Shown: positions 1 to 37,742 of the stretch, one piece after another | How the letters are laid out: every line of letters starts with the position of its first letter | Position numbering within the stretch: the stretch's first letter is position 1 | NCBI GenBank assembly: GCA_027297685.1 | Contig: JAPUHN010000357.1 | Location: 1-37,742, forward strand | DNA from: Alphaproteobacteria bacterium | Lineage (GTDB): Bacteria; Pseudomonadota; Alphaproteobacteria; UBA6615 | Direction: 5' to 3' | DNA: 37,742 bases | Notes under the pieces: generated by a model | What the model saw: only the letters and a program-made list of their open reading frames with translations | Databases searched by the model: none | What the model was told of the DNA's origin: nothing | Made by a program: the position numbers and the translations under genes

Positions 1-1
1 C

Positions 2-148
2 CGATCGATCAATAGCTACGATATTTTGGACTCCGACTTCGCAACGTTAAGTGCGGAATCGGACGCAAGGCGCCGTGCGGCGCTCGATTTAGCGACGGAA
101 ATTAAGTCGCGGTTGGGCATATTTTTGTCCCGACCGCGCAATACCTAG
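2..148 (+). CDS. lptE: LPS-assembly lipoprotein LptE, C-terminal end (partial)
   Basis: An open frame enters from the left edge and stops at TAG 146-148, giving 48 residues. The piece reads SYDILDSDFATLSAESDA, then an Arg/Ala-rich helix ending in LATEIKSRLGIFLSRP. This resembles the end of alphaproteobacterial LptE, the outer-membrane lipoprotein that plugs LptD during lipopolysaccharide insertion. The gene directly upstream of holA in this group is normally lptE, which supports the call. The signal peptide and lipobox lie outside the window. With so few residues the assignment rests on the tail pattern plus gene order. Confidence 0.7.
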   Translation, partial: RSINSYDILDSDFATLSAESDARRRAALDLATEIKSRLGIFLSRPRNT

Positions 149-243
149 CGATATAGCATTTCAGTCGAAACTGCGGTCGACGGCCACAAAGCTACACGAA
201 TATTCACGGTCTCACCGAAACTCAAAATATCACCGGCCATACA

Positions 244-1293
244 GTGAAAATATCCGCTAATAAAGTAGATGGGTTCATAAGATCGCTAGATTCGACAGTT
301 CGGGCTGTACTTGTATACGGTCCGGACGGCGGCCTTGTACGCGAACGGTCCCAAGCGCTTTCTGCAACGATTGTCGAAGACGCCGCTAACCCTTTCAATA
401 TGGAGGAAATTTCGCCATCTCTTTTGGCAAGGGATCCAGTACGCCTGGTCGATGAGGTGCTCGCAGTGTCGTTCGGTGGTGGCCGGCGTGTACTGGTTGT
501 ACGTGACGCAGGTGATGATCTTATTGGGGCTATTTCGACGGTTTTGGACAATGAGGCCGCTGATCACCCCTTGGCGGCTCTGGTGGTCGTAACGGCAGGG
601 AATTTGACGCCGCGCTCGGCGCTACGCCGTATGTTTGAAAGCAACGATGCATGCGCCGCCTTGCCATGCTATCCCGATGACGAGTCGGGAATAGCACTGC
701 TTATCCGCGCAAGCCTTAGCGTGGAAGGAGTAGGCATCGATCCAACGGCCCTACATACAGCTGCCTCACTTTTAGGCACTGATCGCCAGGCGAACCGGCG
801 AGAGATCGAAAAATTGATACTGTTCGCCGGCCCCGACGGGTACATATCCGAAGAGATGGTGCTGGCTTGTCTTGGCGATAGCGCGGAGGCTTCCACCGAA
901 GAGGCCATTTATTCCGCCGCCGACGGTAATTACCAAGGTCTAGTCGAACACCTGGTGCGGGTTTGGGCCGACGGTAACGAGCCGGTCGCGGTCATTCGCA
1001 GCGCCCAAAGGCACTTCCAACGCCTGCACTATATTTTATCGCTCACGAACGGCGGGGTGTCGCTCGATTCTGCGCTCAAACAGTTGCGCCCGCCGGTTTT
1101 CTGGCGGGTCGCTGGGCGATTTCGGGCACAATTGACCAATTGGTCGGTGGACACCGTTGAGGCTTCCTTATTGCGCCTGACCGATGCCGAGCTCTCGGCA
1201 AAATCAACCGGGGCTCCGGCCGCTTTGGTGTGCGACCGAGCCCTGATGGCGATCACGCAATTTGCCCGCTCAAGACAACGTAAATCTCAATAA
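244..1293 (+). CDS. holA: DNA polymerase III subunit delta
   Basis: This is the delta subunit of the clamp loader, which opens the beta sliding clamp and loads it on primed DNA. The 349 residues match the family length. The N-terminal region has the typical VYGPDGGLVRERS strand-loop (about residues 24-36), where delta carries a degenerate, non-ATP-binding P-loop. The middle carries the conserved RREIEKLILFAG helix (about 183-194), and the C-terminal clamp-loader collar domain contains the IRSAQRHFQRLH segment. The start is GTG at 244; no strong Shine-Dalgarno sequence is visible. It follows lptE by 95 bases and converges on parB, the usual alphaproteobacterial arrangement. It points toward the inferred origin, unlike most genes on this side. 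Confidence 0.93.
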   Translation: MKISANKVDGFIRSLDSTVRAVLVYGPDGGLVRERSQALSATIVEDAANPFNMEEISPSLLARDPVRLVDEVLAVSFGGGRRVLVVRDAGDDLIGAISTVLDNEAADHPLAALVVVTAGNLTPRSALRRMFESNDACAALPCYPDDESGIALLIRASLSVEGVGIDPTALHTAASLLGTDRQANRREIEKLILFAGPDGYISEEMVLACLGDSAEASTEEAIYSAADGNYQGLVEHLVRVWADGNEPVAVIRSAQRHFQRLHYILSLTNGGVSLDSALKQLRPPVFWRVAGRFRAQLTNWSVDTVEASLLRLTDAELSAKSTGAPAALVCDRALMAITQFARSRQRKSQ

Positions 1294-1320
1294 ACGTAAT
1301 AGTTACAATGGGTTATGTAA

Positions 1321-2268
1321 TTAGGTGGAGTCACTTACCGGCGGCTCGTCGGCCGGAATCGCCGAATTGGCCGCGCCCGCACCGCCGGTGGTTATCGCAC
1401 CGCCCTGATTGAGCCGCTGCAAAATATCGTCGAGCTGATCGAGGGTAGAGTAATTGATCGACACCGAACCGCCCTTAGCGCCATCACCGCGGAATTTGAT
1501 GCTGACACGCAAACCGAGCATGGTCGACAAATCGTGCTCCAGCGCAATTGTGTCCGAATCCTTCGCCCGGGCTTTTTTTCGCCCGGCCGGCGGTCCACCT
1601 TTCGAAGACTGCGCCAGGCGCTCGGCCTGACGCACCGACAGGCCTTTGCGTATAATATCGCTGGCGAGACGCTCTGCGCCATCAAATCCCACCAATGCCC
1701 GCGCATGACCGGCGGAAAGCTTGCCGGTGTCGACGTGGTCTTGCACAGATTGCGGCAGCGTGAGTAGGCGCAACGTATTGGCGACGCTACTGCGGCTTTT
1801 TCCGACCGTTTTTGCCAGCACTTCCTGCGTGTGGTCGAATTCATCCATCAGGCGTTGGTAGGCGTTGGCCTCTTCAATTGGTGACAGGTTTTCGCGCTGC
1901 AAATTCTCAATTAACGCTATTTCCAGCGATTCTTCGTCTGAGAACTCGCGCACAATGACCGGAATTTCGTGTAACTGCGCGCGCTGGGCGGCGCGCCAGC
2001 GGCGCTCCCCGGCGATTATCTCGTACCCGCCGTCCTGCAGCGGCGAGCGGCGCACCAGTATGGGCTGCAAGATGCCCCTGGCCCGCACCGATTCGACAAG
2101 CGAAGCCATTTCTTCGTCGTTAAACCGCTGGCGCGGTTGAAACTGGCCTGGCGACACTTGCTCGATCGGCACCGTATGCGTCGCGCGGACTCGCTCCCGG
2201 CCTTCCGCTTCGTCCCCCAGGAGAGCGGAAAGACCGCGCCCTAAGCCCTTGCGAGGCTCATCGCTCAT
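1321..2268 (-). CDS. parB: chromosome partitioning protein ParB
   Basis: ParB binds parS, uses CTP to close into a sliding clamp and loads onto origin-proximal DNA for segregation by ParA. The 315 residues show the N-terminal ParA-contact segment LGRGLSALLGD (8-18), the ParB/Srx CTPase fold with GERRWRA (87-93) and ENLQREN (121-127), a helix-turn-helix parS-binding domain (about 146-170), and a C-terminal dimerisation region. A poorly conserved acidic tail follows. The ATG start overlaps the parA stop by four bases (ATGA), so the two are translationally coupled. Two perfect parS sites lie in the window at 3676 and 5776. The 3' end converges on holA with only 27 bases between them. Confidence 0.97.
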   Translation of the reverse strand: MSDEPRKGLGRGLSALLGDEAEGRERVRATHTVPIEQVSPGQFQPRQRFNDEEMASLVESVRARGILQPILVRRSPLQDGGYEIIAGERRWRAAQRAQLHEIPVIVREFSDEESLEIALIENLQRENLSPIEEANAYQRLMDEFDHTQEVLAKTVGKSRSSVANTLRLLTLPQSVQDHVDTGKLSAGHARALVGFDGAERLASDIIRKGLSVRQAERLAQSSKGGPPAGRKKARAKDSDTIALEHDLSTMLGLRVSIKFRGDGAKGGSVSINYSTLDQLDDILQRLNQGGAITTGGAGAANSAIPADEPPVSDST

Positions 2269-3128
2269 GCCGCCGCCACTTCACGTTCCGGCAACTTGCC
2301 CTCGCGGCGCAAGAGTTCTGCGGCCAAGTGTATGTAGGCCCGGGAACCGCTGCAGTTCATATCGTAGACAATCGCCGGCAAGCCATACGACGGCGCCTCG
2401 GAAACCCGTACATTCCGCGGTATGACCGTTTGATAGACCTGGTCACCGAAATGCTCGCGGACATCCGCTTCCACCGACCGACACAAGTTATTGCGTCCAT
2501 CGTGCATAGTTAACACAACCCCTTGTATGTAGAGGCCCGGATTGAACGCATTACGAATACGTTCGATCGACCGTGTCAACCGGCTCAAACCATCGAGGGC
2601 GAAAAACTCGCATTGCAACGGCACCAAAACCGATTGCGCGGCCACCAATGCATTCAAGGTCAGCAAGCCAAGCGCCGGCGGACAATCCACCAATATATAG
2701 TCGTAATTGTCGGCGCCTTTATCCAGCAACGATTTAAGCCGGGATTCGCGGTGCGCCACATCGATGAGTTCGATCTCGGCGCCAGCCAAATCGGCCGATG
2801 CGGGAATTATATCGAGACCTGGAACCGATGTCGGCACAACTACGTCTAGGAGGGACAACTGGCCAATCAACGCCGCATAAATGTCAGCGGACGTGGCCGT
2901 CACCTCAACGCCGAGGCCCGTCGACGCGTTGCCCTGGGGGTCCAGATCCACCAGCAATACCTTCTGACCGCACGCCGCAAGGGCGGTCGCCAGGTTGATC
3001 GCCGTTGTCGTCTTGCCCACGCCGCCCTTTTGATTGGCCACAGCCATAATTTTCGGGCGGCAGTCCGGCACCGACGAAGGGGCCGGCGTATCGGCGGGGC
3101 GCGACGAGACAGGGGGCGCATCAGACAC
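2265..3128 (-). CDS. parA: chromosome partitioning ATPase ParA (Soj-like)
   Basis: ParA is a deviant-Walker ATPase that forms a nucleoid-bound gradient and moves ParB-parS complexes. The sequence has the deviant Walker A motif KGGVGKTTT (34-42) with its signature lysine, DLDPQGNAS shortly after, and a Walker B strand in YILVDCPPALG. It is 287 residues, with a Pro/Ser-rich leader of about 27 residues before the conserved MAVANQKGG block. Such leaders are common in alphaproteobacterial ParA, so the start at 3128 is kept. An internal ATG at 3047 is the alternative. The start overlaps the end of rsmG by eight bases and the stop overlaps parB, so rsmG-parA-parB read as one transcript. Confidence 0.97.
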   Translation of the reverse strand: MSDAPPVSSRPADTPAPSSVPDCRPKIMAVANQKGGVGKTTTAINLATALAACGQKVLLVDLDPQGNASTGLGVEVTATSADIYAALIGQLSLLDVVVPTSVPGLDIIPASADLAGAEIELIDVAHRESRLKSLLDKGADNYDYILVDCPPALGLLTLNALVAAQSVLVPLQCEFFALDGLSRLTRSIERIRNAFNPGLYIQGVVLTMHDGRNNLCRSVEADVREHFGDQVYQTVIPRNVRVSEAPSYGLPAIVYDMNCSGSRAYIHLAAELLRREGKLPEREVAAA

Positions 3129-3741
3129 GGTGGAACTCCTTTACACACAGTACGGTTCCGCTGGGATCGGACAAGCTGGGAACCAATTCATAGTCAATAT
3201 CCCAGAGACCGCTCGCGTCGGTCAATTCATCTTCAATAGAGCTGCCTTTCAGGAAATAACAAAAGCCGCCCGGTTGGACCCACGGCGCCGCCAATGACAA
3301 CAATTTCGCTAACGGAGCGACCGCACGAGCGGTTACGGCGGCGGCCGGCGTGGCCGGCACAGCTTCGGCACGGCCGACGATGACTTCGGTGTCTGCCGAG
3401 ATCGCACGGGATACTTCGCGCAGGAAAGCAGCCTTTCGGTTGTCAGCCTCTACCAATGTGACATGGGCACCGGAGATAATGGCCACGACCAGACCCGGGA
3501 ACCCGCCGCCGCTACCGATGTCGACCACAGACGTTGCATCAGGCATCAGCCGGCAAAGTTGGCCTGAATCGAGGAAATGGCGGCGCCACACGTCGTCCAG
3601 CGTACGGGCGCCAACCAGGTTGATCGTCTTTTGCCAATGGCGCAGCAGGGTCTCGAATTCTTCCAGGCGCTCCAATGTTTCACGTGAAACATCGAGAACC
3701 GACGCAAATTCGGACGCCGTCATGGGGGGCTGGCCAGCCAT
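3121..3741 (-). CDS. rsmG: 16S rRNA (guanine527-N7)-methyltransferase RsmG
   Basis: RsmG (GidB) methylates N7 of G527 in 16S rRNA using S-adenosylmethionine; loss gives low-level streptomycin resistance in several bacteria. The SAM-binding motif VDIGSGGGFPGL (about 73-84) and LVEADNRKAAFLRE are clear. The ATG at 3741 is preceded by AGGG at a six-base spacing, which favours it over the TTG at 3756 and the ATG at 3723; it gives 206 residues. Residues 18-22 (VSRET) are encoded by a perfect 16-base parS site, so this stretch serves two roles. The gene sits between mnmG and parA, the classical origin-proximal order. Confidence 0.95.
   Translation of the reverse strand: MAGQPPMTASEFASVLDVSRETLERLEEFETLLRHWQKTINLVGARTLDDVWRRHFLDSGQLCRLMPDATSVVDIGSGGGFPGLVVAIISGAHVTLVEADNRKAAFLREVSRAISADTEVIVGRAEAVPATPAAAVTARAVAPLAKLLSLAAPWVQPGGFCYFLKGSSIEDELTDASGLWDIDYELVPSLSDPSGTVLCVKEFHRV
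3676..3691. promoter_or_regulatory. parS: parS centromere-like site 1 (inside rsmG)
   Basis: The sequence TGTTTCACGTGAAACA is a perfect 16-base palindrome identical to the consensus ParB-binding site. It lies in the 5' part of rsmG, where it encodes Val-Ser-Arg-Glu-Thr, and is 1.4 kb from parB. An identical copy starts exactly 2,100 bases away. Function as a ParB loading site is inferred from sequence identity and parAB linkage. Confidence 0.95.
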
Positions 3742-3812
3742 ATACCACCCTACCAATTGGGTGACGATTTCTCCAACTACTATATATGGGGTTTAAGCGG
3801 CCATTGGGCCAA

Positions 3813-5687
3813 CTACGCCGACTTAAGCGATCGTGTTGGTTCTGGCCTTGCGCTGCGCACATGACGCAATAGCGCAATCAACGCCGACGGCGTTACCCCA
3901 GGTATCCGGCCGGCTTGCCCCAGTGTTTGCGGGCGCGCAATTTCAAGTTTGTCTTGCGCTTCGCGGGATAACCCGCCAATGCTCGAATAGTCCAGCTCTA
4001 GCGGCAAGACCAAGTTCTCGTCGCGCCTGAACGCCGCCACATCGGCCTCTTGGCGCCGCACGTAACCGCTATAGAGCGCCTCAATTTCCAACCGCTCGGC
4101 GATCACGGGCGACAAAGCAGCGAGCTCGGGCCAAACCGCCGTGAGGCTCGCTACCGTTATTCCAGAATACGCCAACAATTCAAAGGCCGAGCGCCGCACG
4201 CCGTCCTGGTTTATCGAGAAACCATGCTTTTTCAGTGCGTTGGGAGTAGCGGACAGTGAATTCACCTGCTCCCGGGCACAGGCCAAAGCCGCCGATTTAC
4301 GCTCGAATACCACGCGTCGTTCTGGACCAACGCAACCAAACGAGACCCCGCGTGGCGTCAGCCGCTCGTCGGCGTTATCGGCGCGCAACATCAGGCGGTA
4401 TTCGGCGCGCGAGGTGAACATTCGATAAGGCTCGTCGGCGCCACGGGTCACCAAATCGTCGATCATGACGCCGATATAGGCTTCGGCGCGATCGAGAATA
4501 AATTCGTCCTCGGCGCCGGCGGCTGCATTCAGGCCGGCCATCAACCCTTGCGCCGCAGCCTCCTCGTAGCCGGTCGTGCCGTTTATCTGTCCGGCGAGGA
4601 AAAGCCCGGGAATCCGGCGTGTTTCAAGGGTTGGATACAGTTCGCGGGGGTCGACAAAGTCATACTCGATGGCATAGCCAGGTCGAATGATGCGCGCGCT
4701 TTCAAGGCCCGCAATGGTCTTGAGCAGGGCGGATTGGACATCCTCGGGAAGCGATGTCGAAATGCCGTTCGGATAAATCGTGTCGTCGTCGAGACCTTCC
4801 GGCTCGAGGAAGATCTGATGGCGGGATTTGTCTGCGAATCGCACCACCTTGTCTTCGATGGAGGGACAATAGCGCGGACCGGTGCCCGCTATTTGGCCAG
4901 AATATATCGGCGCCCGGTGAAGGTTCGCGCGAATCAATTCGTGCCCGGCCGGGCTGGTGTGCGTTATGTGGCAATCCACTTGGGGAACGGTAATCTGGTC
5001 GGTCAAAAACGAAAACGGTTGCGGCACGGCATCACCGGACTGAACCTCTAACGACAACCAGTCGATGGTTTTGCCGTCCAGGCGCGGCGGCGTTCCGGTC
5101 TTCAGCCGCCCCATCGAAAACCCAGCTCCATACAGGGTGTTGGACAAACCGATCGCCGGTTCATCGCCGGCCCGCCCGGCCGAAATTTGGCGTTCACCGA
5201 TATGAATAACGCCACGCAGAAAGGTGCCCGTGGTGAGAATGACGCGTTCTGCCCCGATTTCCTCGCCATCTGCCAGGATGACGCCAGTAATTTGGCCGTT
5301 GGTGCCAAATTTCAAGTCCTCTACGGCGCCAGCGCGCATCTCGAGATTTTCCTGACCGGCCAAAAGGCTATACACGGCTTGGCGATAGAGGCTCCGGTCA
5401 GCCTGTGCACGAGGCCCCCACACCGCCGGTCCCTTGCTGCGATTGAGCATCCGAAACTGGATACCGGCGCGATCGATCGCCCTGCCCATGACACCGTCGA
5501 GGGCATCGATCTCGCGGACCAGATGGCCCTTACCCAGCCCGCCGATTGCCGGGTTGCAGGACATTTCGCCAATGGTTTCGAGCTTGTGGGTGATCAGTGC
5601 CGTGCGCACGCCCATGCGGGCCGAGGCGGCAGCGGCTTCGCAGCCTGCATGGCCGCCGCCAATAACAATGACATCGTAAGTGCGCAT
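3813..5687 (-). CDS. mnmG: tRNA uridine 5-carboxymethylaminomethyl modification enzyme MnmG
   Basis: MnmG (GidA) is the FAD-dependent partner of MnmE. Together they install the cmnm5 or nm5 group on U34 of tRNAs that read split codon boxes, using methylene-tetrahydrofolate. The 624 residues match family size. The FAD dinucleotide-binding motif [11 protein letters not shown] is at 9-19, followed by the [23 protein letters not shown] block. The [15 protein letters not shown] signature and the helical C-terminal domain ([16 protein letters not shown]) are also present. The start is ATG at 5687. It is separated from mnmE by 108 bases containing a parS site and precedes rsmG by 71 bases, matching the origin-proximal mnmE-mnmG-rsmG order. 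Confidence 0.97.
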
Positions 5688-5775
5688 GGCCGGCTATTTA
5701 TGGCACGTCGGCGCCAATGTCAAAGCCACGTGCAGTAATGGCGGCATCAGGAGCGTAGTTTTGTGAATCGCTGGT

Positions 5776-5791
5776 TGTTTCACGTGAAACA
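5776..5791. promoter_or_regulatory. parS: parS centromere-like site 2 (between mnmG and mnmE)
   Basis: This is a second perfect TGTTTCACGTGAAACA palindrome. It begins four bases beyond the mnmE stop codon (5796-5798) and lies about 90 bases upstream of the mnmG start. The two copies share 18 bases, TGTTTCACGTGAAACATC, and their flanks then diverge. It is therefore not an accidental long duplication. ParB spreading from here would cover mnmE and mnmG. Confidence 0.95.
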
Positions 5792-5795
5792 TCAA

Positions 5796-7127
5796 CTATT
5801 TGCCGATACAGAAGTCGCGAAAAATGACGTCGAGCACATCCTCGACATCGACCCGGCCGGTAATCCTCCCCAAAGAGCGAACGGCAAGCCTAATATCTTC
5901 TGCCACCAACTCTGGCAGGGCCGCCGTGGTCGCCCGCTCCAGCGCAGAAACGCACGCCTCAAGGGCCTCTCGATGGCGCGCACGGGTTAGCGGCGGCCGT
6001 TCGCTAATGGCCAGCCGCGCCTGTACCTCGGCAGTCAGAGTGGCTAGAAACCCCTCCAGGCCATCGCCGGTTTTGGCTGAGACAGGACAAACCGGACGCC
6101 CGGCGACAAAGGCGGGCAGGTCCTGGCCGGCAATATCGGTCTTGTTCAGAACAACGATCGTGTTGCCGTCGACATAGTCGAGCGCAAATCCATCCAAAGC
6201 GGGCAGGGCAGTTGCGTCGAACACCACAACCCGCAGGTCCGCCTCTTCAGCGGACTTGCGCGCCCGGCGCACGCCTTCGGATTCGATGTCGCCCTCTGGC
6301 TCACGAAGGCCGGCAGTATCGGCGATTATACCGGCGTAGCCGCCAAGGCTCATATGAACTTCAACGACATCGCGGGTGGTGCCGGCAGTCTCCGATACTA
6401 TTGCGGCGTCGCGTGCCGCAATCCGGTTCAACAGACTGGATTTTCCGACATTGGGCGCGCCGACAATGGCCACTCGGAACCCGGTCCGTATCCGTTCGCC
6501 CCGGTGCTGATCATCAATATATTGCGATATTTGTTCTCTTACACACAATATATTGTGTGCCATCGAGGTATAAGTGTCTTCTGGAAGATCTTCGTCAGAA
6601 AAATCGATCGTTGTTTCGGCGTGGGCCAGTAGGGTCGTCAATTGCGTGCGCCAGCCATCATACAGCGCCGCCAACGCGCCATCGTACTGACCCAACGCCT
6701 GACGCCGTTGTGCGACGGTTTCCGCCGCCACCAAGTCGGCAACCGCTTCGGCCGAGGTCAGGTCCAGTTTGCCGTTCTCGAACGCGCGGCGGGTAAATTC
6801 GCCGGGCTCTGCCGAGCGGCATGTTTCGATCGCCGTCATCGCCGAAATCACGGCCTCGATCACTGCCGCGCCGCCGTGGACGTGAAATTCTGCGATATCT
6901 TCTCCGGTATAGCTGGCCGGACCCGGAAACCAGAGCACAATGCCTTGGTCGATGGCGCTGCCGTCTGCCGGGTCATGAAACCGGCGAAGCCTGGCCAAGC
7001 GCGGTTCTGGCGCTGGATCGCCTGTCAGAATCTCAACGGCCAGGCCTGCGGCGGGCCCGGAGACCCGGATAACCGCCACACCGGCGGTTCCCGTCCCGCT
7101 AGCGAGGGCATAAATGGTATCGCGCAT
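5796..7127 (-). CDS. mnmE: tRNA modification GTPase MnmE
   Basis: MnmE (TrmE) is the GTPase partner of MnmG in wobble-uridine modification. The start is ATG 7127 (MRDTIYALAS), giving 443 residues; the open frame upstream is not conserved-looking. The N-terminal folate-binding domain has AEFHVHGG (79-86). The G domain, inserted in a helical domain, has G1 GAPNVGKSS (223-231), G3 DTAGLRE and G4 NKTD. The protein ends in the invariant FCIGK, with the catalytic-loop Cys. A conspicuous AT-rich patch with two CAATATATTG palindromes falls at codons 190-205, just before the G domain. A DUF6489 gene lies 32 bases upstream in the same direction. Confidence 0.97.
   Translation of the reverse strand: MRDTIYALASGTGTAGVAVIRVSGPAAGLAVEILTGDPAPEPRLARLRRFHDPADGSAIDQGIVLWFPGPASYTGEDIAEFHVHGGAAVIEAVISAMTAIETCRSAEPGEFTRRAFENGKLDLTSAEAVADLVAAETVAQRRQALGQYDGALAALYDGWRTQLTTLLAHAETTIDFSDEDLPEDTYTSMAHNILCVREQISQYIDDQHRGERIRTGFRVAIVGAPNVGKSSLLNRIAARDAAIVSETAGTTRDVVEVHMSLGGYAGIIADTAGLREPEGDIESEGVRRARKSAEEADLRVVVFDATALPALDGFALDYVDGNTIVVLNKTDIAGQDLPAFVAGRPVCPVSAKTGDGLEGFLATLTAEVQARLAISERPPLTRARHREALEACVSALERATTAALPELVAEDIRLAVRSLGRITGRVDVEDVLDVIFRDFCIGK
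6515..6559. repeat. paired CAATATATTG palindromes inside mnmE
   Basis: The ten-base palindrome CAATATATTG occurs at 6515-6524 and again at 6546-6555, exactly 31 bases apart. The second copy is the core of a perfect 18-base palindrome, CACACAATATATTGTGTG (6542-6559). The patch is AT-rich inside an otherwise GC-rich gene. Three helical turns of spacing is typical of paired operators, but no regulator is identified and coding constraint has not been excluded. Confidence 0.5.
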
Positions 7128-7159
7128 GTATCCGCCGTGCCGGCCCGAGCCGAATGGTT

Positions 7160-7411
7160 TCAGTCTTTCTTGGTGTCCAGGTCTGTGGCGGCGAGGCCCG
7201 ACCAAAACATCTTTTGAAATTGCTCCCAGCCCGCTGCCCCCTCCGACCCCCAACTGCTCAACATGGCCTGGGGGTCCATCGCATCCAGTCCAGACATTAT
7301 TCGCTTCTTCATTTCTGCCACGACTTCTTTCTGAAGGTCGGTTACGTCGGGCAACCCCATCAGTTGCCTTGCCTCTTCCGGCGTGCAATCGATATCAACG
7401 GTGATTTTCAT
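7160..7411 (-). CDS. DUF6489 family small protein
   Basis: This small acidic protein of 83 residues begins MKITVDIDCTPEEARQLMGLPDV, which matches the alphaproteobacterial DUF6489 family by pattern; no biochemical role is known to me. The ATG at 7411 has GGAG seven bases upstream on the minus strand (in GCAGGAGCTGATC), so it is preferred to the longer frame starting near 7450. The middle predicts a helix (DLQKEVVAEMKKRIMSGL), and the C-terminal half is Trp- and Met-rich. No signal peptide or membrane segment is visible. It is the first gene of the leftward mnmE group and is divergent from the DUF255 gene across 117 bases. Confidence 0.75.
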   Translation of the reverse strand: MKITVDIDCTPEEARQLMGLPDVTDLQKEVVAEMKKRIMSGLDAMDPQAMLSSWGSEGAAGWEQFQKMFWSGLAATDLDTKKD

Positions 7412-7528
7412 GATCAGCTCCTGCTCCATGTTGGTCCCGTTGCTTGGCACCTAGCGTGTTACGGTTGCAGAGGCAACATTCATGGTGGACTGTCTCAAAA
7501 CGATTTACCGCCGCACAGCGGAGACCAA

Positions 7529-9568
7529 ATGGCGCGAAATCTTTTAGCCGACGAATCCAGCCCCTATCTGCTGCAGCACGCCGACAATCCGGTGGAGTGG
7601 TATCCTTGGGGCACGGCCGCACTGGATCGCGCCCAGGAACTCGACCGGCCGATTCTGCTGTCGATTGGTTATGCCGCGTGCCACTGGTGCCATGTCATGG
7701 CCCATGAGAGCTTCGAAGACCCCGCCACCGCCGCGGTGATGAACGAATTGTTCATCAACATCAAGGTCGACCGCGAAGAACGCCCCGACATCGACACCAT
7801 CTATATGACATCGCTGGCGCTGTTTGGCGAGCACGGAGGCTGGCCGCTCACCATGTTCTGCACGCCGCAAGGCAAGCCGTTCTGGGGCGGCACCTATTTC
7901 CCGCCGACCTCTCGCTACGGCCGCCCCGGCTTTCCCGAATTGCTGCGCCATGTGGCGCAAATTTATCGCGACGAGCCGGATAAAGTCGCCACCAACAGCC
8001 AGGCCGTCGTGGCCGCGCTGGAAGATATGTCGCAACCCCAGGGAGCTGGCATGATCGCGCCCGATGCGGTCAACCGCGCAGCCGAGTCGATCGCCAAGGA
8101 AATCGATCCGCGGCACGGCGGCATCGGCACGGCGCCAAAGTTCCCGCAAGCGCCGATCCTGAACTTGTTATGGCGCGGCTATAAGCGGACCGGCGACCAG
8201 TCGTTGCGCGACGCGGTGCTGCTGACCCTCGACAAGATGGCCCAGGGCGGCATTTACGATCACCTCGGCGGTGGCTTCGCGCGTTATTCGACGGACGCCG
8301 CCTGGCTGGCGCCCCATTTCGAGAAAATGCTCTACGACAACGCACAGCTCATGGAGCTTTACACCGACGCGTGGCAGGAAACTCAACGTCCGCTGTACGC
8401 CCAACGAGTGAGTGAAACTGCTGAATGGGTGCTGCGCGAAATGGTCAACGCGACACCACCCGGCGGGGGGTTTTCCGCCACCATCGACGCCGATTCCGAA
8501 GGCGAAGAAGGTAAGTTCTATGTCTGGTCCGATGGCGAAATACGAGCCCTGCTGGGTGACGAGGCGGAATTGTTCATCTCTGCCTACGACGTCAGACCGG
8601 GTGGGAATTGGGAAGGCAAAACCATTCTCAACCGAACGCACGACGCCGAACTGAAAGACAACGAAACCGAAGCCCGCCTCGCCGCTTGCCGGCGACTATT
8701 ATTCGAGACGCGGTCCGAGCGGATCCCTCCGGCGCTCGATGACAAGGTGTTGGCCGACTGGAACGGCTTGATGATCGGCGCTCTCGCTAAAGCAGCCGCC
8801 GTGTTCGATCGGCCGGATTGGCTCGCCGCCGCCCGGTCGGCCTTCAAATTCGTTTCCGAGAACATGACGCAAACCGCTGGCGGTGACATCCGTCTCTTTC
8901 ACGCTTGGCGCAGCGGCGTTGCAAAACACGCCGCGACGCTAGACGACTATGCCAACTTGTGCCGGGGTGGATTATTGCTTTTTGAGGCCACACAAAAACG
9001 AGAGTATATTACACAAATACAAACATGGGTTGCAACGGCAAACCATCACTATTGGGATGAAAAATCCGGCGGGTATTATTTTACTGCAGACGACGCCGAC
9101 GACGTAATAACCCGGACAAAGAATTCGCTCGACAACGCCACGCCGGCTGGCAATGGGATTATGGCCGAGGTTCTAGCGCGGCTCTATCACCTCACCGGAC
9201 AAGACGAATACCGAAGCCGCTGTGAAAGCTTGATCGCTGCATTTTCCGGCGAGTCAGCAAAAAATGCCTTTCCCTATGTAACCCTAATCAACGCCGCGCA
9301 GTTCCTCGCCGAGGCGACACAAATGATCGTCATCGGCGATCACGATAACGCCGAGACCCTCGACCTTTTGGCGGCACGCAATCGCATTAGCATGCCGGCC
9401 AGCGTCGTGTCGGTTATCGCCAGCAGTGACAGTTTGAGCCCCGGCCATCCGGCGACGGGTAAAACCCGGATCGATGGGCAGGCAACGGCCTATGTTTGTC
9501 ACGGCCAGGTTTGTTCAGCGCCGCTGACAGACCCACAAGCGCTCCATGACTATCTCGCAGAGCGATGA
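7529..9568 (+). CDS. DUF255 thioredoxin-domain protein (YyaL/SPATA20 family)
   Basis: The 679-residue protein has the family architecture. An N-terminal thioredoxin-like DUF255 domain contains the CHWC motif (51-54) in YAACHWCHVMAHESFED, and a long C-terminal alpha/alpha-barrel region resembles N-acylglucosamine epimerases and glycosidases (for example HFEKMLYDNAQLMELY and DDKVLADWNGLMIGAL). The family is widespread but its biochemical role is unsettled; the lower-case assignment to redox or sugar chemistry would be inference. The ATG at 7529 (MARNLLADESSPYLLQ) has GGAG seven bases upstream, so the longer frame back to 7154 is rejected because it overlaps DUF6489. The stop overlaps the ogt start (ATGA). 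Base composition is locally AT-rich near 8980-9110. Confidence 0.9.
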   Translation: MARNLLADESSPYLLQHADNPVEWYPWGTAALDRAQELDRPILLSIGYAACHWCHVMAHESFEDPATAAVMNELFINIKVDREERPDIDTIYMTSLALFGEHGGWPLTMFCTPQGKPFWGGTYFPPTSRYGRPGFPELLRHVAQIYRDEPDKVATNSQAVVAALEDMSQPQGAGMIAPDAVNRAAESIAKEIDPRHGGIGTAPKFPQAPILNLLWRGYKRTGDQSLRDAVLLTLDKMAQGGIYDHLGGGFARYSTDAAWLAPHFEKMLYDNAQLMELYTDAWQETQRPLYAQRVSETAEWVLREMVNATPPGGGFSATIDADSEGEEGKFYVWSDGEIRALLGDEAELFISAYDVRPGGNWEGKTILNRTHDAELKDNETEARLAACRRLLFETRSERIPPALDDKVLADWNGLMIGALAKAAAVFDRPDWLAAARSAFKFVSENMTQTAGGDIRLFHAWRSGVAKHAATLDDYANLCRGGLLLFEATQKREYITQIQTWVATANHHYWDEKSGGYYFTADDADDVITRTKNSLDNATPAGNGIMAEVLARLYHLTGQDEYRSRCESLIAAFSGESAKNAFPYVTLINAAQFLAEATQMIVIGDHDNAETLDLLAARNRISMPASVVSVIASSDSLSPGHPATGKTRIDGQATAYVCHGQVCSAPLTDPQALHDYLAER

Positions 9569-10026
9569 CCGATATCCACCTGAGCCTCGACAGCCCGGTC
9601 GGCCCCCTTACTGTCACCGAACAGAACGGTGCGCTGGTAAGCCTCGAGTGGAATGACCGAGCGGACAACGAGGCCAGCCCGCTGCTCGCCGAAGCGCGGC
9701 GCCAGCTACACGCCTATTTCGCCGGAACGCTCGCTACATTCGATCTGCCGGTGGCGCCAGCGGGCACACCGCACCAGCAGAGGGTCTGGCAGGCCATGCA
9801 AAAGATTTCGTTCGGCGACTATCAATCCTATGGCGAACTTTCCGCCGCGATCGGCTCTTCGCCGCGCGCAGTCGGCACCGCCTGCGGCCGCAATCCGATA
9901 CCGATCATTATCCCCTGCCACCGCGTATTGGCGGCGGGCGGCCAGATCGGCGGCTACTCCGGCAACGGCGGCACCACGACCAAACGGTACCTACTGTCGC
10001 TTGAAGGCGTCGAGCTCAAAGAATAG
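9565..10026 (+). CDS. ogt: methylated-DNA--protein-cysteine methyltransferase
   Basis: This suicide repair protein transfers the alkyl group from O6-alkylguanine (and O4-alkylthymine) to its own cysteine. At 153 residues it is a single-domain Ogt-type protein without the Ada regulatory domain. The active-site PCHRV lies at 117-121 with the acceptor Cys118. The DNA-binding helix-turn-helix stretch is YGELSAAIGSSPRAVGTACGRNP, whose Arg finger is present. The GGYSGN.TKRYLLSLEG tail completes the fold. The ATG overlaps the DUF255 stop by four bases, so the two are probably cotranslated. Confidence 0.95.
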   Translation: MTDIHLSLDSPVGPLTVTEQNGALVSLEWNDRADNEASPLLAEARRQLHAYFAGTLATFDLPVAPAGTPHQQRVWQAMQKISFGDYQSYGELSAAIGSSPRAVGTACGRNPIPIIIPCHRVLAAGGQIGGYSGNGGTTTKRYLLSLEGVELKE

Positions 10027-10106
10027 GCTCGCCGCCAAGGATTGGAAAACTTTAGAAACTTCGCCGGCACCACGAGACCGTTGCGATACCGGGAGGAAAG
10101 AGAAAA

Positions 10107-11081
10107 ATGATCCATGCCATCCGCATGCACGAGAACGGCGGCCCCGAAGTATTGCAGTGGGACGAAGTTGAGGTTGGCGATCCTGCAGCGGGAGAAATCC
10201 GCGTTCGTCAAACCGCGGTAGGACTCAACTATATCGATACCTATCTGCGCACCGGTGCGCGGCCACTGCCGATGCCCTCGGTGCTTGGCCTCGAAGCAGC
10301 AGGCGTAGTCGTGGCGGCGGGCGACGGTGTTACCAACTTCGTGGTCGGCGATCGCATCGCCTACGCCGACATGCCGGTTGGCGCCTACGCCGAAGAGCGC
10401 GTAATGCCCGCGCATATCGCCGTCAAACTGCCGGATGACGTGGCAGACCAGACCGCCGCGGCCGCAATGTTAAAAGGCATGACCGCCCAATTCCTGATCC
10501 GCCAATGCTTCCGTGTAGAGCCCGGCATGACCGTGCTGCTGCATGCCGCAGCCGGCGGGGTCGGCCTGATCGCCAGCCAATGGCTCAACCATTTGGGCGT
10601 GACCGTCATCGGCACGGTCGGTAGCCCGGAAAAGGCCGAGCTGGCCAAGGCGCATGGCGTCCATCACGTCATCAATTACCAAACCGAAAATTTCGTCGAC
10701 CGGATCAAAGAGATCACCGACGGCGCCGGCGTTCCGGTGGTTTACGACGGCGTCGGCAAGGACACGTTGCTGGATTCGATGAAGTGTTTATCGCCGCGCG
10801 GCACGCTGGTCAGTTTCGGTAACGCTTCAGGCGCACCCGCCCCCGTCAATCTTGGCGATCTGTCGACCTACGGCTCAATTTTTGTCACGCGGCCCATGCT
10901 GTTCCACTACACCGCGACGCGCGACGATCTCGAGGCCTGCGCCAACGAATTGTTCGATGTTATTAGTTCCGCCGCTGTCAAGATCGAGATCAATCAAACC
11001 TACCCGTTGAAAGACGCGGCGCAAGCACACCGTGATCTCGAGGCGCGCAAAACGACCGGGTCGACGGTTTTACTGCCGTAG
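10107..11081 (+). CDS. quinone oxidoreductase (zinc-independent MDR family)
   Basis: This is a medium-chain dehydrogenase/reductase of the NADPH:quinone oxidoreductase (Qor) branch, which reduces quinones or related enones with NADPH. The 324 residues match Qor length. The N-terminal catalytic domain has VGLNYIDTYLRTG and PSVLGLEAAGVV. The Rossmann dinucleotide-binding motif is HAAAGGVGLIASQ (146-158). The Cys/His ligands of the structural zinc site are absent, as expected. The start is ATG 10107 after GGGAGGAAAGAGAAAA, a strong Shine-Dalgarno stretch. It follows ogt by 80 bases and is seven bases before the next gene. The substrate cannot be fixed from sequence. Confidence 0.9.
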   Translation: MIHAIRMHENGGPEVLQWDEVEVGDPAAGEIRVRQTAVGLNYIDTYLRTGARPLPMPSVLGLEAAGVVVAAGDGVTNFVVGDRIAYADMPVGAYAEERVMPAHIAVKLPDDVADQTAAAAMLKGMTAQFLIRQCFRVEPGMTVLLHAAAGGVGLIASQWLNHLGVTVIGTVGSPEKAELAKAHGVHHVINYQTENFVDRIKEITDGAGVPVVYDGVGKDTLLDSMKCLSPRGTLVSFGNASGAPAPVNLGDLSTYGSIFVTRPMLFHYTATRDDLEACANELFDVISSAAVKIEINQTYPLKDAAQAHRDLEARKTTGSTVLLP

Positions 11082-11088
11082 GGGCCGA

Positions 11089-11460
11089 TTGGTTAAACAC
11101 AACGCCATCGATCCTGCGGGCGACGCTGCCAAAGTGCGTGGCGAACTCGAGGCTCTAAGGGATCAGGTCGTAGCCGCCACAGAACAGGGCGCCGAGGCCG
11201 CCAAACCGGTTGAGCTTGACCAGCAGCGGGTGGGTCGTCTATCGCGTATGGACGCACTACAGGGCCAGGAGATGGCGCGCGCCGCTGAACGGCGCCGTGA
11301 TATCGAATTACGCAAGATAGAAGCCGCGCTGAGTCGGCTTGATCGCGGTGATTACGGCTGGTGCGTGCGGTGCGGTGAAGAAATTGCCGCCGAACGGCTA
11401 CGGCACGACCCGGCGGTGCCGGTCTGTATCGACTGTGCTCAAGGCGCGTCGGACGCCTGA
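11089..11460 (+). CDS. DksA/TraR-type C4 zinc-finger protein
   Basis: The small protein (123 residues from TTG 11089) has an N-terminal coiled-coil-like region and a C-terminal DksA/TraR zinc finger: Cys92, Cys95, Cys113 and Cys116 in CVRCGEEIAAERL...VCIDC. Related short family members bind in the RNA polymerase secondary channel. Acidic tip residues typical of DksA are not obvious here, so a role in transcription control is only an inference. The coil is helical between residues 45 and 80 (MARAAERRRDIELRK). It follows the oxidoreductase gene by seven bases and converges on rho. The TTG start is chosen because no ATG lies upstream outside the previous gene; an internal ATG would shorten the coil. 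Confidence 0.8.
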   Translation: MVKHNAIDPAGDAAKVRGELEALRDQVVAATEQGAEAAKPVELDQQRVGRLSRMDALQGQEMARAAERRRDIELRKIEAALSRLDRGDYGWCVRCGEEIAAERLRHDPAVPVCIDCAQGASDA

Positions 11461-11500
11461 CGAGCGCTTTTCGGGCAGCAGCGGTCCACTGGTTCGCAGT

Positions 11501-12757
11501 TTACTGATTCATCGATTCGAAGAAGTCTTTGTTGGTCTTCGATTTCTTCAACTTGTCGAGCAGGAACTCCATGCCGTCGACAACGCCCATGGGCAAGAGA
11601 ATCCGGCGCAGCATCCACATTTTCGACAGAGTATTCTTTTCGACCAACAGCTCTTCCTTGCGCGTACCCGACTTGGTGATGTCGATCGATGGCCAGGTGC
11701 GCTTGTCGGCAAGCTTGCGGTCGAGAATGATCTCGGAGTTACCGGTCCCCTTGAACTCTTCGAAGATGACCTCATCCATGCGGCTGCCAGTTTCGATTAG
11801 GGCGGTCGAAATGATGGTCAGCGACCCTCCCTCCTCGATGTTTCGGGCGGCGCCGAAAAACCGCTTGGGTCGTTGCAGCGCATTGGCGTCGACGCCGCCG
11901 GTCAGCACCTTGCCTGACGACGGCACAACGGTGTTGTATGCACGCGCCAGCCGCGTGATCGAATCGAGCAATATCACCACATCGCGCTTGTGTTCGACTA
12001 GGCGTTTTGCCTTGGCGATCACCATTTCCGCCACTTGGACGTGCCGCGACGCCGGCTCATCGAAGGTCGAGGCGATGACTTCACCGCGCACGGTGCGTTG
12101 CATATCGGTGACTTCTTCCGGCCGCTCGTCGATCAATAACACCATCAGATAGACTTCCGGATGGTTCGCCATAATCGCCTTGGCGATATTTTGCATCATC
12201 ACCGTCTTGCCGGTGCGCGGCGGCGAGACCAGCAAGGCCCGCTGGCCCTTGCCGAGCGGCGCGACGATATCGATCACCCGCAGTGTCGGGTCCTTCGATT
12301 CAGAGTTCTCGATCTCCAGCGTAAACCTCTCTTCGGGGTAGAGCGGCGTCAGGTTGTCGAAATTAATGCGGTGGCGGGTGTGCTCGACGCCGTCAAAATT
12401 GACTTTGTTGGTTTTCAGCAACGCGAAGTAGCGCTCGCCATCCTTGGGTGCGCGAATTTCACCCTCGACGGTGTCGCCGGTACGTAGCGCGAACCGGCGG
12501 ACCTGGCTGGGCGAAACATAGATGTCGTCGGGCCCCGGTAAATAATTCGATTCAGGCGAGCGCAGGAACCCGAAGCCATCCTGCAGAACTTCCAGAACGC
12601 CACCGCCATGGATCGGCACCCCGTTCTCGGCAAGCGCTTTCAGAATGCCGAACATCATATCCTGCATTCGAAGGTTGCTTGCACCTTCGATTTCCAACTC
12701 TTCGGCAAAGGCCAGTAGGTCGCCGGGGGTTTTTTGCTTAAGTTCTTGAAGGTCCAT
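11501..12757 (-). CDS. rho: transcription termination factor Rho
   Basis: Rho is the hexameric RNA helicase that terminates transcription. From ATG 12757 ([20 protein letters not shown]) it has 418 residues, the usual size. The N-terminal RNA-binding domain includes [16 protein letters not shown] (53-68) and the OB-fold segment. The ATPase domain has Walker A SPPRTGKT (178-185), Walker [10 protein letters not shown], and the R-loop block [11 protein letters not shown]. The longer frame upstream lacks similarity and is rejected. It lies downstream of hemJ across a 260-base leader and converges on the DksA-like gene with 40 bases between. Rho often autoregulates through its leader, but no specific structure is proven here. 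Confidence 0.97.
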
Positions 12758-13017
12758 TGCTTTTACCGAGAAAAGAGAGAGCGCTATGGAGGGTGTCGCT
12801 ATGGCCTCGAAGGGCCTGACGGTAACCGCGCTACAATGCAAACGGTCTTAAGCGCTCTGGTGGTGGTTTTGCCGACGGCTCGTGCCAGCACTAATCGACA
12901 AATGGGGAAGGATTAAACGCGGGCTTGTTCATACACCCAAGCGGTTAACTAATAGCCAATTAGTGATTGCGCCGGGTCAAGTCAACCTTTCCGTCGTTCA
13001 AGAGATGGCGGGCGCGA
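12758..13017 (-). other. rho leader / promoter region (no gene seen)
   Basis: These 260 bases separate rho from hemJ. No conserved reading frame is visible. On the minus strand a TTGACC (12975-12980) and CTATTA (12950-12955) could form a weak promoter, but the spacing of 19 bases is long, so this is only a candidate. The leader is long enough to hold a Rho-dependent autoregulation signal. Confidence 0.35.
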
Positions 13018-13467
13018 TCAGAATGGCTGGACAATCACCATTATAACAATAATCACCATGAGTACGGTCGGGAGTTCGTTGGCGAGGCGGTAGGTCCGGG
13101 CGGGACGTGTGTTGGCGTCAGCTAAAAAGTCCTTCCGCCAGCGGCCGAATATATGATGCATAGCCGTCAACACCATAACCGCCGCAAGCTTGACCCAAAT
13201 CCAACCGCTGCTCCAGTCGATGCGATCGGGTGTCGCCAGCATGAGCCCACCGAACACAAATGCCAGGATCATCGCCGGATTCATGATCGCTATCAGCAAG
13301 CGGCGCTCCATAACTTTAAATGTCTCGCTCTGCGGTGAACCCGGCTCGGCCTCGCTGTGATAGACAAATAATCGCGGCAGGTAGAGCAAACCGGCCATCC
13401 ACGCGATCACACTGATCACGTGCAACGCCTTTATCCACAAATACCATGCGTCAAGCACTGCGCCCAT
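13018..13467 (-). CDS. hemJ: protoporphyrinogen IX oxidase HemJ
   Basis: HemJ oxidises protoporphyrinogen IX to protoporphyrin IX in the membrane, the penultimate heme step in most alphaproteobacteria that lack HemG and HemY. The 149-residue protein starts at ATG 13467 and has four hydrophobic helices. Family hallmarks are WYLWIKALHVISVIAWMAGL near the N-terminus, which contains an essential His, LPRLFVYH after helix one, and the C-terminal YRLANELPTVLMVIIVIMVI. The stop of hemH and this start overlap (TAATG), indicating translational coupling. The context hemE-hemH-hemJ places three late heme steps in one transcript. Confidence 0.93.
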   Translation of the reverse strand: MGAVLDAWYLWIKALHVISVIAWMAGLLYLPRLFVYHSEAEPGSPQSETFKVMERRLLIAIMNPAMILAFVFGGLMLATPDRIDWSSGWIWVKLAAVMVLTAMHHIFGRWRKDFLADANTRPARTYRLANELPTVLMVIIVIMVIVQPF

Positions 13468-14513
13468 TATCCGATGCCTCCGGCGGTACAGGGGCATTGC
13501 GGCCATTGGTCCGGGCAAATACGGCCGCCTGACCCATTGCACGGCGACGGTGTGTCGGATACCGCTACCGAAACCAGGCGCGCAAGCCCCGCTATGAACG
13601 GTTGGGAGATGCTCACCGTGGGCACCCGGTGGTAGCCCGCCACGCCGATGGCGTCGGCAATTTGCCGGTATTCGATGTCCAACTCCACCAATGTCTCGGA
13701 ATGCTCGGATACGAAAGCCAGGGGTACAATGACGACAGCAAGCCCCTCAGCGCCGGCCCGGCGGATCTCATCCTCGGTTGACGGACCGATCCATTCCAGC
13801 GGGCCAACCCGGCTTTGATAGCAGTTTAGCCAGTCGAGATCATTTAGCCCAAGTTCGTCAACCACGGCCTTCGCAGTCTGCTCGACTTGCCACCGGTAAG
13901 GATCGCCGCCATCGATAATTTTTTTGGGCAGCCCATGCGCCGAAAAAAGAACTCGCACCCGTTTGCCTTCATCTACGTTTTGTAGGGCTGAGCGCAAAGC
14001 GGCTGCGTTGGCGGAGACAAATCCAGGCTCGGTGGGATAGCAGCAGATCGATTGTGTCGGGCAATCTAAACCAATCGAGCGTTCTGCTCGCTGCCATACT
14101 CGCAAGAAAGAACCCACTGTAGTCGTTGAATATTGCGGATAGAGGGGCAGCAGGACGATTCTATCGGGTGCGTAGGCCTTAACGTCGCGCGCCACTGCAT
14201 CGACTTTTGGATGCCAATAGCGCATCGCCACGAACACGCGGTAATCGTCGCCCCCCGAAGCTGACAGCGCTGATTCCAAGGCCTCTGCCTGTGCTCGCGT
14301 GTTTTCCAACAACGGCGACCCGCCACCGAGGTGCTGATAGATTTTTCGGGCGACTGGGGCCCGGCGGCTGGATATCAGCTTAGCTAGCAGCCATCGTATC
14401 GGCCCAGGCGCGCCGATAATCATCGGATCGTTGAAAAGATTGAATAAAAAGGGCTGTACGTCGTCAGGCTTATCTGGACCACCGAGGTTGTAGAGAACGA
14501 CTGCGATTTTCAC
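13467..14513 (-). CDS. hemH: ferrochelatase
   Basis: Ferrochelatase inserts ferrous iron into protoporphyrin IX to make heme. The 348-residue protein has the porphyrin-site FSAHGLPKK with metal-site His193 and the SEHSETLVELD motif (269-279) with the catalytic Glu. CYQSRVGPLEWIGPSTEDEI (231-250) is the family signature. The C-terminus carries Cys325, Cys333, Cys340 and Cys342; some bacterial ferrochelatases, including that of Caulobacter, bind a [2Fe-2S] cluster near the C-terminus, so this could be a cluster site, not proven here. The start is GTG 14513, overlapping the hemE stop (GTGA). Confidence 0.95.
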   Translation of the reverse strand: MKIAVVLYNLGGPDKPDDVQPFLFNLFNDPMIIGAPGPIRWLLAKLISSRRAPVARKIYQHLGGGSPLLENTRAQAEALESALSASGGDDYRVFVAMRYWHPKVDAVARDVKAYAPDRIVLLPLYPQYSTTTVGSFLRVWQRAERSIGLDCPTQSICCYPTEPGFVSANAAALRSALQNVDEGKRVRVLFSAHGLPKKIIDGGDPYRWQVEQTAKAVVDELGLNDLDWLNCYQSRVGPLEWIGPSTEDEIRRAGAEGLAVVIVPLAFVSEHSETLVELDIEYRQIADAIGVAGYHRVPTVSISQPFIAGLARLVSVAVSDTPSPCNGSGGRICPDQWPQCPCTAGGIG

Positions 14514-15607
14514 CGCTTGATCCCCGACCGCAGGAATTCTGCCAGCGCTTCGACGTGCCCAGGCGGCGTTTGTGGAACAACGCCGTGGCCCAAATTGAAT
14601 ATGAAGGGGCCGTCGCCCAGCGCCTCGATAATTGTGGCCGCTGCGCTCAACATCTGCTCTCCGCCGACCAACAGCGCCATCGGGTCCAGATTGCCCTGTA
14701 CCGCATAGGCCGGTTGCAGTGTGTCTGCCGCGAAAGTTGGCGACAACGCACTGTCGATACCAACGCCGTCCACACCCGTCTCAGCAGCATAGTGCGCAAC
14801 CGCCGGACCGACGCCGCGGGGAAAACCGATAATCTTAGCGTCCGGCTTCGCCGCGCGAACGTTAGCAATTATCCGTTGTGTCGGCGCGACGACGCACCGG
14901 TCGAACTGATCTGCGGGAACTGCGCCAGCCCAGGTATCGAACAATTGAACGGCATCTGCACCGGCATCGATTTGTCCGATTAGATAATCGCTGGTCGCGG
15001 TAACCAGCAACGCCAGCAGCCGGTCAAATCCTGCCGGATCCTCGCGCGCCCAGGTCTTGGTTTGCGCGAAATCGCGGCTGGTCCCACCCTCGACCATGTA
15101 AGTCGCAACGGTCCAGGGCGCCCCAGCAAAACCTAGGAGAGCCACATCGTTGGGTAGCTGTTCTTTTACTTGTCGAACCGTATCGAAGATCGGCGACAGA
15201 TGAGCATTGGTCTCCCCGGCTGAAAGACGCGCTAAATCACCCACCGATCTAACCGGCTCGAGTTGCGGTCCAACGCCATCACTGAAATTCACCGATTGGC
15301 CGAGCGCATCAGGTATCACCAGAATATCTGAAAACAAAATTGCCGCGTCGGGATGAAATCGGCGAACGGGTTGAACCGTGACTTCGGCGGCTAGGTCCGG
15401 CGTGTAACACAGGTCGAGAAACGACGGCACGGTTTTCCGGATCTTGCGATATTCCGGCAAGTATCGTCCCGCTTGACGCATAAACCAAAACGGTGGCCTC
15501 GATAGCGATTGTCCGCCCAACACGCTGAGTAAAGGTTTGGTCACGCGAAGATCGTTTCTTTTTTGCTGGGTTTCAATGATATTTCGAGTATCCGGCCGGG
15601 TCGGCAT
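14510..15607 (-). CDS. hemE: uroporphyrinogen decarboxylase
   Basis: HemE decarboxylates the four acetate side chains of uroporphyrinogen III to give coproporphyrinogen III. The frame from ATG 15607 gives 365 residues. The conserved core begins at PLLSVL and RPPFWFMRQAGRYLPEYR (37-54), which holds the substrate-binding Arg. Later blocks include GFAGAPWTVATYMVEGG and FNLGHGVVP near the C-terminus. A GTG at 15544, directly before TKPLLSVLGG, is an alternative start that matches homologues better, and neither has a strong ribosome site. The gene flanks the inferred origin and reads away from it, followed by hemH and hemJ. Confidence 0.95.
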   Translation of the reverse strand: MPTRPDTRNIIETQQKRNDLRVTKPLLSVLGGQSLSRPPFWFMRQAGRYLPEYRKIRKTVPSFLDLCYTPDLAAEVTVQPVRRFHPDAAILFSDILVIPDALGQSVNFSDGVGPQLEPVRSVGDLARLSAGETNAHLSPIFDTVRQVKEQLPNDVALLGFAGAPWTVATYMVEGGTSRDFAQTKTWAREDPAGFDRLLALLVTATSDYLIGQIDAGADAVQLFDTWAGAVPADQFDRCVVAPTQRIIANVRAAKPDAKIIGFPRGVGPAVAHYAAETGVDGVGIDSALSPTFAADTLQPAYAVQGNLDPMALLVGGEQMLSAAATIIEALGDGPFIFNLGHGVVPQTPPGHVEALAEFLRSGIKR

Positions 15608-15645
15608 TATGCGGAACGCGATAGGGAATGCTAGGCCAACATCCT

Positions 15646-15676
15646 AATAAAGATTTATAAATAAAGAAGTTTTTGA
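15646..15676. other. AT-rich tract, candidate duplex-unwinding element
   Basis: The stretch from 15646 to 15676 is almost free of G and C (AATAAAGATTTATAAATAAA and following bases), and sits 40 bases from the hemE start in an otherwise GC-rich chromosome. Such tracts are where the origin opens. Alternatively it supports the hemE promoter. Confidence 0.45.
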
Positions 15677-15711
15677 TGTAGTAGGACCGTTGAATTAGTG
15701 GTGTTGATGGT

Positions 15712-15720
15712 TGATCCGCA
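15712..15720 (+). promoter_or_regulatory. DnaA-like box (TGATCCGCA)
   Basis: TGATCCGCA matches the Caulobacter-type box TGATCCACA at eight of nine positions. It lies about 36 bases from the AT-rich tract. Confidence 0.4.
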
Positions 15721-15841
15721 GGGTTATTCAGCACAGTCGATTTTTACGCCAAAGAGTGTTGTCTCTGTGAAGATTATTGGTAACTGGTTGGTTGGATGTT
15801 GTTTTCAAATTTGCTCAGCGGTGTTTGGGTGGGGACAGGTA

Positions 15842-15850
15842 TGGGGATAA
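15842..15850 (-). promoter_or_regulatory. DnaA-like box (TTATCCCCA, minus strand)
   Basis: The top strand reads TGGGGATAA, which is TTATCCCCA on the minus strand, eight of nine to TTATCCACA. Confidence 0.5.
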
Positions 15851-15865
15851 ATATATTGCACCATT

Positions 15866-15874
15866 TGATCCACG
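15866..15874 (+). promoter_or_regulatory. DnaA-like box (TGATCCACG)
   Basis: TGATCCACG differs from the Caulobacter-type box TGATCCACA only at the last base. It is 24 bases from the preceding opposite-strand box. Confidence 0.5.
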
Positions 15875-15890
15875 GCGGCAGGACAACGGT

Positions 15891-15923
15891 GTTTACCTGC
15901 GCATGAACCTGTTGACGGTAAAC
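15891..15923. repeat. inverted repeat GTTTACC / GGTAAAC in the origin
   Basis: A perfect seven-base inverted repeat, GTTTACC (15891-15897) and GGTAAAC (15917-15923), is separated by 19 bases. The same stretch carries three direct ACCTG repeats at 15895, 15907 and 15922. It may be a protein-binding site in the origin; no protein is assigned. Confidence 0.45.
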
Positions 15924-15957
15924 CTGCATCCGAGAGCAAATTTTTCGTGTACGAAGC

Positions 15958-15980
15958 ATAGGGTGGGTTATCCACCCTAT
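15958..15980. repeat. hairpin 1 with DnaA-like box (TTATCCACC)
   Basis: ATAGGGTGG (15958-15966) and CCACCCTAT (15972-15980) form a perfect nine-base inverted repeat with a five-base spacer. The box TTATCCACC (15968-15976), eight of nine to TTATCCACA, spans the spacer and right arm. It directly abuts hairpin 2. Confidence 0.7.
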
Positions 15981-15997
15981 CTGTTGATTATCAACAG
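15981..15997. repeat. hairpin 2 with DnaA-like box (TTATCAACA)
   Basis: CTGTTGATTATCAACAG is a perfect seven-base inverted repeat with a three-base TTA spacer. The box TTATCAACA (15988-15996), eight of nine to TTATCCACA, is in the same orientation as the box in hairpin 1 and exactly 20 bases away. The hairpin ends at the ribosome-binding AGAGG of ppsR, so it could also affect ppsR expression. Confidence 0.7.
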
Positions 15998-16003
15998 AGG
16001 ATA

Positions 16004-16894
16004 ATGTCCATGGCTGGGTCGGATTCGAAGACGAATCAGACGTTTCACTTACATTTGGTGTCTGATTCAACTGGCGAGACGATCCATTCGGTTGCGCGGG
16101 CATGTCTGGTTCAATTCGACGATGTTGAACCAATCGAACATGTTTGGCCGATGGCCCGCACGGGGCACGCGATGAATGTCGTGCTCGAGGGCATCGAGGA
16201 GAAGCCGGGACCGGTTATTTTTACGCTCGTCGACGACGGGTTGCGCGAAAAATTGCGGGATGGTTGCCGCCGTCTAAAAGTACCGTGTATTTCTGTTCTC
16301 GACCCGGTGATCGCAGCGTTGGGAAAATTTCTAGATGCCCAACCTTTGCATCGAATTGGCGGTCAGCATGAAATGGACGCCGAATATTTTCAGCGGATCG
16401 AGGCGATGGATTGGGCGCTGGCTCACGATGATGGCCAACGGGCCGAAGAGTACGACCAATCCGATGTAGTTTTGGTCGGCGTTTCGCGAACCTCCAAAAC
16501 ACCGACCTGCCTCTATTTGGCAAACCGAGGTGTCAAGGCGGCAAACGTGCCCTTTGTGCCGGATATACCGTTACCGAACATACTCGATACGCTCAAACAA
16601 ACGCTCGTAATCGGTCTGACGAACGATCCAAAACGGTTGGTTGAGCTCCGCCGGGCGCGCTTGGCATTGCTGCAGCAGGCCGAAGAGACGCCCTATATAG
16701 ACCCAGAGCTTGTGCAAGCAGAGATTACCGGTGCGCGGCGCTATTTCACCGAGCGAAGCTGGCCGGTTATCGACGTTACCCGCCGGTCGATTGAAGAAAC
16801 CGCGGCTGCGGTGATGATCCAGCTGGCTCGCCACGCCGAATCGAAAGAAAAATCGCCGGCAAGCCAGGAGGGCGCCGATGGCGCAAGCAATTGA
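16004..16894 (+). CDS. ppsR: pyruvate,phosphate dikinase regulatory protein (DUF299, PpsR family)
   Basis: Members are bifunctional kinase/phosphorylases that use ADP and phosphate to switch PEP synthase or pyruvate,phosphate dikinase off and on. The 296 residues match family length. The N-terminus has LVSDSTGETIHSVARA (18-33), and the P-loop-like motif GVSRTSKTP (159-167) is the nucleotide site. The start is ATG 16004 with AGAGG close upstream; an ATG at 16010 has better spacing (nine bases) and is equally likely. Sequence alone does not separate the PpsA-directed from the PpdK-directed subtype. It is the first rightward gene from the origin, corresponding to RP001 of Rickettsia. Confidence 0.93.
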   Translation: MSMAGSDSKTNQTFHLHLVSDSTGETIHSVARACLVQFDDVEPIEHVWPMARTGHAMNVVLEGIEEKPGPVIFTLVDDGLREKLRDGCRRLKVPCISVLDPVIAALGKFLDAQPLHRIGGQHEMDAEYFQRIEAMDWALAHDDGQRAEEYDQSDVVLVGVSRTSKTPTCLYLANRGVKAANVPFVPDIPLPNILDTLKQTLVIGLTNDPKRLVELRRARLALLQQAEETPYIDPELVQAEITGARRYFTERSWPVIDVTRRSIEETAAAVMIQLARHAESKEKSPASQEGADGASN

Positions 16895-17528
16895 TGGTAC
16901 GCCTCCGATGAAAGCATCAAAACCGCCATCCGCCCCCCCTGTTATTTTGGCATCAGCCAGCAAATCGCGCGCACAACTGCTGCTCGCCGCCGGCGTGCCC
17001 CATCAGGTCGTTCCAGCAAATGTAAATGAGGACGAGGTAAAGCACTCGCTAGCCCGAGAGGGGGCTCCGCCATTGACGGTCGCCCAGACCTTGGCCGAAC
17101 TGAAGGCGCAGCAAATCTCGCTACGTAACCGCGATGCGCTGGTAATTGGCGCCGACCAGGTGCTCGATTGCGACGGCCAATTGTTCGACAAACCGGCAGA
17201 CCTTGATCATGCACGCGCGCATCTGATTGCACTTCGCGGCCGCCGCCATACCCTTGTGGCAAGTGTGAACGTTATGCGGGACGGCAGGGAAATTTGGCGC
17301 CACAACGAACAAGCTCATCTCGACATGCGGCAACTGAGCGATGCCTTTGTCGAGTGGTATATAGACCGGATGGGCGATCAGGCCTGCGAATCCGTGGGGG
17401 CATACAAATTGGAAGGTTTGGGCGCCCAGCTGTTCAGCAACTTGGAGGGTGATTTCTTCTCGATCCTCGGCTTGCCGTTGTTGCCGTTACTCGGCGTACT
17501 CCGCAATCACGGTGTCGTTCCGTCATGA
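16878..17528 (+). CDS. maf: Maf-family nucleotide pyrophosphatase
   Basis: Maf proteins hydrolyse non-canonical or modified nucleoside triphosphates (dTTP/UTP or m7GTP depending on subtype) to monophosphates. The 216-residue protein has the opening ILASASKSRAQLLLAAGVPHQV, the VIGADQVLDCDGQLFDKP block with the catalytic Asp, and DQACESVGAYKLEGLGAQL. The motif set resembles the YceF-type subgroup, but the subgroup is uncertain. The ATG at 16878 overlaps the ppsR end by 17 bases and has AGGAGG seven bases upstream, a very strong site; ATG 16908 would remove a poorly conserved leader. It overlaps aroE by four bases. Confidence 0.93.
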   Translation: MAQAIDGTPPMKASKPPSAPPVILASASKSRAQLLLAAGVPHQVVPANVNEDEVKHSLAREGAPPLTVAQTLAELKAQQISLRNRDALVIGADQVLDCDGQLFDKPADLDHARAHLIALRGRRHTLVASVNVMRDGREIWRHNEQAHLDMRQLSDAFVEWYIDRMGDQACESVGAYKLEGLGAQLFSNLEGDFFSILGLPLLPLLGVLRNHGVVPS

Positions 17529-18388
17529 GCGCCAACAAGGGCGAACGTCTGCGCGCGGGCGTAATGGGGTGGCCGGTATCCCATTCTTTGTCACCGCGAC
17601 TGCACGGCCACTGGCTTGCGCGATATCGGATCGATGGCTCTTACGACGCCATCGCTGTCGAGCCGCACGACCTGGCCGATGCTCTTTCCCGGCTCGCGGA
17701 GAGAGGATTCAAAGGGGTGAACTTGACGGTGCCTCACAAAGAAGCGGCGCTGGCGTTGGTTGATAGGATCGACGAAACGGCGCAGCGGATAGGCGCGATT
17801 AATACGATTGTCGTTGAAGACGGTGTGTCGCTGGCAGGAACGAACACCGATGCGTTCGGATTTATCGAGAACTTACGCAACCACGTGCCCGACCAAATCG
17901 CCGATGGCTGGTCGGCCCGCACCGCAACGGTTTTGGGCGCAGGCGGCGCGGCGCGGGCTGTTTGCACAGCGCTTCTCGATAGCGGTGTCCGCGACATTCG
18001 GTTGGTCAACCGCACCCCCGAGCGCGCAGCCGAGTTGGTCGAACATCTTCCTGGGCTAAAACAGCACGCCACCATCTGCGCCTGGGACGATCGCGCCGGC
18101 GCCTTGGTCGGTGCGGGGCTTCTGGTCAACACGACCGTTCTTGGGATGGCTGGACAAAAACCGCTGGAGCTTGACTTGGCGGACCTGCCACACGATGCAA
18201 TTGTCAACGATATCGTTTATGCGCCCTTGGAAACTAAACTGCTGACGCAAGCCCGACAGCGCGGAAATCATGTCGTCGACGGGTTAGGAATGTTGCTCCA
18301 TCAGGCGCGGCCGGGCTTCCGTGCGTGGTTCGGGACAGACCCTGTGGTTGACGACGGGTTACGCCAGGCCGTGTTGGCTGGCATGTAG
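17525..18388 (+). CDS. aroE: shikimate dehydrogenase (NADP+)
   Basis: AroE reduces 3-dehydroshikimate to shikimate with NADPH in chorismate synthesis. The 287 residues contain the substrate motif SHSLSPRLH (19-27), NLTVPHK with catalytic Lys72, NTDAFGF with the paired Asp109, and the Rossmann VLGAGGAARAV (136-146). The NRTPERA cofactor phosphate-site motif follows. The C-terminal VDGLGMLLHQARPGFRAWFG block is typical of the AroE subtype rather than YdiB. The ATG overlaps the maf stop (ATGA), consistent with a ppsR-maf-aroE-coaE-dnaQ transcript. Confidence 0.96.
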   Translation: MSANKGERLRAGVMGWPVSHSLSPRLHGHWLARYRIDGSYDAIAVEPHDLADALSRLAERGFKGVNLTVPHKEAALALVDRIDETAQRIGAINTIVVEDGVSLAGTNTDAFGFIENLRNHVPDQIADGWSARTATVLGAGGAARAVCTALLDSGVRDIRLVNRTPERAAELVEHLPGLKQHATICAWDDRAGALVGAGLLVNTTVLGMAGQKPLELDLADLPHDAIVNDIVYAPLETKLLTQARQRGNHVVDGLGMLLHQARPGFRAWFGTDPVVDDGLRQAVLAGM

Positions 18389-18405
18389 CGGGAACGGAGG
18401 CGCGT

Positions 18406-19026
18406 TTGTTCGTCCTGGGCCTTACCGGGTCAATCGGTATGGGAAAGTCGACCGCCGCCGACATGCTGCGGCGGCTCGGAGTGCCGGTTCATGACGCGGA
18501 CGCCGCGGTACATCGTTTGCTGGCGGCCGATCCGATTGTTAGAGCAGAGATCGCAGCGCGGTTTCCCAGCGCAATGGACGGCGACGAAATCGACCGGCAG
18601 GCGCTGGGCGCGGCCGTTTTTTCAGACCCCGCCGCGCGTAGCGCCTTGGAAACGATATTGCACCCGCGCGTACGAGCCGCGGCTAAGCGGTTTCTGCGCA
18701 AACAGGCGTTGGCGCGCGCGCCGTTGGTCGTGTTGGATATTCCGTTGCTCTACGAGACCGGTGGCGAAGTCGACGTTGACGCCGTAATGGTTGTCTCTGC
18801 GCCAGAATTTTTACAAGCCCGGCGTGTTCTGTCGCGACCCGGCATGAGCGTCGAGCGGTTTCGGGGAATCCTGGCGAGTCAGATCTCGGATGGCGAAAAA
18901 CGGCGGCGCGCCGATTACGTCATAGAGACGGGGATTGGGAAAGCCTATACTTACCGGCGCTTGCAGCAGTTGGTGGGAGCGCTGAGCAGGCAACGCCGCC
19001 GACCTGCCGGTTATGCCCACAGTTGA
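18406..19026 (+). CDS. coaE: dephospho-CoA kinase
   Basis: CoaE phosphorylates the 3'-hydroxyl of dephospho-CoA, the last step of CoA synthesis. The 206 residues begin FVLGLTGSIGMGKST, whose P-loop is at 8-16, followed by VHDADAAVHRL, IDRQALGAAVF and LDIPLLYETGG. The start is TTG 18406, supported by GGAGG five bases upstream; no ATG is in frame nearby. It lies 17 bases after aroE and 36 bases before dnaQ, the order common in alphaproteobacteria. Confidence 0.95.
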   Translation: MFVLGLTGSIGMGKSTAADMLRRLGVPVHDADAAVHRLLAADPIVRAEIAARFPSAMDGDEIDRQALGAAVFSDPAARSALETILHPRVRAAAKRFLRKQALARAPLVVLDIPLLYETGGEVDVDAVMVVSAPEFLQARRVLSRPGMSVERFRGILASQISDGEKRRRADYVIETGIGKAYTYRRLQQLVGALSRQRRRPAGYAHS

Positions 19027-19062
19027 AGGCGCGAGCGCCAGCTTCAGGGAAAGCGAGAAACC

Positions 19063-19740
19063 ATGCGCGAGATAATTCTCGATACCGAAACAACAGGCCT
19101 CGATCCATCGTCGGGTCACCGCATTGTCGAGATCGGTTGTATTGAAACCCACAACCACATGCCGACCGGGGAAGTCTTCCATTGTTACGTAAATCCGGAG
19201 CGCGACATGCCCGAGGGCGCGTTCGCGGTTCATGGACTGAGCAGCGAGTTTCTCTCCGACAAAGCGAAGTTTGCCGAAATCGCAGATCGGTTTCTTGCCT
19301 TTATCGGTGACGCGCCCTTGGTAATCCACAATGCTGAGTTCGATCTGCGTTTCCTCGACGCCGAAATGGCGTTGATCGACAAATCACCGATTGAACGGTC
19401 TCGGGCGGTTGATACAATAGCGCTTGCACGCCGCCGCTATCCAGGAGCCCAGGTCAGCCTCGACGCCCTCTGCCGGCGGTTTGAAATCGACTTATCGCGG
19501 CGCGAAAAACATGGCGCGTTGTTGGATGCGGAACTGCTCGCCGAGGTCTATTTGTATCTGATGGGCGGTCGGCAACCTGGTCTCGACCTACACATCGCCG
19601 CTGCGGAAGCCGACGCTAACAACACGACCGATACCGAGCGCCCCTTGCGGCCGGCCCGCCCACACGCGCCTTCACCGGCGGAAGTCGAGGCGCACAAAGA
19701 GCTGTTGGATCAGATTACTGAGCCGATTTGGCGCTCGTGA
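19063..19740 (+). CDS. dnaQ: DNA polymerase III subunit epsilon (proofreading exonuclease)
   Basis: Epsilon is the 3'-5' proofreading exonuclease of the replicative polymerase. The 225 residues show all DEDDh residues: Asp7 and Glu9 in LDTETTG, Asp94 in HNAEFDLRF, and His150 with Asp155 in HGALLDAELLAEVY. The C-terminal tail after about residue 180 is the polymerase alpha-binding segment and carries a Pro/Ala-rich linker. The ATG at 19063 follows GGGAAAGCGAGAAACC. It is the last gene of the rightward group from the origin and is followed at once by a strong hairpin shared with secB. Confidence 0.96.
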   Translation: MREIILDTETTGLDPSSGHRIVEIGCIETHNHMPTGEVFHCYVNPERDMPEGAFAVHGLSSEFLSDKAKFAEIADRFLAFIGDAPLVIHNAEFDLRFLDAEMALIDKSPIERSRAVDTIALARRRYPGAQVSLDALCRRFEIDLSRREKHGALLDAELLAEVYLYLMGGRQPGLDLHIAAAEADANNTTDTERPLRPARPHAPSPAEVEAHKELLDQITEPIWRS

Positions 19741-19752
19741 ACTTATAACAAG

Positions 19753-19795
19753 TCTCGCTAATACGGACCCATGAAAGGGGACCGTATTAGCGAGA
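19753..19795. terminator. bidirectional hairpin between dnaQ and secB
   Basis: A perfect 14-base stem, TCTCGCTAATACGG (19753-19766) and CCGTATTAGCGAGA (19782-19795), surrounds a loop that can add three G-C pairs. It fills the 72-base gap between the convergent dnaQ and secB stop codons. There is no long U tract, but the position suits a shared terminator. Confidence 0.7.
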
Positions 19796-19812
19796 TTTGG
19801 TATTATATCGGG

Positions 19813-20379
19813 CTAAAGCTCGAACTCAAATTTCTGCTCGCCGTTGCCCTTCGCAGGGGTGTCTGTGGACGCCTCCGCGGCGCCCTCTTGTCCGGCCTCC
19901 GCCTCTGCTTGTTGTGCGGCGCGCTGTTGAAACAGCGCCAAGAAGTCGACCGGGTGGATCAGGAGGGGCGGAAACCCACCATCGCGAACGCACACCGCGA
20001 CAACGGCGCGGACGAACGGGAAAAGCTGGCGTGGGGCCTCGACGTATAACATCGGCGCGACATACTCCTCCGGCACCTCGCCGAGAGTGAATATCCCGGC
20101 ATAGACCACTTCCACTAAGAATAGCGCGGTGTCGCCCGCGGTGCCCTCTGCGCGCACCGTTAATGTGACTTCGAAGGTCGAACCCTCCAGCTGCACTGCC
20201 GAGGTATCGATGCCGACCTGGACGTTAGGTTCGCCGCTCAGCTGGAGCAGACTGTTCGGCGCGTTCGGGTTTTCGAAGGAAAGGTCCTTCACATATTGCG
20301 CGTTGACGATCAGCGTGGGCTGTTCATCTGGCTGTTGCTGATCCTCGGGTGCCGGCGGGTCAGCGGATTCGTCGGACAT
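19813..20379 (-). CDS. secB: protein-export chaperone SecB
   Basis: SecB binds unfolded preproteins and delivers them to SecA. The 188 residues start at ATG 20379, with AGGA nine bases upstream. The fold is recognisable in IVNAQYVKDLSFENPNAP, then the beta-strand VYAGIFTLGEVPEEYVAPMLYVEAPRQLFPFVR and GGFPPLLIHPVDFLALFQQR. The tail after residue 155 is longer than in Escherichia coli SecB and is Ala/Glu/Gln-rich, ending in KFEFEL. Tails vary in alphaproteobacteria. It converges on dnaQ and is preceded by fxsA on the same strand after 114 bases. Confidence 0.95.
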   Translation of the reverse strand: MSDESADPPAPEDQQQPDEQPTLIVNAQYVKDLSFENPNAPNSLLQLSGEPNVQVGIDTSAVQLEGSTFEVTLTVRAEGTAGDTALFLVEVVYAGIFTLGEVPEEYVAPMLYVEAPRQLFPFVRAVVAVCVRDGGFPPLLIHPVDFLALFQQRAAQQAEAEAGQEGAAEASTDTPAKGNGEQKFEFEL

Positions 20380-20493
20380 GTCCGATTTCCTGTCATTGAG
20401 AAAGCGCAATTGCGCGAATGAATGTGCGCTTGGCTAGCATGTATGTGCTGATGCAACAACCAACGCATCCGTCATTTGGCCTAGAACCAGCGG

Positions 20494-20967
20494 CTAATCC
20501 GGTGGTTTATTTTCTAGATCGCCTTTGATTTCAACGGCGTCGGCATCGACAATCGGACCCCCATCGTCTCGAAATGGTTGATCACCCGCCATTTCAAAAT
20601 GGACGCCCTTAGCTTTTCGTAGGGCACGCCAGATATAGCGGCCCAAAAGGGTGCGCAGTGGCGGCACCAGCAACGCAAAGCCGACCGTATCGGTCAAAAA
20701 TCCGGGCGTAAGGAGCATGGCACCTGCAAATATCAGGCAAATGCCGTCAAACAGTTCGCGAACCGGCAACCGCTGCGCGTCCATCTCCTGCTGTGCCCGT
20801 TGTAGGGTGTTAAGGCCCTGCTGGCGTATCAGCGCGGTGCCGGCTACCGCGGTTGCAATAACAATTGCGATAGTGGGCCACAGGCCAATAAGGCCACCAA
20901 CCTTGATAAACAAGGCGATTTCAACGAGTGGTACACCAATGAAGGCGAGGAGAAACCATAGAGCCAT
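20494..20967 (-). CDS. fxsA: FxsA family membrane protein
   Basis: FxsA is a small cytoplasmic-membrane protein; in E. coli overexpression suppresses F exclusion of phage T7, but its normal role is unclear. The 157 residues start with a hydrophobic helix (LWFLLAFIGVPLVEIALFI), then VGGLIGLWPTIAIVIATAVAG and a third segment IFAGAMLLTPGFLTDTVGF, the family signature, before a cytoplasmic tail. Start ATG is at 20967. The neighbourhood secB-fxsA-Tim44 is standard in this group, which supports the call. It is divergent from the Tim44-like gene across 249 bases. Confidence 0.92.
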   Translation of the reverse strand: MALWFLLAFIGVPLVEIALFIKVGGLIGLWPTIAIVIATAVAGTALIRQQGLNTLQRAQQEMDAQRLPVRELFDGICLIFAGAMLLTPGFLTDTVGFALLVPPLRTLLGRYIWRALRKAKGVHFEMAGDQPFRDDGGPIVDADAVEIKGDLENKPPD

Positions 20968-21216
20968 TCTTGTTCTTTCCGCGCGTTACGCTTATGTAGG
21001 TTGGTAACCAGTGGGGTCTTGTCCAGTTAATTGGCTGGTGAAATTCCTTGGTCACAAGATCGAACCCTGGTTTCCTATTAACCGAAACAGTAATCTTTTG
21101 GATTGTAGAATTCCGCCGGACCGGTTTAGATCACGATCATAATCCACCGTTATATCTAAGCCGGTGCTTATAGTTCTAGTCACAGCCCTCGTCAGGGCGA
21201 TCAAACAGGAAACGCC
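20968..21216. promoter_or_regulatory. divergent intergenic region, fxsA / Tim44-like
   Basis: These 249 bases separate two divergent genes and should carry both promoters. No credible reading frame is present and no promoter hexamers stand out enough to place. An AT-rich segment lies at about 21075-21120. Confidence 0.3.
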
Positions 21217-21894
21217 GTGTCTCTCGATCTACTCTTATTGGCAGCGCTTGCGGCCTTTCTGGTGTTTCGCCTGCGGAGCGTATTGGGGCGACGAACGGGT
21301 AACGAGCGCCCACCGCTGGAGCCCGAGTCACATCGTGACGAGCAGCAATCCCAACCGGCGACCCAAAATTCCAACGACGAAAATGTGGTGGCTCTTCCCG
21401 ATCGCCAGCCCGATGACGCCTTCATCGAGCAGGCAGGGGGCGATCTGGGCGAAAATCTACGGAAAATCCGCAGTGCTGATTCATCGTTCAATTCCAAGAC
21501 ATTTGTTGAAGGCGGGAGCGCGGCTTTTGAGATGATCGCGACGTCGTTTGCAACCGGCGACCGGGAAACATTGCGACCGTTGCTCAGCGACGAAGTCTAC
21601 GAGAATTTCGCCGGCGCCATTGTTGAGCGTGCCGATAAAGGCCACACCATGGAAATGACCTTGGTGGGCATTCAGTCGAGCGAAATTATCGAGGCCTCTA
21701 TGGATGGCCGAGTTGCATTCGTTACCGTCAAGTTCGTGACCGAGCAAATCGAAGTAACCCGCGATTCCGCCGGCGACGTGATCGAGGGGGATCCGACGCG
21801 CGTGACCACGGTTACAGATATTTGGACATTTGCTCGCAACACCCGCTCGCGCAATCCCAATTGGACCCTGGTTGCAACCGAAGCCCCGAATTGA
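21217..21894 (+). CDS. Tim44/TimA family inner-membrane protein
   Basis: The 225-residue protein starts at GTG 21217 (GGAA upstream). It has one N-terminal hydrophobic segment (LDLLLLAALAAFLVFRLRSVLG), a low-complexity acidic and Gln-rich linker, and a C-terminal Tim44-like domain from about residue 90 to the end (FVEGGSAAFEMIATSFATGDRETLRPLLSDEVYENF and DIWTFARN...NWTLVATEAPN). Bacterial members (TimA in Caulobacter) are membrane-anchored, and the fold is related to the mitochondrial import-motor subunit Tim44; the bacterial role is not well known. Its stop overlaps the proposed TTG start of mltA. The order fxsA-Tim44-mltA is conserved in alphaproteobacteria. Confidence 0.9.
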   Translation: MSLDLLLLAALAAFLVFRLRSVLGRRTGNERPPLEPESHRDEQQSQPATQNSNDENVVALPDRQPDDAFIEQAGGDLGENLRKIRSADSSFNSKTFVEGGSAAFEMIATSFATGDRETLRPLLSDEVYENFAGAIVERADKGHTMEMTLVGIQSSEIIEASMDGRVAFVTVKFVTEQIEVTRDSAGDVIEGDPTRVTTVTDIWTFARNTRSRNPNWTLVATEAPN

Positions 21895-23120
21895 CGGCGG
21901 CACGCCGACTCCCGATCCAATCTGCCTGTACCCGCTTGCGCCAGCTCGCGGCCGGCCGATTGCGAACGGCTATGTGGGTGGTCGTCATGGCGCTCGCCGC
22001 GTGTGATATTCCAGTGGACACCGAACCGTCGTCTGGCGTTGCGCTATCGAGGGTCTCGTTCGCCGAGTTGCCGGGGTGGCGTGAAGGAAGACCCGCTGAC
22101 GCTTTGGGCGCTTGGCGGCGCTCGTGCGAGCGTATTATGGCAATGGACCGGGCGGCGCCGCTAGGCGGCAAAGTGGCCGCTGGAAACGCTGGCGACTGGC
22201 GCCCGGTTTGCTCATCGATCGGCGCACTTTCCGGCGACCCGACGGAGATGCGCACCTTCGTTGAATCCAATTTTGTGCCCTACGCTGTAGTCAGCGGGAA
22301 AACCCGCGAGGGGTTGTTCACCGGATACTTCGAGCCGGTCATTCGCGTGTCCGATCGAGCCGGTGGCTCCTACAGCGTGCCGATCCACGGTTTGCCATCT
22401 GATCATGTCACTATCCACCTAAAGGATTTCGATCCCGCGCTTGCCGGCCGCACTCTGGTCGGCAAGCTCGAGGGAGGACGCTTGCGGCCCTATCCGGAGC
22501 GCGCTGTTATCGACAGCAGAGCGAACCTTGAGACGGACACGATCTTGTACTGGGCCGACGACGCCCTCGACGTGTTTATCCTTCAGGTCCAGGGCTCGGG
22601 TATCGTCGAATTGCCCGATGGCCGGCGCCAACGCATCGGGTTTGCGGGACACAATGGCTATGACTATGTCTCGATCGGGCGTTGGCTCATCGAACAGAAC
22701 GAGCTTCCGGTAGGCGCTGCGGGCTGGCAGGACATTAGAGATTGGATGGAGCGAAATCCTCGGCGGATTTCCGGTTTGCTGGCGCTCAACCGTCGCTATA
22801 TTTTTTTTCGCACAATCGACGGTGATGGCGCACAGGGCGCTGCCGGTGTCGCGTTGACACCCGGACACTCGATCGCTGTCGACAGCGAATTTCTGCCCCT
22901 GAATGTGCCGCTTTGGTTGGACACCGTGCACCCTGGCCCTGGAAATAAGCGGTTGCAGCGGCTGGTTTTGGCCCAGGACGTTGGCAATGCCATTCGCGGG
23001 CCGGTGCGCGGCGATTTATTCTGGGGAGTTGGTCCGGAGGCTCTCGAACTGGCTGGCCGCATGAAAAGCCCCGGCACCTACTATATCTTGTTACCGATTG
23101 GCGTGACCCCCGCCGCTTAG
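21891..23120 (+). CDS. mltA: membrane-bound lytic murein transglycosylase A
   Basis: MltA cleaves the MurNAc-GlcNAc bond of peptidoglycan to give 1,6-anhydro ends. A Lipobox LAAC in MWVVVMALAAC indicates an outer-membrane-type lipoprotein. The start is ambiguous: TTG 21891 overlaps the previous stop and supplies an arginine-rich leader; ATG 21972 gives a short signal with few positive charges, so TTG is preferred. The catalytic domain has GLFTGYFEPVIRVS, LQVQGSGIVELPDGRRQRIGFAGHNGYDYVSIGRWLI and the C-terminal 3D domain, where HSIAVDSEFLPLNVPLWLD and AQDVGNAIRGPVRGDLFWG contain the catalytic and structural Asp residues. Confidence 0.93.
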   Translation: MTAARRLPIQSACTRLRQLAAGRLRTAMWVVVMALAACDIPVDTEPSSGVALSRVSFAELPGWREGRPADALGAWRRSCERIMAMDRAAPLGGKVAAGNAGDWRPVCSSIGALSGDPTEMRTFVESNFVPYAVVSGKTREGLFTGYFEPVIRVSDRAGGSYSVPIHGLPSDHVTIHLKDFDPALAGRTLVGKLEGGRLRPYPERAVIDSRANLETDTILYWADDALDVFILQVQGSGIVELPDGRRQRIGFAGHNGYDYVSIGRWLIEQNELPVGAAGWQDIRDWMERNPRRISGLLALNRRYIFFRTIDGDGAQGAAGVALTPGHSIAVDSEFLPLNVPLWLDTVHPGPGNKRLQRLVLAQDVGNAIRGPVRGDLFWGVGPEALELAGRMKSPGTYYILLPIGVTPAA

Positions 23121-23189
23121 TTCCGGGGCTCCAACGGTGCCCCAAATTTGTGCTAAATAGGCGCCGGACTATCGGCGAGACTATCAATA

Positions 23190-23954
23190 ATGGCAAATCC
23201 GCGCGTTGCATTGTTCGTCACCTGTTTGGTCGATCTTTTTCGGCCGACCGTGGGCTTCGCCACGGTAAAATTGCTCGAAGATGCGGGCTGCACCGTCGAG
23301 GTGCCGCGCCAACAGACTTGCTGTGGCCAACCAGCCTATAATTCGGGTGATCGGGCGGACACCAGGGCGATTGCCCGGCAAGTCATCGAGGTATTCGAGG
23401 GTTATGATTACACCGTCGCACCGTCGGGCTCGTGCGCCGGCATGATAAGCCATCACTATCCGGCGTTGTTCACCGACGATCCCGAGTGGTCGGTACGGGC
23501 GCAGAATCTGGCCGGGCGTACCCACGAACTGGTCTCTTTCTTAACCGATGTGATGGGCGTCGAGGCGGTTGCGAGCGAATTCGACGGTGCGGTTACCTAC
23601 CACGACGGTTGTTCGGGTCTGCGCGAACTCTCGATCCACGAGCAGCCGCGCCGCCTGCTGGGATCGGTCGACGGACTGCATCTGCGCGAACTGCCCGACG
23701 CTAATGTTTGTTGCGGCTTCGGCGGCACCTTTTGCGTCAAATACGCCGACATTTCCGACCGTATGGTCGAAACCAAAATTCAACAGGTCATCGAGACCGG
23801 AGCCGAAACGTTGTTGGCGGGCGATTTAGGGTGTTTGATGAATATGGCAGGTAAACTTCAGCGCGAGGGTGCAAACATCCGTGTACGCCACGTTGCTGAA
23901 GTACTGGCAGGCATGACCGATAAGCCGGCGATCGGCGAACCGCGTAACGAATAG
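23190..23954 (+). CDS. lutA: lactate utilisation protein LutA (CCG-domain Fe-S protein)
   Basis: LutA (LldE) belongs to the LutABC complex that oxidises L-lactate to pyruvate. The 254 residues contain two cysteine-rich CCG domains: TCCGQPAYNSG (about 47-57) and VCCGFGGTFC (about 171-180), plus YHDGCSGLRE (usually SCSG). The protein starts at ATG 23190 and precedes lutB by eight bases. A weak GGGGC/GCCCC hairpin at 23125-23143 lies between mltA and this gene and could separate transcripts. Its position between mltA and smr is not the usual alphaproteobacterial order, suggesting insertion of the trio. Confidence 0.92.
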   Translation: MANPRVALFVTCLVDLFRPTVGFATVKLLEDAGCTVEVPRQQTCCGQPAYNSGDRADTRAIARQVIEVFEGYDYTVAPSGSCAGMISHHYPALFTDDPEWSVRAQNLAGRTHELVSFLTDVMGVEAVASEFDGAVTYHDGCSGLRELSIHEQPRRLLGSVDGLHLRELPDANVCCGFGGTFCVKYADISDRMVETKIQQVIETGAETLLAGDLGCLMNMAGKLQREGANIRVRHVAEVLAGMTDKPAIGEPRNE

Positions 23955-23962
23955 GCGGCCAG

Positions 23963-25393
23963 ATGACCGGATCGACCCCCAGCCAGTTTAAAGAAAATGC
24001 CGTTCGCCAGCTCGCCGATAAGGATCTGCGAGCGGCCCTAACTAAAAGCAAAGGCCATTTCACCGGTGGCCGGCAGAACGCAATGGACAGGCTGCCGGAA
24101 TTCGACGCGTTGCGTGACCAGGCGCGCGATATTAAAGACCACGTCCTGGAAAACCTCGATTTTTATCTGGAGACTTACGAAGAAAACGTCATCTCCAGCG
24201 GCGGTACCGTGCATTGGGCGCGCACTGCAAAAGACGCACAGGACATCGTTCTCGAAATCTGCCGCTCGGTCGGGGCGACGTCGGTCAACAAAGGCAAATC
24301 GATGATCGGCGAGGAGTGCGACATTAACGAAGCGCTCGAGGCGGCCGGCATCCGTGCCGTCGAGACCGATTTGGGCGAATACATTATTCAGATCCGCAAC
24401 GAACGGCCGAGCCACATCATCGCACCCGCGGTCCATCTTACGAAATCCCAGGTGGAACAGAGTTTTCGCGAGACCCATACCCATCTCGACCCGGACCGGG
24501 TTCTTGAAGAGCCGGCGGCGCTTCTCGAAGAGGCGCGCACAGTGTTGCGCAAAAAATATTTCGAGGCGGAAGTCGGCATCACCGGTGCTAATTTCCTGGT
24601 GGCAGAAACCGGCTCTTCGATCATCGTCACCAACGAAGGCAATGGCGATTTGTCGCAATTGCTGCCGAAGGTGCACATCGTTCTGGCGAGCATCGAAAAG
24701 GTGGTGCCGACGTTGGAGGATGCGTCGACCCTGTTGCGGGTATTGGCGCGCTCGGCGACCGGACAGGAGTTCAGCGTCTACACCACCGTGTCGACGGGCC
24801 CCCGCCGCGCCGGTGACCCGGACGGGCCTGAACAGTACCATGTCATCCTGCTCGACAATGGGCGAACCGGCATGCTGGGGACGGAATTTCAGGACATGTT
24901 GCGCTGTATCCGGTGTGGCGCGTGCATGAACCACTGTCCAGTGTATCAATCGGTTGGCGGCCATGCCTATGGCTGGGTCTATCCGGGTCCGATGGGTGCG
25001 GTACTGTCGCCCAGTCTGCTTGGTGTCAGCGAAGCCGGACATTTGCCCAACGCCTCGACGTTTTGCGGGCGCTGCGAGGAAGTTTGCCCGGTGCGCATAC
25101 CGTTGCCAAAAATGATGCGGCACTGGCGCGAAAGGGAGTTCGAGCGCCACCTCACGCCGCGCGCGGCGCGCATGGGCATTCGCGCTTGGGCCTTTGTCGC
25201 CCGGCGCCCGGCGCTCTATCAGTGGGCGACCGGATTGCAAATGCGGGCGATGGCATGGATGGGGCGTCGTCGCGGCCGTTTTTCGAGCGTTCCCCTGGCC
25301 AAAGGCTGGACCAAATACCGTGAGCTACCGGCGCCCGAGGGCAGGACGTTTCAGCAGCAGTGGGCCCAGCAGCAAAAGGCGGGGCGGCGGTGA
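23963..25393 (+). CDS. lutB: lactate utilisation iron-sulfur protein LutB
   Basis: LutB (LldF) is the large iron-sulfur subunit. The 476 residues have an N-terminal LUD domain, including the GATSVNKGKSMIGEE and IVTNEGNG segments, and two ferredoxin-type clusters: CIRCGACMNHCP at about 315-326 and CGRCEEVCP at about 368-376. A basic C-terminal region follows. It starts at ATG 23963 and its stop overlaps the lutC start by one base (TGATG). The enzyme complex passes electrons to the quinone or cytochrome pool in known examples; the acceptor here is unknown. Confidence 0.94.
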   Translation: MTGSTPSQFKENAVRQLADKDLRAALTKSKGHFTGGRQNAMDRLPEFDALRDQARDIKDHVLENLDFYLETYEENVISSGGTVHWARTAKDAQDIVLEICRSVGATSVNKGKSMIGEECDINEALEAAGIRAVETDLGEYIIQIRNERPSHIIAPAVHLTKSQVEQSFRETHTHLDPDRVLEEPAALLEEARTVLRKKYFEAEVGITGANFLVAETGSSIIVTNEGNGDLSQLLPKVHIVLASIEKVVPTLEDASTLLRVLARSATGQEFSVYTTVSTGPRRAGDPDGPEQYHVILLDNGRTGMLGTEFQDMLRCIRCGACMNHCPVYQSVGGHAYGWVYPGPMGAVLSPSLLGVSEAGHLPNASTFCGRCEEVCPVRIPLPKMMRHWREREFERHLTPRAARMGIRAWAFVARRPALYQWATGLQMRAMAWMGRRRGRFSSVPLAKGWTKYRELPAPEGRTFQQQWAQQQKAGRR

Positions 25394-26103
25394 TGACGGC
25401 GTCGCGCAACGATATTCTCGAAGGCATTCGCCGTTCGCTGGGCCGTAGCGGGCCAGTCGACGGCGAACGCGCTGCTGAATTGCGCGAACGGCTTGCCAAT
25501 CCTAAGCGCAACCTCGTGCCGGCCCGCGCCGACCTTGCCGAGGCCGCCCTGGTCGACCTGTTTCAATCGATGGCCGAAGACGTTTTTTCCACGGTCGACC
25601 GGGTCGCCGATATGGCTGCGGTGCCGGGGGCGCTCACCGATTATCTCAAGCGTGAGAACCTACCGGCGCAAGTCGTCATGGCGCCCGATGGCTCGCTCGA
25701 TGGCGCGCCGTGGGAGGACGAACCGCTGCTCGAAATCCGCCGCGGGCTGCCCCTGGAAAGCGATATGGTGAGCGTTACATCGGCGCCGGCAGCGGTTGCT
25801 GAGACCGGTACTCTGGTCATGTTTTCCGGTGCCGATCACCCTTCGACCCTGAATTTTCTGCCCGAAACCCATGTCGTGGTGTTGCCGGCCGACCGGGTCA
25901 CCAAGACTTATGAGGATGTGTGGGATCTGCTACGCCAACGAATGGCCGACAGCGAGAATGGACTCAACGGAATGTTGCCGCGGACGGTAAACATGATCAC
26001 CGGGCCGTCGCGCTCGGGCGACATTGAACAAACCTTGTTGCTGGGCGCCCATGGCCCGCGCCGCCTGCATATCATTCTGGTGGCCGCCGACAATACGCCA
26101 TGA
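25393..26103 (+). CDS. lutC: lactate utilisation protein LutC (LUD domain)
   Basis: LutC (LldG) is the small LUD-domain partner of LutAB. The 236 residues begin MTASRNDILEGIRRSLGR, typical of the family, and the LUD core has TSAPAAVAETGTLVMFSG (about 135-152), LPETHVVVLPADRV and ITGPSRSGDIEQTLLLGAHGPRRLHIIL. This last block is the most conserved part. It starts at ATG 25393, sharing one base with the end of lutB, and its stop overlaps the smr start (ATGA). Confidence 0.93.
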   Translation: MTASRNDILEGIRRSLGRSGPVDGERAAELRERLANPKRNLVPARADLAEAALVDLFQSMAEDVFSTVDRVADMAAVPGALTDYLKRENLPAQVVMAPDGSLDGAPWEDEPLLEIRRGLPLESDMVSVTSAPAAVAETGTLVMFSGADHPSTLNFLPETHVVVLPADRVTKTYEDVWDLLRQRMADSENGLNGMLPRTVNMITGPSRSGDIEQTLLLGAHGPRRLHIILVAADNTP

Positions 26104-26732
26104 GCGGGCGTTCACGAGGAAAGCCGCCCCTGGGAAAGCCACCCCCGGGAAAACCGCGCTCGAAAACGCCGATAACGGAGACCGGTCCCGAAACGGACAC
26201 CGCTCTCTTTCAGCGCACGATGGGCGGGGTGCAACCGCTAAAGAAAAAGCGCTTGCTGGAATCCTCGGCACAGCCTGACCTGGCAACCGCGAAACCCATC
26301 GCCGGCGCGAAGGCGAAGCGCCGTCGCGCCGCGCCGTCGGTGCAAACGCGCCCGCGCACGCCACAGCCGGCGTTGTTAAGCGCCGATGGGTTCGCGGGCG
26401 TTGACAAGCGTACGGTCGAACGGATGCGCCGTGGAAAGCTACCGATCGATGCGCGGCTCGACTTGCACGGGAGTTATCAGGATGCCGCTCAGGCGGACCT
26501 CGACGCCTTCATATCCAGTTGCGCTGCGACGGGGTGCCGGGTCGTTCTGGTGATCACCGGCAAAGGGTCGGTCCGCGAGGGCGGTGGCATATTGCGCCGT
26601 CGTCTGCCCGATTGGCTCAACCAGCCGGCATGCCGGCCGCATGTTTTGGCCTTTGCGACAGCACGTCCGGAACACGGTGGCAGTGGCGCATTTTATGTTC
26701 TGTTGCGCCGCCGCCGCGATGGCCGGACGTGA
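26100..26732 (+). CDS. Smr domain protein (MutS2-like small endonuclease domain)
   Basis: The 210-residue protein has a charged, Pro/Lys/Arg-rich N-terminal half that looks unstructured, and a C-terminal Smr domain with LDLHGSYQDAAQADL (about 120-134) and ITGKGSVREGGGILRRRLPDWL (about 151-172). Smr domains are nicking nucleases or RNA/DNA-binding folds; in E. coli SmrA/SmrB type proteins the activity has been linked to nucleic-acid cleavage at ribosome collisions (SmrB). Substrate here is unknown. Smr is conserved downstream of mltA in this group, so it is likely the native neighbour; the overlap with lutC shows coupling to the inserted lut genes. It converges on the cyclase gene with 21 bases between. 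Confidence 0.9.
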   Translation: MSGRSRGKPPLGKPPPGKPRSKTPITETGPETDTALFQRTMGGVQPLKKKRLLESSAQPDLATAKPIAGAKAKRRRAAPSVQTRPRTPQPALLSADGFAGVDKRTVERMRRGKLPIDARLDLHGSYQDAAQADLDAFISSCAATGCRVVLVITGKGSVREGGGILRRRLPDWLNQPACRPHVLAFATARPEHGGSGAFYVLLRRRRDGRT

Positions 26733-26753
26733 CGACGGCCGAGCCGAAGCCCA

Positions 26754-27536
26754 CTAATCGAACATGGCGACGGCGCGAATAAATCCTGCCGACGCGGCCT
26801 TGATCTTCCACGGGAAGCAGCTGACGGTGAAGCCCTTGTCGGGCAGCGTTTCCAGGTTCAACAGCTTTTCCATGTGACAGTAGGGCTGCTCGATACCGGC
26901 CCAGTGGCCCTGCCACACCTTGCTGGCGTCGTGGTCCTTGTCCCACTGCTCCTTGGCGAACTTGAACGGCGCATCCCAACCCCAGGCGTCGATGCCGGTG
27001 ACGCGCACGCCATGGTCGCGGGTCAGATAAAGGGTCGCCTCTCTGCCCATGCCGATACCGTGGTCGTTATATTCGTTGGTGCCGTAATATTCGCTCGCCT
27101 TAGTGTTCACCAACACAATGTCGAGCGGTTGCAAGTCGTGGCCGATGCGCTTCAGTTCCGCTTCGACGTCGTCGGGCTGAACCACATAGCCATCGGGTAA
27201 ATCGCGGAAGTCCAGTTTCACGCCGGGGCGGAAAAACCAATCCAACGGCAGCTCGTCGATTGTCTGCATCGGGTTGCCGTCCTTGTCGACCGAGTGGTAG
27301 TGCCACGGCGCGTCGATATGGGTGCCGTTGTGGGTAGTCAACGTAATCACTTCCCAGGCCCAGCCCTCTGCGCTCGGCAGATCGGACGGCTTCATACCGT
27401 CGAAAAAGCTGGCCATAGCCTCGGCGTTTTGTTGCTGGCTCACATACTCGATCTTCGGCCGCATGATCTCCGGATCGCAGATGGTTTCGTTGTCGAGCGG
27501 CATTGAGATATCGACAATCTTTGACGGCATTTGCAT
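26754..27536 (-). CDS. cyclase family protein (kynurenine formamidase-like fold)
   Basis: The 260-residue protein belongs to the metal-dependent cyclase/KynB superfamily. The signature THNGTHIDAPWHYH (about 68-81) supplies His/Asp metal ligands (His73, Asp75, His79). The start is ATG 27536 with GGAGA seven bases upstream. The protein lacks a signal peptide. Family members include arylformamidases and isatin or polyketide hydrolases, so substrate is not determined; a tryptophan-pathway role is not supported by neighbours. Long length and a Trp-rich C-terminal half (WGWDAPFKFAKEQWD) match a distinct subgroup. It is isolated: convergent with smr and 107 bases from the hslU stop. Confidence 0.85.
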   Translation of the reverse strand: MQMPSKIVDISMPLDNETICDPEIMRPKIEYVSQQQNAEAMASFFDGMKPSDLPSAEGWAWEVITLTTHNGTHIDAPWHYHSVDKDGNPMQTIDELPLDWFFRPGVKLDFRDLPDGYVVQPDDVEAELKRIGHDLQPLDIVLVNTKASEYYGTNEYNDHGIGMGREATLYLTRDHGVRVTGIDAWGWDAPFKFAKEQWDKDHDASKVWQGHWAGIEQPYCHMEKLLNLETLPDKGFTVSCFPWKIKAASAGFIRAVAMFD

Positions 27537-27643
27537 GACAGTTCTCCCCAGAATTTTCGGTTATGGGGCACTCTACGCCGCCAGCGATTGTGTGCAAACC
27601 GCCGGGCCCGCTCGAATAGGCGAACGGACCAGGGCGGGCGGTC

Positions 27644-28957
27644 CTACAAAATAAACCTCGACAGATCGGCGTTCTTGGCCAACTCTTCGACCCGCTCCCG
27701 GACCATCTCTTCGTCGATGACGATGGTCTCGCCGCCGCGGTCGGTAGCGGTGAAGCTGATATCGTCGAGCAGGCGCTCGATCACCGTGTGCAGCCGCCGC
27801 GCGCCGATATTCTCCACGTTCTGATTGATCTCGGCGGCCAGGTTGGCGAGCGCATCGATCGCCTCTTCGGTGAATTCGAGGGTTACATCTTCAGTTTTCA
27901 GTAAGGCGACCGACTGGCGGATCAAGCTGTTTTCCGGTTCGCGCAGGATCCGGCCGAAATCCTCGCGGGTCAGCGCCTTTAACGCGACGCGGATCGGCAG
28001 GCGGCCCTGCAATTCGGGCAGCAGGTCCGACGGTTTGGCCAAATGGAAGGCGCCCGAGGCGATAAACAGGATATGGTCGGTTTTGACAGCGCCGTATTTG
28101 GTGACGACGGTTGTGCCTTCGATCAGCGGCAGCAAATCGCGTTGCACGCCTTCGCGGCTGACATCGGCGCCGCCGACGCGCTCGCTGCGCGCCGTGATCT
28201 TGTCGATCTCGTCGAGGAAGACGATGCCATTGTTCTCGACCGAATGGAGCGCTTCCTGGACGATTTTGTCATCGTCGAGCAGCTTGTCGGATTCGTCCGC
28301 CATCAAAACTTCGTAGCTTTCCACCACGGTCAGCCGGCGCGGCGCCGAGCGTTGACCGAACGCCTTGCCGAGCATGTCGTTCAAATTAATCATGCCCATT
28401 TGCGAACCTGGCATGCCGGGAATGTCCATGGTAGGCAGCTGAAAGCCGCCATGGTCGGCAACATCGACCTCGATTTCCTTGTCGTCCAGCTCGCCACGCC
28501 GCAGCTTGTCGCGAAACGATTGGCGCGTGGCTTCGCTCGAGTTTTCGCCGACCAGGGCGTCGAGAACCCGTTTCTCGGCGTTGACTTCGGCCTGTACGCG
28601 GACTTCCTTGCGCCGCACCTCACGGGTCATCATGATCGCCTGCTCGACCAGGTCGCGAATGATCGATTCGACATCGCGGCCGACATACCCCACTTCGGTG
28701 AATTTGGTGGCTTCGATTTTGATGAAGGGCGCATTGGCCAACTTCGCCAGCCGCCGCGAAATTTCCGTCTTGCCGACGCCGGTCGGCCCGATCATCAGGA
28801 TATTCTTGGGCAGCACTTCTTCGCGCAGATCGTCGGGTAGCTGCTGACGGCGCCAGCGGTTGCGCAAGGCCACCGCGACCGCCCGTTTGGCATCGTTCTG
28901 GCCGATAATGAAGCGGTCGAGTTCGGAGACGATCTCGCGCGGGGTAAAGTTGGTCAT
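27644..28957 (-). CDS. hslU: ATP-dependent protease ATPase subunit HslU
   Basis: HslU is the AAA+ unfoldase of the HslUV protease. From ATG 28957 ([20 protein letters not shown]) it has 437 residues. Walker A is GPTGVGKTE (57-65), Walker B is IVFLDEIDK (about 250), and the pore loop motif GYVGRD follows the sensor region. The I-domain insertion lies between about 110 and 240. The C-terminal LSRFIL tail docks in HslV. The start overlaps the hslV stop by four bases (ATGA). It is expressed together with hslV leftward, divergent from the hisB gene. Confidence 0.97.
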
Positions 28958-29514
28958 AGGCTCTCGATCGTCAGATTGGTGTTGGTAAAGACGCAAATGT
29001 CGGCGGCGATGGCCATGGCGCGCTCGGCGACTTCGCGAGCCGTCAGCTCGTCCTGGTCGACCAAAGCCCGCGCCGCGGCCAGGGCATAATTGCCGCCAGA
29101 GCCGATCGCGATAATGCCGTCGTCGGGTTCCAGCACGTCGCCGGTGCCGGTGAGCACCAGCGAAGTTTCCTTATCGGCCACCGCCATCATTGCTTCGAGC
29201 CGGCGCAAATAGCGGTCGGTGCGCCAATCCTTGGCCATTTCGACGCACGCGCGGGTGAGTTGGCCGGGGTGCTGTTCCAGTTTCGATTCCAGGCGCTCGA
29301 ACAGGGCGAAGGCATCGGCCGTTGCACCGGCAAATCCAGCAATCACGGAGCCGTCGCCAAGCTGACGCACCTTGCGCGCCGTTGACTTGATTACGGTGTT
29401 GCCGAGGGTGACCTGGCCGTCGCCGGCGATGACCACCTGATCGCCCTTGCGGATCGATAGGATGGTGGTGCCGTGCCATTGGTCGGGGCTGTTGCCGTTA
29501 TTTGCCATATACAT
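28954..29514 (-). CDS. hslV: ATP-dependent protease peptidase subunit HslV
   Basis: HslV is the N-terminal-threonine peptidase of HslUV. The mature N-terminus is Thr16 in [22 protein letters not shown], preceded by a short propeptide, and catalytic Lys48-type residues lie in [12 protein letters not shown]. The start at ATG 29514 is chosen because GGA lies seven bases upstream; ATG 29508 and TTG 29526 are alternatives. The protein is about 186 residues. It forms a two-gene operon with hslU. The promoter must lie in the 241 bases between hslV and hisB. Confidence 0.95.
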
Positions 29515-29755
29515 TCGCTTGTCCAATATCTAGCGGGCATTAATTTGCAGGTCGATTATGGCCTAAACCGCGGCACAGGGCACTCTCCGGCACCGCCCTC
29601 CATTTGGTCATTTGTGCGCCGCCGTCAAGCCCAGCGCCTGGCCTGTAGCCTTACCCGGGGCCTAATCCGGGGCCTAACCCGGGATAGTATTGGCGAACGG
29701 TCCCTGCTATGTAGGCGCCGCACCGCTGCCCGCTGAGGCGCTGCAGGAGCCTACA
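29515..29755. promoter_or_regulatory. divergent region hslV / hisB with 12-base repeats
   Basis: These 241 bases should carry divergent promoters for hslVU and the histidine genes. No reading frame is convincing. A 12-base repeat (TTACCCGGGGCC, TAATCCGGGGCC, TAACCCGGGATA) runs from 29652 to 29687, about 70-100 bases before the hisB start. Promoter hexamers could not be placed with confidence. Confidence 0.4.
29652..29687. repeat. three 12-base degenerate tandem repeats upstream of hisB
   Basis: Three units of 12 bases, TTACCCGGGGCC, TAATCCGGGGCC and TAACCCGGGATA, are contiguous. The core CCGGGGCCTAA occurs exactly twice (29655-29665 and 29667-29677). Their function is unknown; an operator cluster is one possibility. 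Confidence 0.6.
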
Positions 29756-30394
29756 ATGAGCATTCACGAAGTATCCGAAGGCCGTGATCAAGACGGCCGC
29801 TCGGCAACCGTTACACGGCAAACCCGCGAAACCGATATTTCGGTAACGGTCAATTTGGACGGCACCGGCGCCTACGACGTCGAGACCGGAATCGGCTTTC
29901 TCGACCATATGCTCGAGCAGCTGTCGCGCCATAGCCTGATCGATCTGCGGGTGCGCGCGGTGGGCGATTTGCATATCGACTTCCACCACACCACTGAAGA
30001 CAGCGGTTATGCAATCGGCCAAGCGATCAGCGAAGCGCTCGGCGAGCGCCGCGGCATTCGCCGCTACGGCGCTGCGATGATACCGATGGACGAAACCTTG
30101 ACCCGGGTCGCCCTCGACGCCTCCAATCGGCCCTATCTGGTGTGGCGGGTCCCGTTCACGCGCCCGAAGCTGGGCGATATGGACACCGAATTGTTCCAGG
30201 AATGGTTCAAGGCATTTGTCCAGTCGGCCGGCCTCACGCTGCACGTGGAAACGCTGTATGGCGAGAATAATCACCATATGGTCGAGTCCTGTTACAAGGG
30301 TTTGGCGCGCTCGCTGCGCCAGGCCATCGAAATCGATCCGCGCCGCGCGGACGCCGTTCCGTCGACGAAAGGCGTGCTCGGCGGGTCGATGTAG
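29756..30394 (+). CDS. hisB: imidazoleglycerol-phosphate dehydratase
   Basis: HisB dehydrates imidazoleglycerol phosphate to imidazole-acetol phosphate. It is monofunctional at 212 residues, without the fused phosphatase domain of enterics. The metal-binding motifs are [19 protein letters not shown] and ENNHHMVES, with the C-terminal [11 protein letters not shown]. The ATG at 29756 has AGGAG seven bases upstream, so the longer frame from 29690 is rejected. It opens the histidine cluster; the next gene is not a histidine gene. Confidence 0.96.
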
Positions 30395-30433
30395 CGGCGG
30401 CGAACGTGATCCCCGTTAGACAGACGGGCGCAC

Positions 30434-31306
30434 ATGCCGGTATCTGACCAACAACTGGCGACCGACGCGAGCGCGGAAAAGCGCGACGACGGCGTTCCCG
30501 GTGCGCTACCTACCTACGTCACCGCAGCCCGCCATGGCCCCCTCGTGCGCGCCCGTAAATGGCTGATCGACGCCATGGTGGCCAAGCGTAGCCGCCAGGC
30601 GCGCCGGATTCTGGAAGCGAAACCGGAGTTGTGGGCGTTGATGACGCGGGTTGCCGCCGGGACCGCGGTGACCGGGGCGTCCTATTCCGATTATCTGACG
30701 CTTTATGAGCAGGTTCGCGCCCACAGACCGCGGGAAATTCTCGAATGCGGCACCGGAATCTCGACCGTCGTGCTGGCTCAGGCGTTGCGCGACAACGCGT
30801 CCGAAGACGGCGGGACGCCCGGCCGCGTGACATCGATGGAGGACGATGCCGACTGGTATCGGACCGCGTGCGCGCGGCTTCCTGACGCGGTAGCTGACAT
30901 TGTCGAGATCGTCCACAGCCCGAAGGCGGACGGATTTTTCAAGTGCTTCCGCGGCGTGTGTTACGAGACCTTGCCAGACCGTCCCTACGACTTTGTGTTT
31001 TCCGACGGCCCCGACCGGCATTCTCCGGTCAACGGCGACAAGTTGTTCAACCTCGATTTAATCAACGTGGTGTGCCGCTCGGAGCGGCCGGTGCGCGCCG
31101 TCGTCGACAATCACTATCTGACATTCTATGTCTTGCAGAAGGTTTTCGGGCTCGACAAAGCGCGCTACAGCATCAGTCACAAATTGATGTTCGTCGGTCC
31201 GATTACAAAACACGATGTGCGTCATTTGAAGAAAGAAACGTTCGTGCCCGACCTGCGCTTGTTTGGGACGACCGAGCTGAAACTTCGCATGACCCTCGAC
31301 GATTGA
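30434..31306 (+). CDS. putative SAM-dependent methyltransferase-like protein
   Basis: I do not recognise a named family. The 290-residue protein has a class I Rossmann-like core. The glycine loop EILECGTGIS (101-110) resembles motif I, DDADWYRTACARLP follows where motif II would be, and YDFVFSDGPDRHSPVNGDKL (185-204) resembles an O-methyltransferase motif IV. A predicted helical N-terminal region with many Arg and Lys residues precedes it. There is no membrane segment. Substrate and even SAM use are inference. It sits between hisB and the DUF2628 gene, with no strong ribosome site, and is probably cotranscribed. This is not a usual histidine-operon member. Confidence 0.6.
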   Translation: MPVSDQQLATDASAEKRDDGVPGALPTYVTAARHGPLVRARKWLIDAMVAKRSRQARRILEAKPELWALMTRVAAGTAVTGASYSDYLTLYEQVRAHRPREILECGTGISTVVLAQALRDNASEDGGTPGRVTSMEDDADWYRTACARLPDAVADIVEIVHSPKADGFFKCFRGVCYETLPDRPYDFVFSDGPDRHSPVNGDKLFNLDLINVVCRSERPVRAVVDNHYLTFYVLQKVFGLDKARYSISHKLMFVGPITKHDVRHLKKETFVPDLRLFGTTELKLRMTLDD

Positions 31307-31322
31307 CGGCGGGAGGTGGCAG

Positions 31323-31703
31323 GTGAAAACCTTTAGTGTGCAGATCTTGCCTTGGTCCTCCGCGAGCGATGGCGATGTGGTGTTGATCGTGGAGGGGTTC
31401 AGTTGGCCGGCGTTATTCTTCGGTCCGTTCTGGGCCCTTTGGCACGGCATGTGGCGAACCGTGATCGTCCTGTTGGTGATCGCGGCATTGATTAGCGGCG
31501 GCGGCGCCTTAGCCGGGCTCGCTACCGAGTTAGTGTCAGTCCTTCAAATTTTCGTCCAGATTGGCCTTGGTCTGTGGGGTAACGATCTACGCCGCGCGGC
31601 GTTGGCCCGACAAGGCTACGTTGAGCGCGCAGTGGTTGCTGGCCGTAACGGCGAAGAAGCCGAACATCGCTATTTTACGGTTACCGCGCAGGACGAGGTT
31701 TAG
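31323..31703 (+). CDS. DUF2628 family membrane protein
   Basis: The 126-residue protein begins with a short cytoplasmic strand region, then FSWPALFFGPFWALWHGMWRTVIVLLVIAALISGG, the typical DUF2628 hydrophobic hairpin, and a third hydrophobic segment (VLQIFVQIGLGLWGNDLRRAAL). Function is unknown. Homologues are frequently found between hisB and hisH in alphaproteobacteria, so it is a normal neighbour. The start is GTG 31323 with GGAGG about seven bases upstream. It is ten bases before hisH. Confidence 0.88.
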   Translation: MKTFSVQILPWSSASDGDVVLIVEGFSWPALFFGPFWALWHGMWRTVIVLLVIAALISGGGALAGLATELVSVLQIFVQIGLGLWGNDLRRAALARQGYVERAVVAGRNGEEAEHRYFTVTAQDEV

Positions 31704-31712
31704 GAACACACA

Positions 31713-32369
31713 ATGCAAACGGTCGCCATCGTCGATTACGGCTCGGGCAACCTGCGCTCGGCAGCCAAGGCGTTCGAGCGCATGGCAGCCGAGACCGGAC
31801 TTGCCCGAACCATTACGGTAACCGCGGACCCTGCCAAAGTCGCGGCGGCCGACCGTGTGGTCTTACCGGGGGTCGGCGCCTTTGCCGATTGCCACCGCGG
31901 CGTGACCGAACCACCTGCCATGAGAGCGGCGCTGGAGACAGCGGTAATCGAAATGGCCCGGCCCTTTCTCGGCATTTGCGTCGGCATGCAGCTGATGGCG
32001 ACACGCGGCCTCGAGCACCGCGAGACCCCCGGATTCGATTGGATCGCGGGCGATGTGGTGGCCATCGAGCCGTCGTCGCCGGAATTGAAGATCCCCCACA
32101 TGGGCTGGAACGAGCTGAACATCCTGGCGTCGGCGCATCCGGTTTTGGACGGGCTGGCGCCCGGCGGTATCGCGCCGCACGCCTATTTTGTCCACAGCTA
32201 TCACCTGGCGGCCACCGATAGCCGCGACGTATTGGTGACGGCCGATTACGGCGGACCGATTACCGCGATGGTGGGCTGCGACAACATGGTTGGCACCCAA
32301 TTCCATCCTGAGAAAAGCCAAGCGATGGGCTTGCGCCTGATTGCCAACTTTCTCGATTGGTCGCCCTAG
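31713..32369 (+). CDS. hisH: imidazole glycerol phosphate synthase, glutamine amidotransferase subunit
   Basis: HisH hydrolyses glutamine and passes ammonia to HisF. The 218 residues contain the class I triad: the nucleophile Cys in [11 protein letters not shown] (about 88-98), and His/Glu in TQFHPEKSQ (about 195-203). The N-terminus [11 protein letters not shown] and [12 protein letters not shown] are characteristic. The start ATG 31713 follows GGAACACACA, a modest ribosome site. The partner hisF lies two genes downstream, with GNAT and hisA between. Confidence 0.96.
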
Positions 32370-32391
32370 TGCACGGAGTCGCTTGAAAATC

Positions 32392-32907
32392 ATGGCTGAT
32401 ACTCTTGTCGAGCGCCTGTCGGAGTTCCGCGGCAACGACCTCGCCGATCTGTGCGACGCGGCGGAAGAGACAATCACCGCGGGGGGCGGTTTCGGCTGGT
32501 TGAGGCCGCCGCGCCGCGACGTGATGGAGGCCTATTGGCGCGGTACGCTATTGGTGCCCGGACGTACGGTGTTCGTGGGCCGGCTCGATGGCGTGATCGC
32601 CGGTTCGGCCCAGCTCAACCGGCCGCGTTCGAACGCCGAAGCGCAATCGTTTACGGTCACCGTGAGCACATTCTTCTTGGCGCCGTGGGCACGCGGCCAC
32701 GGTTTGGCTCCGGCGATTCTTGAGGCTTGCGAGGAATTAGCCCGCCGCGAAGCCTACACAGTACTCAATCTAGATGTTCGTGAGACCCAGGATCGTGCCA
32801 TTCAGCTATTCGAAGAAAGCGGCTACACCCGGTGGGGCGTGCACCCGAAATACGCTCGTATTGCCGGCGAATATGTGCGCGGCTTTTACTATACGAAGGA
32901 CCTTTAG
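32392..32907 (+). CDS. GNAT family N-acetyltransferase
   Basis: The 171-residue protein has the GNAT fold: [19 protein letters not shown], then the acetyl-CoA pyrophosphate loop [18 protein letters not shown] (100-117) after the beta-4 strand [12 protein letters not shown], and the later [28 protein letters not shown] at 32383 with GGAG four bases upstream is an alternative start; the ATG is kept because the extra residues are not conserved-looking. Substrate is unknown. It lies between hisH and hisA, and its stop is eight bases before hisA. It may be an accessory passenger of the operon. Confidence 0.85.
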
Positions 32908-32915
32908 CCGGCGTC

Positions 32916-33650
32916 ATGATCTTGTTTCCCGCCATCGATTTGAAAGACGGCCAATGTGTGCGCCTGTTGCGTGGCGATATGGCCGAAGCAACGGTATTCA
33001 GCGACGATCCTGCCGGACAAGCGGCGGCCTTCATCGCCGCTGGCGCCACGTGGCTGCACATTGTCGATCTGAACGGCGCTTTCGCCGGCAAGCCGGTCAA
33101 CGGAGCCGCAATTGAAGGCATTCTTGCAGCTGCCGCCGCGCAGGGGGCACAGGTCCAATTGGGCGGCGGTATCCGCGATCTCGCAACCATAGAAATGTGG
33201 CTTGCCGCCGGGGTCAGCCGGGTCATTCTCGGCACCGCCGCGGTCAAGGACCCCGGGATGGTGAGACAGGCCTGTCAACAGTTTCCGGGACAGATCGTCG
33301 TCGGCGTCGATGCCCGCGGCGGTCTGGTGGCTGTCGAGGGTTGGGCCGAAACGGCGACCCTGACCGCGGTTGAGCTCGGTCGCCGCTTCGAGGACACCGG
33401 CGTCGCTGCGATTATCTTCACCGACATCGACCGCGACGGCGCCTTGGAAGGCGCCAATGTCGTGGCCACGGCAGAACTCGCGCGGTCCCTGACGACGCCG
33501 GTGATCGCGTCCGGCGGCGTGACGTCGCTGGCCGACCTGGAACGTCTCAAGCCACATGAGGCCGACGGTATCATTGGCGTTATCAGCGGCCGCGCGATAT
33601 ATGACGGGCGGCTCGATTTGACCGCTGCCCTGGAATTCTTGCAAAGCTGA
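32916..33650 (+). CDS. hisA: phosphoribosylformimino-5-aminoimidazole carboxamide ribotide isomerase
   Basis: HisA isomerises ProFAR to PRFAR, the substrate of HisHF. The 244-residue TIM barrel has the catalytic Asp8 in [14 protein letters not shown] and the second catalytic Asp in [13 protein letters not shown]. The phosphate-binding loops are VQLGGGIRD and [12 protein letters not shown], and the barrel repeats its internal half-barrel symmetry with HisF. The ATG at 32916 is selected; the longer frame overlaps the GNAT gene and is rejected. Its stop is five bases before hisF. Confidence 0.97.
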
Positions 33651-33655
33651 GCGCC

Positions 33656-34447
33656 ATGCTGAAAGTCCGCGTGATTCCCTGCCTCGACGTCAAGGACGGC
33701 CGTGTCGTCAAGGGCGTCAACTTCGTCGACCTGCGCGACGCCGGCGACCCGGTCGAACAGGCGAAAATCTATGACCGCGAGGGCGCCGACGAGCTGTGCT
33801 TCCTCGACATAACGGCGTCGAGCGATAACCGCGATATTATATTCGATGTGGTGGCGCGCACAGCCGAGGCCTGCTTTATGCCGCTGACCGTGGGTGGCGG
33901 CGTACGCACCCTCGACGATATACGCCGGTTGCTATTGGCTGGCGCCGACAAGGTGTCGATCAATACTGCTGCGGTAATCACACCGGAATTCGTCCGTGAA
34001 GCGGCTGAGAAATTTGGTAGCCAGTGCATCGTCGTCGCCATCGACGCCAAGGCCAGCAGCCCGGGCAAGTGGGAAGTGTTCACCCATGGCGGCCGTAACT
34101 CCACCGGCCTCGACGCGGTCGAATGGGCAAAACGGATGGCATCCTACGGCGCTGGCGAGATTCTGCTCACTTCGATGGATCGCGACGGCACCAAGGCCGG
34201 TTTCGACGTCGCGCTGACCCGGGCGATCGCCGACGCGGTGTCGATCCCGGTGATCGCCTCGGGCGGGGTCGGCACTCTCGATCACATGGTCGAAGGCGTG
34301 CGCGAGGGTCATGCTTCAGCGGTGCTGGCGGCCTCGATCTTTCACTTCGGCGAGCATTCGATCGCCGATACCAAGGCGCACATGGCGGCGGCGGGCATCG
34401 CCGTGCGGCCGGTCGGCGAATTGCCAGCCGCGGAAAAGGCAGGATAG
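33656..34447 (+). CDS. hisF: imidazole glycerol phosphate synthase, cyclase subunit
   Basis: HisF uses ammonia from HisH to make imidazoleglycerol phosphate and AICAR. The 263-residue barrel starts [20 protein letters not shown] with catalytic Asp11, and carries catalytic Asp in [12 protein letters not shown]. Phosphate loops are [12 protein letters not shown] and [13 protein letters not shown]. The start is ATG 33656, five bases after hisA; its stop is five bases before hisE. Confidence 0.97.
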
Positions 34448-34452
34448 CCGCT

Positions 34453-34800
34453 ATGGTTGACGATAAATCCGCGACTGCTCTCGATCGGCTGTTCGCCGTT
34501 ATCGAGGCGCGCAGGAGCGCCGACCCAAGCTCGTCCTACACGGCGAAACTACTGGCCGGGGGCACGCTGGCGATAACCGCGAAAATCACCGAAGAAGCGG
34601 CCGAAACGGTGGCTGCCGCGCTCGCCGAGGGCCCCGAGGCCCTGACCCGCGAGAGCGCCGATTTGCTCTATCATTTGTGCGTTCTGTGGGCTGACCAGGG
34701 CGTTCGACCGGAAGATGTCTGGGCCGAGCTTGCGCGCCGCGAAGGGGTATCGGGGATTGTGGAAAAAGCATCGCGCGGGCAGAACGGCGACACGGAGTAA
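34453..34800 (+). CDS. hisE: phosphoribosyl-ATP pyrophosphohydrolase
   Basis: HisE cleaves phosphoribosyl-ATP to phosphoribosyl-AMP. It is standalone (115 residues), not fused to HisI, which is absent from the window. The MazG-like all-alpha fold has SSYTAKLL (about 27-34), ITEEAAETVAAAL (about 47-59) and ESADLLYHLCVLW (about 68-80); acidic residues bind magnesium. The start ATG 34453 replaces a longer overlapping frame. It is five bases after hisF and five before hinT. Confidence 0.95.
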   Translation: MVDDKSATALDRLFAVIEARRSADPSSSYTAKLLAGGTLAITAKITEEAAETVAAALAEGPEALTRESADLLYHLCVLWADQGVRPEDVWAELARREGVSGIVEKASRGQNGDTE

Positions 34801-34805
34801 CGGCG

Positions 34806-35174
34806 ATGGCTTACGACCCGGAAAACATTTTTGCCAAAATCCTGCGCGACGAAATTCCCTGCGACAAGATCTACGAAGATGAGCACGCGCTGGCGTTTCG
34901 CGATATCAACCCGCAGACGCCGACCCATATACTGATCATACCCAAGGGCGCTTATGTGTCGTCGGACGATTTTACCGCCAACGCGAGCGAGGCGGAATTG
35001 GCGGGCTTTCTGCGCGCTGTCGGCCAGGTCGCCCGCGATGCCGGTCTGGTCGAGGCGGGTTACCGCTTTCTCGCCAATCATGGTCAAGACGCCCACCAGG
35101 AGGTAGCCCATTTCCACATCCACATCTTCGGCGGCAAAAACCTGGGCCGGATGATCAAGCCAGTGGACAAGTAG
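34806..35174 (+). CDS. hinT: HIT-family protein (HinT-type purine nucleoside phosphoramidase)
   Basis: HIT proteins hydrolyse adenosine phosphoramidates and acyl-adenylates. The 122 residues contain IFAKILRDEIPCDKIYEDEHALAFRDI and the triad motif HFHIHIFGG (about 101-109), whose central His is the nucleophile. It lies immediately downstream of hisE, the usual position in this group. No signal peptide is present, as expected for a cytosolic enzyme. Confidence 0.95.
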   Translation: MAYDPENIFAKILRDEIPCDKIYEDEHALAFRDINPQTPTHILIIPKGAYVSSDDFTANASEAELAGFLRAVGQVARDAGLVEAGYRFLANHGQDAHQEVAHFHIHIFGGKNLGRMIKPVDK

Positions 35175-35260
35175 GTCCGGCACCGACTTGTCTGGCGCGC
35201 TTCTATCGGCGACAATTGTCCGAAATTCCCGTGTGGAATTACGAGGGATTAGGAACGCCA

Positions 35261-36118
35261 ATGGCCTACGAAAGTTTCACGCTGCACGAAATGTCGCCGG
35301 CCTGCGGCGGGCTCATTGAGGGTGTCGATCTTTCCAAAGACCTGACGAACCGCCAGTTCGATGAGATCCACGACGCACTGCTCGACCGCACGGTCATCGT
35401 GTTTCGCGACCAACACATCACGCCGGATCAACAAGTCGCCTTCTCCCGGCGTTTCGGCGAGCCGCAGCCAGCCGCGGTTTCCGGCTTCGAGAAGAGCAAA
35501 GATAATCCGGAAATCGATATCCTCGAATACGATGTCGACAACCCACCTCACGTGACGCGCGATCTGTGGCACACAGATTTTGTCGGCACCGAACGGCCGA
35601 CCATGGGCACTGTTATCTACGCCAAGGACATTCCGCCACGCGGCGGCGACACCGTCTGGGTCAGCACCGTGGCAGCCTATGAGGCTCTGTCCGATCGCAT
35701 GAAGGCGCACCTCGAGGGCCTGTCGGCCTACCACGATTCCTACCAACCCTATGACGAACACATTCGTCCCGAGATGTGGGCGGGCCAGGGCACCGACTAC
35801 ATCAAGGAGCGCCGGTCCCGCTACCGTCCGGCATTGCATCCGGTTGTGCGCACCCACCCTGTGACCGGCAAGAAGGGGCTGTTCGTCAACGAATCGATGA
35901 CCGCCGTCATCAAAGATATCGATAAACGCGAGAGTGATTTTTTACTGCGCTATTTGTTCGATTATCTACGCACGCCCGAATTCAGCTACCGCCACAAATG
36001 GCAGACCAACGATTTGGCGGTGTGGGACAATCGGTTGTCGCTGCACTACGCGCTGTTCGACTACACCGACCATCGTTTGATGCACCGCATCGTCATCCAG
36101 GGTGACGTGCCGCACTGA
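35261..36118 (+). CDS. TauD/TfdA family alpha-ketoglutarate-dependent dioxygenase
   Basis: This is a non-heme Fe(II), 2-oxoglutarate-dependent oxygenase. The 285 residues from ATG 35261 (AGGA seven bases upstream) show the facial-triad His104 and Asp106 in WHTDFVG and the distal His262 in NRLSLHYALFDY, with an Arg (276) near the C-terminus that binds 2-oxoglutarate. TauD acts on taurine and TfdA on 2,4-D. The substrate cannot be assigned here, since no sulfonate transport genes are adjacent. A TTG at 35216 would extend the start by 15 residues. Transcription unit is unclear: it follows hinT by 86 bases and is 119 bases before the next gene. Confidence 0.88.
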   Translation: MAYESFTLHEMSPACGGLIEGVDLSKDLTNRQFDEIHDALLDRTVIVFRDQHITPDQQVAFSRRFGEPQPAAVSGFEKSKDNPEIDILEYDVDNPPHVTRDLWHTDFVGTERPTMGTVIYAKDIPPRGGDTVWVSTVAAYEALSDRMKAHLEGLSAYHDSYQPYDEHIRPEMWAGQGTDYIKERRSRYRPALHPVVRTHPVTGKKGLFVNESMTAVIKDIDKRESDFLLRYLFDYLRTPEFSYRHKWQTNDLAVWDNRLSLHYALFDYTDHRLMHRIVIQGDVPH

Positions 36119-36237
36119 AAACGTGCGAACGGTTGGCCCGCCGCGAAAGCGCATAAACGCTGTCCCGATAAGAGAAAATTAACCCTTATCACACATCAAT
36201 ACCGTGTCTCTTGCCCCAACCGTAGGACACGAAAACG

Positions 36238-36597
36238 ATGACGCCCGAGCAGATTGCCCTCGCACAAGATTCCGTCGATGCCGCGTTACCGAACACGGAC
36301 ACCGCCGCATCCGGGCGTAGCGATCAGGTGCACGCCGAACTCACGGCGTTGCTGGAGGAATTGGCTCAAGTCGGTCTTGTCGCCGGCGAAATCGACAAGA
36401 TCGCCAGGCAAACCAACCTATTGGCGCTTAACGCCACCATCGAAGCCGCCCGCGCTGGCGATGCCGGCAAGGGATTTGCCGTGGTTGCCGGTGAGGTCAA
36501 GGCGCTATCGAACCAGACCGCCAAGGCGACGGCGGAAGTCTCCGCGGTGGTCAGCGACTTACAAGCGCGCGCGAAAAATATTTCGGCGATGCTGTAA
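36238..36597 (+). CDS. short cytoplasmic chemoreceptor-tip protein (MCP signalling domain)
   Basis: The 119-residue protein carries the conserved hairpin tip of methyl-accepting chemotaxis proteins: [36 protein letters not shown] (about 57-92), which binds CheA and CheW in receptors. There is no transmembrane helix, HAMP domain or sensor module, and only about six heptads flank each side of the tip. The first residues, [18 protein letters not shown], resemble the start of bacterial globins (usually [10 protein letters not shown]), so a globin-coupled sensor that lost its globin body is possible. Standalone short receptors also exist. The ATG at 36238 has AGGA 11 bases upstream. A GC-rich hairpin follows. 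Confidence 0.75.
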
Positions 36598-36608
36598 GTA
36601 CGGCAGCG

Positions 36609-36640
36609 GGGGCGGCCATTGCGCCCCGCCGCCTCCTGTT
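36609..36640. terminator. weak GC hairpin after the chemoreceptor-tip gene
   Basis: GGGGCG (36609-36614) and CGCCCC (36622-36627) pair with a seven-base loop and are followed by a pyrimidine-rich run. It lies between the convergent chemoreceptor-tip gene and yifB. It is short and in GC-rich DNA, so chance pairing is not excluded. Confidence 0.35.
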
Positions 36641-36641
36641 T

Positions 36642-37742
36642 CTACCAGCGCCCCGGCGCCGCCCGCCGGTAGCTCAACGCCTCGGCGATATGAATTCTGC
36701 GCACCGGCGCCCAATTGCGGCTTGAGCCGCCGCCGACACCGCCGTTCGTGCCGCCGAGATCGGCCCCATCGAGATCGGCCCCGTCGAGATCGGCCCCATC
36801 AAGATCGGCCAACGTGCGGGCGATTCGCAAAACCCGGTGATAGCCGCGCGCCGACAGTTTCAGTTTCTCCGCCGCCTCGACCAGCAGGCGCTGACCCGCC
36901 GGCTCGGGCGCTGCGACCGCCTCCAACAGCTCGCCGTCTGCCTCGGCGTTGGTGTGAATGCCGTGGGCAGCGTAGCGCGCGCTTTGGATTTCCCGCGCCG
37001 CGGCGACGCGCCGGGCGACATCGGCGCTGGCCTCGGCGGCGGGCGGCAGCGCCAGGTCGGCGGCGCTGACCGAAGGCACATCGACGTGCAGATCGATGCG
37101 GTCGATCAACGGGCCCGACAAACGCCCCTGATAATCGGCGGCGCACCGCGGCGCGCGCGAGCACGCCAGGGCGGCATCGTCGAGCTGGCCGCAGCGGCAC
37201 GGGTTCATCGCCGCCACCATCTGGAAGCGGGCCGGGAAAGTCACATGCTGGTTGGCGCGGGCGATCACCGCGCGGCCCGATTCGATGGGCTGGCGCAACG
37301 CCTCGAGCGCCCGGCGGTCGAACTCGGGCAATTCGTCGAGGAACAGCACACCGCGGTGGGCCAGGCTGACCTCGCCCGGCCGCACCCGGTGGCCGCCGCC
37401 GATCAGCGCCGCCAGCGAGGCCGAATGGTGCGGGTCGCGGAACGGTCGTTCGCGCATCAGACCCTCCAGCGGCAGGGTGCCGGAGAGCGAATGGATCATC
37501 GACACCTCCAGCGCCTCGGCCGGCGACAGCGGTGGCAACAGGCCCGGCAGGCGCTGCGCCAGCATCGATTTGCCCGCTCCCGGAGGCCCCATCATGAGCA
37601 AATTATGGCCGCCGGCGGCGGCGATCTCGAGCGCGCGCTTGGCGGTCTCCTGGCCCTTGATGTCGCGCAGGTCGGCATAGTTAGTGACCGGCAAGGGCGG
37701 TGTCGCCGACGGCGCGGTGAGCACTTGCGTGCCCTTGAAGTG
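36642..37742 (-). CDS. YifB/ComM family Mg-chelatase-like AAA+ ATPase (5' end outside window)
   Basis: The frame is open to the right edge, so the true start lies beyond it; 366 residues are visible (full family length about 500). The missing part is the N-terminal ChlI/Lon-like domain. Walker A is MGPPGAGKSMLAQRL, Walker B is GVLFLDELPEFDRRALEALRQPIESG, and a Cys-rich segment (CRCGQLDDAALACSRAPRC) follows. Relatives such as ComM promote branch migration in natural transformation of Haemophilus and Vibrio, but a role here is unproven. The C-terminal domain holds an in-frame 15-base tandem repeat (36756-36810) that adds LDGAD pentamers. Confidence 0.92.
   Translation of the reverse strand, partial: HFKGTQVLTAPSATPPLPVTNYADLRDIKGQETAKRALEIAAAGGHNLLMMGPPGAGKSMLAQRLPGLLPPLSPAEALEVSMIHSLSGTLPLEGLMRERPFRDPHHSASLAALIGGGHRVRPGEVSLAHRGVLFLDELPEFDRRALEALRQPIESGRAVIARANQHVTFPARFQMVAAMNPCRCGQLDDAALACSRAPRCAADYQGRLSGPLIDRIDLHVDVPSVSAADLALPPAAEASADVARRVAAAREIQSARYAAHGIHTNAEADGELLEAVAAPEPAGQRLLVEAAEKLKLSARGYHRVLRIARTLADLDGADLDGADLDGADLGGTNGGVGGGSSRNWAPVRRIHIAEALSYRRAAPGRW
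36756..36810. repeat. 15-base tandem repeat inside yifB
   Basis: GAGATCGGCCCCATC (36756-36770) is followed by two near-identical units, GAGATCGGCCCCGTC (36771-36785) and GAGATCGGCCCCATC (36786-36800), and a partial unit to 36810. Translated, it yields ADLDG-type pentamers between conserved RTLADL and the HIAEALSYRR block. Confidence 0.85.

Follow-up and report, generated by a model that had tools for sequence, protein, structure and literature searches.

The chromosome origin type located between hemE and a COG1806 gene is regarded as ancestral among alphaproteobacteria. This location is established as the origin in Caulobacter crescentus and has been proposed as such for Rickettsia (PMC1914354). 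The C. crescentus origin, Cori, contains two strong and five weak DnaA boxes (PMC8959179), together with an IHF site and five sites for CtrA (PMC1914354). The corresponding region of Rickettsia prowazekii spans 384 bp (PMC1914354), and CtrA and IHF sites have been reported there (Brassinga et al. 2002).

Here, we analyzed a window of 37,742 nucleotides that makes up the whole of contig C287 in a 3.84 Mb draft genome of 396 contigs, whose relatives are uncultured alphaproteobacteria, some of them sampled from marine sites according to the record titles. The window contains a hemE–ppsR intergenic gap that is very probably the chromosome replication origin, of the hemE-COG1806 type, as the first-pass annotation had proposed; the skew switch, the conserved DnaA boxes and the par locus all point to initiation at this position. 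The gap is thus a new, ordinary example of an already known origin type.

The hemE–ppsR gap and its gene neighborhood

The genes and sites that frame the gap are as follows:

1321..2268, minus strand: parB (NCBIfam/Pfam)
2265..3128, minus strand: parA (NCBIfam/Pfam)
3676..3691, plus strand: parS, perfect TGTTTCACGTGAAACA (0.11 sites expected even at 3 or fewer mismatches)
5776..5791, plus strand: parS, perfect TGTTTCACGTGAAACA (same scan)
14510..15607, minus strand: hemE, uroporphyrinogen decarboxylase (NCBIfam TIGR01464, above the curated cut-off)
15608..16003, no strand: candidate chromosome replication origin region, the hemE–ppsR intergenic gap (flanking genes, DnaA-box excess, skew switch, conservation in 22 family genomes)
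16004..16894, plus strand: ppsR (COG1806/DUF299), PEP synthase/PPDK regulator (NCBIfam NF003742, above the curated cut-off)

The divergent hemE and ppsR lie on either side of the gap, in the gene order parB-parA-rsmG-mnmG-mnmE ... rho-hemJ-hemH-hemE | ppsR-maf-aroE-coaE-dnaQ-secB ... hslU-hslV (NCBIfam and Pfam). The gap is 396 bp long, with a G+C content of 43.4% compared to 55–60% in the neighboring genes; it exceeds 300 bp and is more AT-rich than the genome, as expected of this origin type. The pair of parS sites adjoins parAB 10–12 kb from the gap, and parAB and parS together lie 10–15 kb away, as expected of hemE-COG1806 origins. The likeness to the Caulobacter and Rickettsia origins noted in the first pass was borne out: the flanking genes are the same as in both, and their orientation is that of Caulobacter. 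The similarity to Cori extends to the AT-rich region, several weak DnaA boxes and the nearby par locus, and the R. prowazekii region is of similar length; unlike both, the gap yielded neither CtrA nor IHF sites. We found ppsR in 22 of the 24 family genomes, including that of the window, and hemE adjoins it in every one; the synteny also occurs in many other alphaproteobacteria.

The gap had been described as the only one longer than 300 bases in the window, and this holds for the two other candidates checked, both of which contain genes, namely, a DksA-type zinc-finger gene (11082–11500) and an ORF with a methyl-accepting chemotaxis protein (MCP) domain (36119–36641). The latter ORF (36238–36597, 119 aa), flanked by a TauD-family gene and a gene with a Mg-chelatase domain, matches the MCP signaling domain in part only and, judging from this match, appears to be either a fragment or a domain standing alone. 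An Rfam search of the window returned 0 matches, which covers a CcnA-like RNA only if Rfam holds CcnA.

DnaA boxes and the AT-rich tract

Within the gap, we distinguished the following elements:

15638..15680, no strand: AT-rich tract beside hemE, probably the unwinding region (82% A+T over 15638–15677)
15671..15695, no strand: family-wide conserved block with GTAG and TGA, adjoining the AT tract (family alignment)
15712..15720, plus strand: DnaA box TGATCCGCA, 2 mismatches; the relatives L006 and L007 carry TTATCCTCA (motif scan, alignment)
15842..15850, minus strand: DnaA box TTATCCCCA; perfect TTATCCACA in L005, L006 and L007 (8 of 9 columns invariant)
15866..15874, plus strand: DnaA box TGATCCACG; TGATCCACA in L006 and L007 (7 of 9 columns invariant)
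15958..15998, no strand: two adjacent inverted repeats, perfect in this genome only, probably incidental (in relatives, the arms retain 1–5 of at most 9 pairs)
15968..15976, plus strand: DnaA box TTATCCACC, within the species-specific inverted repeat (at least 86% of the 22 family members retain TTATC)
15988..15996, plus strand: DnaA box TTATCAACA; relatives carry TTTTCAACA (8 of 9 columns invariant)

The gap contains three DnaA boxes with up to one mismatch to TTATCCACA (15842, minus strand; 15968 and 15988, plus strand), whereas dinucleotide-preserving shuffles averaged 0.16 (P 0.002). With up to two mismatches, the count is six (shuffle mean 1.7, P 0.009); a scan of 15608–16003 found no perfect TTATCCACA. 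Five of the six boxes are conserved across three genera, the sole exception being that at 15982 (minus strand), and these five, at 15712, 15842, 15866, 15968 and 15988, match the number counted in the first pass. In the gap alignment, which comprises the window and five relatives from two other genera, 35 of the 51 box columns are invariant, whereas circular shifts of the mask gave a mean of 12.9 (P 0.005). This P value is approximate, because L005, in which the start of ppsR was placed too early, was excluded from the column count and because the boxes themselves may have helped to anchor the alignment. The boxes occupy corresponding positions in the gaps of the nearest genera, and most of the closest relatives also show a box excess in their gaps. 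In genus g10 and some other family members, there was no significant excess with the TTATCCACA consensus.

No denser box cluster was detected in the stretches of the same genome that were scanned (the window, the dnaA contig, one stretch of contig C95 and one of contig C16), and the 14 perfect boxes in the whole genome do not exceed a reversed-pattern control. The sole perfect TTATCCACA of the window (13431–13439) is located within the hemJ ORF, 2.2 kb from the gap.

The AT-rich tract reported in the first pass is present and is also AT-rich in the aligned relatives. In the adjacent conserved block, which is not a DnaA box, the GTAG and TGA positions are retained in 86–100% of the 22 family members; the block is possibly part of the unwinding region or of the hemE promoter. 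It includes TAGTAG, readable as two trios and resembling in this respect the basal unwinding system (BUS) of the Bacillus subtilis type (DnaA box, spacer, DnaA-trios), but no rule-conforming arrangement was found in this gap. A search with a simplified version of the published BUS rules (PMC8287927; DnaA box with up to two mismatches, spacer of 0–16 bp, at least three DnaA-trios) returned no candidate in the hemE–ppsR gap and, in the gaps of relatives, mostly performed no better than shuffles. A DnaA-trio module at TACTAC (minus strand, next to the AT tract), attractive by eye, was therefore rejected, having failed both the published rules and the shuffles.

GC skew and alternative explanations

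Because the genome is a draft, skew was sampled in stretches of the long contigs of relatives rather than plotted cumulatively over a whole genome. In the window, negative skew prevails as far as about 15.5 kb and positive skew over the next 19 kb or so, and at the far right end, from about 35 kb, the sign is negative again. In G023 (1.17 Mb contig), where ppsR lies at 371 kb, the sampled stretches are negative over 1–380 kb and positive from there to the end, with one exception. In G015 (490 kb contig), the stretches are negative up to 355 kb, except for one, and positive beyond, with ppsR at 357.6 kb, and in G014 (498 kb contig), the switch falls at about 454 kb, with ppsR occupying 452.5–453.4 kb. 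The sign change in these three relatives is within 2–8 kb of the orthologous gap. As far as the data allow a search for a skew minimum elsewhere on the chromosome, the outcome favors the gap, in the window and in all three relatives.

The gap could, alternatively, be merely the double promoter region of the divergent hemE and ppsR, with the true origin elsewhere, for example, beside dnaA. Both promoters must indeed sit in the gap, and in 13 of 13 relatives from g3 and g10 (L009–L020 and L024), a conserved ATGACA-N17-CATAA[C/G] block resembling a sigma-70 promoter is found about 101–114 bp before ppsR. By its sequence, this block, which is absent from the genus of the window and its nearest relatives, looks like a promoter of ppsR that sits within the origin. 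The idea that a small ORF covers the conserved block was rejected, since by eye such an ORF did not persist across relatives. However, a divergent promoter explains neither a skew switch spanning hundreds of kilobases on each side nor the excess and conservation of the boxes. Furthermore, the dnaA contig (C341), which is separate from the gap and has a weakly positive skew over most of its length, contains no clear skew switch, no DnaA box with up to one mismatch and no box cluster, and a dnaA-proximal origin was rejected on these grounds. We consider a promoter-only gap extremely improbable. A different question is whether the repeats at 15958–15998 are functional hairpins, for example, a terminator-like or an extruded origin element. 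The three inverted repeats listed in the first pass (15958–15980, 15980–15998 and 15891–15923) are perfect in the genome of the window, and terminator-like hits are more numerous in the region than in shuffles (3 against 0.5). Nevertheless, those at 15958–15998 are private to this genome, and the pairing of both these and the 15891–15923 repeat is lost in all five aligned relatives, even though the DnaA boxes inside 15958–15998 are retained. Given that arm pairing is not conserved, the repeats are best left out of the list of origin features, and functional hairpins are very unlikely.

With the gap taken as an origin of the hemE-COG1806 type, its working can be outlined from known biology. DnaA would bind the conserved boxes at 15712–15996, assembling toward the AT-rich tract beside hemE, which, by analogy with Cori (PMC8959179), would be opened by DnaA at 15638–15680. 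Melting of the tract would allow helicase loading and the departure of two forks, one through hemE-rho-gidA-parAB and the other through ppsR-aroE-dnaQ, and the new origins would be segregated by ParB on the two parS sites 10–12 kb away. Placing the origin in a poorly studied, uncultured alphaproteobacterial family can aid coverage-based growth-rate estimates and genome orientation.

CtrA and the control of initiation

The genome encodes an ortholog of CtrA, 72% identical to a Caulobacter CtrA query sequence, and GcrA. Nevertheless, as stated in the first-pass annotation, the gap (15608–16003) lacks the TTAA-N7-TTAA site that marks the CtrA-gated Cori subtype: there are 0 sites with 0 or 1 mismatch, no TTAACCAT half site and no IHF site WATCAN5WTR, the latter also characteristic of that subtype. 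Exact CtrA sites are present in 19 of the 21 Caulobacteraceae-like gaps, a group compiled mainly from record titles (0.16 expected), but in only one of the 22 gaps of the family of the window (0.67 expected) and one of 30 gaps from other alphaproteobacteria (0.28 expected). The family gaps (L004–L024) and those of other alphaproteobacteria (L031–L099) thus resemble the present gap in synteny and, nearly all, in the lack of a CtrA site. In Brucella, the origin is not bound by CtrA (PMC2877005), and ctrA is dispensable in several Rhodospirillales, among them Magnetospirillum and Rhodospirillum (PMC8116508). Because this literature agrees, the absence comes as no surprise; in the sequences sampled, it is the rule outside Caulobacteraceae and normal for the lineage. 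A mode of initiation control unlike that of Caulobacter, as suggested in the first pass, is plausible, but it is not particular to this genome and fits most of the alphaproteobacteria sampled. Across the sampled hemE–ppsR gaps, only those of Caulobacteraceae-like genomes commonly carry canonical CtrA sites, a distribution that fits the published view of CtrA replication control as a later addition in some lineages.

The origin could still be controlled by CtrA through degenerate or half sites missed by a consensus search. In addition to the presence of the two regulators, the 400 bp upstream of ctrA (contig C16, L169) contain TTAACCAT and other TTAAC half sites, which suggests CtrA autoregulation with conserved specificity. 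The gap itself, however, contains neither TTAACCAT nor a TTAA-N7-TTAA site with up to one mismatch, loose TTWW sites in the family gaps are not above chance, and the Brucella and Rhodospirillales findings point the same way, so that we regard this possibility as unlikely. Although it is encoded, CtrA probably does not bind canonical sites directly to gate the origin. It is conceivable, at somewhat less than even chances, that initiation in the family proceeds without direct CtrA gating and depends on DnaA together with a further factor or structure at the GTAG/TGA block (15671–15695), the presence of CtrA and GcrA having been checked in the genome of the window only.

Two further features are of note. 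Toward the right end of the contig (36501–37500), the local G+C content reaches 0.71, well above that of the rest of the window. Contig C95 (L168) carries two perfect DnaA boxes at 14104 and 14395, on the same strand and 291 bp apart; with only two boxes within 400 bp, this pair was rejected as a better cluster, but it could be a DnaA-regulated site.
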